Below, piece by piece: positions 1 to 64,000 of a stretch of 64,000 bases of DNA. Source of the DNA: Nitrosomonas cryotolerans ATCC 49181 (GTDB lineage Bacteria; Pseudomonadota; Gammaproteobacteria; Burkholderiales; Nitrosomonadaceae); assembly GCF_900143275.1 (NCBI RefSeq), contig NZ_FSRO01000001.1, positions 1,356,116 to 1,420,115 of the forward strand, given 5' to 3'. The position numbers were made by a program, and so were the translations under genes. Each line of letters starts with the position of its first letter. Position 1 is the first letter of the stretch. The notes under the pieces are model-generated. The model searched no databases and was not told where the DNA came from. It saw only the letters and a program-made list of their open reading frames with translations.

Positions 1-159
1 GAAAATGCAGCCCTCAACGTGGCCATCAATATTCTAAGGGCAGGACATGCCCAGCTTGCCCGCCAAGTGAACGATGCAGTAATGTCGTCAGGAACAAGAG
101 CTGACCGAAGTCATCTACCCCATTCCGGGGTAGATGCAGCAGAAATCCCCTGTCTTTAG
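1..159 (+). pseudogene. tnpB: 3' end of an IS200/IS605-type tnpB (cut by window start)
   Basis: Frame 1 is open from the first base to TAG at 157-159. It encodes the tail of a TnpB/OrfB protein: an NAALNVAINILRAGHA stretch matches the block after the last RuvC aspartate in this family, followed by the variable C-terminal tail. A second, diverged copy of the same tail lies at 36335-36516. Whether the gene is intact upstream cannot be told, because the window begins inside it. Confidence 0.75.
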
Positions 160-175
160 ACGGAGGAGGGTGTCA
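112..175 (+). mobile_element. right end of the IS200/IS605-type element with hairpins
   Basis: A perfect 10-bp stem CATCTACCCC / GGGGTAGATG (112-121 and 127-136, 5-nt loop) is followed by a second hairpin around CCTGTC-TTTA-GACGG and the terminal GTGTCAA near 175. Subterminal hairpins like these are what the Y1 transposase recognises. In TnpB elements this 3' region also yields the guide (omega) RNA. The comparable ends at 26795-26824 and 36460-36534 support the boundary. Confidence 0.6.
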
Positions 176-759
176 AATAAATCGAATCGCCTATCTTATT
201 ACCCTGTATTTTATGACTTTGCAGTCAATTCAATTTCAATTCCATTTTTAGGTTTTATCAAAGTTTTCGAAAAACTCCGGAATTCGGATCGGAGAGATAA
301 GGAGATGGTTTTGATCTGCCATTTTAGTGGTTTTTACATTACACAATGGGCGGCGATGTTGTATGTTTTGTGAGATAAGGGTGTGCTCTGATTGGTATTA
401 ACCTCCCCTTCGCCAAAGCGCTGTTCGAACTGTGATTATACCGTACGGCAGATGTCGTCAAATATACGCAAATGTTCTGTTTTGAATGTGGGATAATTCG
501 TGCCGCAACATCAACGCAGCACATCATATTCTAGCCGTCGAGCTGGCGATGGCTAATCCTCTGAAGATAGGATAAGGCCCTGTTTATACTCAGGTACATT
601 TGGGTTGCAATGATTAAACTGGAAATCCTTTTTCTTTAAGGGGAGGAGCAGCCAAAGAATGCAGATAACATGGTGTGCTGACTACTTGTTGTATAATGGG
701 CTTTCTGGTAAATAGTATGCTTTTTTGTACATTAAGAGAATTCAACAGGAGCATTTAAC
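176..759. other. intergenic region before dksA
   Basis: I see no convincing gene here. The short open frames lack ribosome-binding sites and family resemblance. The last 40 bases carry the dksA leader, with AGGAG near 747-751 placed 7-8 bases before the ATG. Confidence 0.5.
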
Positions 760-1194
760 ATGCCACAAAATATGCCTCAAGAGTTATATAAACAAGTGAT
801 TCCCTATAAACCAAAAAAGGGAGAGGACTATATGAGTCCAGAGCAGCTTGTCCATTTCCGTAAAATATTGGAAGGTATGAAAATTGAATTGGGGAAGGAT
901 ATTGACCGAGCTGTTCATACAATGCAGGATGAAGCGACTGTTTTTGCTGATCCAAATGATCGGGCGAGTCAGGAATCGGATATGACACTAGAATTACGCA
1001 ATCGTGATCGTGAGCGTAAATTGATTAAGAAAATCGATGAGATTATCGCTAAAATAGATGCTGATGATTATGGATACTGTGAAAGCTGTGGCATTGAGAT
1101 CGGCTTGAAACGTCTTGAAGCCCGTCCTACCGCAACGCTCTGTATCGATTGCAAGACATTGGATGAAATTAGAGAGAGGCAAATGGCTAAGTAA
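760..1194 (+). CDS. dksA: RNA polymerase-binding transcription factor DksA
   Basis: DksA enters the secondary channel of RNA polymerase and, together with ppGpp, retunes rRNA, amino-acid and other promoters during the stringent response. The 144-residue protein has the family layout: N-terminal helices, a coiled coil whose tip carries the DxxDxA motif (D64, D67, A69 in [10 protein letters not shown]), and a C-terminal zinc finger with C107, C110, C128 and C131. The length is close to the usual 140-150. The start at 760 is preferred over the inner ATG at 832, because the intervening [10 protein letters not shown] segment aligns with the known N-terminus and an AGGAG lies just upstream. It is monocistronic and converges on pnp across a shared terminator. 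Confidence 0.96.
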
Positions 1195-1241
1195 ATGGGT
1201 TAGTTTAGTTTTACACGCTGTTAATACTGAGCTTGGGGTGA

Positions 1242-1271
1242 AAAAGCCCTGTCTTTTCCGACAGGGCTTTT
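1242..1271. terminator. bidirectional intrinsic terminator between dksA and pnp
   Basis: A perfect 12-bp stem AAAAGCCCTGTC / GACAGGGCTTTT (1242-1253, 1260-1271) with a TTTTCC loop. A-tracts and T-tracts on both sides allow it to serve dksA on the plus strand and rpsO-pnp on the minus strand. Confidence 0.9.
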
Positions 1272-1307
1272 AATATTGAGGGAGATCAAACCATCACTGA
1301 ATAATAA

Positions 1308-3443
1308 TTATGAAATGATATTATCAGATTCTGGTTCTGGTTCTGGCTCTGGTTCTTCTGTAGTAACTGCTGCCTTCATACTGAGTCGAAGACGTCCTTT
1401 GTCATCAGCCTCTAGTACCTTGACGCGGACAATCTGACCTTCCTTGAGATGATCTGTAACATTATTGACACGCTCATTAGCAATCTGTGAAATATGTAAT
1501 AAGCCATCCTTGCCGGGTAAGATGCTGACAATAGCACCAAAATCAAGTAACTTTAATACAGTGCCGTCATATATTTTGCCTACTTCAACCTCGGCAGTAA
1601 TATCTTCAATCCGTTTTTTAGCGAGCTCGCCGCCTTCGGCGCTGACGCAAGCTATCATCACTATACCATCATCCGTAATATCAATAGTTGTGCCTGTCTC
1701 TTCTGTTAGTGCACGTATTACAGCGCCTCCCTTTCCAATCACGTCACGTATTTTTTCTGGATTAATCTTGATTTTAATGATACGTGGTGCATGTACAGAG
1801 ATATCTTCACGAGTGGAAGGAAGTGCCTGTTTCATGATTTCCAGAATATGTATGCGTCCTTCCTTGGCCTGTATGAGCGCTGCCTGCATAATTTCTTTTG
1901 TAATTCCCTGGATCTTTATATCCATTTGCAGTGCGGTGATGCCTTGTTCTGTGCCCGCCACTTTGAAATCCATGTCGCCGAGGTGATCTTCATCACCAAG
2001 AATATCCGTCAGCACGGCAAACCGGTTTCCTTCTTTAATAAGTCCCATGGCAATACCTGCTACATGCGCTTTCAGCGGTACACCCGCATCCATCAGGGCA
2101 AGACAGCCACCACAAACTGATGCCATAGAGCTGGAGCCGTTTGATTCAGTAATTTCGGATACAACGCGTAATGAATAACCAAATTCTTCTGGAGTGGGCA
2201 GTACCGCAATTAAGGCTCGTTTTGCTAAGCGACCGTGACCGATCTCGCGACGTTTCGGAGTACCTACGCGCCCTGTTTCACCAGTAGCATAAGGCGGCAT
2301 ATTGTAATGCAGCATGAAACGGTCAGTATAGTCGCCTTGCAGCGCATCGATTTTCTGTTCATCGCGAGCGGTTCCCAGCGTCGCAACCACCAATGCCTGA
2401 GTCTCTCCACGTGTAAATAAAGCAGAACCGTGAGCGCGAGGCAGTATCCCGTTACGAATACTAATTGCCCGTACAGTACGCGTGCCACGTCCATCTATAC
2501 GTGGCTCACCATTGAGAATCTGGTTACGAACAATTTTAGACTCAAGCGTAAAACAGGCTTCTTGAAATGGTTGGACACCCGGTCCATCGTCTGTGCCAAC
2601 TTTTAACTCGGTCGATATACGTTGCCAGATATTATCTATGGCTTCAGATCGCATTTGCTTTTGTTTTAGCTTGAAAGCCTCACGCAAATCTTCTTCTGCT
2701 AGTTGTGCAATCTTCTCTGATAATTGGGTGTCTTTTTCTTCTGGAGTCCAGTTCCAGTCGGTCACGCCTGCTTCATCAGCGAGTTCATTGATGGTACGAA
2801 TGACGGTTTGCATTTGCTCATGGCCGTACACGACAGCACCAAGCATTGTATCTTCAGATAACTCCATCGCCTCCGATTCCACCATGAGAACAGCTTGCTC
2901 TGTGCCCGCTACTACAAGGTTTAATTGAGTTTGTGTAAGTTCCGAAGTGGTTGGATTTAATACATACTCATCATTAATATAACCAATACGGGCAGCGCCA
3001 ATTGGGCCGTCGAATGGAATGCCTGAAAGTACTAGTGCGGCAGAAGTTCCAATCAATGCCGGGATGTCAGCATCTACTTCATTGTCAGATGACATGACTG
3101 TAGCAACAACCTGTACTTCATTATAAAAACCGTCCGGAAATAATGGACGAATAGGGCGGTCAATTAGCCGAGAGGTCAGTATTTCCTTCTCAGAAGGCCG
3201 ACCTTCCCGTTTAAAGAAACTACCAGGAATTCGACCTGCAGAATAGAATTTTTCTTGATAATCTACGGTTAATGGAAAAAAATCCTGCCCCTGTTTGACA
3301 TTTTTTGCGCCAACCACGGTAACCAATACCACTGTATCGCCCATTGTAACCATCACCGCGCCATGTGCCTGCCTTGCGATTTCTCCTGTTTCCAGTGTGA
3401 GTTGATGGCGCCCGTAGGCAATGCTCTTCTTGATCGATTTCAA
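1308..3443 (-). CDS. pnp: polyribonucleotide nucleotidyltransferase (PNPase)
   Basis: PNPase degrades RNA 3' to 5' by phosphorolysis and is a degradosome component. The 711 residues contain two RNase PH-like domains separated by a helical domain, a KH domain with the GxxG loop IGKGGAVI, and a C-terminal S1 domain ending around LHISQI and RLRLSMK. The second core domain keeps the acidic active-site block [12 protein letters not shown]. The tail is a short repeated Glu-Pro run before the stop. The start codon is TTG (3443-3441) preceded by AAGGA, an unusual choice that fits the family N-terminus exactly. It lies downstream of rpsO on the same strand, the classical rpsO-pnp operon, where PNPase usually autoregulates its own leader. 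Confidence 0.97.
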
Positions 3444-3572
3444 TTAACAATCCTTTTTTTGATGAAATTATCCCGTCTTAGCCTTGTTTATATTCGATTT
3501 TTATAAGTTTTTTATCGGAAAAACTGCCTGCTCAAACATTATGTTATTACTTGGATTCTAATAGAATGCAAA

Positions 3573-3842
3573 TTATTTACGTAAACCGAGACGTTCAATG
3601 AGTGTTCGGTATGCATTAACATTGCGACGCTTCAAATAATCGAGTAATTTACGACGGCGGCTAACCATACGTAACAAACCCCGGCGCGAATGGTGATCTT
3701 TGACATGCGTTTTAAAATGTCCAATCAAATCATTGATTCGAGTTGTTAAAAGTGCGACCTGAACTTCCGGAGAGCCGGTGTCTCCAGCATCTCTTTGGTA
3801 ATCGTGTACTATCTGTGCTTTTTGATCGGTTGTGACAGACAT
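3573..3842 (-). CDS. rpsO: 30S ribosomal protein S15
   Basis: S15 is a primary binder of the 16S rRNA central domain and helps form the inter-subunit bridge. The 89-residue protein has the exact family length and the typical blocks [32 protein letters not shown] and the basic C-terminus ending RLGLRK. It is the first gene of rpsO-pnp on the minus strand, with 129 bases between the two genes, room for the RNase-processing hairpin usually found there. Confidence 0.98.
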
Positions 3843-4299
3843 ATATTTTCTCCAATTAAATTGCTCAATGCAAAGAGTAAAGAGGCGGAATTTTACTCTT
3901 TAATATTACCCTTGTCCAAAACAGATCAGGATATTGGGCTATTTTAAGACAATTAGAAAAAGGAAATAAGTTTAATAAAATTATTGGGGGCATCATTGTA
4001 GTGAAGCATGTTGATTTTATGTGGTTTTAAAGAATTTTAACAATTTTGCAGATGAAAATAACAGAAACATGAAAAGCAGCTGCTCCGTTTTGATTAGGAT
4101 AACAAAATAATTATTAGCGCTGCATTAGAAGCAATAGAAATGGGTAGGAGCAGAGATAAGTCAAATGATTGGCATATGTTTATGCCTGAATGAATTTGAT
4201 GTTATCTGTGACCTCAATGATTACGATAGGCTTGAATAAATATTTTAGAACGCAAAATATAAATTCAAGCCATTGATTAAATTTTATTGATAAAAAATC
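3843..4299. other. AT-rich intergenic region upstream of rpsO
   Basis: About 450 bases without a supportable gene. The part next to 3843 must hold the rpsO promoter and the S15-responsive leader (reading leftwards). I could not define the boxes with confidence. Confidence 0.4.
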
Positions 4300-5781
4300 T
4301 CAGGATTCTTGTGCTGGTAAATCTTCACCATTTTTATTATTGTGACCCGATGGATTGGTAAATTGGTCATTTAATGCTTGGATATAATCGTTTGCCTCGT
4401 TTACTACTTCCTCGATTATTTGTTGAGTTACCTCGTTCCACCCCGCCGGATTCTGGAAGAACATGGGGCGGTATGCTACAGTACTCTTGTTAAATGCACC
4501 GGTGTATTGTTTGCAGATATCGTGATTATCTCCCAGTTCCTTAGCAAGATTCCTGAGTATCTTATTAGCCACGAGCCTGCGGATGGAAAAATGAATATAA
4601 CCCATACTACTCAATACTAATAGTAAAACAACGAGTGATGTTGTCTCGGCTGTCGGTATCCCTGCGGCGAGAACCTTTACCGAATTCCAGGAATGGGTCA
4701 GTGTTAAGGCCAATCCCGTTAGTACAGCTAATGTGCTAAATACCAGACTGTCAACCAGTATTACTCTGCTCTTCCAGCGTTGCAACATAGTGGTCAGCTT
4801 ATTGGTCACTTGATCTTTAAGCACTTTCGCAGTGTGTTCGAGCTTGCCAACGATACGATAAGAACGTTCAATTTCAATTTGCTGTATACGGGCATCGATA
4901 TCTGCCATGTCCTCTCTACGCTTTCTTTCATAGCGTTCCTTGACTTGTGGATCATCAATGGGGACACCTGAGTTGGGATCATAAATTCGGTAGAATCGGC
5001 CAGCGATTAAACCCACTTCTGCGAGCGAACGTTGCCAGGCTGAGACGACTTCTTCAGGATTATCTTCTTTGGCTGTTACATCCATTTGATTAAGAATGTA
5101 GAGAAACTTGTTCACATCTGCACGGTCGACACTAGCCGATACGAGATAGGCTAACGTATCCTGCATTGCCTTGGGTTCTGGATGGCGCGCATCAAAGAAA
5201 ACCAATACTAGATCGGATAGATTAATGATGTGCTGTGTCAAGCGTAATGTTGATGCGCGCTGCTCATCTGCATCAAACCCTGGGGAGTCAATAAGAATTT
5301 TCCCTCGTATACTTTCGGACGGGCAAGTTTTTAATTGTAGATAAGCATCAATGCGCTGTTGTCCCGCTTCAGCGATTTCTTCAATACTGCGGCTGATCTG
5401 GAAAAATGGGAAACGTGGATCAGCGTCTAATGCCACACCCGGTAAAGTTTTAGCTTCATTATGGCGACTGTAACAAATAACAGTAAATTTATCATCTACC
5501 GCATGATTTCCTGTGCGTTGTAATGGTAGATTCAAATAAGAGTTGATGAAGGTTGACTTGCCAGCAGAAAATGTACCCAATACCGCTATCATTGGCCACC
5601 AGGTGACACAAGTCGCATAGGATTCTTCTTTATCTAGTAATCCAATGCTCTGACCGACATAATCCATTTTGCGAAAGCTTTTTACAGCTTTGGCTAATAC
5701 CGGATTATCCGGATGTTCATCAGCAAGATGTTGTTGTAGACTTTTTAAGCGTTTATTGATTTGTGTTGAACTATATGACAT
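4300..5781 (-). CDS. dynamin-like membrane GTPase
   Basis: A bacterial dynamin-superfamily GTPase, probably acting on the inner membrane. Numbered from the upstream ATG at 5796, the P-loop GTFSAGKS spans residues 74-81, the G3 motif DSPG 170-173, and NQMD at 236-239 stands where the G4 motif (usually NKxD or TKxD) is expected. A charged helical stretch at 285-345 is followed by two hydrophobic segments (about 345-367 and 386-405) that should form a membrane hairpin. Family members remodel or tether membranes, and the substrate here is unknown. I placed the start at 5781 because AAAAGGAC sits ideally before that ATG, whereas the ATG at 5796 lacks a good site. It stands alone, with long spacers on both sides. 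Confidence 0.8.
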   Translation of the reverse strand: MSYSSTQINKRLKSLQQHLADEHPDNPVLAKAVKSFRKMDYVGQSIGLLDKEESYATCVTWWPMIAVLGTFSAGKSTFINSYLNLPLQRTGNHAVDDKFTVICYSRHNEAKTLPGVALDADPRFPFFQISRSIEEIAEAGQQRIDAYLQLKTCPSESIRGKILIDSPGFDADEQRASTLRLTQHIINLSDLVLVFFDARHPEPKAMQDTLAYLVSASVDRADVNKFLYILNQMDVTAKEDNPEEVVSAWQRSLAEVGLIAGRFYRIYDPNSGVPIDDPQVKERYERKRREDMADIDARIQQIEIERSYRIVGKLEHTAKVLKDQVTNKLTTMLQRWKSRVILVDSLVFSTLAVLTGLALTLTHSWNSVKVLAAGIPTAETTSLVVLLLVLSSMGYIHFSIRRLVANKILRNLAKELGDNHDICKQYTGAFNKSTVAYRPMFFQNPAGWNEVTQQIIEEVVNEANDYIQALNDQFTNPSGHNNKNGEDLPAQES

Positions 5782-6441
5782 AACAGTCCTTTTCATTCTT
5801 TAAAAAGTTGCATCATTATTGAGATGCACGCCGGGTTACAACTTTAATATCGTTTTTCAACGTTTTTCAAGTTTTGTATGAGATAAAACAGCATTATTTT
5901 TTTAAAAAGCTATTGATATCTATTTAGGCCATAGGTAAGCACGCGATGGTTAGTCTCATCTTTGCAGACGAAAGAAATAGATATCGTGCGAATATCTGGC
6001 GCAAGGATATGATGTAAAAATACTAAATTTATAAAGCGTTAGTAAGATTTAAACAGGGCGATGCCCGATGATTCTACCAAGAACCCATCTTGCTTTCCAG
6101 CAATTGATCAGCGTTTTGTCAATGTCCAGTGGAAATATTCTGTTTGGTTTTAAATACCGCTTCACTACGGCAGGGTTTTGGCATGTTAGTAGTGTACTGG
6201 AATGCTGTTATATTGATATATTTTCTCCCCGAAGACAAGATAATATGTTTGTGTATATGATGAGTAATGTGTAGAAATTGTTTTATTCCGGTCGGATTGG
6301 GTTGTAGTATTTAAGGGTGCATCAAATATTTAGACTGCTTAGGTTGCTTACGGCCGTATTGATTATGAAATAGTGTCGCTGGCGGTATCAAGAAATTCGG
6401 CATGATTTTTCTGAATGATGATTTGAATCGTGTTATTGATT
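5782..6441. other. intergenic region
   Basis: No gene I can defend. Open frames here, such as one at 6068-6274, have no ribosome-binding site or recognisable family. The region ends at an 89-bp repeat. Confidence 0.4.
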
Positions 6442-6530
6442 GAGACCTTTGCAAAGCCCCAATGATTAAAAAATTAATCTTTTATAATCAATAGCAGAAA
6501 ACTTCTGGCGAGGGCTTTTGCAAAAGCCTC
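6442..6530 (+). mobile_element. 89-bp MITE, family A, copy 1
   Basis: Starts GAGACCTTTGCAAAG and ends CTTTTGCAAAAGCCTC, so the ends are imperfect inverted repeats. The core carries the TATAATCAATAG block shared by all copies. It is flanked by GATT on both sides (6438-6441, 6531-6534), a likely target duplication. It is too short to encode a transposase, so it must be moved in trans. Confidence 0.85.
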
Positions 6531-6662
6531 GATTGTGTCATGCAAGGAATGCTGTGTATTTGCTATGTTTTCTGAATCATTTGGCTTTGTATCATTATTA
6601 AATCCGGAGAGCTGATTATTTGCCAGCGTATGAGTCTCTGGATGTCGTGGGTTCGGATTCAT
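6474..6662 (-). CDS. small protein with a MITE-derived C-terminus
   Basis: An ATG at 6662-6660 is preceded by GGAG at good spacing, and the frame runs 62 codons. The first 44 or so residues are polar (rich in N, T, H) and come from unique DNA. The last 18 residues (EAFAKALARSFLLLIIKD) and the stop codon are read from the 89-bp repeat. It may be the 5' remainder of a gene cut by the repeat, or a chance frame. I do not recognise a family. Confidence 0.3.
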   Translation of the reverse strand: MNPNPRHPETHTLANNQLSGFNNDTKPNDSENIANTQHSLHDTIEAFAKALARSFLLLIIKD

Positions 6663-6988
6663 TATGTGCTCCAAAATATCATAATTTTATTTTGAATGAT
6701 CGGTTTGCTCGCTTATTTGTTGTACTGCAGGAAACTTAAATAATCTTTGGGCACAGCTTGTCATTCTCTGCTTTTTTTATGCGGTTCAGATAATTGATAA
6801 CAAAGAACCAAGGAAAGATTATTATTTTCTGTGTAATATTTTGTCTGGAGCGTATGTTTCACATTGATTAAGCGCTGGCGTACTTGAACAAGTCAATCAA
6901 AGTCAATTTGTCCCTGTGAGTTGATTAGTATAATAGAAAGCGTTATTCAAAGTAGATTATCAGTGTGAGTGGAGGTGATTGCAGTATT
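6535..6988. other. intergenic region upstream of the DUF502 gene
   Basis: Apart from the small minus-strand frame described at 6474-6662, nothing is recognisable. GGAGGTGA at 6971-6978 is the ribosome-binding site that decides the next start. Confidence 0.4.
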
Positions 6989-7732
6989 ATGACCATAAAA
7001 AACAGAGACAAACAGAGCACGACTCGTTTTGCTCATTTCGGGCGTTATGTATTGATTGGATTCTTTACTGTGGCGCCACTTTGGGTCACATGGCTCGTAT
7101 TTGAATTTTTATTAAAAATACTCGCTCGTATGGGTACTCCCTTGCTGAAAGGAATGGCGCGTGCGGCTCGCCCCTTTTCAGATACGCTCGCCAGTTGGTT
7201 ATTGAACTCTGGCTTTCAGCAGACAGTTGCCGCTTTACTTACGATTGCCAGTCTGTACGGTATTGGGTTGTTAGCCTCTTTTGTTATTGGCAAGAAAGTG
7301 ATAGGTGTATTTGAAGATATGCTTGCTAAACTTCCTTTCGTGCAGACTATCTACGGTGCGACCAAGCGTTTCTTGCATACATTGAGTCAATCGCCGGTCA
7401 CTGGGCAACGGGTGGTGTTAATTAGTTTTCCTTCATCTGCAATGAAAGCGATCGGTTTTATAACCAAAATTATGCACGATACAGAAACTGGCAAGGAGCT
7501 GGCGGCAGTTTATGTGCCGACCTCACCTAATCCTACATCTGGTTATATCGAGATTGTGCCAATGGAAGATGTAGTGATGACTGATTGGAGTACGGAAGAG
7601 GCCATGACATTTGTTGTGACGGGTGGAACCAATGCACCAGAAAATATACGGTTTTCTAATAGTTCCAAAAACCAGCGAAGTACAGAAACTAAGGGTAAAT
7701 GGCGACGTTGGCTGCGAGTAATGAATAGGTAG
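6989..7732 (+). CDS. DUF502 family inner-membrane protein
   Basis: A 247-residue membrane protein of the DUF502 family, whose function is unknown. A hydrophobic segment near the N-terminus (YVLIGFFTVAPLWVTWLVF) is followed by a second around VAALLTIASLYGIGLLASF and then the conserved LPFVQTIYGATKRF block typical of the family. The C-terminal half is soluble and ends in a basic tail. A GTG at 6965 would extend it by eight residues, but GGAGGTGA is placed correctly only for the ATG at 6989. It converges on ygfZ with a 7-base gap. Confidence 0.82.
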   Translation: MTIKNRDKQSTTRFAHFGRYVLIGFFTVAPLWVTWLVFEFLLKILARMGTPLLKGMARAARPFSDTLASWLLNSGFQQTVAALLTIASLYGIGLLASFVIGKKVIGVFEDMLAKLPFVQTIYGATKRFLHTLSQSPVTGQRVVLISFPSSAMKAIGFITKIMHDTETGKELAAVYVPTSPNPTSGYIEIVPMEDVVMTDWSTEEAMTFVVTGGTNAPENIRFSNSSKNQRSTETKGKWRRWLRVMNR

Positions 7733-7739
7733 CATGAGG

Positions 7740-8783
7740 CTACTCACCAAGCGGATAAGGTAATGGAATGATTTCCAGTGTTGGGCCACTTGGGGTCTGC
7801 CAGTGAATGCTGCCTGCTTTAATACTGCTTATCTGAATTACGGCTAGTACATCAGTGCCGTCATGCGGTGAAGGGGCTGCATTGACTATCTTTCCACATG
7901 GCTGGTTTGCCATTTCTGTATTGAATAATTCGTCTCCAGCCATAATGGATTGTGTTGATGCAACATGAGCAAGGTACATGCGGCGTTTGATTTTTCCTAG
8001 ATACTGGGTACGGGCAACAATCTCCTGACCCGGGTAGCATCCTTTTTTGAAGCTGATTGCATTAATTGCATCCAGATTGACCATTTGAGGTATAAACTGT
8101 TCTTGAGTCACCGGCAGGATAGTTGGAATGCCCGCTCGAATTTCTAGCCAATCCCATAAAAAAGTGCCGACAGGTTTTGCGTATTGGCTTAAGTGTGTCC
8201 ATAGCGTAGGGGCATGCTCAACGGATGTAACAAATTCATAACGATTGGGTGCATAACAGAGAAGACTGATTGATTCATTCTGTATGACACCCAGGTGCTG
8301 GTGATGATCTAACGGCATACCTAACGTTTTTTCCGCTAATTTGGCGGCATTATTGCCAGCTATCCCGATACGTATGAGAGTGTCACTGTTATCAATCAAT
8401 CGAACTTTGGCACGTAATACAAATAGAGAGAGTCTTTTCTGGATAGTAGTGCATAAATCGGCCGGCAATTGCATCAAAAAATCATTGTTTTGCCAAAGTA
8501 GGAAATTAGCCAGAATACGGCCTTTCGGTGTGCAATAACTGCCATATTGTGCGGTGTTGGAATTCACCTGCCTGATATCGCAGCTTAATTGACTCTGTAA
8601 GAAAGTGTGGGCATCTTCACCAGAGAAGCGAATCAGTCCAAAATGCGAAAGATCGACCATCACGGTATCAGTATCAATACGCGTGTTTCTTAATTCAGCA
8701 GGATCTTCACCATAGTGAAGGACGCGATTATCCTCAATAACTGCATTACGACTTTGCAGATAGATTTGCCAGGTTGGATTCAT
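7740..8783 (-). CDS. ygfZ: folate-binding protein YgfZ (CAF17/GcvT-like)
   Basis: YgfZ proteins bind tetrahydrofolate and help assemble or repair certain Fe-S enzymes such as MiaB. The 347-residue sequence has the GcvT-like fold order and the family signature KKGCYPGQE (residues 246-254) with the essential cysteine, followed by RTQYLGKIKRR. The length is normal. It has its own upstream region of about 170 bases before the divergently transcribed ATPase operon. Confidence 0.93.
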   Translation of the reverse strand: MNPTWQIYLQSRNAVIEDNRVLHYGEDPAELRNTRIDTDTVMVDLSHFGLIRFSGEDAHTFLQSQLSCDIRQVNSNTAQYGSYCTPKGRILANFLLWQNNDFLMQLPADLCTTIQKRLSLFVLRAKVRLIDNSDTLIRIGIAGNNAAKLAEKTLGMPLDHHQHLGVIQNESISLLCYAPNRYEFVTSVEHAPTLWTHLSQYAKPVGTFLWDWLEIRAGIPTILPVTQEQFIPQMVNLDAINAISFKKGCYPGQEIVARTQYLGKIKRRMYLAHVASTQSIMAGDELFNTEMANQPCGKIVNAAPSPHDGTDVLAVIQISSIKAGSIHWQTPSGPTLEIIPLPYPLGE

Positions 8784-8940
8784 GCAAAAAGATATGGTTG
8801 AAAGTGAAGTTGATTATACGATTATTGTGTGTGAATAGAAAATTTCAAGTCTGAAATGACAATGCTGCTATGAGCATGACATGGATTTGATGGTTAATTT
8901 ATTTTTATGACTTGTCGATAGCGGGCGTGATCAGGTATAA

Positions 8941-10772
<1,832 letters not shown>

Positions 10773-10784
10773 CGGAGCCGAATC

Positions 10785-11060
10785 GTGGATGATGACGAGT
10801 TACGTAAATCAGTAGAACGGCAGGTAAAGCGTATGCAACGTGCGGAAAAGGAGCGTCCCACGTTGTTAGCTCAATCGATATTCATGGGCACGCTGTCATT
10901 GTTGTTTGTGCTGCCGGTCATAGTCGGGGTCTATTTAGGTAACTGGTTGGATAGTCGGGTGGAAGGTTACTCGATTCACTGGACAGTAGGATTGCTTGTT
11001 GTCGGCCTTGTGATTGGCATAGTAAATGTATATTTATACATTAAGGGTGATCACTTATGA
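10785..11060 (+). CDS. atpQ: AtpQ/AtpI-like small membrane protein of the N-ATPase operon
   Basis: A 91-residue protein with a charged N-terminus (about 30 residues) and two membrane helices (about 33-52 and 64-86). This is the arrangement of AtpI/AtpZ-like proteins, called AtpQ in N-ATPase operons, which are thought to help c-ring assembly or ion supply. The start is GTG at 10785 with GGAG seven bases upstream. The stop overlaps the atpB start. N-ATPase operons normally carry a second small membrane protein, AtpR, between this gene and atpB. Here there is no room for one. Confidence 0.8.
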   Translation: MDDDELRKSVERQVKRMQRAEKERPTLLAQSIFMGTLSLLFVLPVIVGVYLGNWLDSRVEGYSIHWTVGLLVVGLVIGIVNVYLYIKGDHL

Positions 11061-11743
11061 AATCAGCCGTTGTGGTGTTTAATGTCGGAATGTTTGAAAT
11101 TACTTCGGTTGTGGTGACAACATGGGGCATTATGCTGATACTGGGCGTATTTTGCTGGCTTGCCACACGACGACTGTCGATTAGTCCCGGACCGTTACAG
11201 ACAATGTTGGAGGGAATATTATTGGCAATGGAGGAGAGCATCAAAACGGTGCTGCCAAGTCACGCCCAGCAACTGTTGCCGTTCATTGCAACCTTGTGGA
11301 TTTATATTGTCATGGCAAATATGACAGGGCTGATTCCCCAGTTACATTCTCCTACGGGCTATTTATCAGTAACAGCAGGTTTAGCATTACTGGTGTTTAT
11401 GTCGGTACATTGGTTTGGCATCCGCAGTGAGGGTGCTTCCCGCTATTTTAAGCATTATCTTAGTCCAACACCCTTGTTACTCCCCTTTCACCTGATCAGT
11501 GAGGTGACACGCACTGTTGCATTGGCAGTCCGTTTGTTTGCTAATATTATGAGTCTGGAATTGGGTGCGTTGCTGGTATTGCTAGTCGCTGGTTTGTTGG
11601 TGCCTGTGCCGTTGTTAATGCTGCATATTATTGAAGCGCTGATACAGGCTTATATTTTTGGCATGTTAGCGCTGGTTTATATTGCAGGTGCGATGCAATC
11701 GCAACAGGGTTATGAACAAAATGAGGAAGGAGAGAGCGTATGA
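11057..11743 (+). CDS. atpB: N-type ATP synthase subunit a
   Basis: The membrane stator subunit that forms the ion half-channels, 228 residues with five to six hydrophobic helices. The family block SEVTRTVALAVRLFANIM holds the essential arginine facing the c-ring, and IIEALIQAYIFGMLALVYI is the last helix. The start overlaps the previous stop (ATGA), and the stop in turn overlaps atpE. Confidence 0.92.
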   Translation: MKSAVVVFNVGMFEITSVVVTTWGIMLILGVFCWLATRRLSISPGPLQTMLEGILLAMEESIKTVLPSHAQQLLPFIATLWIYIVMANMTGLIPQLHSPTGYLSVTAGLALLVFMSVHWFGIRSEGASRYFKHYLSPTPLLLPFHLISEVTRTVALAVRLFANIMSLELGALLVLLVAGLLVPVPLLMLHIIEALIQAYIFGMLALVYIAGAMQSQQGYEQNEEGESV

Positions 11744-12006
11744 ACGACATGTCCTGGTTCACCATATTTTCTACTGTAGGTGCGGCGCTTGCTGTTGCGA
11801 TCGGTATGATGTTTCCAGCATTGGCAATGGGTCGCGCAATTAGCCAAGCACTGGATGCAATCGCGCGGCAGCCGGAAGCTGAAAAATCGATTATGCGTAC
11901 TTTGTTTGTTGGCCTCGCCATGATTGAGTCACTCGCGATTTATGTACTGGTGATTGTGCTGATCATTCTATTTCGTAATCCTTTGCTGGAATACCTGGTT
12001 AAATAG
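11740..12006 (+). CDS. atpE: N-type ATP synthase subunit c
   Basis: The rotor-ring subunit, 88 residues, two helices joined by the ARQPEA loop. The ion-binding carboxylate is the Glu in helix 2 (AMIESLAIY). Aligned on ARQP with Na+-specific c subunits, the ES pair and the Tyr are kept, but the position of Gln32 is Met and Thr67 is Leu. Sodium specificity, expected for many N-ATPases, is therefore not assured, and protons may be the coupling ion. It has a good GGAAGGAG site and overlaps atpB by four bases. Confidence 0.92.
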   Translation: MNDMSWFTIFSTVGAALAVAIGMMFPALAMGRAISQALDAIARQPEAEKSIMRTLFVGLAMIESLAIYVLVIVLIILFRNPLLEYLVK

Positions 12007-12017
12007 GGGTTAAGAAC

Positions 12018-12764
12018 GTGGATTTTGACTGGACGACTTTTATTCTTGAAATAATTAATTTCCTGATTCTTGTCTGGATTTTAAAACGATTTCTATATCA
12101 GCCTGTCCTTGACGTTATCGCCCGTCGCCGTATGGGTATTGAGAAAGCACTGGCTGACGCCCATCGTATTGAAGCCGAAGCGAGTGAACTGAAACAGAAA
12201 AATGAACAACGTTTGATCGAATGGGAAGCTGAAAAAGAAGCGGCTCAGGCGCGTCTAATGGCTGAGTTGGCTGCGATACGCGAAAGAAAAATGGCCGAAC
12301 TAGAGGCTAAAATCGCAGAAGAGGTTGAGCGGCGTCGTGTTTTAAATGAACGCGCCCGACTTGATTTTGAATACATGATGGAGGAAAAGGGTATTGCGCA
12401 AGGTGCGCTATTTTCTACCAAATTACTTTCCAGGCTGGCTTCGCCGGAATTGGAAGCGCAGCTATATGCACTGTTGCTGGAAGATTTACATCGCCTCGGT
12501 AAAGAAAATAAACGGGCCGTAACTGAGGCTGCTGCGGTGCCTGGGTTACAGATTAAAGTCCAGAGCGCATTCCCGTTGGAACATAATAAGCAGGCGGAAT
12601 TATCTCATTCTCTGGCAGAGGTAATCGGCAGGATGCTACCGACTAGATATGAGATTAATCCGGAATTAATTGCAGGGTTTCAAATAGAAATTGGTCCCTG
12701 GATTTTTCATGCAAATTTGCACAATGAATTGAAATTTTTCAGTGGTGCACTGCAGCATGCCTGA
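12018..12764 (+). CDS. atpF: N-type ATP synthase subunit b with delta-like C-terminus
   Basis: The peripheral stalk, 248 residues. One N-terminal membrane helix ([18 protein letters not shown]) is followed by a long charged coiled coil (about 35-120). The C-terminal 60 residues (VQSAFPL, then [19 protein letters not shown]) resemble the end of the F1 delta subunit. Since no atpH is present, this gene probably supplies both functions, as described for N-ATPases. It starts with GTG at 12018 after AGGGGTTAAGAAC. Confidence 0.88.
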
Positions 12765-14244
12765 TAATGTGATGGTATCTACTGATTCACAGGCCGATTC
12801 GCCTTTGGCAAAACAGGCGGTGTGGCTGTCAGATTATCAGTATGGCTTACGTTTATCGGAACAGGGTACGGTTATTTCCGTGGGAGATGGCATTGCCTGG
12901 ATCGACGGATTGCCCTCAGCTTGTATGGACGAGGTAATCAATCTGGAAGATGGTAGTAGTGCGTTGGTTTTTCATCTTGCACATGATCGTGTGGGTGCAA
13001 TATTGTTGCGTCAGACTAAGCAGTTAGCTGCGGGCACTTCAGTTTATCTGACAGGCGAGCGCTTGAGTATCGGTGTTGGAAATGGCTTATTAGGCCGCGT
13101 GATTGATCCATTAGGCGTACCGCTTGACAGCGCCGGATCTATTTCATTTACCGCACATCGAAAATTAGATGTCCGTTCACCGCCAATAATTGCACGTGAT
13201 TTCGTAGTGCAGCCGATGTATACCGGCAATAAAATCGTTGATACGCTGATCCCCATTGGTAAGGGACAACGTCAGCTGATTATCGGGGACAACGGCTGTG
13301 GCAAGAGCGCATTAGCAATTGATGCGGTTATTAACCAGCGGGGTAAGAATGTTTTTTGTGTTTATGTCCTGATTGGCCAGAAGCGCTCTGCCGTTGTAAA
13401 TACCATTGAAACTTTGCGTCGTGAGAGCGCTTTAGCTTATACCACAGTGCTGGTGGCAGAAGCGACGGCTATGTCGGGGCTGAAATATCTGGCACCGTTT
13501 GCTGGCTGTGCTGTGGCTGAAGGCTGGATGGCAACAGGACAGGATACTTTGATTGTATATGATGATTTAAGTACGCATGCACGCAGTTATCGTGAACTTT
13601 CACTGCTTTTACGCAGACCTCCGGGCCGAGAAGCTTATCCTGGCGATATATTTTATCTCCATTCTCGATTACTGGAGCGCTCCACGTGTTTGTCGGCTAG
13701 AGAGGGCGGTGGTAGCATGACTGCATTGCCCATAGTTGAAACGGAGCAAGGCGAAATTGCTTCATATATTCCTACGAACTTAATTTCGATTACTGATGGT
13801 CAGATTTATTTTGACCACCAGTTATTTGTCCGCGGTTTTTTGCCAGCGATTGATGTAACGCGTTCGGTGTCACGTATTGGCGGTAATGCACAACACCCGA
13901 ATATTAAGAAAGAAGCGGGACGTATGAAACTGGATTATTTGCAGTTTCTTGAGCTAGAAGTATTTACCCGTTTTGGTTCGCGGCTGGAAGCGGGCATGGA
14001 AGCACGTATACGGCGTGGACAGGTACTACGGGAGATGCTTAAACAGGAACTGCTCACGCCGTTGACGATTGAATTTCAGATGGCTTGGTTAGTAGCATAT
14101 AACGAGGGATTGTTTGATCAAATTGAATTAGAGCAGGTGAGTGCATATTTGATAAAACTACAGGAGCTCGTTGAACGCGCCAGTTTAAGTATTGAAGAGG
14201 GACGGGATCAGTGGAAAATTCTACTTCACGCCTGGTTAAAATAG
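12757..14244 (+). CDS. atpA: N-type ATP synthase subunit alpha
   Basis: The non-catalytic nucleotide-binding subunit of F1, about 495 residues. The Walker A equivalent is GDNGCGKSA, Walker B is LIVYDDLS, and [10 protein letters not shown] carries the arginine finger that completes the catalytic site on beta. The open frame extends to a GTG at 12742. The ATG at 12757 overlaps the atpF stop and is preferred, with ATG 12772 possible. Sequence identity to the housekeeping alpha is visibly low at the N-terminus, as usual for N-ATPases. Confidence 0.92.
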
Positions 14245-14251
14245 AGCTGTA

Positions 14252-15124
14252 ATGAGTAAGCGACGCGAAGTGAAGGAGCGACTGGCAACGCTGGATGAGA
14301 TCGACGGTATTATGAGTGCGATGAAGAATCTGGCTCTGCTTGAAATTCATAAGCTAGAAACTTTCTCGGCCACACAACATCGTGCAGTAGCCAGTATTGA
14401 ATCGGCCGCACAGGATTTGTTGGCTTTCTATCCACAAATGTACAGGTCCGCAGATGATTTACAGCAACTCTGGATTATTATTGGTTCAGAGCGTGGTTTT
14501 TGCGGTAATTTCAATGAATCTTTGCTGCAGTTTCTGAATATGAATGCGCCGCAGGCTGATACATTGTTATTGGCAGTAGGGCGCCGGCTGGAAGCCAAGT
14601 TGCACGATGATGCGCGGATTAGCGATTTTATCGCAGGTCATAGTGTAGCAGAGGAAGTCCCTGTTACTTTACTGCGTCTGAGCGCGGTATTAAACCGATT
14701 GCAGCGACAACTAGAGCTGGCAAAGATAGCCTGCATCAGTGTAGTTTATTATGATAATAAAAGTGATCAGATTAGGTTGCGTCAATTGCTGCCGTTGACG
14801 ACGCTTGACACAAAATCAGCTTATTCTCATCCGCCTCAATTAAATCTGGAACCCTCGTTATTTCTTTCTGAACTAACCGATCAGTATTTGTATGCTGTAT
14901 TGCATGAAGTATTTTATTCCTCGTTAATGATGGAAAATCATAAGCGATTAGAGCACATGGATAGAGCCATTCACCGTTTAAAGAAAGATGAAGCCAGGCT
15001 ACGTTTACGATACAACAGATTACGCCAGGAAGAAATTATCGAAGAAATCGAAATTATTATGCTGAGCGTAGAAGCATTGTCTGATGATGAGTCCAGGCCT
15101 GCAGTTTCGAGACCATCTTTTTAG
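14252..15124 (+). CDS. atpG: N-type ATP synthase subunit gamma
   Basis: The central rotor shaft, 290 residues. The N-terminal helix (REVKERLATLDEIDGIMSAM) and a C-terminal helix that begins near YAVLHEVFYSSLMMENHKR form the coiled coil, with a Rossmann-like middle containing GSERGFCGNFNE. The middle is typical, while the C-terminal tail is longer and more acidic than in housekeeping gamma. It starts 7 bases after atpA and ends the ATPase operon. Confidence 0.9.
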   Translation: MSKRREVKERLATLDEIDGIMSAMKNLALLEIHKLETFSATQHRAVASIESAAQDLLAFYPQMYRSADDLQQLWIIIGSERGFCGNFNESLLQFLNMNAPQADTLLLAVGRRLEAKLHDDARISDFIAGHSVAEEVPVTLLRLSAVLNRLQRQLELAKIACISVVYYDNKSDQIRLRQLLPLTTLDTKSAYSHPPQLNLEPSLFLSELTDQYLYAVLHEVFYSSLMMENHKRLEHMDRAIHRLKKDEARLRLRYNRLRQEEIIEEIEIIMLSVEALSDDESRPAVSRPSF

Positions 15125-15128
15125 TCAT

Positions 15129-15563
15129 ATGACTGCTTTATCTGTTCGTCTGAGGCCTTCGACACGACTGACAGCCATACTTAGTATGGCGCATGGTATT
15201 GCATTTGTTTTAGTATGCCTGCTCCCACTACCGATGAGTATTCAACTGATCGGAGCAGCAGCGCTGGCGTGTAGTTTGGCTTTCAATCTGGGGCGGTATG
15301 GCTTGCTTAATACGGCTGGGGCAATAGTGGCTTTCGAGCTATCTGATGAGTTACGATGTACACTTGAAACTCGTTGTGGTCGATTGATGGTCTGTACTAT
15401 TCTAGCCAACACCTTTGTTGCTTCTTACCTGATTGTCATGAACCTAAAACCCGATAATTGTTTTTTTTCGCGCAGTATCGTAATTCTGCCGGATGGGATT
15501 GATGCAGAAGAATTCAGGCAATTACGTGTATTGTTACGTTGGAAATGGAAAAATAGAAATTAG
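15129..15563 (+). CDS. YgfX-like membrane protein
   Basis: A 144-residue protein starting with LRPSTRL, then two adjacent membrane helices (about 20-60), and ending in SIVILPDGIDAEEFRQLRVLLRWK, the block that marks the YgfX/CptA family. E. coli YgfX is a membrane protein proposed to be a toxin that affects cell shape. The frame is open from 15084 inside atpG. I place the start at 15129, where the family N-terminus begins, though no clear ribosome-binding site decides it. The proximity to atpG suggests co-transcription. The stop lies in the target duplication of a MITE. Confidence 0.7.
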   Translation: MTALSVRLRPSTRLTAILSMAHGIAFVLVCLLPLPMSIQLIGAAALACSLAFNLGRYGLLNTAGAIVAFELSDELRCTLETRCGRLMVCTILANTFVASYLIVMNLKPDNCFFSRSIVILPDGIDAEEFRQLRVLLRWKWKNRN

Positions 15564-15652
15564 GAGACCTTTGCAAAACCCCAATAGTTGAAAAATTAGC
15601 CCTTTATAATCAATAGCCAAAAACTTCTGGTGAGGGCTTTTGCAAAAGTCTC
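15564..15652 (+). mobile_element. 89-bp MITE, family A, copy 2
   Basis: Near-consensus copy with ends GAGACCTTTGCAAAAC and CTTTTGCAAAAGTCTC. It is flanked by ATTAG on both sides (15559-15563 and 15653-15657), a 5-bp target duplication. It sits directly after the ygfX-like stop codon, where its inverted-repeat ends could fold in the transcript. Confidence 0.92.
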
Positions 15653-15916
15653 ATTAGGTCTGAATATAATCGTGGGGGTATTAATGTATTGTAGGTAATA
15701 GGATAGAGATCAATTGTTTTCTTTATGGTTATTATTTTTTTGTTACCCGGATTATAAACTGAGAGCGATATTTCCTGTTATTAAATTTTCATGTATAGGG
15801 TATAGGACAGATACGTTTAAAAATCCGATTAGTGTCATTTAGCAATCTTGTAATGGCCGTGATGATAGGATCACTCGACAGTATCCAATATGAGTAACTA
15901 AATTAATAGAGAATCT
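15653..15916. other. intergenic region before the three-gene flavin/diiron operon
   Basis: No gene. It must contain the promoter of the operon starting at 15917. No operator was recognised. Confidence 0.4.
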
Positions 15917-17035
15917 ATGGCTGAGTATTTTAATATCGTTGAAGAAATTGCAACAGGAATTGTAGCAACAGCTGCGCCTGAGATTGACAAGAAAGGCCTA
16001 TTTCCGCAGTTAACGATTGATGCACTGCGTGATGCCGGATTGCTTGGATTGATTAGCGCCAGAGATATGGGAGGGATGGGAGAAGGACCTCGCGCTGCTG
16101 CAATGGTTGTTGAACGTTTTGCGCGCGAATGTGGATCGACGGCAATGATTCTGTGCATGCATTTTGCAGCAGCGGGGGTTGTCGAGAAATATGGCTCGGA
16201 GGAAGTGCGCAGGCAGTTCGCAGAGGGGAAACACCTAGGTACATTGGCTTTCTCGGAGACGGGATCGCGCAGTTATTTTTGGGCGCCAGTGGGTACAGCT
16301 GTGCGCGGCGAGCATGATATTTACTTGAATGGAAAGAAAAGCTGGGTCACGTCAGCTCATCATGCGACATTGTACGTGTGGTCGAGTAAGCCTATTGCTG
16401 CTAAAGGCGCAAGCACGCTCTGGCTGGTCCCGAGAAATAGCAGGGGTATTTCGGCACCGGATAGTTTCGATGGTCTGGGGTTACGCGGCAATGACTCGAC
16501 ACCCGTCACGGCTGATGATGTTAGAGTGTCTGAGAACAATATGCTTGGGAAGGATGGCGAAGGTCTCACAATTATGTTGGATACGGTGCTGCCGCTATTT
16601 AATGTGATGACCGCGGCAGCCGGGATCGGATTGATGGAAGGGGCAACAACTGCTGCGTGCAAACACGCATCGGATACATGTTATGAGCACCTTGATTCAG
16701 TGTTATGCGATCTGCCTACAATTCGAGCATATCTGGCGCGGATGCGGATCGCTACTGATCAAACACGTTGCTTGTGGCTGGATACGCTTGATGCCATAGA
16801 AACGAATCGGGAGGATGCGATGCTGCGTGTACTGGAATGTAAGGCGGCAGCCGGCGAATCTGCGACTCAGGTACTGGATACAGCGATGCGGGTTTGTGGT
16901 GGTGCTGCATTTCGGCGCGAAGTGGGTGTGGAACGACGCTTTCGTGATGCTCGTGCCGGTACGGTGATGGCACCAACCACGGATCAATTATATGATTTTA
17001 TCGGTAAAACCATTTGTGGCTTGCCGATCTTCTGA
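15917..17035 (+). CDS. acyl-CoA-dehydrogenase-like flavoprotein
   Basis: A 372-residue protein with the acyl-CoA dehydrogenase fold: an N-terminal helical domain, a beta domain with the FSETGSRS flavin-binding block and WVTSAHHA, and a C-terminal four-helix domain ending VERRFRDARAGTVMAPTTDQ. In true dehydrogenases the last block reads ..RDAR...I.EGT.., with a catalytic Glu in some subfamilies. Here AP stands in place of EG. That suggests a flavin monooxygenase (DszC-type) or another non-dehydrogenase role, which is an inference. It is the first gene of a tight operon with a PhnD-like protein (11-base gap) and a TusA-diiron fusion. No acyl-CoA metabolism genes are nearby. Substrate unknown. 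Confidence 0.8.
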   Translation: MAEYFNIVEEIATGIVATAAPEIDKKGLFPQLTIDALRDAGLLGLISARDMGGMGEGPRAAAMVVERFARECGSTAMILCMHFAAAGVVEKYGSEEVRRQFAEGKHLGTLAFSETGSRSYFWAPVGTAVRGEHDIYLNGKKSWVTSAHHATLYVWSSKPIAAKGASTLWLVPRNSRGISAPDSFDGLGLRGNDSTPVTADDVRVSENNMLGKDGEGLTIMLDTVLPLFNVMTAAAGIGLMEGATTAACKHASDTCYEHLDSVLCDLPTIRAYLARMRIATDQTRCLWLDTLDAIETNREDAMLRVLECKAAAGESATQVLDTAMRVCGGAAFRREVGVERRFRDARAGTVMAPTTDQLYDFIGKTICGLPIF

Positions 17036-17046
17036 GAGTACAAACA

Positions 17047-17901
17047 ATGTCCAATACATTATTGATCGGGGCGGTTGCGTATGATCCTAAAGTTATCACC
17101 ATCTGGGATGGCTTTCAGAAATGGTTCGCTGCGCATGGATTTGATCTTGACTACATCCTGTATTCAAATTATGAACGACAGGTCGCGGGACAGTTTGCTG
17201 GTCATTATCATGTTGCGTGGAATTCTCCACTGGCATGGTTGCAGACGGAACGCATTGCCGCCCGGGTAGGTCGACAAGTTGAAGCGCTTGCGATGCGTGA
17301 CACCGATTGTGATCTGACCAGTGTCATTGTGGTGCGCAGTGATTCATCGATTGACTCGATTGAAGCTTTGCGTGGTAAAACGGTTGCAGTGGGTGCTTCC
17401 GACTCGCCGCAAGCATCTCTCATTCCATTGATTCATCTGGCGGAAGCTGGACTAGAGCCGGGAAAAGACTTCACTGTGCGCCCGTTTGATGTTTTGGTCG
17501 GCAAGCATGGTGATCATATAGGCGGTGAGCGTGATGCGGCGAAGGCGTTAATTGAAGGCACAGTAGATGCGGCTTGTATGATCGATGGGAACCATCTGTT
17601 GTTTTCAAAAGAAGGTACCTTATCATCGGGTAGTACGCGTATTTTGGCGCAGACTGACGAGTATGATCACTGCAACTTTACGGTACTCGATGGTCCACTC
17701 GAAGATACCATTATGCGTTTTCGTGAGCTGTTGCTGTCCATGTCTTACGACGACCCGACGGTGCGTTCATTGCTGGACCTTGAAGGGTTAAAGGTATGGA
17801 AGCCAGGTCGTACTGAAAAATATGCGCTACTAGCACGCGCCATTGATCGATTTGGGACTGTCGATGCCTTTGTAACCAAATTAAGCAAACAGTGTGCATG
17901 A
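17047..17901 (+). CDS. PhnD/SsuA-like substrate-binding-fold protein without signal peptide
   Basis: A 284-residue periplasmic-binding-protein-II-like sequence (IEALRGKTVAVGASDSPQAS is the characteristic block, followed by GKHGDHIGGERDAAKALIEG). It resembles the phosphonate/sulfonate/thiamine-precursor binding proteins. It has no signal peptide or lipobox, and no permease or ATPase lies nearby, so it probably acts in the cytoplasm as a ligand carrier or an enzyme. Start ATG 17047 lies 11 bases after the flavoprotein gene. Its last four bases (ATGA) overlap the start of the next gene, so the three products are probably made in fixed ratio. Confidence 0.72.
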   Translation: MSNTLLIGAVAYDPKVITIWDGFQKWFAAHGFDLDYILYSNYERQVAGQFAGHYHVAWNSPLAWLQTERIAARVGRQVEALAMRDTDCDLTSVIVVRSDSSIDSIEALRGKTVAVGASDSPQASLIPLIHLAEAGLEPGKDFTVRPFDVLVGKHGDHIGGERDAAKALIEGTVDAACMIDGNHLLFSKEGTLSSGSTRILAQTDEYDHCNFTVLDGPLEDTIMRFRELLLSMSYDDPTVRSLLDLEGLKVWKPGRTEKYALLARAIDRFGTVDAFVTKLSKQCA

Positions 17902-19100
17902 TAGAGCGTAAGGTATTTGCAGTTGATCTGGGTAGCCTGGGATTGGATCAAGGTGGTCACCTCATGATAAAACGCGCGTTACGTACGGCACCACGGGCTA
18001 TTCCGGTCGCTGTGCATGGGAATGCGCCAACGCTTGCCGTTCATTTGCGTGCTTGGTGCCGCGTGCAGGGCCATGATATTGAAATTTTGCAGGCTGCCGT
18101 GGATGGTCCCGTGGCATTGATTCACCGTGGCAACGTCGAAGCTGGTCGCTGGCGTGGCGCGACAGCGACGGGAGATGCCAAAGTACCGGCGGCGCATGCA
18201 TCTGCTTACTGGGGACTTGCGGGCCGCAGCGCGACCGTTGAAGCGGGTATGCCAATCTTCGATTTTCCACTCGATACACGTGCCGAAGTTTGGGTTAAGG
18301 AGGCTGCTCGATTGTATGCTCAGGCGGCGGCATCGCAGTGGAATCCTGCCACGGCGATTCCTTGGAATGCATCTTGCGATATTTGTGATGAAGTTGAGGA
18401 TGCGGTTGTGCAGGTCATGACCTATCTCATAGAAAATGAGACCGCAGCGCTAGTAATTCCGGCCCGTTTCGCTTCTCAGGTGCATCCTCATTTTCGTGAG
18501 GTAATGCAGCTTTTAGCTATCCAGGCTGCTGATGAAGCGCGTCACATTGAGGTATTTACGCGGCGTGCCTTGTTAAAACGTTCGAAACTTGGCCTGTCAA
18601 CTGTTGGCGGTCAATCTTCGCTAAAGACGTTGATCGATGAGCCTGATTTTGCACTCTCAGCGATGTTACTGTCAGTGCTTGGAGAAGGTAGTTTTCTGTC
18701 GCTGCTATCGTTTCTGCAACAGCATGCACCCGATCCGATTACACGTGAAATCGCGCGGCTTGTTGGACAAGATGAGGCGCGTCACGTTGCATTTGGTCTT
18801 GCTCACCTCACGCAACATGTACATGAAGAGCCTGCATTGCTTGGACGATTGGCGGATGTTATTGAGCATCGCCATGATGCGCTTATCAATACCGCTGGCC
18901 TCAACGAGGAGGTGTTTGATGCTTTAGTGCTGCTCGCTGCTGGATCATGGGAGCCGGAAGCATTGCGTACTGGATGGGAGAAGGTTCAGGTGCTGATTGC
19001 GGATATGGGTCAGGGACGTATACGCCGCTTACGTAAGATTGGTTTTGATGAGGAGGCCGCGCAAGCGCTATCTGCGCTGCATACGCGTAATTTTATGTAA
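17898..19100 (+). CDS. TusA-like domain fused to a ferritin-like diiron domain
   Basis: A 400-residue protein of two parts. Residues 25-65 (RALRTAPRAIPVAVHGN..., ending in RVQGHDIEI) resemble a TusA/SirA sulfur-carrier fold, but I see no catalytic CPxP motif. Residues 130-310 form a ferritin-like bundle with a complete carboxylate diiron ligand set: E181, E213 and H216 (DEARH), E263, and E293 and H296 (a second DEARH). Such centres do oxygenation or N-oxidation (AurF-like), desaturation or aldehyde chemistry; the reaction here is unknown. The start ATG 17898 overlaps the preceding stop (ATGA). A GTG at 17892 is also in frame. Last gene of the operon. Confidence 0.75.
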   Translation: MIERKVFAVDLGSLGLDQGGHLMIKRALRTAPRAIPVAVHGNAPTLAVHLRAWCRVQGHDIEILQAAVDGPVALIHRGNVEAGRWRGATATGDAKVPAAHASAYWGLAGRSATVEAGMPIFDFPLDTRAEVWVKEAARLYAQAAASQWNPATAIPWNASCDICDEVEDAVVQVMTYLIENETAALVIPARFASQVHPHFREVMQLLAIQAADEARHIEVFTRRALLKRSKLGLSTVGGQSSLKTLIDEPDFALSAMLLSVLGEGSFLSLLSFLQQHAPDPITREIARLVGQDEARHVAFGLAHLTQHVHEEPALLGRLADVIEHRHDALINTAGLNEEVFDALVLLAAGSWEPEALRTGWEKVQVLIADMGQGRIRRLRKIGFDEEAAQALSALHTRNFM

Positions 19101-19129
19101 CAATCGAGCGTGAGATGCAGGTATATCAA

Positions 19130-19219
19130 GAGACCTTTGCAAAACCCCAATAGTTGAAAAATTAACCTATTTATAATCAATAGTCGAAAATTTCTGGCGA
19201 GGATTTTTGCAAAAGTCTC
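19130..19219 (+). mobile_element. 90-bp MITE, family A, copy 3
   Basis: Starts GAGACCTTTGCAAAAC and ends TTTTTGCAAAAGTCTC. No clear target duplication remains. A family B MITE inserted six bases beyond its right end. Confidence 0.88.
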
Positions 19220-19225
19220 ATTGGA

Positions 19226-19335
19226 AAGACCGCTGCATAACTGTGTTTTTGAGCTTTTCTGATTACTTGCAGCATTGATAAATCAAACACTTAAAAATCT
19301 TATCCAGCCCGAGATAACAGTTATGCAGCGGTCTT
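19226..19335 (+). mobile_element. 110-bp MITE, family B, copy 1
   Basis: Perfect 18-bp terminal inverted repeats AAGACCGCTGCATAACTG / CAGTTATGCAGCGGTCTT around an AT-rich core. Flanked by TTGGA on both sides (19221-19225 and 19336-19340), a perfect 5-bp target duplication. A nearly identical copy lies at 50898-51008. Confidence 0.95.
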
Positions 19336-19525
19336 TTGGATATTTCGGGCTTTGAGAGGCTGTTTTGGAATAGCTTGGAGTTGCGGTCTGATATCTTTTT
19401 GATCTTTTTTTGTTCGTGTTCAGATATGTTGGGGAAAATAGGAACAGCAGAAATTGCTGATATGGTTCATCATGGCATAAATGCATAAAGAATATGCCAT
19501 GATGCGAACGTTTTTGAAATATTTT

Positions 19526-19888
19526 CTAGCGCATTTTCCAGGGCGTATAAGTTGTTTCTCTGTGGAAATTATCCCAGACATATGGCGGCTTAACGATTGG
19601 TGTAGTGGGCACCATGAATGTGACGATATCAACCGCGCCACTTAGGGTGCGTCCGAGCATGTGTACAATCCCAGTAAAAAATCCGGCGGTCACACCATAA
19701 GTCGCGCCTTCTTGTTTACCGGTGACTATCATGGTCTTAGGAATTTCTACAAAGCCAGTGACGACATTGGCAATCCCCATACCGAGTTTTTCACCTACCT
19801 GCCCAGGATAATCATGTGCCATTGCCAGATTGGGTGACAATGAAAACATTACGAATAGTATCAGCAGTGACTTGATAATCTTTTTCAT
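19526..19888 (-). CDS. exosortase-associated protein, TIGR04073-like
   Basis: A 120-residue exported protein. An N-terminal signal peptide (KKIIKSLLILFVMFSLSPNL) ends at AMA, around residue 24. The mature part has GEKLGMGIANVVTGFVEIPK, then a glycine-rich amphipathic helix-like stretch and GAVDIVTFMVPTTPIVKPPY, the pattern of the TIGR04073 family found in genomes with exosortase/EPS systems. Function is unknown. It stands alone. AGGATAATAACC precedes the ATG. No exosortase gene is in the window. Confidence 0.75.
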   Translation of the reverse strand: MKKIIKSLLILFVMFSLSPNLAMAHDYPGQVGEKLGMGIANVVTGFVEIPKTMIVTGKQEGATYGVTAGFFTGIVHMLGRTLSGAVDIVTFMVPTTPIVKPPYVWDNFHRETTYTPWKMR

Positions 19889-20179
19889 TGGTTATTATCC
19901 TATTAAAAATAAAAAGGGTCATCCAGCAGTTATGCCGAGGGACTCGGAAAGATTCAACCGTCAGAAACGGCCAGCCTTGATTCGGATAGCTTCGCAAAAT
20001 GCTAAGAGAATCAAATAATAGATTACCAGAATTACCAGAAATTGATATAAATAACTTATGATTAAGCCAGTAATGGCACTTTTTTAACAGAAAAAATATG
20101 ATATTTTTACTCTGACTATTGCCATGGCTATTGTGTGCATTGCTTTCGGGTTTGGATCAGAAGCAGTTTATAGTATACA
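19889..20179. other. intergenic region with an inverted repeat
   Basis: No gene. TTGATTC ... GAATCAA with inner TAGC ... GCTA (about 19978-20015) could fold into a hairpin. Its role is unclear. Confidence 0.35.
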
Positions 20180-20851
20180 TTAATTTGAAACAGCGCTGTC
20201 TTCCACGATTAATGGAACAAAAGCAACATCAAGGATTGATTCTGTTTTTATTTTCCCCGCTTTATCTTTAGAGGCTAGCATCAGTTCCTGATGCATATAG
20301 GGTAAGCCAATTGGAATAATCATTCGTCCCCCCGATTTGAGTTGATCAAGCAGGTTTTGAGGCATATGAGTGGCGGCGGCTGTTACTATAATTGCATCAA
20401 AGGGTGCTTTTTCCTTCCAGCCATAGTAACCGTCACCACAGCGTACTTTGACGTTCTGATAGCCTAGTTCCTTTAGCCGTCGTTTGGAGGAATCCGCCAA
20501 TTCCAGAATTTTTTCGATGGTAAAGATTTGTTGTGCTAATCGAGCCAGGATGGCTGTTTGATAGCCAGAGCCCGTGCCAATTTCCAGCACAGTATCCTCT
20601 GGTGTAAGATCCAGTAAATCAGTCATGAGTGCGACTATATAAGGCTGTGAGATAGTCTGCCCATGGCCAATCAGTAATGGGCTATTATCATAGGCTTGTT
20701 TTTTATAGTGAGAGGGGAGAAAGGCGGCTCTATCGACTGCCTGAATGGCTTGCATGACACGTTTATCAAAAGCTTCTCTGCCTGTATAAGAAGCCGTACA
20801 TTTCGCTTCCGATCGGATGACATCCAGCATGTTTTCGAGATCTTTACTCAT
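20180..20851 (-). CDS. pcm: protein-L-isoaspartate O-methyltransferase
   Basis: The enzyme methylates abnormal L-isoaspartyl residues using S-adenosylmethionine, starting their repair. The 223-residue protein has the SAM-binding motif I VLEIGTGSGYQTAIL, the upstream GHGQTISQPYIVALMTDLL block diagnostic for the family, and FDAIIVTAAA. Length is normal. It is monocistronic; a MITE lies upstream. Confidence 0.95.
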   Translation of the reverse strand: MSKDLENMLDVIRSEAKCTASYTGREAFDKRVMQAIQAVDRAAFLPSHYKKQAYDNSPLLIGHGQTISQPYIVALMTDLLDLTPEDTVLEIGTGSGYQTAILARLAQQIFTIEKILELADSSKRRLKELGYQNVKVRCGDGYYGWKEKAPFDAIIVTAAATHMPQNLLDQLKSGGRMIIPIGLPYMHQELMLASKDKAGKIKTESILDVAFVPLIVEDSAVSN

Positions 20852-21001
20852 GATATGTTGCCCGGATATTGTTGATATAGCTCTGGTAAAGTGATCAGTG
20901 CTTTTATTATTTACCCATTCGTTAGCTGATGATATTAAAGGCAGTATTCACTCAATAAAAATGGAAACCTGGTGCATTAAGCTAGTCCATACGTAATAAT
21001 C

Positions 21002-21090
21002 GAGGCTTTTGCAAAAGCCTTCACCATAAGTTTTAATCTATTGATTATAAAGGGTTAATTTTTCAACTATTGGGGTTTTGCAAAGGTCTC
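21002..21090 (-). mobile_element. 89-bp MITE, family A, copy 4
   Basis: Inverted orientation relative to copies 1-3. Ends GAGGCTTTTGCAAAAG and TTTTGCAAAGGTCTC, flanked by TAATC on both sides (20997-21001, 21091-21095), a perfect 5-bp target duplication. It separates pcm from the kinase gene. Confidence 0.93.
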
Positions 21091-21099
21091 TAATCAGAT

Positions 21100-22668
21100 T
21101 TAAGGCTGAATGATTTTTTCTTGTATATGGTGAATGATGTCGTCAATTTTTATTTCTTTCTCTGTGTCTATCGTGAGCACGCGTAATCGTTCCGCGCTTG
21201 AAAATGGTTCCGCTATTTTGATTTGATACTCTAAAACGGCAGAGGTTGCATCGGATACATCATCAGCGTGCTGTATACGGTCCTTAATTCGTTGATGCAG
21301 TGTTTTGACAGATGCCTGATAATCGATTATTAAATAGGGAATGCGCAATAAATCGGCGAGTTCAATCAGCAGCTGGCGCTGCTGCTGTTTTAAATTGGCT
21401 GCATCGACAATGACAGAATAGCCCGCCATGAGTAAATCTCGGGCTATCTTCGTTAACTGTGCATAAGTCTTGCGTGTTGCCGCAAATGTATAAATGCCCT
21501 GTTCAGGAATATTAGAATGGGTCTGGCCCTGGTTTGTTGGTGTATTAAATAATTGTTTGCGCTCTACATCCGAGCGTATCCGTATCGCCGGATATTTTTC
21601 CAGCAGCATGTGACTCACAAATGATTTTCCGGATCCGGATAAGCCATGATTAATCAGTAAACAGGGTGTTATGGGATTAATATAACGTTCAGCCAGTTTC
21701 AAATATGACAGGAAGTCCTGGGAAATTTTGCTTTGTTTTTGAGTGCCAGCTGGTTTCTGATTTGCGCGTAGGGCGGCTACCTTTGCTCGTACAAGTGCTC
21801 GATAGACCTTATAAAACCGTAGTAATTGTACACCAGAGTAATCTCGAGTTATCTCTAGATAACGATTCAGAAAGCGAGTGGTTAGGATATCATGTTGCCG
21901 AGCTTCAAAATCCATTGCCAGGAAAGCAATATCATTCATGACATCTATCCAGAAGAAACTTTTATTAAATTCGATACAATCAAAGATAATAATGTCATCA
22001 TTCCATAACGCAATATTTTTTAGATGCATATCACCATGGCATTCTCGGATGAATCCCTGAGATCTGCGTTGTTGGAAAATTTCAGTTAATTCATCTAATT
22101 GCTGCCTACTCCATTGTTCCAATTTCATTAGGATAGAAGAGGCGGTTACAGCATGGCTGCATAAATGGATGTGTTGGAAATTCTCTATCACAAGTTGCTG
22201 GATGTGTTCCAGACTACCAAGTTCGCTATTATCTGGAGCTGATTCAATGGATAAATGAAAATCAGCAACTATTTTAGCCAATTTATTGATGATATGATGG
22301 GGTAGCGTCTGCTTTGCCAGGAAGCGATCCAGCTGTACTGATTGTGGAAACTGCAACATCTTGACTGCGTACTCAATAGCAGAGCCTTGCCCATCTAAAT
22401 TGGGTTGTTCAGCTGAACCATAAATTGCAACGACTTCCAGATACAAACGAGGTGCTAGACGCTGATTAAGCCTGACTTCTTCTTTGCAGTAGAAATGACG
22501 TTTTTTAAGTGATGAAAAATCAAGGAAGCCAAAATTAACCGGTTTCTTTATCTTATAGGCATACTGTCCCGTTAAAAGCACCCACGAAATATGTGTTTCG
22601 ATCACCTTAAATTTCGTAACGGGGTGATGAAAAAGTATTGGATTTTGTAGTGCTTCTATTAATGACAC
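21100..22668 (-). CDS. aminoglycoside-phosphotransferase-like/P-loop ATPase fusion protein
   Basis: A 522-residue two-domain protein. The N-terminal 330 residues resemble the APH/choline kinase fold, with the catalytic loop ECHGDMHLKN and the metal-binding IIFDCIEFN. The C-terminal part is a P-loop kinase-like domain with LSGSGKSFVSHML as Walker A and a zeta-toxin/gluconokinase-like layout (VDAANLKQQQRQLL). Fusions of this type are common in proteobacteria and uncharacterised; aminoglycoside resistance should not be assumed. A MITE lies just past its stop. Confidence 0.8.
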   Translation of the reverse strand: MSLIEALQNPILFHHPVTKFKVIETHISWVLLTGQYAYKIKKPVNFGFLDFSSLKKRHFYCKEEVRLNQRLAPRLYLEVVAIYGSAEQPNLDGQGSAIEYAVKMLQFPQSVQLDRFLAKQTLPHHIINKLAKIVADFHLSIESAPDNSELGSLEHIQQLVIENFQHIHLCSHAVTASSILMKLEQWSRQQLDELTEIFQQRRSQGFIRECHGDMHLKNIALWNDDIIIFDCIEFNKSFFWIDVMNDIAFLAMDFEARQHDILTTRFLNRYLEITRDYSGVQLLRFYKVYRALVRAKVAALRANQKPAGTQKQSKISQDFLSYLKLAERYINPITPCLLINHGLSGSGKSFVSHMLLEKYPAIRIRSDVERKQLFNTPTNQGQTHSNIPEQGIYTFAATRKTYAQLTKIARDLLMAGYSVIVDAANLKQQQRQLLIELADLLRIPYLIIDYQASVKTLHQRIKDRIQHADDVSDATSAVLEYQIKIAEPFSSAERLRVLTIDTEKEIKIDDIIHHIQEKIIQP

Positions 22669-22842
22669 GGGATTTAGTCTCCTATGTATTTCGAATACAC
22701 ATTGCCGTTTTTAGAGAATTATTCCGTTTACGTGATCACCCATTAGAGATTAAACAGCCTGCCAAAAAATTTATTCGATTGATCTGCAAGCAAAGCACAG
22801 ATTTTCTGATCGTGCTGTAAAGCGAATAGCAATATATAACTT

Positions 22843-22931
22843 GAGACTTTTGCAAAAACCCTCGCTATAAATTTCAACCTATTGATTATAAAGGATTGAT
22901 TTTACAGCTATTGGGGTTTTGCAAAGGTCTT
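22843..22931 (-). mobile_element. 89-bp MITE, family A, copy 5
   Basis: Ends GAGACTTTTGCAAAAA and TTTTGCAAAGGTCTT. Flanks AACTT and ACCTT may be a decayed 5-bp duplication. Confidence 0.85.
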
Positions 22932-23197
22932 ACCTTATGACTGAACCATGTATTTATCAAACGAACGCGACTGCATATTGGACTAGCTTTCAACTGTTAT
23001 GGTTCTGAAATTTGTTAATTTTTTTCAATTTAACAGGGCTGAAACCAAATTGAAAAAAACCTGATGATCGAAGCGAAATGGAGCCAGTATTTCTTGTTCA
23101 GTTTATTCGATTATGTCATAGTTCAGAAAACAGAATGATCGTAATTTTTCTGACCATATGTCGCTATACTCACTGAATCAGTCAAGGGAGATATCAC
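22932..23197. other. intergenic region
   Basis: Nothing recognised except the strong AAGGGAG ribosome-binding site at 23184-23190 for the small gene that follows. Confidence 0.4.
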
Positions 23198-23323
23198 GTG
23201 GATGAAGAAACCAAAATATTATTACGCAGCATTGCACATCATCTGAAATGGGTTATTGTGTTGCTGCTTGCGATACTTTCGCTGTTAGTCGCTGAAGGTG
23301 TTGGTGGCAACTGGACCTGGTAG
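23198..23323 (+). CDS. 41-residue single-span membrane protein
   Basis: GTG at 23198 preceded by AAGGGAG at ideal spacing. The product has a charged N-terminus (MDEETKILLRSIAHH), one hydrophobic helix (WVIVLLLAILSLLVA) and a short GGNWTW tail. Its size and topology fit a small membrane regulator or complex subunit. I do not recognise a family. It converges on the UMF1-type transporter gene. Confidence 0.6.
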   Translation: MDEETKILLRSIAHHLKWVIVLLLAILSLLVAEGVGGNWTW

Positions 23324-23419
23324 CTACACTATCACCATTTTAATCTGTCACTGGATTGATGGCTTGTCCGATTGAATGTGCCCGCAGCCTATTACACCCG
23401 AGTCAGGTTTAATAAGCTA

Positions 23420-24745
23420 CTAAGCTAAGGCGTTTGCCTTGGCCGATTGTCGTCCGCGCTGTTCGTTGACAGTCATCAGCAATAATAATCCGAGTATGAA
23501 AAAGGCGAGTGTGGAGAGTATGGCGAGGCGATGATTGCCATCCAGTATGAAAATTACTGCACCATAGCTTAACGGTCCGATAATTGCGGCCAGTCTTACT
23601 GCCAGTCCCCATAAGCCAAAAAATTCGCCGCTACGCTGTGGTGGAGAAAACTGGCCCACAAGCGCTCGGCTCGCGGATTGGCTGGCACCGAGGGCGATAC
23701 CGATCAGATTGGCTGCGAGCCAGAAAAGGTCGGTGGTTGTCGCGTTATAGGCCAATAGAATAGCGATTATCCAGATAACCAGTGTCATGGCAAGACAATT
23801 TTTTGATCCTATCCGGTCTTGCAGCTGGCCGAAAGTAAAAGCGCCGATAGCCGCAGTGACGTTGACGATAAGAATCAGCATCAATGTATCATTGGTTTCG
23901 AAACCCATTACTTCCTGAGCATAGACAGCGGCCAGCACGATTACGGTGTTGATGCCAGCGTGATAGATGGTCAGTGTGATGAGAAAACGGAACAGATCTT
24001 GATGTTCACGCGCATTGACGATCGTATGGTACAAACGCCGGTAACCCACTTTGAAATAGCCCATGATGGTTTGTTTTTGCCTGGCAATCGCACGTTCCTT
24101 GAGCCAGAGAAAAGTAGGTGTGGCGGCGAGGGCAAATATAACGGCCACAATCAGATTGGTCATGGGTACATAGTCGGCCGCGTTACCTCCCTGTGTTTGT
24201 GACCATTGCACATAAATAAGGCAACAGCCGAGTGTTACCAGACCACCAAGATAGCCGATTGTCCAGCCAAGACCGGATAGGTGCCCCATATTATCCGGCG
24301 TGGTAATTTCGGGCAGAAAGGCCGCGATGAGATTTTCTCCTGTTGAGAACATGATCGTAGCCAGAATAACCAGAAAAATAGCCAGTTTCACATCACCCGG
24401 TCCTACCAGGCTCAGTAGTGCAGTAAAAAGAACACAGCCAAGCGTGCTGACGAGGAGAAAACGCTTCTTACCCGCGGCGTAGTCGGCGATGGCGCCCAAA
24501 ATCGGTGCGCTAAAGAGTACGATCGCGTTTGCAGTTGCCATGGTAAGCGTCCACAGCAGGGTTGCGGTACCTGGATTGGTGATATTAACGCTGACAGCTA
24601 CGACGCCAACAAAGTAGGCATTGAATATGGCAGTCAATACCACAGTGGTATAACCAGAATTGGCAAAATCATAGAAACACCAGGCCAGTTGCTCGCGACG
24701 GCTTGCCGCAGGCATGGTCCTTGTGCGGACATCAGATCGTGGCAT
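23420..24745 (-). CDS. UMF1/Atg22-like MFS transporter
   Basis: A 441-residue transporter with about 12 hydrophobic helices. The start of helix 1, REQLAWCFYDFANSGYTTVV, is the signature of the UMF1 (Atg22-like) branch of the major facilitator superfamily. Yeast Atg22 exports amino acids from the vacuole; the bacterial substrates are unknown. Full length. ATG at 24745. No partner genes nearby. Confidence 0.88.
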   Translation of the reverse strand: MPRSDVRTRTMPAASRREQLAWCFYDFANSGYTTVVLTAIFNAYFVGVVAVSVNITNPGTATLLWTLTMATANAIVLFSAPILGAIADYAAGKKRFLLVSTLGCVLFTALLSLVGPGDVKLAIFLVILATIMFSTGENLIAAFLPEITTPDNMGHLSGLGWTIGYLGGLVTLGCCLIYVQWSQTQGGNAADYVPMTNLIVAVIFALAATPTFLWLKERAIARQKQTIMGYFKVGYRRLYHTIVNAREHQDLFRFLITLTIYHAGINTVIVLAAVYAQEVMGFETNDTLMLILIVNVTAAIGAFTFGQLQDRIGSKNCLAMTLVIWIIAILLAYNATTTDLFWLAANLIGIALGASQSASRALVGQFSPPQRSGEFFGLWGLAVRLAAIIGPLSYGAVIFILDGNHRLAILSTLAFFILGLLLLMTVNEQRGRQSAKANALA

Positions 24746-24953
24746 ACGCTTATTTAAGGCAATTTGTGTGGGCGTTGATCATATCATTAAGTGAGTGAAG
24801 ATAGTAACGGTGTAACGGCCGTACCATATTAATGGTCCATAGCCCATTGTTTTTCCAAATAGGCAGTCATATAGAGTGAGACTTTTACAAAAATATCCTG
24901 TTCTGACGCACGTTTAAGCATGATTTGCTTTTATCCAGATGCAGTAAGACAGA
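24746..24953. other. intergenic region with a family A MITE end fragment
   Basis: GAGACTTTTACAAAAATATCC at 24878-24898 matches one terminal repeat of the 89-bp family; the rest is missing. Its proximity to the IS element suggests truncation by later events. Confidence 0.5.
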
Positions 24954-25098
24954 TTACATTAAAAAGGTAACCCGGTTGTGTCCGGGTTCGGCCCAATTAT
25001 GACTGTCTCTCGTGTACGAGAGAAGCATGCATTTTATCAAATAGCGCGTAAAACTTCGTCCTTCAGGGCGGAGATATAAGCGCACAGGCGAAGCCTGT

Positions 25099-25515
25099 TT
25101 AATGCGGTCTTTGCTGTTGTTCAATATATTGCTTAATAATCGAGAGTGGTGCTCCACCACAACTACCCGCAAAATAGCTTGGACTCCAAAGCATATTACC
25201 CCAAAGCTTATTTTTAATTTCGGGATAATTCTTTTTGCGAATAAGTCGGCTTGAAACGCCTTTCAAACTATTTACCAAGTTAGAAATAGCAATTTTTGGT
25301 GGATAGTTAACTAAAAGGTGAATATGATCATGCTCACCGTTAAATTCCACCAATTCTGCTTCAAAATCCAAACACACATTTTTAAATATTTCTTCCAAAT
25401 CAATTAATACCCTTCCGGAGAAAACATCTCTGCGGTATTTTGTTACAAAGACCAAATGAACATGAAGATTAAAAATGCAATTTCTTCCTGTTCTTGCATC
25501 GTTATTAACTTGCAT
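25099..25515 (-). CDS. tnpA: IS200/IS605 Y1 transposase TnpA
   Basis: 138 residues. HUH motif EHDHIHLLVNYPP with H64 and H66 for the metal, and catalytic tyrosine Y130 in IIKQYIEQQ. The SYFAGSCGGAP block and the length are those of active members. No frameshift is visible, so the element may still move. Confidence 0.95.
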   Translation of the reverse strand: MQVNNDARTGRNCIFNLHVHLVFVTKYRRDVFSGRVLIDLEEIFKNVCLDFEAELVEFNGEHDHIHLLVNYPPKIAISNLVNSLKGVSSRLIRKKNYPEIKNKLWGNMLWSPSYFAGSCGGAPLSIIKQYIEQQQRPH

Positions 25516-25547
25516 AGACCAATTCCTTTTTGGTATAATTATATACC

Positions 25548-26771
25548 ATGAAGCAGATTATACGCAAAGCCTTTAAATCTCGACTCAATCCAAATTCTGA
25601 CCAAGTACAGAAGATGGTTGAGTTTGCGGGTGCTAATCGGTTTGTTTGGAATAAAGCCTTAGCAATGAATCTGTTCAGATTAGAGCAGAAACAGCCATTG
25701 CTTTGGTACAACGAGTTGTCATTTTGGCTAAAGCTATGGAAATCCTCAGAAGATTATGGATTTCTAAAAACCGTTCATTCTCAACCGTTGCAACAAGCCT
25801 TAAAAAACTTAGAAAAAGCGTTCAAAGACGGTTTTGATAAAAAACAGCCTTTAAAACGGATTCCAAAATTCAAGAAAAAAGGTTTGAGTGACAGCTTTCG
25901 TTATCCACAAGGATTTAAGCTGGAGCAAGAGTCTAGCAAAGTGTTCTTGCCTAAAATCGGTTGGGTGAAATATCGTAATTCACGCCAAGTCATTGGTGAC
26001 GTTAAAAATATGACGATTTCCCGTAAAGGCGGTTATTGGTACGTGTCGATTCAGACTGAGTACGAGACCGAGCTAAAGCGTCATAGCTCAACCAGTATGA
26101 TTGGTGTTGATATGGGCGTTACCCGCTTTGCAACCTTGTCAGACGGCTCATACGTAGAACCTTTAAACAGTTTCAGAAAGTTATCAAAGAAACTGGCTTT
26201 TGAACAGCGTAAGCTGTCTAAAAAAGTCCGTTTCTCTGCTAACTGGAAAAAGCAGAAACAAATCATTACCCGACTGCATGAGCGTATTGCCAATGCTCGT
26301 TTAGACTTCTTACACAAAACCTCAACCGAAATCAGCAAAAATCACGCAATGGTCGTAGTTGAGAATTTAAAGATAGGAAGCATGTCTAAGAGTGCCAAGG
26401 GCAGTGTTGAAAAGCATGGTAAAAACGTCAAAGCGAAATCGGGTCTAAACAAATCCATTCTTGACCAAGGATGGGGAATGTTCGTTTCGTTCTTGGAGTA
26501 TAAACAGGCTTGTTCAGGCGGGGATGTATTGAAGGTAAACCCTCAATACACCTCTCAAACCTGCCCTGGATGTCAACATGTTAATCGTGACAATCGCAAA
26601 AGCCAAAGTGCTTTTGAATGTACAGAATGTGGATTTAAAGCCAATGCCGACTTGGTAGGTGCCTTGAATGTACTTGAGCGAGGACATCGCTTGTTAGCCT
26701 GTGGAGTTGAAACGTTAGTTTCGTCTAAGAAGCAGGAACCAGTGGCAGTAGCAATACAAACCTACTCTTAA
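25548..26771 (+). CDS. tnpB: TnpB, RNA-guided nuclease of IS200/IS605
   Basis: 407 residues with all expected catalytic parts: RuvC D188 (IGVDMG), E272 (VVVENL) and D368 (NADLVGALN), plus a zinc ribbon with C339, C342, C358 and C361. TnpB family proteins are RNA-guided DNA nucleases that bias IS retention, guided by an omega RNA read from the 3' end of the gene and the right end of the element (here roughly 26650-26824). The gene is divergent from tnpA and apparently intact. Confidence 0.95.
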   Translation: MKQIIRKAFKSRLNPNSDQVQKMVEFAGANRFVWNKALAMNLFRLEQKQPLLWYNELSFWLKLWKSSEDYGFLKTVHSQPLQQALKNLEKAFKDGFDKKQPLKRIPKFKKKGLSDSFRYPQGFKLEQESSKVFLPKIGWVKYRNSRQVIGDVKNMTISRKGGYWYVSIQTEYETELKRHSSTSMIGVDMGVTRFATLSDGSYVEPLNSFRKLSKKLAFEQRKLSKKVRFSANWKKQKQIITRLHERIANARLDFLHKTSTEISKNHAMVVVENLKIGSMSKSAKGSVEKHGKNVKAKSGLNKSILDQGWGMFVSFLEYKQACSGGDVLKVNPQYTSQTCPGCQHVNRDNRKSQSAFECTECGFKANADLVGALNVLERGHRLLACGVETLVSSKKQEPVAVAIQTYS

Positions 26772-26824
26772 CGGCTTAATAAGTCGCTAGGAATCCCCTT
26801 CGTTTAGGAAGGGGAGGATGTCAA
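26650..26824 (+). ncRNA. probable omega (guide) RNA region of the TnpB element
   Basis: In this family the guide RNA scaffold spans the end of tnpB and the right end, and its guide begins immediately outside the element. The right-end hairpin at 26795-26814 fits. The 5' limit is not visible from sequence and is only approximate. If so, the guide would be the sequence starting at 26825, the 3' end of the cbiZ-like gene on the opposite strand. Confidence 0.45.
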
Positions 26825-27559
26825 TTACACGCTACCTGTATCGTTGTATAAGCTGGTCGCGGGTTGTGTTTGTAACCAATCTTCGACTCCTTGTAGAACT
26901 GTGCTATAAACGCACCGTCCGAGAGCCTGGCCAAAGGCCGTATGTTTGCCGCAATATGCATGGGATGGATTGTTTTTAGGAAGGACTCGCGAAGCAATTG
27001 CAATGCAGTCAGTACCGGTGCCGGTGGCATTATTGAGTTGGGTACGATGTTTTTGTGTGCCTGCTATGACTGCCGCGGTGCGTGCTTCGGTAGTAATACT
27101 CAATGCTTCGAAAAGTGCCGCGTCAGTTAATTGACGATTGGTTACCACACCGATATTAATGGTACCTAATGGTGCCAGAGTCACCGTCTGACATGAGTTT
27201 ACATGACAGGCATTCGAGAGACCCACTGTCGCAACCACGCGGATATTTGTAGTAGCATCATCATGCAATGGTGTGTCGGAATGAGTGAATTTGTCGAGAC
27301 GCGCACTTGTGAGAAATATGGTTGCATGTGGATCGATACACCGGTGCCTGCGTTCCTGGATGAGTGTTCCCGGGTCAACACCCAGAGGGAGATCGCTGTT
27401 TTTTACCTGATGCCATGCCAACATACAGGTTTCCCGTAATCCACCACCAATAACCGCCCATGACACCACGCGATGCTCAGTGTGAAGTGGCCAAACCAGC
27501 CATTTTTGATCGTTTGTAAGGAAAAAGGCTGGTTTGACTGTAGTCGCAATTGTTGTCAT
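26825..27559 (-). CDS. cbiZ: adenosylcobinamide amidohydrolase, CbiZ family
   Basis: CbiZ cleaves the aminopropanol side chain from adenosylcobinamide or pseudo-B12 to salvage cobyric acid. The 244-residue protein has the family blocks GTINIGVVTNRQLTDAALFE and NATGTGTDCIAIAS. The stop codon abuts the right end of the IS element, so the natural C-terminus may have been altered by a few residues. No cob operon adjoins it, but a cobalamin riboswitch with a CobN-like gene lies at 54.6 kb, consistent with cobamide scavenging in this organism. Confidence 0.78.
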   Translation of the reverse strand: MTTIATTVKPAFFLTNDQKWLVWPLHTEHRVVSWAVIGGGLRETCMLAWHQVKNSDLPLGVDPGTLIQERRHRCIDPHATIFLTSARLDKFTHSDTPLHDDATTNIRVVATVGLSNACHVNSCQTVTLAPLGTINIGVVTNRQLTDAALFEALSITTEARTAAVIAGTQKHRTQLNNATGTGTDCIAIASRVLPKNNPSHAYCGKHTAFGQALGRCVYSTVLQGVEDWLQTQPATSLYNDTGSV

Positions 27560-27810
27560 GCGATAGGCGTTTCAATCAAAGTAGTTAGTTAAGGCGGGGT
27601 AAATGGCAGGAACGTTTTTAATTGTGGTCAATTGTACGATAAGCGGCACCATCATGCTATACGGAATCGTTTTGGAATATCGGATAATTCCCGGAAGACG
27701 TTAAGGCCGGTCATTTCCCAGGATCAGGTATGGCATCTGGATAGTAACGGATTGTCCTATAAGAATGTATTGAATAGGCGGTTACAGGTCTGAATGTGTA
27801 TGATAAGAGG

Positions 27811-28041
27811 CTATCTTAGATAGGAGGTCTTCATATTCTGAAATGATCCAGAGGGTCTTTTGAAGAATCTTCCTTGATCTGCCTTAAACGGTCGTAAGCG
27901 ACGGTCATCAGCATAGGCTATTCGATTATAGCTGAGCGTATAATTGTCTACAGTCGATTGATCCCTTTTACAGGTAAAGCGATTCTTGCTTGCCTTGCCT
28001 TGCCTTGCCTTGCCTTGCCTTGCCTTGCCTTGCCTTGCCAT
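27811..28041 (-). CDS. hypothetical repeat-bearing frame (possible phase-variable gene)
   Basis: 76 codons from an ATG directly before the pentanucleotide repeat. After the repeat the product is basic and polar (SKNRFTCKRDQSTVD...), with no family I recognise. No clear ribosome-binding site precedes the ATG, which weakens the case. The gain or loss of one unit would change the downstream frame. Confidence 0.25.
   Translation of the reverse strand: MARQGKARQGKARQGKASKNRFTCKRDQSTVDNYTLSYNRIAYADDRRLRPFKADQGRFFKRPSGSFQNMKTSYLR
27991..28035. repeat. (TGCCT)9 pentanucleotide microsatellite
   Basis: Nine perfect tandem TGCCT units, continuing as TGCC. On the minus strand the repeat begins two bases after an ATG (28041-28039) and reads as GKARQ units. 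A unit length that is not a multiple of three just inside a start codon is the pattern of slipped-strand phase variation. Confidence 0.95.
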
Positions 28042-28125
28042 GGTCGCATTTTATCAAAATTAAATAATGCGTTCCCAGAACCCTTCGACCGTAGATTTCT
28101 CTGTAATATCGTCTATGCCGATAAA

Positions 28126-28254
28126 TCAACTTGAAATGTTAGCAACGGAATATACCGATGCAACAACTAAAACCGCCAACACGCCGATTATGAGCGCGAA
28201 ATTAATACCCATTTTTTTAACTGTTTCAATATTCGTTTCTTCTGATGAACTCAT
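28126..28254 (-). CDS. 42-residue membrane protein behind an FNR/ANR-type promoter
   Basis: ATG at 28254-28252 with AAGGAG nine bases upstream. The product has a polar N-terminus (MSSSEETNIETVKKMG), one hydrophobic helix (INFALIIGVLAVLVVASVY) and ends NISS. It is too small for most gene callers. The architecture and the oxygen-type operator upstream suggest a small subunit or regulator linked to respiration, but the family is not recognised. Confidence 0.65.
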   Translation of the reverse strand: MSSSEETNIETVKKMGINFALIIGVLAVLVVASVYSVANISS

Positions 28255-28279
28255 ATTCCTTTACTCCTTATTATGTAAG

Positions 28280-28328
28280 TGTAGAGATTGTGAACCGAAT
28301 CGGAATGGGTTTCATTGATCTAGATCAA
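28280..28328 (-). promoter_or_regulatory. class II FNR/ANR promoter
   Basis: TTGATCTAGATCAA at 28315-28328 is a perfect TTGAT-N4-ATCAA box. Counting 41.5 bases downstream on the minus strand places transcription start at 28280, and a CACAAT -10-like hexamer falls exactly at -12 to -7. The small gene starts 26 bases further on. Confidence 0.75.
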
Positions 28329-28864
28329 AGAGATGCTAGATATAAGGTAGGTGACGGTATTTTTGGGTGAGAGGGCTGCTGTCAGCACTGAAAATCTTAC
28401 TTGTAATAACAGGAAGAACTTCTGATTGACGCTTATTCCGTATTTTATTGGTAAAAAATGGCGTTTTCCATTTCTTTCAGGTGGATTTTTCTATTTTAGT
28501 GGCATTCCTGGACGGATTGCGCTCTCGGATGATTCATCAGCGCATAAAAAAATGCCTGCCCGCCTCCATTTAACAATTTGTGTTTATGTAAATCCGTAAG
28601 CTTCAGATGCAATATTTCACGGTCAATTGTGACATTGACCTTGCGGCCGCAAACATTGCCTCAATTCCAGTAATTCCGAGTTTATTTGTATTTTTTACGC
28701 CAATTAATTTTTATTTATCATTGTTTTCGTTGTCTATTTTTATGACGTGGTGGAACTGTGCAGGAATCTTACCAAACAGGATAAGCATATACTTTTATAG
28801 TATTTCTGCTTTTTCTCAAGCGCAGATATAGTGCCACGAATTCATATTTAGAGTAGAGGCATGT
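28329..28864. other. intergenic region
   Basis: About 530 bases. A hydrophobic frame at 28607-28831 has no ribosome-binding site and low-complexity composition; I do not count it as a gene. Confidence 0.4.
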
Positions 28865-29845
28865 ATGAAAATCCGAAATCTTGATTTGGCGAAAAATCCG
28901 GTAAATGAAGCGCATCTACAGCTTGGGATTCCTCCGCTTGAGGAATCCGTATCCCATCCAGGCATACACCCATTCTTACGTATGGCTATTTGGTTCGCCG
29001 CCATCGTGTTAATTGCTTTAGTTTTGTTTTTAGTCGGGCGTTTTTTTCTTAACCAGACCTGGGTTAATAGTTGGCAAACAATTACCGACACGATAGACAG
29101 CAGGATTTTCTGGAGCGCTGTCGCGGTTGGCTTCTTTGCACAGGTTATTGATGGCGCATTAGGAATGGCTTATGGCGTAACAGCAACCACATTCTTACTG
29201 GCATCAGGTGCGAGTCCGGCTGCAGCAAGTGCGAGCGTTCATATTGCAGAAATTTTTACCACTGGCATTTCAGGCATTTCTCACGCCAAATTCGGTAACG
29301 TAGACAGACAGTTATTTGCACGTCTCTTGGTCCCGGGAATGCTGGGAGGAATATTAGGTGCAATATTGGTAACACATATTGATGGAGCATTATTCAAGCC
29401 TTTCATATCTGCCTATCTTTTACTGCTCGGTATCTATATTTTCAGTAAAGCATTTCGTCAGCTTCGTATCCGAAAAGAGGCACCCAGACATGTTGGTAAA
29501 CTCGCGTTATTTGGAGGTTTTATTGATGCGGCAGGCGGTGGTGGCTGGGGTCCGGTCGTCACTACCACTCTGGTTGGCACGGGTAATGATCCGCGCACAA
29601 CTATTGGCTCAGTTAATTTTGCGGAATTTTTTCTGACATTAACCACTGCTTCGGTTTTTGTATTACTGATGGAAACGGATACTTGGCCCCTTATCGTTGG
29701 TCTGGTGCTTGGAGGACTATTCGCCGCTCCATTTGCGGCTGTACTGTGCAAAAAATTTCATGCCCGTACCCTGCTTATTTTGGTAGGGGTGTTGATTTCC
29801 ATTATCAGTTTCTACAATCTCTATAAGGCATTTACCGCATTGTGA
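28865..29845 (+). CDS. TSUP (TauE/SafE-like) membrane transporter
   Basis: A 326-residue inner-membrane protein. After a soluble N-terminus and one helix (about 38-62), the TSUP repeat appears twice: GFFAQVIDGALGMAYG and, in the second half, GGFIDAAGGGGWGPVVTT, the characteristic pair. Relatives export sulfite, sulfoacetate or other organosulfur anions, or move sulfur compounds inward; the substrate is not predictable. The extra N-terminal helix is a variation on the usual eight to nine helices. The next gene, a porin, lies 85 bases downstream on the same strand. Confidence 0.85.
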   Translation: MKIRNLDLAKNPVNEAHLQLGIPPLEESVSHPGIHPFLRMAIWFAAIVLIALVLFLVGRFFLNQTWVNSWQTITDTIDSRIFWSAVAVGFFAQVIDGALGMAYGVTATTFLLASGASPAAASASVHIAEIFTTGISGISHAKFGNVDRQLFARLLVPGMLGGILGAILVTHIDGALFKPFISAYLLLLGIYIFSKAFRQLRIRKEAPRHVGKLALFGGFIDAAGGGGWGPVVTTTLVGTGNDPRTTIGSVNFAEFFLTLTTASVFVLLMETDTWPLIVGLVLGGLFAAPFAAVLCKKFHARTLLILVGVLISIISFYNLYKAFTAL

Positions 29846-29930
29846 AAATTAATTTGATTTGACCCTATTTTAAATAAGATATTGTTTTATTAGTTTGATC
29901 CAGTTATCCCATTAGGGGTTAAGGCACAGA

Positions 29931-31421
29931 ATGAGATTCTATTGGCAAATGATAGTTTTTATTTTAGTTCATCTATTATCCAATGCTTTGGTTCAGGCTG
30001 AAAAAGGAATTCAGCAGCTAGCCGCTTCTCAGACGGTCCGGTCTACGGTAAAAGAGATCGTCCAGTTGCCAACTTATTTCCAACGTGCTCGCAGTTACGC
30101 CACTCATCCCGAATCAGATCCTCCAAGGTACGTGCGTAATCTAAGTAAAACTGGTATTGATGCATTCAAAGATATTATTTGGCTGGATGTGGGTCTGGAT
30201 TATCGTATGCGCTATGAATATCGAAACAATGACTTACGGCGGCCTGCATTGACAACTGATAATCCATTTTTACTCCGCACACGTATGTATTTGGGAATTA
30301 AGGAAATACTTGATCCATTTCGTCTGGTTGCTGAATTTGAAGATGCGCGCCGTTATAACGGTAAATTTTCACTGGATAATCGGGATGCCAACGAATTCGA
30401 GCTGATCCAGACATTTGGCGAATTGTATTTCAAAGATGCCCTGGGGCATGATGATTTGGGAAATCATCATCCACTGAGGATCCGGGCAGGGCGGATGGCC
30501 TGGGAGGTTCTGGATCGACGTCTACTCGGCAATAACCAGTGGCGCAATACCACAAATAGTTTTGAAGGCTTTCGTCTCAATCTCGGACAAGAAAACAATG
30601 ATTGGGAAATTGATTTATGGGGTGTTCAACCGGTTACGCGTTTAATCAAACAATTTGATGAGCGTAACAAAGATCAATGGTTTTATGGTGGCATCATTAA
30701 TTGGCGCAAATGGTCAAACATAATTACATTGCAACCCTATTATATGGGACTCATTCAGGATGGAAATGCTGACCAAATTGAACGCAAGGTTCATTCGCCT
30801 GCAATGCGGGGTTACGGCAAGTTGCCTAATACCGAGGTTGATTTTGATTTCGGCATAATTTATCAATTTGGCCACGAAGGGCTACAAAAAAAATCGGCCT
30901 GGGCTTACCTGGCCGAAATTGGGTATACCCTGAAACATGAATGGAAACCACGTATCAGTGTTTTTTACGGTTATGCAAGTGGCGATCGCAATCCCGATGA
31001 CAACGTAAATAATCGCTTTGAACGCTTTTTCGGCTTCGCGCGTCCCTGGTCCGCAGATGACTACATGATTTTTGAGAATATCCAAGCTCCTAAGGTTAAG
31101 CTGGAATTTGAACCATTTAAAGATTTAAGTATAGATGGTGGTTATGGCTGGTTCTGGTTAGCCAGTGACAGTGATCGCTTCAATAATCTCCTTGGTGGTG
31201 CCAGTGCCAATCGCGATAAAAGCGGCAGCAGTGGCAACTTTCTTGGGCACGCGTTTGATATCCGGGCACGCTATAAGTTGCATCGCGTTGAAACCAGCTT
31301 AGGCTATTCGCATTTCAGTAACGGGGAATTTGTACGCACGAGACAACAGGCAGCGCTTGGACAAAATACCGATAGTACCCATTTTTTCTATTTCGAAATA
31401 GTCATCAATGCTTTCAATTAA
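29931..31421 (+). CDS. alginate-export-like outer-membrane porin
   Basis: 496 residues with a signal peptide (MIVFILVHLLSNALVQA, cleavage near residue 24). The mature protein alternates short amphipathic strands with aromatic girdle residues, beginning WLDVGLDYRMRYEYRNND and ending in a C-terminal phenylalanine-containing strand (FYFEIVINAFN). This is the look of the AlgE-like (alginate export) barrel family, often a general anion channel in organisms without alginate. AAGG precedes the ATG. Confidence 0.8.
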   Translation: MRFYWQMIVFILVHLLSNALVQAEKGIQQLAASQTVRSTVKEIVQLPTYFQRARSYATHPESDPPRYVRNLSKTGIDAFKDIIWLDVGLDYRMRYEYRNNDLRRPALTTDNPFLLRTRMYLGIKEILDPFRLVAEFEDARRYNGKFSLDNRDANEFELIQTFGELYFKDALGHDDLGNHHPLRIRAGRMAWEVLDRRLLGNNQWRNTTNSFEGFRLNLGQENNDWEIDLWGVQPVTRLIKQFDERNKDQWFYGGIINWRKWSNIITLQPYYMGLIQDGNADQIERKVHSPAMRGYGKLPNTEVDFDFGIIYQFGHEGLQKKSAWAYLAEIGYTLKHEWKPRISVFYGYASGDRNPDDNVNNRFERFFGFARPWSADDYMIFENIQAPKVKLEFEPFKDLSIDGGYGWFWLASDSDRFNNLLGGASANRDKSGSSGNFLGHAFDIRARYKLHRVETSLGYSHFSNGEFVRTRQQAALGQNTDSTHFFYFEIVINAFN

Positions 31422-31521
31422 TTCTCTAGATGAGAATCAGTTTGTATGTTTCAGCGTAAATAATCTAAACTTGACCGAATAAATCTTAAGGCTGATGTAA
31501 CAGCCTGTTTTGGGAGACTCT

Positions 31522-32031
31522 ATGTGCAAGATCCTGTTTCTAATTTCATTATTAATGATAGCAACAACCAGCATGGCAACAAATAATATCAGGCCAGGCT
31601 TATGGGAGGTCACCACAACATCAGAGTTATTGGCAATGGTGCCACATATTCCATCGCAGCAAATGCAGCAAATAACCCACTTGATCGAACAATACGGCTT
31701 GCAGATGCCCCGGATACAGAATGGCGCAGCAATTTCAAAAGTATGCATTACCCAGGAAATGGCTGCCCAGGAAGTGCCCGCTCATTTCTATGAAAATCAA
31801 TCGGGTTGTGCTGTCAAGAATGCAACTAGAGCAGGAAACGACTACAAAGTGGAGCTTGTTTGTACAAATGCTCAGTTTCAGGGAACCGGGGTAGCTGAAG
31901 GTACTTTTACAAGTCCTGAGCGTTTCACGGGACAAACCGAGTTCGATAGCGTCGTGCAGGGTACACCTGTTTTTACAACAGCTGAAACCAGTGCTCGCTG
32001 GATTAATGAAAGCTGTACGCTTGCGCGGTAA
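31522..32031 (+). CDS. DUF3617 family exported protein
   Basis: 169 residues. The signal peptide MCKILFLISLLMIATTSMA is followed by NNIRPGLWEVTTTSE, the family opening. Two pairs of cysteines occur in the VCITQEMA and SGCAVKN to SCTLAR regions. Function is unknown. The frame is open from TTG 31510, but GGGAGA lies correctly for ATG 31522. Confidence 0.82.
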   Translation: MCKILFLISLLMIATTSMATNNIRPGLWEVTTTSELLAMVPHIPSQQMQQITHLIEQYGLQMPRIQNGAAISKVCITQEMAAQEVPAHFYENQSGCAVKNATRAGNDYKVELVCTNAQFQGTGVAEGTFTSPERFTGQTEFDSVVQGTPVFTTAETSARWINESCTLAR

Positions 32032-32147
32032 TACAAATAAGTCGATATCATCCAGTATGGCATTCTATTGATGATTCAGTGCTTATTCAGTTTGCCTCTT
32101 GTACCAGAAATCTTGATCACGCGCTTGAATCCATCGAAACGCTGTTA

Positions 32148-32195
32148 GCTGCGTCTAATATCATTGTCCTGAAGGACAAGATCTTGGGACGCAGC
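32148..32195. repeat. nested hairpin between convergent genes
   Basis: Outer 8-bp stem GCTGCGTC / GACGCAGC (32148-32155, 32188-32195) encloses an inner TTGTCC-TGAA-GGACAA hairpin (32164-32179). It lies between the DUF3617 gene and htpX, which converge. It lacks a T-tract, so it is not a classical terminator and may protect transcript ends. Confidence 0.7.
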
Positions 32196-32216
32196 AGGTA
32201 ATTGATTCAGGGCTAT

Positions 32217-33101
32217 TTATCGATGCATTTCAAGTGCTGCAATTCTTTCTTCCAGGGGAGGGTGCGACATAAACAGACGTTTGATGCCCGAACCCATGCC
32301 ACCTGCGATACCAAATGCTGCCAGTTGATGAGGTAAAGGTGCCTGTTCCGAGGTGGATTGTAACCGACGCAAGGCGGCAATCATTTTATGTCGTCCGGCT
32401 AAACTGGCGCCACCTGCATCTGCACGGAATTCCCGTGCCCGACTAAACCACATCACAATGGCGCTTGCCAGAACACCCAATACCAATTCGGCGATAATCG
32501 CGGTCACCCAGAAAGCAGGACCATGTCCTTGTTCAGTTTTGAAAATGACACGATCAACCATGTGACCGACCACGCGTGACAGGAAAATAACGAAGGTATT
32601 TACCACGCCCTGGATTAAAGCCAGGGTTACCATATCGCCATTGGCAACATGACTGATTTCATGTGCCAATACTGCTTCAGCTTCATCCTGACTCATGGTA
32701 TTCAGTAAGCCGGTACTGACGGCTACTAAGGCATTATTTCTTGACATGCCGGTAGCAAAAGCATTGATGTCCGGTGCATCATAGATAGCGACCTCGGGCA
32801 TGCCTATCCCCGCCATTCTTGCCTGGCGCTGTACCGTTGAAACGAGCCATTGTTCATGTGCATTACGTGGCTGGTCAATAACCTGTGCGCCTGTAAAACG
32901 CTTGGCTGTCCACTTGGACAAAACCAGAGACATGAATGAGCCGCCAAAACCAAATACGGCTGCAAAGATCAGTAAGGCATTCATGTTTAAACCACTGCCT
33001 TGTTCATCGAGAATCCTCTCGACACCCAGCAATCGCAGGGTAATACTCAAAACCACAACAATTGCCAGGTTTGTTGCCAGGAAAAGAAGTACCCTTTTCA
33101 T
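32217..33101 (-). CDS. htpX: membrane zinc metalloprotease HtpX
   Basis: HtpX degrades misfolded inner-membrane proteins, partly overlapping with FtsH. The 294-residue protein has two N-terminal membrane helices, the zinc motif [12 protein letters not shown], two further helices, and the third-ligand region [15 protein letters not shown]. Normal length, and ATG at 33101. Confidence 0.96.
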
Positions 33102-33260
33102 TAAATGACTCCTTGATAAAGAATTTTGATAAAGGTGCGACTGTCTGATATGTGGTCTATTTATTCATTCTCAAGTGATGTGCGCGGCGTTTTAAAAAAA
33201 CGAACTTCATTTATACCCTCGGATGAATAGTGCGGATGCCGCCGGCGTGCTTCTTGTCGA

Positions 33261-33640
33261 TCAATCTGGCGTTTGTTGTTCGATGTACTGGCGAATGTTG
33301 GCAATTAGCGCACTACCACAAGAAGGCTGCGAAATAAGATGGCGACTATAATGCGCCGCTGCATAGCCTCTTGCGAATATACGAATGGTTCTTTTTTCGA
33401 ATCATCCGGCCGGACACGCCTTTGAGACTATTCACCAGCACTGATACCGGCAGTTTTGGCGGATAATTCACCAGGGGATGAACGTGGTCATGCTCACCAT
33501 CAAATTCCATCAGTTCTGCCTCAAGATTGGTACAGACGCTTGCAAAAATATCGTGCCAGTCGTCGATCACCTCGATGGTGAACACGCCCTGACGGTATTT
33601 CGTTAAAAAGACCAAGTGAGCGTACATCTTAAAACATAGT
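33261..33640 (-). pseudogene. tnpA: tnpA pseudogene (frameshifted)
   Basis: A frame at 33346-33627 encodes MYAHLVFLTKYRQGVF and the HUH block EHDHVHPLVNYPP, in which Leu after the second His has become Pro. The C-terminal part (CGSALIANIRQYIEQQ, with the catalytic Tyr) continues to TGA at 33261 in another frame, and the N-terminus is frameshifted as well. It is inactive. Confidence 0.85.
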
Positions 33641-33693
33641 TACTACCGTGTTTGATATCGTTATTTTTTAATAGATTTAATATAATTGGAAAT

Positions 33694-33890
33694 ATGGAGT
33701 GCTTGCAAGCCTACAAAAACCGCTTCGAGAAACGCGTCGACTTCCCAACTTTCAAAAGGAAGAGTATCAGTAGTCGTTTTTGTTTCTCTCAAGGTTGCGA
33801 GTTGGACGATGATAATGCTCGCATCAGGCTTCCCGAGTTGGGCTGGGTTCGCTATCGGAAGAGTCGCGTTGTTGAAGGCGTAGTCAAAAA
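33694..33890 (+). pseudogene. tnpB: tnpB middle fragment
   Basis: The frame encodes AYKNRFEKRVDFPTFKRK, FSQGCELDDDNARIRLPEL and GWVRYRKSRVVEGVVKN. It matches about residues 88-155 of the intact TnpB at 25548. The first 85 or so codons are missing, and the fragment ends abruptly near 33890. Confidence 0.85.
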
Positions 33891-34364
33891 TGGGCCTGTC
33901 GGAAAACACACAATAACTTGAGATAATAGGCAAAATAATCAATGATGGATTGTTAGATGAGTAAAAGAGATCAGCGCAATTTATTCAACAGCATCGAGAA
34001 AATCGCGACTGGCGACCAATCAGAAGAAATTAAGGTGCCACGATAATCATCTTTCCACACATCAATAACAGATTTCTAAATGTCGTAAAATTGCAGCTTC
34101 GCTCCCGCTTTTACTCGTTCGGGTGTCATACCACTTCTGACCTGTAACTAGCAGCTCAACAGCGCTGCCACTAAGCCAACGATACATTCAACCGGACAGT
34201 GGCTTGATCTTTGATCGGCACAAAATGGGGTAACTACTCCGATGTCTGGGATACAAGAGTCTAAATCAATATGAAGCAGAAGCCGAAAAATGATAAAAGT
34301 TGCTTAACTGGAGTGTACGGCTTTACTTGACCATGTCACATAAAAAAACAAAAAAAGATTAACA
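33891..34364. other. foreign spacer between tnpB fragment and kinase gene
   Basis: About 470 bases with no gene I can support; a 30-codon frame from ATG 33957 is the longest notable one. TTGACC at 34327-34332 could be a -35 box, but no good ribosome-binding site precedes the kinase ATG. Confidence 0.4.
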
Positions 34365-36233
34365 ATGTCGAAAAAATTCATCAACCAAAATGCCGACGTC
34401 GTCCGCGAGTCTCTCAAGGGCCTTCTCTGGCAAAACCACCAGGATTTGCAGCGCCTGCCAAACACCGACGCAATCGTCGTCAAAAGCATCGACACTGCAA
34501 AAGTCCAGATCATTTCTGGTGGCGGCAGCGGACATGAACCTGCTCACGTCGGGTTTGTCGGAAATAACTTTGCTCTCAGCGGTGCCGTCTGCGGAGGCAT
34601 TTTCGCATCACCCTCGCACAAAGCAGTCTTCGAAACACTCAAATACTTCAAGGATTGCAAAAAGGGTGTTCTCGTCGTGATTAAAAACTATCAAGGCGAC
34701 ATCATCAACTTCAACCTCGCTGCCCAAATGGCAAAAGCGCAGTTCGGGATGAAAGTCGAGTGCATCGTTTTCGGCGACGATGTGACGTTTGCGTATGATG
34801 GAGAGGCGCGCCGTGGTATCGCCGGCACAGTTTTGTTCTATTCTGTTCTTGCACATATCGCCCGCTGCAACAAGAACTTTGATTCGTTTACCGTTGACCA
34901 GCTTGCGGAGCGCGCTCGCGTCCTCGCGAAAAACTTTCACAGCTACGGCGTTGCGTTGGAATCTTGCATTCTTCCAGGGAAATCAAAACCCAATGTTGAC
35001 TTGAAGGGAAACGAGATGGAGTTGGGTTTGGGCATTCATGGCGAAGCTGGAAACAAGCGTTTGACTTCAATCATCAAAGCGGATGAAGTAGCTGAACTGA
35101 TGGTGCAAAAAGTTCTCTCGAATCTTCCCAGGAGCGAAACCAAACAACAACAGCAGCAAGTTGTCCTTACCTTAAATAATCTTGGAGGTGTCACCGAACT
35201 TGAGATGGGGATTCTCGTCAACAGCGTCATGAATAGAACCCTCGCGTTTCTCAACAAGAACAGCAACGTCGTCATCAAGCGGCTCATTTGTGGCCGTTTC
35301 TTGACGTCGCTTGATATGAAGGGTATCTCTCTCACTGCGTTGTTCTCCAACAATTCTCCGCCGGAGGTGTTTCAGAAAGAAGTTCTTGACGCTTTCGACA
35401 GCAACAAGAATCCCTCTCCTGCATCAATTTCTTTTTCAGTGTGTTCAAACATTGAAGAAGCGCTGCGTGTAGGAGGCCCCGCATGTGCGTCTTCATCATC
35501 CCAAGAACAGGAAAAACCAGAAAAGCAAAAAGCGATCGAAGTCGAATCCACTCCAGAAGGCGCGCTTTTCCGAACCAGGCTCGAAGCCATCTTCAAGGCC
35601 ATCGATGTTGCCGCCGACAGATTCGACGAGCTCGACGCTGCTGTCGGAGACGGTGATATGGGGCGAGGCATTTCACGTGGCATGAAAGCCGCGCTCTCCA
35701 TTTTGCCCACGCTCAACTTTTCTGAAAAAATGCGAGAGGCGTTTTCAGAACTTGGTTCCGCGATCGCCGATGCCCACGCGGGCAGTTCGGGGCCCATGAT
35801 TGGCGCTTTGGTTGCCGTCGGTGGGAGCAAACTTTGCGAAAAAGCTTCGGAAAACATTTCAGGCAGTCAAAACTTCTTCTTGGAAGGACTTGCTGCTGGT
35901 GTCGATGCAGTTCAAGAAATCGGAGGAGCGCAAGAAGGAGATCGCACGCTGGTCGATGTTTTGAGTCCGCTGCGCAGTCTGATTCGAAGTGGGCAATTGT
36001 CTTCGTCTTCCACGGTTTCTGTACAAAACAGCAGCGGCAGCAACAATAACAAGGAGATCCTTGAAATCCTCATCAGAGTTGCAAAGGAGAGGGCGCTGGC
36101 TGTTCAGCAACTCACGGCGAAAAAAGGAAGATCTCGTTACGCGGAAGATCGTTGCATCGGAAAACCGGATCCTGGTTGTGAGTTTATTGTGTTCGTTTTG
36201 GAGAAGATTTTGGAAATCGTTTTTTTAAAATGA
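34365..36233 (+). CDS. single-chain dihydroxyacetone kinase (DAK), foreign
   Basis: 622 residues combining a DhaK domain and a DhaL (DAK2) domain on one chain, the ATP-dependent type of eukaryotes and some bacteria. DhaK has SGGGSGHEPAHVGFVG (51-66) and the substrate-binding His225 in GLGIHGEAG. The DhaL part has DAAVGDGDMG (424-433), whose aspartates bind Mg-ATP, and HAGSSGPMIGAL. Low-complexity stretches (poly-Gln near 260-265, poly-Ser near 376, Ser/Asn-rich near 555-570) and predominantly C-ending codons contrast sharply with neighbouring genes. No clear ribosome-binding site precedes the ATG. It sits inside a broken IS element. Origin by transfer, perhaps from a eukaryote, is an inference; expression is uncertain. 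Confidence 0.88.
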   Translation: MSKKFINQNADVVRESLKGLLWQNHQDLQRLPNTDAIVVKSIDTAKVQIISGGGSGHEPAHVGFVGNNFALSGAVCGGIFASPSHKAVFETLKYFKDCKKGVLVVIKNYQGDIINFNLAAQMAKAQFGMKVECIVFGDDVTFAYDGEARRGIAGTVLFYSVLAHIARCNKNFDSFTVDQLAERARVLAKNFHSYGVALESCILPGKSKPNVDLKGNEMELGLGIHGEAGNKRLTSIIKADEVAELMVQKVLSNLPRSETKQQQQQVVLTLNNLGGVTELEMGILVNSVMNRTLAFLNKNSNVVIKRLICGRFLTSLDMKGISLTALFSNNSPPEVFQKEVLDAFDSNKNPSPASISFSVCSNIEEALRVGGPACASSSSQEQEKPEKQKAIEVESTPEGALFRTRLEAIFKAIDVAADRFDELDAAVGDGDMGRGISRGMKAALSILPTLNFSEKMREAFSELGSAIADAHAGSSGPMIGALVAVGGSKLCEKASENISGSQNFFLEGLAAGVDAVQEIGGAQEGDRTLVDVLSPLRSLIRSGQLSSSSTVSVQNSSGSNNNKEILEILIRVAKERALAVQQLTAKKGRSRYAEDRCIGKPDPGCEFIVFVLEKILEIVFLK

Positions 36234-36334
36234 AATGAACTTTAAACAATAATAAGACGCTGGTGCAAAAAATTGTACTGACCAGAGTCAAGTCCCTGAT
36301 ATAGCTGATTATGCGGTGTAAATATTGAATTGTC

Positions 36335-36516
36335 TTTCAGTTAGACGGATTTCTCCTACGAATGCAGACCTCACCGCGGCCATGAATATTCTAAGGGCAA
36401 GACATGCCCAGCTTGCCTGCCAGGTAAACGATGCAGTCATGTCGTCAGCAACAGGAACTTACCGAAGTCATCTACCCCATTTCGGGTTAGATGTAGCAGG
36501 AATCTCCTGTCTTTAG
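36335..36516 (+). pseudogene. tnpB: tnpB 3' fragment
   Basis: Encodes PTNADLTAAMNILRARHAQL, including the third RuvC aspartate, through to TAG at 36514-36516. It is similar to the fragment at window positions 1-159, with several substitutions. The right-end hairpins and terminal GTTAA follow. Confidence 0.85.
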
Positions 36517-36529
36517 GCGGGGGAGGATG

Positions 36530-36807
36530 TTAATTGCTACTTTCCAGAATCTGAAACAGAATTTCATCCTGTTTGATCATGCCTAGTTCACTGCGAGCAC
36601 GCTCTTCAATTGCATCATAACCCTGTTTGAGATCGTTGACCTCTGCTTCAAGGATCACATTTCGGTTTCTGAGTTCAAGATTGACTTGACGTGCTGCAAT
36701 TACTTCCCGATCCATTTCTTGCACTTTCAACCAATTTCCCTTGCCAAGCCACAACGGATGCTGTAACAAGACAATCAGGGAAATGAGTATGAAAGTCAGA
36801 GATTTCA

Positions 36808-36808
<1 letters not shown>
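36530..36808 (-). CDS. ftsB: cell division protein FtsB
   Basis: A bitopic divisome protein that links FtsL and FtsQ and activates septal peptidoglycan synthesis. 92 residues: one membrane helix (SLTFILISLIVLLQHPLWLG), then a coiled coil (about 25-65) and ERARSELGMIKQDEILFQI, the family end. The ATG shares one base with the enolase stop (TAATG), the common eno-ftsB arrangement. The stop codon lies in the terminal bases of the IS right end, so the last one or two residues may be replaced. Confidence 0.93.
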
Positions 36809-38115
<1,307 letters not shown>

Positions 38116-38269
38116 TTAGTTAACGATATTTCTAAGAAGGCCGGCTTGAAATGCAGTTATGTTACTCAGCCTGTTTATCAATGTTTATGATCAAACCTGA
38201 GTGCATTCAATCCAATCCGAAACGAGGATGCTCTGTGTGTAAGATCAATACTTACGTGATGTTTTTTTG

Positions 38270-39937
<1,668 letters not shown>

Positions 39938-40019
39938 TTACAGTAATTCAAATGGTTGGATGAAACAGATTAGCGGGTGTTTATAAAACATGGAATTCGA
40001 TTTAGTTATCCCGTGGTTA

Positions 40020-40904
40020 TTAGCGAATTTCAGCAAGCAATTTATGCATCATTTGTTCAGCCTGGTTAAGATAACTGCGACCAAATAAATTCAAATGATT
40101 CAAAATATGATAGAGATTATAGATTATTTTACGTATATTATACCCGGAATCAAGCGGGTAAGCATGTCGATAAGCAGCATAAAAATTGGCAGGGAAGCCA
40201 CCAAAAAGTTCAGTCATGGCGATATCTGCTTCGCGATCACCATAATATACGGCCGGATCAAACAGTACCGGTTGTCCTGATAGATCAAAAGAATAATTGC
40301 CGCTCCATAAGTCACCATGTAGTAATGATGGTGTTGGTGATGTACCCACAAAAAAAGCATCGAGCTCAGCTATCAGTTGTCCGCCCAGTGCTTGTAATTT
40401 CCCCGTGTAACCATTCGTTCTGGCAAGGTCCAATTGAAAACCCAATCGGTGTGTGCGCCAGAATTGTGGCCAATCCAAAGAAGGCGTATTAATCTGAGGC
40501 GTGTTGCCAATGGTATTATTGCGTACCCAGCCAAATTGGGTTGAGCCAGTGTGGTGCATTGCGGCGAGTCTTGCACCCAGATCTTTTGCATTGCCCTGCG
40601 TATGGCTGCGGATCTCCAGGTATTCGAGTACTAGCCATGCATGGCATTCATTCCTTCCCCAGCATATGGGTAGCGGTACGCGTAATGTATGGGAATGATG
40701 GATCTCCATGAGTCCAGCGGCTTCCGCCTCAAACATGGGTAGGCTATCCGATGTATTAAGCTTGATAAAGAAGCGCTGGTTATCATCTGCAACACGGTAG
40801 GCTTCATTAATGCACCCGCCTTTAATGACAGAAATTGCTTTTGCAGTGAAGGGACGCTGTGTTGCAGTTGAAATTTGCGCGGCAATCTCAGGCCATGCGA
40901 TCAT
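40020..40904 (-). CDS. fructosamine kinase family protein
   Basis: 294 residues of the fructosamine-3-kinase/ketosamine kinase fold related to aminoglycoside kinases. The catalytic loop is LLHGDLWSGNY and the metal-binding block FDPAVYYGDREADIAM, followed by FGGFPANFYAAY. The bacterial enzymes phosphorylate ribulosamine/erythrulosamine adducts on proteins for deglycation. Single gene between pyrG and argH. Confidence 0.9.
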   Translation of the reverse strand: MIAWPEIAAQISTATQRPFTAKAISVIKGGCINEAYRVADDNQRFFIKLNTSDSLPMFEAEAAGLMEIHHSHTLRVPLPICWGRNECHAWLVLEYLEIRSHTQGNAKDLGARLAAMHHTGSTQFGWVRNNTIGNTPQINTPSLDWPQFWRTHRLGFQLDLARTNGYTGKLQALGGQLIAELDAFFVGTSPTPSLLHGDLWSGNYSFDLSGQPVLFDPAVYYGDREADIAMTELFGGFPANFYAAYRHAYPLDSGYNIRKIIYNLYHILNHLNLFGRSYLNQAEQMMHKLLAEIR

Positions 40905-41070
40905 ATTCTATTATCCTGATAGTGACAGGGAAATAAAGGTATGGATCCATCCTGGATATGGAAAATAAGGCGCCGCCAATGCTGTTGTTGGAGTTTCTGA
41001 AGTATACAGTAAATCATATAAGAAGATGAGGATGGCTATAAATAGAACCTGATCAATTGATTGTCTGCTT

Positions 41071-42471
41071 TCAGGATAACCACTTTCTGGCACGCTTGAT
41101 TGCTGCCTGTACTTGTTGTGGAGCGGTGCCACCCACATGCGCACGGCTTTTCATTGAGCCGTCCAGTGTGAGTATCGCAAAGATATCCGCCTCAACTTGT
41201 GGTGAAAATGTTTGTAATTCTGATAAATCCAATTCGCTCAAATCGCAGCCTTTTCTTTCCGCATACTGAACCGTTTTTGCAACGACTTCATGTGCATCAC
41301 GAAATGGTAAACCCTTTTTGGTCAGATAATCCGCCAAATCTGTAGCAGTTGCATAGCCACGTGTTGCCGAGGCACGCATTGCGTGTTGATTAACCTGGAT
41401 ACCTGCCAACATGTCTGTATAAATCCGTAATGTATCAACCAGCGTATCGACCGTGTCAAATAAGGGCTCTTTATCCTCCTGATTATCTTTATTGTAAGCC
41501 AGCGGCTGGGCTTTCATTAATGTGAGCAGCGCAACCAGGTGGCCATTAATACGTCCGGTTTTACCACGGACCAACTCAGGCACATCCGGATTTTTCTTCT
41601 GCGGCATGATGGATGAACCTGTACAGAACCGATCCGCGAGTGTGATAAAGCTGAATGCGGGTGTCATCCACAAGATGAGTTCTTCAGATAAACGTGATAA
41701 GTGTGTCATGATCAGGGTTGCGCAGGCACAGAACTCGATAGCAAAATCCCGGTCCGAGACCGCATCGAGCGAGTTTTCGCAGATACCTTCGAAATCAAGC
41801 TGCCGTGCAACTTGTTCGCGATCAATGGGGTAACTGCTTCCGGCTAATGCAGCCGCCCCCAATGGCAGTTGATTGACCCGTTTTCTACAGTCAGATAACC
41901 GGCCAATATCGCGTTTGAGCATTTCGAAGTAGGCCATGAGATGATGGCCTAAGGAGACAGGCTGCGCTACCTGCAAATGTGTGAAACCTGGCATGACTGT
42001 ATCAGTATGTTTTTCAGCAAGATCTAATAAGGCCCTTTGCATTAGTCTAATGAGACTGATAATTTCATCTATCGATGTGCGCAGATATAATCGTATGTCT
42101 GTGGCCACCTGATCATTGCGTGAACGTGCCGTATGTAACCGTTTACCTGCGTCACCGACTAAATCGGTCAGGCGTTTTTCGATGTTAAGGTGTACATCTT
42201 CTAATTCCTGTCGCCAAATAAATTTTCCGACACGGATTTCATGGTGAATCTGATCCAGACCCTGCTCAATGGCGGCTAAATCCTGAGTACTGATAATTCC
42301 CTGAGCTGAGAGCATTTGTGCATGCGCCCGCGATCCTTGGATATCATATGCGGCTAATCTCTGATCGAAGTCCACCGATGCGGTATAGCGTTGTACCAAC
42401 TCTGAGACGGGTTCATTGAATCGTCCAGACCAGTTTTTTTGATTGTTTTTCACAGCTGTGTTTTTCTCCAT
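41071..42471 (-). CDS. argH: argininosuccinate lyase
   Basis: The last step of arginine synthesis, splitting argininosuccinate to arginine and fumarate. 466 residues, with the fumarase-superfamily signature [19 protein letters not shown] and [18 protein letters not shown]. Full length. The N-terminus has a short family-variable extension before [11 protein letters not shown]. Confidence 0.97.
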
Positions 42472-42939
42472 TAGTAGGGGTTATCATTCTGTGCCAGGAG
42501 GCTGCCAGCCACAAGGTCGATTTGTTTTTTATCACAGGAAGAGTGCTTGGCCGAATTGCCCGCATTTCTATCACATAGTGCGCCACAACACATCCAAAGA
42601 TTCACTGGCCGGATTAGGAAATCTTTGCTTTTTCCCCCCGCCTTGCATGTTGTGATTGTTTCAGTCCGGCGGAGGGTTAAAATTCCGAATTAATCTGGTG
42701 TGATTTACTTTTTTACTGGCTTGTAGGCTGTTCTTTACTAAGTACAAGTATAAAACAAAATACGGATACATTTATTTTGCAATATTTTTTACCATCAGGA
42801 TGACCAGATTGCCTTTGAATTTTATTTTTCCGGGAAAAAAATACGTGGCATCAAATTTTAGCGTCCACTTCTTTCCCTTCTATACGGATTAGTGGATAAT
42901 TGGAACCTTTTCCCCTGGCACATATACAAGGAGTTATCT
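42472..42939. other. intergenic region between argH and the sensor-like gene
   Basis: About 470 bases and no gene. AAGGAG at 42928-42933 is the ribosome-binding site for the next start at 42940. Confidence 0.4.
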
Positions 42940-43593
42940 ATGACGGATCAGAACAAGCAAAACGAAAATGAACAGGCCGGACAATCAAAGAATGAACAGG
43001 CCGGACAATCAAAGGTTGCCACACTTTATTCCATATTGAGCGACAAGTTTGAGCCGCTTGCCAAATTGCCACAGATGAAATTACCCATTTGGTACGGTTT
43101 GGTATTTCTGGCATTGATAATCATTATTTTCTCCTGGAAACAAATTGCGGTCAGTAAACTCGAGTCGGAACTGGCTAACAAGCTTGAAAATGAACGGGCT
43201 ACGATAACCCAGCAAGCTCTTGAGCATGCCGATAAAGAATATAATAAAGAAGAAGAGCGCTTTGGGTTGGTTTTATCCTGGGCAGTACGTGGTGAGCTGA
43301 TTCGTAACAATCTTGATCAGATTAGCCAATATCTAAATGAAGTTGTTAAGCTCAAGGATACTGAAAAAGTCGTACTCATTGGTGATGATGGTCAATTGCT
43401 GATTTCAACGGATAAGCGGCTTGAAGAAGCGGCTGGCTCTGAGCTCTATCCCGCCGAAGTTTTAAATCAGCAGCGCATTACTGTGAAGTCTAATGTTAAC
43501 GGCAAAAAATTACTGGTTGTTCCGGTCATGGGACTGAATACCCGTTTGGGTACCATTGTAGTGAGCTACAATCAGGCAGTGCTGAAAAATTAA
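42940..43593 (+). CDS. membrane protein with extracytoplasmic sensor-like domain
   Basis: 217 residues. The polar N-terminus contains an exact 24-bp tandem duplication (42967-42990 and 42991-43014) encoding NEQAGQSK twice. A membrane helix follows (LPIWYGLVFLALIIIIFSW, about 48-67), then a charged helical stretch and a C-terminal domain (VVLIGDDGQLLISTDKRLEE, NGKKLLVVPVMGLNTRLGT) that looks like a PDC/CHASE-type sensor. No output domain is present, so it may signal through a partner. The ATG at 42940 has AAGGAG. Confidence 0.65.
   Translation: MTDQNKQNENEQAGQSKNEQAGQSKVATLYSILSDKFEPLAKLPQMKLPIWYGLVFLALIIIIFSWKQIAVSKLESELANKLENERATITQQALEHADKEYNKEEERFGLVLSWAVRGELIRNNLDQISQYLNEVVKLKDTEKVVLIGDDGQLLISTDKRLEEAAGSELYPAEVLNQQRITVKSNVNGKKLLVVPVMGLNTRLGTIVVSYNQAVLKN
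42967..43014 (+). repeat. perfect 24-bp tandem duplication in coding sequence
   Basis: Two identical 24-bp units in frame, adding eight residues to the cytoplasmic tail of the sensor-like protein. Their identity implies a recent event. Confidence 0.95.
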
Positions 43594-43655
43594 TATCAAT
43601 TGATGATAGAGGTTAGCTGAAGTTAAAATACAAACCTTGTCAGATGATGTTACCG

Positions 43656-43686
43656 AAAAAACCCCTGGATATTTCCAGGGGTTTTT

Positions 43687-43687
<1 letters not shown>
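43656..43687. terminator. bidirectional intrinsic terminator
   Basis: 13-bp stem AAAAAACCCCTGG / CCAGGGGTTTTTT around ATATTT, between the sensor-like gene and murA, which converge. The murA stop codon touches its right edge. Confidence 0.93.
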
Positions 43688-45304
<1,617 letters not shown>

Positions 45305-45694
45305 ATGACAAAACAAATTATTCAAACTAAAGATGCCCCCGAAGCTATCGGGACTTATTCTCAAGCAGTGCGTGTGAGTGGGGGAGAGACTGTTTATCTT
45401 TCGGGTCAAATTGGACTGGATGCGGTTACCATGCAAATGGTCGATGGCATTGACGCACAGATTCAGCAAGTGTTTCTGAATTTGAGAGCAGTGGCGGCTG
45501 CAAGCGGGGGCAGCCTGAGTGATATCGTTAAATTAAATATTTATTTAACCGATCTCGAAGATTTTGCCAGATTAAACGAGATTATGGCCGGTTATTTCGT
45601 TGAGCCTTATCCAGCGCGTGCAGCAGTGGGTGTGAAAGCATTGCCGCGCGACGCCCTGGTTGAAATGGATGCGGTCATGGTCATCCATGGTTAG
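45305..45694 (+). CDS. ridA: RidA family enamine/imine deaminase
   Basis: Hydrolyses reactive 2-aminoacrylate from PLP enzymes. 129 residues, with [18 protein letters not shown] and the C-terminal [20 protein letters not shown] carrying the key Arg. The frame is open upstream to 45245, but AGGAAATGAA precedes the ATG at 45305, which gives the normal length. Overlaps the recG start by one base. Confidence 0.93.
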
Positions 45695-47793
45695 TGTGGG
45701 TGCGGGGGAATAAACAGGATCAACGGGTCGGTTTAATCGCGTCGGCCGTCATAAAACCCGGTAATCAGTCTGTGCGGGGAAAATACTCTCGACTGGGGAT
45801 CGACAATGCATCGGATCTCATTCTTCATTTTCCGATACGTTATGAAGATGAGACGCACCTTTGTACGATCAAGGATGTGTCTGAAGGTGAGGTGGTTCAG
45901 GTTGAAGGCGTGATTGTGTCTAGCGAAATAGTGTCGCAACCCCGGCGACAATGGGTGTGTCAGGTAAAAGATAGTAGCGGAATGCTTTTTATTCGATTCC
46001 TGAATTTTTACAGCAGTCAGATTAAAGCTTACGCCATAGGAACACGGGTACGGCTATTGGGAAAAATACGCACCGGTTTCCGGGGTATCGAAATGATTCA
46101 TCCAAAATGCCGTATCGTCCAGAAAGGCGATCCGCTCGCGAACACGCTGACACCGGTTTGCTCAGTGATAACCGGGGTTTCCCGGAAAACGCTCAGCAAG
46201 TTAATCAGGCAAGCGTTGAGTTGCCCCACCCACGAAAATCACCTTTCTGAAACGTTACCCGATGAGATTCTCAAACATTACCGGTTAACCGGTTTTAAAG
46301 AGAGCGTTCTGTTGCTACACCATCCTCCGCCAGATGCGTCGGTTCATTTATTGCAGACACGTAGACATCCGGCCTGGTATCGAATTAAATTTGATGAATT
46401 ACTGGCGCAACAATTATCCATGCGCTTGCATTATCATCAGCGCCGGCGCGGCCATGCCCCGTTATTGTTAAAACAGAACAGACTGACCCGGGCATTATTA
46501 GATCTGCTTGGCTATGAGCTGACTTGTGCGCAAAAAAGAACCGTTTCTGAGATCAGTCGCGATTTGGCAACACCCCATCCCATGCAGCGTTTGTTGCAGG
46601 GTGATGTGGGGAGTGGCAAGATTGCCGTGGCTGCGCTGGCTGCATTACAGGCGATAGAAAATGAATACCAGGTCGCGTTGATGGCACCTACCGAGGTTCT
46701 TGCCGAACAACACTTTCAGAAATTATCCGGCTGGTTTGTGCCTTTGGGTGTGACGGTGGTCTGGCTGGCCAGTAGTCAGAAGAAGAAACAACGCCATGCG
46801 GCACTGACTGCGATTGCGACAGGAGAAGCCATGCTTGCGATCGGGACGCACGCCTTATTTCAGGAAACGGTCGTATTTAACCGATTGGGGCTGGTTATTA
46901 TGGATGAGCAGCATCGTTTTGGTGTCCATCAGCGTCTGGCGTTACGTGGCAAGGGTGCCAAAGCCGATTTTCTACCGCATCAATTGATGATGAGCGCCAC
47001 ACCCATCCCGCGTACACTTTCTATGAGCTATTATGCGGATCTCGATCTATCGGTGATCGATGAGTTGCCGCCGGGAAGGCGTCCTGTGATAACCAAACTG
47101 ATTGCTGAGAATCGTCGGGATGAAATCATTATGCGCATACGAGCCGCTTGCCGTGAGGGCAGGCAAGCTTATTGGGTCTGTCCGCTGATTGAAGAATCTG
47201 AAACACTGCAACTGAAAACGGTCCTGGAAACTTTTGAACGCCTGAATCTGATCTTCCCGGAGTTGAAAACAGGTCTGATACATGGACGGTTGACGATGCA
47301 GGAAAAATCCGAGGTCATGGCTCGTTTCAAACAGGGTGAGATTCAGTTATTGATTGCCACGAGCGTCATTGAAGTGGGCGTGGATATTCCCAACGCTTCC
47401 CTGATGGTCATTGAGCATGCGGAGCGGATGGGGCTGTCACAGCTACATCAGTTGCGCGGGCGTATCGGACGTGGAGTAGACGCTGGTATTTGTATTTTGC
47501 TGTATCAGAAACCATTATCAGAAATGGCGCGCCTGCGACTCAAAATTATTTTTGAACACTCGGATGGTTTTGAGATTGCCCGCCAGGATTTGTGTTTGCG
47601 TGGTCCGGGAGAGCTGCTGGGTGCGCGTCAGAGTGGCTTACCCATGCTGCGCTTTGTCGATCTGGAACAGGAAAAAGCATTGCTCAATACGGTTAAAAAT
47701 GCCGCAGAAGAGATTCTCCGCCATTTTCCTCAGTTTGCTTCGCAGCATATACGGCGCTGGCTGGGAGAAAAGCACTTTTATTTGCGCGTGTAA
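45694..47793 (+). CDS. recG: ATP-dependent DNA helicase RecG with altered Walker A
   Basis: RecG regresses stalled replication forks and processes branched DNA. 699 residues: wedge/OB domain (HFPIRYEDET), helicase motifs DEQH (D404), MSATPIPRTL, and QLRGRIGRG near the C-terminus. The Walker A motif reads GDVGSGKIAVAAL: the Thr after K309, needed for Mg-ATP binding, is Ile (ACT-to-ATT type change at 46621-46623). All else looks full length. The start is GTG at 45694 overlapping the ridA stop. Confidence 0.93.
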   Translation: MWVRGNKQDQRVGLIASAVIKPGNQSVRGKYSRLGIDNASDLILHFPIRYEDETHLCTIKDVSEGEVVQVEGVIVSSEIVSQPRRQWVCQVKDSSGMLFIRFLNFYSSQIKAYAIGTRVRLLGKIRTGFRGIEMIHPKCRIVQKGDPLANTLTPVCSVITGVSRKTLSKLIRQALSCPTHENHLSETLPDEILKHYRLTGFKESVLLLHHPPPDASVHLLQTRRHPAWYRIKFDELLAQQLSMRLHYHQRRRGHAPLLLKQNRLTRALLDLLGYELTCAQKRTVSEISRDLATPHPMQRLLQGDVGSGKIAVAALAALQAIENEYQVALMAPTEVLAEQHFQKLSGWFVPLGVTVVWLASSQKKKQRHAALTAIATGEAMLAIGTHALFQETVVFNRLGLVIMDEQHRFGVHQRLALRGKGAKADFLPHQLMMSATPIPRTLSMSYYADLDLSVIDELPPGRRPVITKLIAENRRDEIIMRIRAACREGRQAYWVCPLIEESETLQLKTVLETFERLNLIFPELKTGLIHGRLTMQEKSEVMARFKQGEIQLLIATSVIEVGVDIPNASLMVIEHAERMGLSQLHQLRGRIGRGVDAGICILLYQKPLSEMARLRLKIIFEHSDGFEIARQDLCLRGPGELLGARQSGLPMLRFVDLEQEKALLNTVKNAAEEILRHFPQFASQHIRRWLGEKHFYLRV

Positions 47794-47940
47794 TTTGGGC
47801 GCATCCCTGACCGGATTCAGGTGCGCGTCATTGTGACCGCCTGCATTATCTGGTAATTTGAATCAGAAGATACTTTTTTAGGAAAGTGGACGTCAGCTTT
47901 TTGTTTTGCTGCTTTATAATCCCCCATTTTGTTTGTTACG

Positions 47941-48483
47941 ATGAATATTCTCCAGCCATCGGCATGGCATCCCGCGTTGATCTCGATTTCTTGCCGTAAT
48001 CGTAGTTGGTTACAAGACCGTGGTTCGCTGACACGTCGTATACAAGCCCGTTGCAATGATTTTCATGTCAGACCTGTATTCCAGTCACTCGCGAAAGTGT
48101 ACAAGGATGAATGGACTATCATGGGGCTACGCTATGGTGAACTGGCCATGGTGCGGGAAGTTTATTTGTATTGTGGCGATACGCCCGTGATATTTGCGCA
48201 TTCGGTCGTGGCCCGGAAAGATTTACGGGGCGCCTGGCGAGGACTCAGCGGACTGGGTAACCGATCACTCGGAACGGTATTGTTTACAAATCCCAGAATA
48301 AAGCGTACGCCACTCGAATTTAAAAAGCTGAATGCCGGCCATTTTCTTTTCGTGCGTGCTTGCTCGAAATTACAAAGCAGGCCATCTAATCTATGGGCAC
48401 GGCGTTCATTGTTTACTTTACAGGGACAATCTATTTTGGTTACGGAAGTCTATCTACCTGCAATTCTGGAATTAACACTGTGA
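47941..48483 (+). CDS. ubiC: chorismate pyruvate-lyase UbiC
   Basis: Makes 4-hydroxybenzoate, the ubiquinone head group. About 180 residues. MVREVYLYCG carries the substrate arginine, WARRSLF is the family block, and the catalytic Glu is in LVTEVYLPAI. First of ubiC-ubiA-ubiD, all on the plus strand. ATG 47941 preferred over an in-frame start 12 bases earlier. GTGA overlap with ubiA. Confidence 0.9.
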   Translation: MNILQPSAWHPALISISCRNRSWLQDRGSLTRRIQARCNDFHVRPVFQSLAKVYKDEWTIMGLRYGELAMVREVYLYCGDTPVIFAHSVVARKDLRGAWRGLSGLGNRSLGTVLFTNPRIKRTPLEFKKLNAGHFLFVRACSKLQSRPSNLWARRSLFTLQGQSILVTEVYLPAILELTL

Positions 48484-49340
48484 TCACAACGAATCGTTTG
48501 AAAGTCTACGGGCGCCTGATGCGGCTGGATAAGCCCATTGGTATTTTGCTGCTTTTGTGGCCCATGTTGTGGGGATTATGGCTGGCGGCCGGCGGGTTAC
48601 CGGATGGACTCGTTCTGGGGATATTCATCATGGGTACAATCCTGATGCGTTCAGCCGGTTGTGTCATCAATGACTATGCTGACAGAAAAATTGACCTGCA
48701 TGTTGAGCGCACTAAAAATCGGCCTTTTGCAACCGGATCTGTGACGACCCGGGAAGCCTTATTGCTGGCAGCCGGCCTGAGTTTTTGTGCGTTTTTGCTT
48801 ATTTTGCCATTAAACCAGCTGACAATAATGCTGTCGGTATGTGCCTTATTTCTGGCCGCCAGCTATCCCTTTACCAAGCGGTTTCTTGCCATGCCACAGG
48901 CTTATTTAGGGATTGCATTCAGTTTTGGTATTCCCATGGCGTTTGCTGCACAAACGAATGCATTGCCGGTAACAGTCTGGCTGCTGATGATTGCAAACCT
49001 GTTTTGGGTGATTGCATATGATACCGAGTATGCCATGGTAGATAAGGCTGATGATCTTAAAATCGGAATTAAGACTTCAGCCATTACTTTTGGGCGTTTT
49101 GATGTATGGGGTGTAATGCTGTGCCACTTCATTTTTCTGGGCATGATGGGTATTGTCGGATTACTGATAGAGATGGGTGTCGCCTACTATGCAGGGCTGT
49201 CTGTCGCGTTGTGTCTGATTATTTTCCAATATAGTCTGATTCGGAATCGAAACGCTAAACAGTGTTTCCGGGCATTTTTACATAATAACTGGGTGGGAGC
49301 GGTCGTGTTTGCCGGTATTGCCCTTGATTTGATCACATAG
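48480..49340 (+). CDS. ubiA: 4-hydroxybenzoate octaprenyltransferase UbiA
   Basis: Attaches the polyprenyl tail to 4-hydroxybenzoate in the membrane. About 286 residues and eight to nine helices. The two aspartate motifs are NDYADRKID and [13 protein letters not shown]. The open frame extends to 48393, but GTG 48480 overlaps the ubiC stop (GTGA) and starts exactly where the family does. Confidence 0.94.
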
Positions 49341-49351
49341 TTGGATTTGAA

Positions 49352-50815
49352 ATGAAATATAAAGACCTGCGTGACTTTATCGCGCAACTGGAAAAACAAG
49401 GTGAGCTTAAACGTGTGACCGCTGAGGTTGATCCTTGCCTGGAGATGACCGAAATCTGTGATCGGATCTTAAAAGCGGGCGGTCCTGCCATTTTATTCGA
49501 AAAGCCGAAAGGGCACAGCATACCCGTATTGGGCAACTTATTTGGCACCCCCCAGCGGGTTGCAATGGGTATGGGGCAGGAATCGGTAGCCGCCCTGCGT
49601 GAAGTCGGCAAACTATTGGCTTATCTGAAGGAGCCGGACCCACCCAAGGGTTTGAAAGATGCCTGGGACAAGTTTCCGGTGCTCAAACAGGTGCTGAATA
49701 TGACTCCCAAAGAATTGAGTCGTGCCCCCTGCCAGGAAGTGGTCTGGGAAGGAAAAGACGTTGATCTGAGTCGATTGCCCATTCAGACTTGCTGGCCCGG
49801 TGATATTGCGCCATTGATTACCTGGGGCTTAACGGTCACACGGGGCCCGCATAAGACGCGACAAAATTTAGGTATTTACCGGCAGCAAGTCATCGGGCCC
49901 AATAAAGTGATTATGCGCTGGCTGGCGCATCGTGGCGGGGCATTGGATTTTCGTGAATTCTGTTTGGCCAATCCGGGTCAACCTTATCCAATATCAGTGG
50001 CATTGGGTGCCGATCCCGCAACCATACTGGGTGCCGTAACGCCTGTACCCGATAGTTTAAGCGAATATCAATTTGCGGGATTATTGCGTGGCTCTAAAAC
50101 TGAAGTGATCCGGTGTATCGGTAATGACCTGCAAGTGCCGGCCAGTGCAGAAATGATATTGGAAGGTGCGATTTATCCTGATGAAACGGCTTTGGAAGGG
50201 CCTTATGGCGATCATACCGGCTACTATAATGAACAGGAAACTTTTCCCGTCTTTACCATTGAGCGCATAACCATGCGGCGTGATCCCATTTATCACTCTA
50301 CCTATACGGGCAAGCCACCGGATGAACCCGCTATTCTGGGTGTCGCTTTGAATGAAGTTTTTGTTCCGCTATTACAAAAGCAATTTCCGGAAATCACCGA
50401 TTTTTATCTGCCACCGGAAGGCTGTTCCTACCGCATGGCCGTGGTCAGTATGAAAAAGCAATATGCCGGTCATACCAAACGGGTCATGTTTGGAATCTGG
50501 AGTTTTCTGCGCCAGTTTATGTATACCAAATTCATCATTGTGACGGATGATGATGTGGATATTCGTGACTGGAAAGAAGTCATCTGGGCCATTACAACGC
50601 GCGTTGATCCTGCTCGTGACACTTTAATCGTAGAAAATACCCCGATTGATTATCTGGACTTCGCAAGCCCTGTCTCAGGTCTGGGTGGAAAGATGGGACT
50701 GGATGCCACCAACAAATGGCCCGGTGAAACGACACGTGAATGGGGCAGACCCATTGCGATGGATACAGCTATCCAGCAGCGAGTCGATGCGATGTGGAGC
50801 GACCTGGGGCTGTGA
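49352..50815 (+). CDS. ubiD: 3-octaprenyl-4-hydroxybenzoate carboxy-lyase UbiD
   Basis: Decarboxylates the prenylated hydroxybenzoate using prenylated FMN supplied by UbiX. 487 residues, opening [20 protein letters not shown], with the conserved [14 protein letters not shown] block containing catalytic residues. Third gene of the ubiquinone cluster, 11 bases after ubiA. UbiX is not in the window. Confidence 0.95.
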
Positions 50816-50850
50816 TTATGATCTGAAGGCAGGATGATCCTGTGCATCAT

Positions 50851-51140
50851 ACATCTACGAGATTTGTTAAATAACTTAGTCACGAAATGAAAAATATAAG
50901 ACCGCTGCATAACTGTGTTTTTGAGTTTTTCTGATTACTTGCAGCATTGATGAATCAAACACTTAAAAACCTTGCCCAGTCCGAGATAACCAGTTATGCA
51001 GCGGTCTTAATATGAAACTCTTATAAAAATGCAAGTCATCTCATATGACACATTCACATCGCAGGCATGATATATCAGACGAAGTATGGACGGACGCTGC
51101 TTAATCTTCCATACACCAGATTTTGACTATAACTCGGAAC
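50851..51140 (+). mobile_element. IS5-like transposase 5' remnant, interrupted by a MITE
   Basis: ACATCT-ACGAGATTTGTTAAATAA starts a segment that reappears at 54226. After the inserted MITE, an ATG at 51044 begins MTHSHRRHDISDEVW, the N-terminus of IS5-family transposases, which stops after a few more codons. Only the 5' end of the element survives. Confidence 0.75.
50898..51008 (+). mobile_element. 111-bp MITE, family B, copy 2
   Basis: Same 18-bp ends as the copy at 19226. Flanked by AATAT (50893-50897 and 51009-51013). The homologous IS remnant at 54226 has the uninterrupted sequence with a single AATAT, an empty-site control. Confidence 0.96.
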
Positions 51141-51188
51141 ATTAGGATGATAGGTATAGAAAAACCCGCACTCAGCGAATTTAGAAAG

Positions 51189-52241
51189 CTACGGATATTT
51201 TTTATTTTCTTTCAACAGAAAAATAATATGCTCAGCTATTTTTTGAGCCATTAATGGCGGGACCGCATTTCCTATTTGCTTAGCTTTTGAGTTGAGTGTG
51301 CCACAAAACTTATAGTCGCGAGGAAATGTTTGTAAGCAAGCCGCTTCTCTGATTGAAATAGCTCTATCTTGATTAGGATGACCGAATCTTCCATTAGAGT
51401 AGCTTATACATCTTGTAGTAAGCGCACTGGCATGTTTACTCCAACTTAAGCGTCCGTATACATCACTGTGGCCTGTATAGTTGTTATGACAGTCAAGCTT
51501 TAGATGATCAGGCCAGTCCCTTCTATCACCACCTTCGAGAGTCAATTTTATACGCTCTAAATTAACATCAGATAGTGCAGCGCTTTGATGGTCAGGGTCG
51601 TGACTATCTACTTCTCCTGCAGATAAAGGAGGCAAGTTATCAATCCAATCTTTAACAGTAGAATATGGCGTATCAGAGCCTTTCCCGTGAGTAAATGGAG
51701 GAAGGGTAACTTTTGTTTTTATAGATGCAATTAAAACAAGCCTATTTCTAATTTGAGGTACACCATATGCAGCGGCAGGTAAAATAGAATAGCCATATTT
51801 ATAACCAAGATTATCTAGCAGCTGTAAGAAATTAGCAAAAGGACCGTTTTCATTATTTTTTAGTTTCTGTAAGCCAGGAACATTTTCAATCACTACGAAA
51901 TCGGGCAGCCAAAACTTAACAAATCTAGAGAATTCAGCCAGTAATTCTCTCCTGGGGTCATCATCTTTTTTTTGTTTATTCTGTCTAGAAAATGGTTGGC
52001 AAGGTGCGCAACCACAAAACAGTGTGATTGAATCTTTTGGTTCTATATGTTCCTTTAGAAATGATTCTGGAATCTTCTTGATGTCATTAGTGACAACTAC
52101 TGTATTTGGAAAGTTTTTCTTGAATGTATCAGTTGCATCTTTATCGATGTCCACAGCAAATGTTATTTCAAAGCCAGCTTCTTGCATGCCGACACTGGTG
52201 CCACCACAGCCAGAAAAGAAGTCGAACACCTTAACTTTCAT
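51189..52241 (-). CDS. DNA (cytosine-5) methyltransferase
   Basis: 350 residues with ordered C5-methyltransferase motifs: I FDFFSGCGGTSVG (7-19), IV with nucleophile C81 in GCAPCQPFS, VI IENV (118-121), VIII QIRNR (163-167), a target-recognition region around 190-290, and IX-X ending QIGNAVPPLMAQKIAEHI. It is AT-rich and is transcribed 7 bases behind an AAA/TOPRIM gene. No Vsr or classical restriction enzyme accompanies it. It may protect self DNA in a two-gene defence module; the recognition site is unknown. Confidence 0.93.
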   Translation of the reverse strand: MKVKVFDFFSGCGGTSVGMQEAGFEITFAVDIDKDATDTFKKNFPNTVVVTNDIKKIPESFLKEHIEPKDSITLFCGCAPCQPFSRQNKQKKDDDPRRELLAEFSRFVKFWLPDFVVIENVPGLQKLKNNENGPFANFLQLLDNLGYKYGYSILPAAAYGVPQIRNRLVLIASIKTKVTLPPFTHGKGSDTPYSTVKDWIDNLPPLSAGEVDSHDPDHQSAALSDVNLERIKLTLEGGDRRDWPDHLKLDCHNNYTGHSDVYGRLSWSKHASALTTRCISYSNGRFGHPNQDRAISIREAACLQTFPRDYKFCGTLNSKAKQIGNAVPPLMAQKIAEHIIFLLKENKKYP

Positions 52242-52248
52242 AACATCC

Positions 52249-54048
52249 TCACGTTAAATGTGTTTTTATCCAGTTTGAAATGGGCTCAAGTAGTTTTGGG
52301 TCTAGTGTTGTCAGTTTTATCTTTTGCACAATCAAAATATCCTGCGATTTTGCGCTTTTATATGAGGGGAGGCCGAGCGTTTTTTCCGTTAGCTGACTAA
52401 AAAGTTTTTTATAATTATGGGGATGAGGAGAAATATGCTCTATTTCTGCAGTTAAATCGTCCTTTTTCATATGTTTCCAGATGAATTCTTCAGGAGTTTT
52501 TTCTGGAAGGTAGCCGATGCTACTTTTGGCAAAATTCAGTAGCTTTATGTATGCTTCTCTTTTCTGAATTTCATTTAAACCACTTTTCTTGTTGCTATCA
52601 ACGGGGGTTTTAGGAGTCGACTTATAAATTTTTTCAACATGACATTCAAGTTTGGATATATTAAGCAAATTTATATCAACATTTTCAAGAACGAAGCCCG
52701 GTTCTTGATCGCCATCAAGAAGGAAAATAACATCTTTTCTATCAATATACACGATTGGAGGGATTATAGCAGACTGTAAATAGTTAACTCCACCAGGTAA
52801 GTATTCAATCAGTATGCCAGTAGTAGCAACCCCTTCACCAAGAGATTCTAACGCTTTATCTACTAAAGCTTTTGCAAGTTCATCCTCAACATAGCATGTT
52901 AATTTCTTATGTGAATTTACCTGAAGGTAATGAAATGCATTGCTTTTTAGCGTTTCATTAATTATGTCGACTTTATTGGTAGTTGGATTTAGAAACAAAG
53001 TCTTTATGGCATTTTCTGGTAATTTTTCTATTAGAAAGGGACTATGTGTTCCCAATACCACTTGATGATGGTTAGCTTTTACCATTTCAAAAAGAAAATT
53101 CATTACTCGTTCCTGTGCACCCGGGTGTAATGACACTTCAGGTTCATCAAGAATTATAAGTGATTTAGGATTGGAGCTCGTTACTTTGTAAACAAGCATT
53201 ATCGCTGCAAACTCTCCACTGCCAGCAAAAGCCTCGCTATAGTTCAAATCATCAACTTTTATAATAGCTGAATATCCACCATCCTTATTAAAAAGCTTAT
53301 GATTTACTAGTCTTATTTCACTATAATTTTTTCCAAGTATTTCACACACTTTGCTAATTTGATTAGAGTTTAATAAGATATTGTTTTGAACTTTTTCTTT
53401 TTTACCATTGTACGGCTTATAGCTTGCCAGATCATTTTCAATAACTTTTTTTAATAAAGAGCTTTTAGATCTAATAAAGCACTGTTTTGATTTCCCACTT
53501 AAGGTTGTCGACAGATTCCCGTGATAAAGAGCCTTGTCAAAAGCACTTATTTCACTTCTGAAGTCAATAAACACAATGTTTTTATTGATTTTTTTCCATC
53601 TAGTTTGTGATCTCCCTTTAGCTGCAAAACTTTCCTCATCTTTATCTTCTGGTAAAGGACTCATGCCGTCACCTTTTAATGGTCTAGACGTTTCCCAGTA
53701 ATCAGGATTGTTAGGCTTAGTAATGCGAGACTGTATAATTTCAGCGTTGCAATCATAGTGTTCGTTATAAGTCTTATAAATATATCTAGAGCGCTCTACT
53801 ATTGGATCTATATTAGTTGAAAACCAAAAGTTACTAATACTATAGCCTTCAGGACAGCCAAATAGAGCTCTTAAAACGGAACTTTTATGACAGCCATTCT
53901 GGCCGGTTATAGCCGTGATGGGAAAGTCGAATTTAATTTCTATATTTTCGGTTAGGTTTCTATAAAGAGGAAATCTTATAGATCTAATGAATGGTTCAAA
54001 GATTTTCTTCTGGTGCATTTCTTCTAATGTAGTAATGTCAGTGCTCAT
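52249..54048 (-). CDS. AAA ATPase with OLD-like TOPRIM domain
   Basis: 599 residues. N-terminal ABC/SMC-type ATPase: the Walker A position reads GQNGCHKSS (49-57), with His in place of the usual Gly before Lys. Signature AGSGE (275-279), Walker B ILDEPEVSLHP with D301-E302, and H335. The C-terminal half has a TOPRIM-like arrangement, E388 in CYVEDELAKALV and D445-x-D447 in FLLDGDQEP, as in OLD nucleases. OLD-type proteins act in phage defence (Gabija, P2 Old). Low GC relative to neighbours. Upstream partner of the cytosine methyltransferase. Confidence 0.8.
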   Translation of the reverse strand: MSTDITTLEEMHQKKIFEPFIRSIRFPLYRNLTENIEIKFDFPITAITGQNGCHKSSVLRALFGCPEGYSISNFWFSTNIDPIVERSRYIYKTYNEHYDCNAEIIQSRITKPNNPDYWETSRPLKGDGMSPLPEDKDEESFAAKGRSQTRWKKINKNIVFIDFRSEISAFDKALYHGNLSTTLSGKSKQCFIRSKSSLLKKVIENDLASYKPYNGKKEKVQNNILLNSNQISKVCEILGKNYSEIRLVNHKLFNKDGGYSAIIKVDDLNYSEAFAGSGEFAAIMLVYKVTSSNPKSLIILDEPEVSLHPGAQERVMNFLFEMVKANHHQVVLGTHSPFLIEKLPENAIKTLFLNPTTNKVDIINETLKSNAFHYLQVNSHKKLTCYVEDELAKALVDKALESLGEGVATTGILIEYLPGGVNYLQSAIIPPIVYIDRKDVIFLLDGDQEPGFVLENVDINLLNISKLECHVEKIYKSTPKTPVDSNKKSGLNEIQKREAYIKLLNFAKSSIGYLPEKTPEEFIWKHMKKDDLTAEIEHISPHPHNYKKLFSQLTEKTLGLPSYKSAKSQDILIVQKIKLTTLDPKLLEPISNWIKTHLT

Positions 54049-54225
54049 AAAAAACTCAAAATGTGATTAAAATGCTCGGCCGAAATAAATAGGGGATCAA
54101 GTCTTGCTATGCTATATACAATGGGGCTGTCATGTAATTCAATTATTTTCACCTTGATGCAAAGATTTACTGTTTTTTTAAGATAGTAGCCTGGATACCG
54201 CGTAAACAATGACTAAATAGTGATT

Positions 54226-54470
54226 ACATCTATGAGATTTGTTAAATAATATAGTCACGAAACGAGAAATATGAGGCGCTTATAAAAACGAAAGGATCTC
54301 ATATGACACATTCACATCGCAGGGACGCCGGTCAGCATTTCTATTATACAAGGTACCACAACGGATTGAACGCAGGCTGATCCTTGATCGAGGAACCTGA
54401 TGCGGATTATTTGCTGGTAGATCGCGATTATGACAGCAATGCAATGATTGAATAGAAAGAGAAGTAAGAA
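54226..54470 (+). mobile_element. second IS5-like remnant, internally deleted
   Basis: 54226-54323 matches the left remnant at 50851 without the MITE, down to MTHSHRR from ATG 54303. After a deletion, ADYLLVDRDYDSNAMIE (about 54400-54450) is a C-terminal transposase block. It has the same orientation as the left copy, so the two flank the methyltransferase/ATPase genes as direct repeats. Confidence 0.75.
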
Positions 54471-54569
54471 ATAGTAGAGCTAGTCAGAAATGAGTAGGCT
54501 ATATAGAGCGGTTAAAAGTCGGTTGTAAACAGCCGTTTCACATTTGTAGTCTAAAAAACGTATAATAAC

Positions 54570-54750
54570 CGCAGTTTCTATGGTCTCTTGCCGAGATAAT
54601 AGGGAATTCGTTTAAACGAAGCTGTCCCCGCAACTGTATGCGTGGAGTTAAGTACCGCAGTGATACTGAATAACCACTGAAGTCTGTCAAACAGATTTTG
54701 GGAAGGTTGGTACTTAATGACGATACGTGAGCCAGAAGACCTGCCATAAA
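54570..54750 (+). promoter_or_regulatory. cobalamin riboswitch
   Basis: It contains the characteristic blocks in order: GCTGTCCCCGCAACTGTA, AACCACTG, GGGAAGG, and the B12 box GAGCCAGAAGACCTGCC (54729-54745). It precedes the CobN-like gene by about 165 bases and should turn the operon off when adenosylcobalamin is plentiful. A G-run hairpin near 54767-54782 may be the expression platform. Confidence 0.95.
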
Positions 54751-54914
54751 AACATTATTTTCTGATTGCCGGGGGGTGCAATCATAGAGGCTCTCCGCTT
54801 GACGCTAATTGATAATCAGATTGTCATATGAACGATCTGTCAGCGTTATTCCAGTTCTCTGTCTTCAATCCCCCCGTTTCTCAGTTCTGTTCTTTTCTCA
54901 TTTGGAACTTACCT

Positions 54915-57900
54915 GTGACTAAACGATTGCTTTGCGCCTTATTTTTTCTGATAGTAGTTGTGCCTGTTCACGCAGCCACTATTGTCGCCATTGTTTCACC
55001 TCAGAATGCACCTGATGTTGTCAGTGGTGCACATACTTTTCTGCAACAGAATTCAAATATTACGATACAGGTACGTACTACTGAGCAATGGCTTGATCTT
55101 GATCCTGGTGAGCAACGACAGTTATTGCAATCGGCTGAACTGGTATTTGCTGGCGGTGTATTTGGTAATGTAGCGACATTGCTGAGCAGTTCTTTGCAGC
55201 AAAATATGGTTGATAATTTTGTTGCTGTACATAGTGATCGTCAGTTAGTAACCGCCTCACAGATACGTGGTAAACAATTACTGGTTAGTGCTGATATTGA
55301 GGCACTTATGCAAAACCCCGATCCTGATCAAGATGCTGATAAGTGGCTCGAATCCCGCTTAGAAAAATTTCCTCAGCAACACGATTGGTTGCTGTCACGT
55401 TTGTTTTGGTTGGGGCGCAGCAGTGCCAATATGCAGGGTTTATTCGCTCATCTCAATCATTTGCAGAACAATTCAGAAACAAAAGGCAGGCCGCATCTGG
55501 TGGCGCCTATCCGGGCCTATTATCGCGATGCGTTTTATCGGTTAGATCAATTCGATTTCTCGCAGAAATCATCCTGGGTGGTACTGCTGGATTATGAAAT
55601 GGGTGATCGGCCTGGTGAGAAAAAATTACTGGATGAGTTGTGTGGTTTATTAGAACAAGCATCAACTGGGTGCATGTCGGTACTGGCTGGCTGGGGGACG
55701 GCCAGTGTACTTGCTATGCAAACACTGGTTGATCAGAGCAGCCGCATTCGCGCGTTAATATCATTGCAGAATTTTGTTGTCGGTGGTGGCGAAGGTCGTG
55801 AGCGGGTCACTGAACAATTTGAGGCTTTGAATGTGCCCGTAATTAAGGCGATCCGACTCAGCAGTAATACCGAGACGGATTGGTTGTTATCGGAAGAAGG
55901 ACTCAGTTGGGACTCCGTGCATTATCGTGTTGCTATGCCTGAATTACAAGGCGTTACGCAGCCGATGGTGGTTGCTGCTTTGGGTGATGCGAGCATCGAC
56001 CGTCTGACAGGTGCGAAACTTGCCTTATCACAAACCATTCCGTCTCAAGTCAAGCTGCTGGGGCAACGGGTCAATCGGTGGCTGACACTGCAGACCAAGG
56101 CCAACAAGGATAAAAAACTGGCGATTGTCTATTACAACCATCCACCGGGCCGCCATAATATTGGCGCAGACAACTTAAATGTTCCCGAATCTTTATTTGA
56201 AATACTAACCGCGCTGCAGGCAGAAGGTTATGACACGGGCACGCTACCTGCCAGCTCGGATGAATTGCTTGATTTATTGCAACTGAATGGCGTCAATCTG
56301 CCCGAAGACGGAAAAGCACTGGCCGATATGGCGACCAGAGTGCAGGTGGTGAATAAGCAGCAGTATCAGCAATGGTTTGCAACGCTACCTATAACGCTAC
56401 AGCAGGAAATGGTTCATGGTCCGCTGGGATATCTACACAGTACATTGCAACGGGCTGTGCAACTGGAAGATAAAACCATTAGCCAGCGGTTGATGGCGCG
56501 TGTTATCAAGAATCTTTACCATGCACTGGATGGCGTAGACCACCCTGCGCGTGAACGCGTATTGAAATTACTTGATCAACTGGATGCAGTCTATGCCAAT
56601 GATGATGTTAATCACATTGATTGGCATCATGCAGCGGAACTGGTTGATGCCATCACTACACAAGGTGTAGAAGGCATTCGTGGCTGGGGTGATGCGCCCG
56701 GCTATGTCATGGTGCATGACGGCAAGATTGTTTTGCCCGGGATTCAGTTTGGCAATATCTTTGTGGGGCCCCAACCACCGCGTGGCTGGGAGATCAATGA
56801 GGAGCTGCTGCATGCCAACCTATCATTCCCACCGCCGCATCAGTACATGGCGTTTTATCAATGGTTGAATCAGGCTTTCGGCGCGGATGCAGTCATTCAC
56901 CTGGGGCGGCATTCCACATATGAGTTTTTACCGCGTCATCGCGTTGGCATGAGTGAGGAAGACTATCCGAGTGCCATATTAGGTGATCTGCCCAGTATTT
57001 ATCCTTACATTGTAGATGGCGTGGGTGAAGGGATACAAGCCAAGCGCCGCGGCTTAGCGGTCATTATTGATCATCTAACGCCGCCGCTTGAGAGTACTGA
57101 ACTGTATGACAGCTTATTGGCGCTACGCCAGCTGGTGGAAAGCTATGAAGCTGCGCCCTTTAATGCAGAAGCGATACGTCAGCGCGCCATCAGTGATATC
57201 AAACGTGTCATTGATGAGTTAAATTTAAAGGAAGAATTGATTGCCAACATGTCCGACGAGCTGGATGTTCGCGGTATTACTGAATTTGATCAGATTGATG
57301 ATGAATTATTGGTGCATGAGGTCGGGCACTATTTGACCATACTGCAAGAAGATTTCATGCCATTAGGTTTACATGTTTTTGGGCGTGATTGGTCTAGTGA
57401 TGCAGTAGCAACCATGCTGCGGTCTATGAGCCAGAATAAACCTGCGGGCAGTGATTGGGCGCAATTGTTACGCGCATCGCCAAAAGCAGAAATACAAGCA
57501 TTATTGGCCGCGCTTGGCGGTCAATATGTCTTGGCTGGTCAAGGTAATGACCCGATTCGAACTCCCGAAGCTTTGCCAACAGGGCGTAATTTTTATGCAT
57601 TGGACGGTAGTCTGATTCCATCACAGCTGGGTTATCAGATCGGTGTTGAGTTGGCGGCCAAAGCCCGTGCTGCTACTGTCATAAGCACTTATCAGGCGGA
57701 AGATGCGGAAGCGGATGCTATTGTACTTTGGGCATCTGATGTGGTGCGCGACGAAGGTGCCATGATTGCATTTGGTTTTGACATGCTCGGTGTGCGGCCA
57801 ATATGGAATAGCAGGGGAATTTTTAAAGGGCTGGAGCGCCTTGATTTAACCAATCTAATTGATACCGGGCCGCAGGGCAAAAAAACGCCTCGTCTGCGGC

Positions 57901-59264
57901 GTGATACCTTGTTTACTACCTCAGGATTATTTCGTGACCTCTACGGTGCACAATTGGTTTGGTTAGAACGTGCCGTACTGATGGCGCTGGATGCTTCTTC
58001 CGATCTGATTCGTGAACAATATCCTGCTTTAACCTACGCATTAAACAGCGCTCTGGCACCACTCGATCATATTGCTCAGCCCGGCCGCGAACCACTGGTT
58101 ATTAACCGCGTTGCCGCGCGTTGGATTGCGGATGCCCGCGCTGCTTTAAATGCGGGAATTAAGCCCGCGCAAGCTGGGCGCGAAGCGACTTACCGCGTGT
58201 TTGGTGCGCCGCCTGGTTCCTACGGTGCGGGTGTTAATCGTATGGTTGAACGTTCGGGTTCCTGGCAGGATAGGGGCCAAATAGCCAAAACATATATTGA
58301 TCGTATGGGCCATGCCTATGGCATCGATTTACACGGTGATGCGACTCAAGATTTATTTCGCCAACGCCTGGATACGGTTGCTAATACCTATTTAGGGCGT
58401 GCCAGTAACCTGTATGGTTTGCTCGACAATAATGATTCTTTTGATTATCTGGGCGGATTGAGTCTCGCTGTGGAAACAGTGACAGGCCAGGTACCCAATA
58501 ATTTTATCCTGTCACATACAGATAGCCATAATTTAAAAATCGAACCGCTGCAAACCGCATTATTAACAGAACTACGTGGTCGTTTTTTTAATCCCCAGTG
58601 GCTCAAGCCGCTCATCGATGAAGGTTATGCCGGTGCCAGAACCATGGGCAGCGAATTCCTTGAGTACCTTTGGGGCTGGCAGGTCACCAATCCTGGTGTG
58701 GTTAAGAGCTGGGTTTGGGATGAAGTCAAGCAGGTTTATATTGATGACAAATTAAATCTGGGTTTGGATCAATTTCTGCAACAGGGCCACAACGTACATG
58801 TAAAAACTAATATGCTGGCTTTGATGTTGGTCGCGGCCCAAAAGGATTTCTGGGATGCTGATCAGCAAACGCTCGAACAGATTGCTGAACAATTTGTCGC
58901 TCTTGTTCTGGCGCATGGTCTGCCCGGCAGTGGCCATACCACACAAGATCACCCAATTTACCAATGGTTGCAGGGGTATACCGCGACAGATCAGTATACG
59001 CAGCTACAAGCCTTATTGCAGGCAACCAAAGTGACGCCAGAAGTCGTCGATACGCCAATCATGATTACTGAAATCACGGTGGAGGGCGATACGACTGAAA
59101 CACCTGCGGACTCACAGTCTGAGCATGATGCCGAGCAAGATACCGCATCACCTGATCATATTTTGCTTTATGCCTTATCAGTAATGCTCATTTTATTATT
59201 AATGATTGGCTGGTTACGCGGGGCAAGATTGCCAGCAGCCAATATCACAAGCAAGAGAGACTAA
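54915..59264 (+). CDS. exported, membrane-anchored CobN-like protein
   Basis: About 1449 residues of the CobN/BchH (metal chelatase H) family, identified by IHLGRHSTYEFLPRH, the following GDLPSIYPYIVDG, and GAPPGSYGAG near the C-terminal third. Unlike cytoplasmic cobaltochelatase, it begins with a signal peptide (TKRLLCALFFLIVVVPVHAA) and ends in a membrane helix (ILLYALSVMLILLLMIGWL), so the body should lie in the periplasm. GTG 54915 gives a clean signal peptide; the frame is open to 54828. No CobS, CobT or cobalt-chelation partners are seen. A cobalamin riboswitch precedes it, and ExbB-like and DUF2149 genes follow. A role in cobalt or cobamide capture powered by the proton gradient is an inference. 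Confidence 0.85.
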   Translation: MTKRLLCALFFLIVVVPVHAATIVAIVSPQNAPDVVSGAHTFLQQNSNITIQVRTTEQWLDLDPGEQRQLLQSAELVFAGGVFGNVATLLSSSLQQNMVDNFVAVHSDRQLVTASQIRGKQLLVSADIEALMQNPDPDQDADKWLESRLEKFPQQHDWLLSRLFWLGRSSANMQGLFAHLNHLQNNSETKGRPHLVAPIRAYYRDAFYRLDQFDFSQKSSWVVLLDYEMGDRPGEKKLLDELCGLLEQASTGCMSVLAGWGTASVLAMQTLVDQSSRIRALISLQNFVVGGGEGRERVTEQFEALNVPVIKAIRLSSNTETDWLLSEEGLSWDSVHYRVAMPELQGVTQPMVVAALGDASIDRLTGAKLALSQTIPSQVKLLGQRVNRWLTLQTKANKDKKLAIVYYNHPPGRHNIGADNLNVPESLFEILTALQAEGYDTGTLPASSDELLDLLQLNGVNLPEDGKALADMATRVQVVNKQQYQQWFATLPITLQQEMVHGPLGYLHSTLQRAVQLEDKTISQRLMARVIKNLYHALDGVDHPARERVLKLLDQLDAVYANDDVNHIDWHHAAELVDAITTQGVEGIRGWGDAPGYVMVHDGKIVLPGIQFGNIFVGPQPPRGWEINEELLHANLSFPPPHQYMAFYQWLNQAFGADAVIHLGRHSTYEFLPRHRVGMSEEDYPSAILGDLPSIYPYIVDGVGEGIQAKRRGLAVIIDHLTPPLESTELYDSLLALRQLVESYEAAPFNAEAIRQRAISDIKRVIDELNLKEELIANMSDELDVRGITEFDQIDDELLVHEVGHYLTILQEDFMPLGLHVFGRDWSSDAVATMLRSMSQNKPAGSDWAQLLRASPKAEIQALLAALGGQYVLAGQGNDPIRTPEALPTGRNFYALDGSLIPSQLGYQIGVELAAKARAATVISTYQAEDAEADAIVLWASDVVRDEGAMIAFGFDMLGVRPIWNSRGIFKGLERLDLTNLIDTGPQGKKTPRLRRDTLFTTSGLFRDLYGAQLVWLERAVLMALDASSDLIREQYPALTYALNSALAPLDHIAQPGREPLVINRVAARWIADARAALNAGIKPAQAGREATYRVFGAPPGSYGAGVNRMVERSGSWQDRGQIAKTYIDRMGHAYGIDLHGDATQDLFRQRLDTVANTYLGRASNLYGLLDNNDSFDYLGGLSLAVETVTGQVPNNFILSHTDSHNLKIEPLQTALLTELRGRFFNPQWLKPLIDEGYAGARTMGSEFLEYLWGWQVTNPGVVKSWVWDEVKQVYIDDKLNLGLDQFLQQGHNVHVKTNMLALMLVAAQKDFWDADQQTLEQIAEQFVALVLAHGLPGSGHTTQDHPIYQWLQGYTATDQYTQLQALLQATKVTPEVVDTPIMITEITVEGDTTETPADSQSEHDAEQDTASPDHILLYALSVMLILLLMIGWLRGARLPAANITSKRD

Positions 59265-59268
59265 TTCG

Positions 59269-59733
59269 ATGTTTAGCTCAAGTTCAATTGGCATTATGCA
59301 CAATCTGGTTGGTTATTTATTGACGCCCGTGATTTGGATATTATTATTGCTCTCAGCGCTTGCAATAGTTGAAATTGGCATGGCATTTTCTGAACGTTTC
59401 AAAGCAATTCCTGCCTGGGTGTCCAGCGGCGATATGATCGGACTAGAGCGCTTAGCCATGCATCGTATCGAGCGCAGTGATTTTCTGGCGCGGATCGCAC
59501 CCATGCTGGGATTAATGGGCACTCTGATACCGCTAGGTCCTGGATTAGCTGCCTTGGGATCAGGCGAATTAAGCATTCTGACAACAGCCATGAGTGTAGC
59601 TTTTGACACGACCGTCCTGGGGTTGTTGGTGGGTATTATCGGATTTGTGCTGGGCCGAGTTCGACGCCGTTGGTACGATGAAGCCTTGCGTTGTATGGAG
59701 GCTCAAAATGCTTGTGGTGGCATTCATGGCTAG
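59269..59733 (+). CDS. MotA/TolQ/ExbB-like proton channel protein
   Basis: 154 residues and three hydrophobic segments. APMLGLMGTLIPLGPGLAAL, then TTAMSVAFDTTVLGLLVG, are the two conserved helices of the family. It is shorter than ExbB. It starts 5 bases after the CobN-like gene and overlaps the DUF2149 gene. It is probably the stator that transmits proton-motive force to the CobN-like protein or an outer-membrane receptor. Confidence 0.85.
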   Translation: MFSSSSIGIMHNLVGYLLTPVIWILLLLSALAIVEIGMAFSERFKAIPAWVSSGDMIGLERLAMHRIERSDFLARIAPMLGLMGTLIPLGPGLAALGSGELSILTTAMSVAFDTTVLGLLVGIIGFVLGRVRRRWYDEALRCMEAQNACGGIHG

Positions 59734-60043
59734 GCGCTGGCAACACGACCGTTTTAATTCAGGTGATGAGGAGCCACTTGGACCGATGGCCAATTTACTG
59801 GATTTGATGCTGGTATTTGCCTGCGGACTCATTGCCACTTTGATAGCAATGAGCAGTCAGTTGGAAGAACACTTTCAAACATCGCAGAAAACGGCCGGCC
59901 AGTCCAATACCCAGGTGATTAAAACCGGTAGTGAGCTACCCAAATTACCTACTGAAGCTCAGGGCGGCACAGATGGGCTTGAATCAGTTGGGCAAGTTTA
60001 TCGTGACCTTAAAACGGGCAAATTGATTCTGATCGGCAAATAG
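59726..60043 (+). CDS. DUF2149 protein (ExbD-like partner)
   Basis: 105 residues with one membrane helix (PMANLLDLMLVFACGLIATL) that contains an Asp at the place where ExbD/TolR has its proton-carrying Asp. A periplasmic tail ends GQVYRDLKTGKLILIGK. DUF2149 proteins regularly sit beside CobN-like and ExbB-like genes. ATG 59726 overlaps the previous stop. ATG 59708 also possible. Confidence 0.8.
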   Translation: MARRWQHDRFNSGDEEPLGPMANLLDLMLVFACGLIATLIAMSSQLEEHFQTSQKTAGQSNTQVIKTGSELPKLPTEAQGGTDGLESVGQVYRDLKTGKLILIGK

Positions 60044-60194
60044 TCTTCTTGAATCAAAGCCGTTCTGTATGTTTATTTCCGGATTTTTCTGCAAACTTGA
60101 TTAACTATTTAATAGGCTAAAAATCAGCCCTTAATCCAGCAACAAGGACTCTTCCTGGTAATGGTGCAAAACATGAATTGTAGTCAGATTGGTC

Positions 60195-60283
60195 GAGACT
60201 TTTGAAAAATCGCTCACCAGAAGTTTTTGGCTATTGATTATAAAGGGCTCATTTTTCAACTATTGGAGTTTTGCAAAGGTCTC
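60195..60283 (-). mobile_element. 89-bp MITE, family A, copy 6
   Basis: Ends GAGACTTTTGAAAAAT and TTTTGCAAAGGTCTC. No target duplication visible. Lies between the DUF2149 gene and the zinc operon. Confidence 0.88.
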
Positions 60284-60305
60284 ATTTAATATTGCTTTTT
60301 TAAAA

Positions 60306-60325
60306 TGATATGATGTAACATATCA
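60306..60325. promoter_or_regulatory. palindromic operator, probable Zur box
   Basis: TGATATG / CATATCA separated by ATGTAA, a perfect 7+7 inverted repeat centred 38 bases before the CobW-type start. The TGTAACATAT core resembles Zur sites. A Zur-like gene lies two genes downstream, so autoregulation of the set by zinc is likely. Confidence 0.65.
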
Positions 60326-60352
60326 AATATTAAGTGCTTTAGGTCTATTTAT

Positions 60353-61579
60353 ATGCCAACAAATCTGATTCAGAATACGCTCGTTGATCGTTTACCCGTG
60401 ACTGTGTTGTCCGGTTTTCTAGGCGCGGGGAAAACAACTGTACTTAATCACATTCTTAATAATCAGCAAGGAAAACGAGTTGCGGTCATCGTGAATGATA
60501 TGAGTGAGATCAATATCGATGCATCAATTATTGAGCAGGAAATTTCATTCAATCGTTCCGAAGAAAAACTGATTGAAATGAGTAATGGTTGTATTTGCTG
60601 TACTTTGCGCGAGGATCTACTGGTTGAAGTACGCAAACTTGCCGCCGAAGGAAAATTTGATTATCTGGTGATTGAATCTACCGGAATATCGGAGCCACTA
60701 CCGATTGCAGAAACATTCACTTTTGCAGATGAGGAGGGCATCAGCTTATCAGATATTGCACGATTGGATACCATGGTAACTGTAGTTGATGCGGTCAATT
60801 TCCTTAAAGATTTTGAAGAAGCAAGAATGCTTCAGGAAACTGAGGAAAGCCTGGGAGAAGGCGATGAACGTAGCGTTGCAGATCTATTGACCGATCAAGT
60901 TGAATTTAGCGATGTCATTTTGATTAACAAGATAGATTTGATCATGCAGCAGGAGCTAACCCGGTTGCACGGTATTTTAAGCTGTCTCAATACGCAGGCA
61001 GAAATCATAGCGATTAAGAATGGTCAGGTTGATTTATCCAAGCTATTGAATACTCAAAAATTTAATTTTGAGCAAGCTCAGCAAGCACCTGGTTGGCTGA
61101 AGGAGTTACGTGGAGAACATATTCCGGAAACGGAAGAATATGGAATCAGCAGCTTTGTCTACACCGCAAGGAAACCATTTCACCCGCAGAAATTCTATGA
61201 TTTTCTACACCATGAATGGCCGACAGGTAAATTACTTCGCTCGAAAGGGTATTTTTGGCTCGCGACCCGGCCAGATTGTGCAGGGCAGTGGAATCAGGCT
61301 GGTGGCATTGCAGGCTACAGCTATAGCGGTATGTTTTGGAAAGCTGTACCAAAAAAACAATGGCCTACCGATAAAGAATATTTGGCATCTATTGCAGCGA
61401 AGTGGATTGAACCATTTGGGGATAAGCGGCAGGAATTGGTTTTTATTGGCCAGAATCTTAACCAAGAAGCAGTCTGTCAATGGTTGGATGAATGTTTGTT
61501 GACCGATGCAGAACTGCTTGCTGGAAAGGAATACTGGACTACCTTGGAAGATCCTTTTCCTGCTTGGGATGATGTTTGA
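60353..61579 (+). CDS. COG0523 zinc-type GTPase (CobW/ZigA/YciC-like)
   Basis: 408 residues. Walker [16 protein letters not shown], the metal-binding [11 protein letters not shown], and [16 protein letters not shown] as G4. The C-terminal CobW_C domain ends near residue 400. With a Zur-like box in front and a Zur gene behind, it is a zinc metallochaperone for starvation rather than a cobalamin enzyme. ATG 60353. Confidence 0.92.
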
Positions 61580-61580
61580 T

Positions 61581-62234
61581 ATGCAAACATATCTAACGAA
61601 TAATTATTTATTGAACCCAGTGCCGCCTACGCAAAGTACTTCTGTTATCGGTCATGCGCCTGAAGTGCTGACGCAGATCTATGATACACAGGTCAATATG
61701 TGCATTTTGAAACGCGCTATTGCGCCTGTCGTTAGAACGTATGTGGCGTATTTACAGCAAGAACATGTTGATTTCCAGTTGACGCGGCGGGTCAGTGTTC
61801 AGAGCGTGATTGCTGTGTTAATGGGATCATTGCCTGCGCATTCAATGCGCGTTAGCTTTATCGAAGATGTTGCAATGGCAATTGATATGTTTTCCTGTCT
61901 TTTCGAGCTTGATCAAGTAGGCTTACGGTTGCTGGTGTTAAATAAAACCATGTGTCCACGTTTTCATACAGATAAAGTGCCGTGCCGTTTGGTGACGACT
62001 TATGCAGGTAAAGGCACAGAATGGCTAGACATTGATGGAATAGATCGTTCATCGTTAGAAACCAGCAAAGAATCAATTGCTGAACACGATACTATTCAAC
62101 GTTTAAGTGAAGGGGATATTGCCTTGCTCAAGGGGAATGGATGGGAAGGAAGTAATGGGTTGGGTGTTATTCATCGCTCGCCATCTCTTAATGACAATGA
62201 AACACGGTTACTGCTTACTCTCGATTTTGCTTAA
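61581..62234 (+). CDS. DUF1826 family protein
   Basis: 217 residues. CPRFHTDKVPCRLVTTYAGK followed by GTEWL is the family core; its His, Cys and Asp suggest metal binding. Such genes frequently accompany COG0523 GTPases under Zur. The start at 61581 (GGGA eleven bases ahead) is just after the GTPase stop; ATG 61572 is an alternative. Confidence 0.82.
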   Translation: MQTYLTNNYLLNPVPPTQSTSVIGHAPEVLTQIYDTQVNMCILKRAIAPVVRTYVAYLQQEHVDFQLTRRVSVQSVIAVLMGSLPAHSMRVSFIEDVAMAIDMFSCLFELDQVGLRLLVLNKTMCPRFHTDKVPCRLVTTYAGKGTEWLDIDGIDRSSLETSKESIAEHDTIQRLSEGDIALLKGNGWEGSNGLGVIHRSPSLNDNETRLLLTLDFA

Positions 62235-62364
62235 ATTTTAGTTATTGTGTAGTGAAAACATCCATACTAAAGTGTAGATCTATTATAAACACGCAGATTA
62301 CTATTTATAATTACACAGAAAATTTTCTTACACACTTACTATATACCATTGGAAGCTAAATAGA

Positions 62365-62829
62365 ATGCCAGCTGACATTGATCAGATCATTAAGAAATCG
62401 CAAGAAGCATGCGCATCGACGGGGGCTAAATTAACCAGCAAGCGAAAGAATGTGCTTACGGCGCTATTGACCTCATCGATTCCTCTTTCTGCCTATGAAA
62501 TTGTCGAAAAATATAAAAACCAGTTTAATGAGGCACTACCGGTCATGTCGGTCTATCGCATGCTGGATTTCCTGATTCAGGAAAAGTTGGTTCACAAGCT
62601 TGAAACATCCGGCCAGTACATGATTTGCGCTCATATTACCTGCGATCACCCGCATGAAATGCCACAGTTTCTGATTTGCGATCGCTGTCATACAGTGAAA
62701 GAAATTGGCATCAAAAAGCAGATTATGTCCGAGCTGGAGCGCGGTATTCAGAGTACTGGCTTCACGTTGAGCAAAAAACAATTGGAATTGCATGGATTTT
62801 GTGAGCATTGCCAAAATAAACCTAGATAA
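62365..62829 (+). CDS. zur: Fur family regulator, Zur-like
   Basis: 154 residues. Winged-helix N-terminus (KLTSKRKNVLTALLTSSIPL, then SVYRMLDFLIQEKLVHKL), the dimer-domain zinc pair LICDRC and a second pair GFCEHC at the C-terminus, with HPHEMPQF for the regulatory metal. The layout and the neighbouring zinc genes favour Zur over Fur. 130 bases follow the DUF1826 stop, so it may have its own promoter. Confidence 0.88.
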   Translation: MPADIDQIIKKSQEACASTGAKLTSKRKNVLTALLTSSIPLSAYEIVEKYKNQFNEALPVMSVYRMLDFLIQEKLVHKLETSGQYMICAHITCDHPHEMPQFLICDRCHTVKEIGIKKQIMSELERGIQSTGFTLSKKQLELHGFCEHCQNKPR

Positions 62830-62917
62830 TGTATTTGCTTCGCTAATAAAGGCGTGAAATGCGTTTATTGCACTTGTTATGAACTTACAGGCTAAGCTCA
62901 AACCACCCAAAATTCCG

Positions 62918-63030
62918 CTAACTATCTCTAATCCTCATAATTGTTTGCCTGCTGACTTTAAAATCTCGTGCGGCTTGAGAAATATTAGGGTTTTGGGCTA
63001 ATTGATTTTTTATCATCTCAACTTCCGGAA
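62918..63030 (-). pseudogene. 3' fragment of a serine recombinase gene (HTH domain)
   Basis: Reading leftwards: EVEMIKNQLAQNPNISQAAR followed by DFKVSRQTIMRIRDS and stop. This is the HTH_7 tail of resolvase/invertase proteins. The reading frame is cut at the left end of the following IS element near 63030. Confidence 0.7.
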
Positions 63031-63032
63031 AA

Positions 63033-63052
63033 CCCCGGTCTTAAGGCCGGGG
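63033..63052 (+). mobile_element. left-end hairpin of a tnpB element
   Basis: CCCCGGTC-TTAA-GGCCGGGG, an 8-bp stem with one wobble, about 70 bases before the tnpB start. This is the place and shape of an IS200/IS605-group left end. Confidence 0.65.
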
Positions 63053-63120
63053 ATGGATAGGGAGTCAGCTTCGCTGATACTAAAGCCTGTTTTTTCACCT
63101 ATTTCTGTTACAGTGTGTTA

Positions 63121-64000
63121 ATGGAAATTAAGCGCGCATACAAATTCAGGTTTTACCCAACTTTTGAGCAAGAAACTATTCTGGCTCAAACATTCGGGTG
63201 TGCTCGGTTTGTCTATAATCGCATGTTGCGCGTTCGTTCTGGTGCTTGGTATACCGAGAAAAAAAGAATCGGGTATCATGCTACCTCCTCTTTGTTGACC
63301 GAGTTAAAAAAAGAGCCTGAATTTGAATGGCTGAACAAAGTTTCCAGTGTTCCTGTGCAGCAATCTCTCCGCCACCTGCAAACGGCATTTGGTAATTTCT
63401 TTGCCAAACGAGCCAAATACCCGTCATTCAAAAGCAAGCATGAGAAGCAATCGGCTGAATACACGTCCAGCGCCTTCAAGTGGGACGGTAAGTCTCTGAA
63501 ACTGGCGAAGATGAAAGATCCACTGAATATCAGATGGTCGCGCACCCTTCCTAAGGCAACAAAACTAACGATTGCAACAGTCTCTAAAGACTCAGCGGGT
63601 CGATACCATGTTTCTATGTTTTGCGACGACTCTGTTGCGCGAAAGCCAAGGGTTAGCGGCAAAGTCGGCATTGACTTAGGATTAACGCACTTCGCTATTC
63701 TTTCTACGGGCGAGAAGATTGCGTCTCCTAACACGCTACGAAAGAATGAAACCAGGCTTGCTAAGCTGCAACGCAAGCTATCTAAAAAGCGCAAAGGGTC
63801 GGCCAATAGACAAAAAGCCAGACTGAAAGTAGCGCGACTACATGCAGGAATTGCTGATGCTCGTAAAGACTTTCTACATAAACTCTCAACACGGCTAGTG
63901 AACGAAAACCAAGTGATAGCTGTAGAGTCTTTAGCTGTTAGCAATATGAAGAAAAATCGTTGCCTCGCAAAATCAATTTCCGATGCAGGATGGGGTGAAT
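63121..64000 (+). CDS. tnpB: TnpB of an IS200/IS605-group element (cut by window end)
   Basis: 293 codons are visible. RuvC D185 (KVGIDLGLTHFAIL) and E269 (IAVESLAVSNM) are intact; the zinc ribbon and last Asp lie beyond the window. No tnpA lies upstream, so this is a tnpB-only (IS1341-like) element or tnpA is distal. It differs clearly from the TnpB at 25548. ATG 63121. Confidence 0.93.
   Translation, partial: MEIKRAYKFRFYPTFEQETILAQTFGCARFVYNRMLRVRSGAWYTEKKRIGYHATSSLLTELKKEPEFEWLNKVSSVPVQQSLRHLQTAFGNFFAKRAKYPSFKSKHEKQSAEYTSSAFKWDGKSLKLAKMKDPLNIRWSRTLPKATKLTIATVSKDSAGRYHVSMFCDDSVARKPRVSGKVGIDLGLTHFAILSTGEKIASPNTLRKNETRLAKLQRKLSKKRKGSANRQKARLKVARLHAGIADARKDFLHKLSTRLVNENQVIAVESLAVSNMKKNRCLAKSISDAGWGE

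Follow-up and report, generated by a model that had tools for sequence, protein, structure and literature searches.

A conserved operon encoding a flavoprotein-like, a PhnD-fold and a TusA-like diiron protein very probably belongs to bacterial selenium metabolism

Three adjacent genes of Nitrosomonas cryotolerans ATCC 49181, designated here A, B and C, very probably encode proteins of selenium metabolism. They are located in a stretch of 64,000 nucleotides of contig NZ_FSRO01000001.1 (the window), in which the ORF coordinates and translations revealed three intact genes on one strand in a tight operon (Table 1). A and B are spaced by 11 bases and B starts at the ATG at 17047; B and C overlap by ATGA, and C starts at the ATG at 17898. 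These coordinates agree with the tight packing described in a sequence-only reading of the same DNA.

Table 1. Features of the A-B-C operon; positions are those of the window.
Feature	Position	Strand	Remark
A: acyl-CoA-dehydrogenase-fold protein, 372 aa	15917..17035	+	without the catalytic Glu
B: PhnD/PtxB-fold binding protein, 284 aa	17047..17901	+	without an N-terminal extension
C: fusion of a TusA-like domain and a ferritin-like diiron domain, 400 aa	17898..19100	+	
TusA-like part of C, residues 7-76	17916..18125	+	CPxP Cys replaced (D/E-x-G-G/A)
Diiron part of C, residues 128-399	18279..19094	+	E181, E213-x-x-H216, E263, E293-x-x-H296
A352 codon (MAPT, gene A)	16970-16972	+	
Cys209 codon (gene B)	17671-17673	+	aligns with the ligand-capping Tyr

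Eighty genome loci were fetched with C as the query, out of 161 encoding a relative, so that C is present in all 80 by construction. When the loci were searched by tblastn, B adjoined C in 80 of 80 and A did so in 75 of 80. The trio is therefore a real unit, and the neighbouring of the three genes across genomes, which the sequence-only reading had set as a check, was found. A was missing from L013, L016, L023, L043 and L072, of which L016 and L043 were cut by a contig edge; a contig edge left only part of A in L018 and L031, and in L069 the gene was truncated. The trio was found in six phyla, and its nearest named relatives were Nitrosomonas records. There was no fourth constant partner: in the comparison of neighbour families, recurring families were confined to one lineage or to at most 10 of 84 sources, two families reached 10, and none besides A, B and C exceeded that number. 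One neighbour family, common to nine sources, was SelD.

The flanks of the trio were surveyed in the 80 loci by tblastn with SelA, SelB, SelD and SelU and by tRNA scans, and families were checked for L044, L059 and L062. A selenium gene was found in the flanks of 11 of the 80 loci. In L044 (Variovorax) and L069 (Ideonella) the order was selA-A-B-C-selB-tRNA-Sec on one strand. tRNA-Sec, selB and selA were found approximately 2 kb beyond C on the opposite strand in L058, and tRNA-Sec approximately 50 bp after C in L026 (Kofleriaceae). selD was located directly after C in L059, L067, L068, L070 and L079. In L062 a second A-like gene comes between C and selD, and in L028 (Eremiobacterota) selD and C converge; in Comamonadaceae selD follows the trio. 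tRNA-Sec accounted for four of the 11 tRNA genes across the 80 loci. Since strain E41 is represented twice, by L067 and L068, the selenium-flanked loci amount to 10 distinct ones, and because the Comamonadaceae loci are kin the independent cases are perhaps five; the chance expectation is approximately one such locus, by a rough sum that takes 1.37 Mb in the 80 loci, genomes of several Mb and three unlinked selenium clusters in each. The remaining 69 of 80 loci, the window included, had no selenium gene in the flank, and none was seen near the trio in the window. The SelD of the window genome is an oxidoreductase-SelD fusion encoded beside MnmH/SelU, approximately 1.3 Mb from the trio on the same contig.

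The selenium genes of 50 trio genomes, corresponding to 50 of the 80 loci, were counted when SelD, SelA and SelU scored above their cut-offs. SelD was present in 49 of the 50 genomes, SelA in 32 and SelU in 24; there were 22 genomes with SelA only, 14 with SelU only, 10 with both and 4 with neither. G217, the sole trio genome without SelD, has SelU. The four genomes with neither SelA nor SelU (G200, G207, G216 and G243, all draft MAGs) are an observation that runs against a supply of selenium by the trio. The baseline for SelD was 39 of 185 genomes in the class and 284 of 399 in the order, these two groups being the whole of the baseline, with the Myxococcota, Acidobacteriota and Planctomycetota that have no trio outside them. 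All 6 genomes of the order with C have SelD, which says little because SelD is so common there. Conversely, 278 of the 284 SelD genomes of the order were without the trio, and the trio is thus an optional route, since most SelD genomes do without it. In nine Nitrosomonadaceae genomes (G195-G203) SelA was found in 0 of 9 and SelU in 8 of 9, and a role in selenocysteine only was rejected on these counts; a role in selenouridine only was rejected because 26 of the 50 trio genomes are without SelU. Because the trio occurs with users of selenocysteine and of selenouridine alike, or with either alone, its place would be upstream of SelD, and we put the chances at about even that it acts there by releasing or delivering selenium.

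When 85 Nitrosomonas genomes were examined, C was found in 15 (in G283 as a fragment only) and SelD in 43. The SelD frames were 725-746 aa long in 18 genomes and 347-409 aa long in 25, and 42 genomes had no SelD; the longer frame was taken as the fusion type, after the SelD of the window genome. All 15 genomes with C lie among the 18 with fusion-length SelD, and C was found in 0 of the 25 genomes with plain-length SelD and in 0 of the 42 without SelD. The three genomes with fusion-length SelD and no C, G004, G286 and G290, have a completeness of 75, 84 and 87%, respectively. Hypergeometric values, uncorrected for kinship, were 8e-6 for C against SelD and 5e-14 for C against fusion length. In a tree built from 75 rows of C, those of Nitrosomonas grouped in a single clade (100/100), and Nitrosovibrio and other Nitrosomonadaceae fell elsewhere, within the Burkholderiales clade; this separation suggests one acquisition from outside. 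With a single Nitrosomonas clade of C, its coupling to the fusion SelD in this genus may go back to one event, the two having stayed together since.

These counts also bear on a role in protection or detoxification, in which the trio would remove or repair harmful selenium products, or products with selenium in place of sulfur, in cells that activate selenium. Such a trio would likewise accompany SelD in users of selenocysteine and selenouridine alike, and the oxidative folds of A and C would suit it, but genomes without SelD meet selenium too and yet the 42 of Nitrosomonas are without C. Nor do more than 10 of the 84 sources share a resistance, efflux or reductase gene next to the trio, and we regard this role as improbable.

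In protein A, the N-terminal, middle and C-terminal domains of the acyl-CoA dehydrogenases (PF02771, PF02770 and PF00441) were found above the Pfam cut-offs, with E values from 3e-16 to 2e-5, and in the alignment A still has the fold's GG and RDAR stretches. The Glu of the YEGT motif of human SCAD aligned with A352 of MAPT in A, and thus the domains and the alignment bear out the sequence-only reading, in which A was acyl-CoA-dehydrogenase-like with EGT changed to APT. Residue 352 was Ala, Gly or Ser in 75 of 75 ungapped rows, and M351, P353, T354 and D356 were invariant in all 75. With the catalytic base of YEGT missing, an acyl-CoA dehydrogenase activity of A was rejected as far as its residues can indicate; the alternative Glu of isovaleryl-CoA dehydrogenase was judged in A at the position which we take to be its own. 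A is thus a putative flavoprotein other than an acyl-CoA dehydrogenase.

The fusion of a TusA-like and a ferritin-like part with six diiron ligands, proposed earlier for C, was recovered with all of its ligands. E181, E213, H216, E263, E293 and H296 were kept across the 81 rows, E293 in 80 of 81 with one Asp, so that the ligands are conserved among the relatives, and the C-terminal NFM was identical in 80 of 80 ungapped rows. C scored above no Pfam or NCBIfam cut-off; its score for AurF (PF11583) was 18.4 bits, below the gathering cut-off of 29.6, and it had no match to the radical SAM family NF049973. The predicted structure of C (pLDDT 94.3) gave aldehyde-deformylating oxygenases and VlmB-type enzymes as the top Foldseek ranks. 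They resemble C in the ferritin-like fold and the E...ExxH...E...ExxH pattern, and are its best matches by Foldseek and by sequence in the PDB, whereas identity was 16-20% among the structure matches listed and C differs in its TusA-like domain and the invariant NFM. C is a candidate diiron oxygenase or oxidase.

The likeness of C to TusA is moderate. PF01206 is a precomputed match on several relatives of C, and residues 20-90 of the C profile pick up TusA-sized genes; TusA structures matched C no better than E 0.8-0.9. Most of the 81 rows have D/E-x-G-G/A-H at residues 17-21, with no conserved Cys, and sulfur transfer of the TusA kind by C was rejected because the sulfur-carrier Cys of CPxP is missing. 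The C profile had 49 matches when run against the 185 genomes of the class, most of them TusA-sized genes or other diiron proteins by the residues matched; besides the window, G130 alone reached approximately 1e-40 among these, over residues 122-386 only.

Protein B matched PF12974 with 102 bits against a Pfam cut-off of 27, and was weakly like TIGR04553 (45 bits against a cut-off of 250), a family of putative selenate binders. Its predicted structure (pLDDT 95.9) gave PhnD and PtxB as top Foldseek matches, with 16-21% identity. Since the first strand of this structure begins at residue 5, B would lack the space for a signal peptide. Nor did more than 10 of the 84 compared sources have a transporter gene in common next to the trio; B had earlier been described as a binding-protein fold with neither of the two, and these results uphold that description. 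B may be a carrier. The STS stretch is the phosphite-binding motif of PtxB-type proteins (PMC5700983). In a profile alignment to Te_PtxB it was replaced by S120-P121-Q122 in 80 of 80 ungapped rows. Tyr55 of Te_PtxB is kept as Tyr42, the capping Tyr208 falls on Cys209, a residue that all 81 rows share, and the His of the STS-H motif is ambiguous between H154 and R162; all of these ligand-residue assignments come from an alignment of remote relatives, 16-21% identical in the structure matches. B is thus like PtxB, HtxB and PhnD in its fold, for which they were the best Foldseek matches, and in Tyr42, and unlike them in having S-P-Q for STS, Cys209 for Tyr208, no signal peptide as far as the model indicates, and no transporter.

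An oxidative pathway in the cytoplasm for a phosphonate, a sulfonate or an amine, with B as the carrier and the selenium neighbourhood incidental, would account for the PF12974 match of B and for the weak resemblance that A bears to SfnB and DszC in NCBIfam, with scores far under the cut-offs, but the selenium operon context, the coupling to SelD and the loss of the STS motif count against it, and it is very improbable. Because of this context and motif loss it was not kept as the leading reading. What stood of the pathway proposed from the sequence was a conserved, probably cytoplasmic operon with an oxidative look and a binding-fold protein; a P-, S- or amine compound as the substrate was not supported, as the partners are selenium genes and STS is lost.

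C as a diiron protein and A by its flavoprotein fold suggest O2 chemistry, while the PhnD fold of B and its invariant Cys209 at the ligand cap suggest a binder of a compound with a soft atom. The trio may accordingly be imagined, tentatively and with less than even confidence, as an O2-using selenium supply of aerobic bacteria, in which selenium would be freed from a small organic selenium compound by a flavoprotein and by a diiron oxygenase whose TusA domain has been repurposed, and a cytosolic protein of the phosphonate-binder fold, with Cys for the capping Tyr, would carry it to SelD for selenocysteine and selenouridine. In the preferred reading of the trio as a supply for SelD, to which we give about even odds, the release would probably depend on O2 and be the work of C and A, perhaps on a methylated selenium compound; B would keep the selenium compound in the cytosol, its Cys209 turned towards the ligand, and hand it over; and the reduced selenium supplied to SelD would serve a shared step before both end products.

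The coupling of the trio to SelD would also be expected of the main rival, a separate SelD-dependent use, in which the trio would make a new selenium small molecule or cofactor from selenophosphate and B would bind selenophosphate. Members of the fold family to which B belongs are binders of P-oxoanions, Cys209 stands at the place of the phosphite cap, and both SelA and SelU are missing from 4 of the 50 trio genomes, all of which would fit such a use; SelA or SelU in 46 of the 50, and selA and selB on either side of the trio in L044 and L069, count against it. Because 46 have one or the other and the remaining 4 are draft MAGs, few genomes leave SelD to the trio alone, and we hold a separate use to be rather unlikely. 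Selenoneine biosynthesis by SenABC, described from Variovorax, is a SelD-dependent gene set for a small selenium molecule and is built on the Se-glycosyltransferase SenB. SenABC and the trio are both SelD-linked selenium gene sets, and the Se-glycosyltransferase core is that of SenABC.

To our knowledge, the way in which aerobic bacteria obtain selenium and hand it over for SelD is poorly known. If true, a supply of selenium by the trio would give selenium metabolism a branch that depends on oxygen, and would show a nutrient-uptake fold at work as a cytosolic selenium carrier. The trio offers three testable proteins with a genetic handle, its place between selA and selB in Variovorax. In the available part of PMC5322559, the SelD-associated candidates are YedE, YedF, LysR-like and DUF3343, and the trio is not among them. 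The YedF/SirA-like protein described there resembles C in its TusA fold and in its genomic association with SelD, and as a published SelD-associated gene it gives the TusA fold a precedent in selenium metabolism; unlike C, YedF keeps CPxP and has a DsrE-like domain, whereas C is without the Cys and adds a diiron domain (PMC5322559, same part). The words acyl-CoA, phosphonate and TusA had 0 occurrences in the available parts of PMC5322559, PMC13188914, PMC9312934 and PMC5029168. No paper joining the protein types of the trio with selenium, and none naming both Rv1679 and Rv1680, was found in a literature search that had preprints and most subscription papers outside it; FadE16 was not found in the papers on MoeX and Rv1681, whose titles concerned tuberculosis biomarkers, diagnosis and vaccines.

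The best NCBIfam match of A was the Rv1679 family NF049984 (405.7 bits, below the cut-off of 600) and that of B the Rv1680 family NF049985 (221.1 bits, below the cut-off of 400). The Rv1679/Rv1680/Rv1681 set (NF049984, NF049985 and NF049973) is thus nearest to A and B among the NCBIfam families and has the same A-B order; it differs in that A and B fall under the curated cut-offs and in that the third gene is a radical SAM gene there and C here. A selenium role of the trio, if true, would give a direction for the uncharacterised Rv1679 and Rv1680 families. On a plasmid of Mycolicibacterium vanbaalenii, the gene after the relatives of A and B encodes a radical SAM protein of the Rv1681 type (535.7 bits) where C would stand, an observation that runs against a supply of selenium to SelD. 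Relatives of A and B are adjacent in the same order on plasmids of Rhodococcus opacus. On a Miltoncostaea plasmid, a B that is 60% identical to that of the window was found with A approximately 6 kb from selD and selA, without C.

Imperfect direct repeats were found on both sides of the trio, the operon encoding the acyl-CoA-dehydrogenase-fold protein A, the PhnD-fold binding protein B and the TusA-like and diiron fusion C. Judging from the sequence, the trio and its flanking repeats look like a putative small mobile element. The two repeat copies align in two pieces (83 and 93%), and a partial third copy of the repeat end lies at position 60268 of the window. The repeat ends at the flanks of the trio were also read by eye as short inverted repeats, GAGACYTTTGCAAAA.

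Repeats and other features of the window
Feature	Position	Strand	Location	Basis
Putative ATP synthase gene set, complete	8953-15124		upstream of trio	ORFs read by eye
Imperfect direct repeat, copy 1	15559-15655		one side of trio	repeat comparison
Imperfect direct repeat, copy 2	19125-19222		other side of trio	repeat comparison
121-aa gene	19526-19888	-	downstream of trio	
Putative IS200-type transposase and TnpB-like protein, divergent ORFs	25099-26771			by eye

From reading by eye, we take the gene order of the ATP synthase set to be that of an N-type ATPase. Neighbour comparison placed the 121-aa gene in seven further Nitrosomonas-type loci. A 157-aa gene was found 5' of the trio in six such loci, and its copy in locus L002 (7458-7928) had no match when Pfam and NCBIfam were searched.

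Among 85 Nitrosomonas genomes, SelD was of fusion length (725-746 aa) in 18 and of plain length (347-409 aa) in 25. Full copies of both types together were listed in none of the 85, and the two types seem mutually exclusive within Nitrosomonas.

In Lampropedia (L062, 11203-12318), an extra A-like gene with 44% identity to A is located between C and selD. A Miltoncostaea plasmid (L089, 2199-11844) carries a cluster that holds A and B, adjoins selD and selA, and also includes two radical SAM proteins, one of them Rv1681-like, together with DoxX, CMD, GT2, DUF2064 and DUF2515. A genome of the class to which the window's organism belongs encodes a 397-aa diiron relative of C (L093, 1141-2334), matching over residues 122-386 only.
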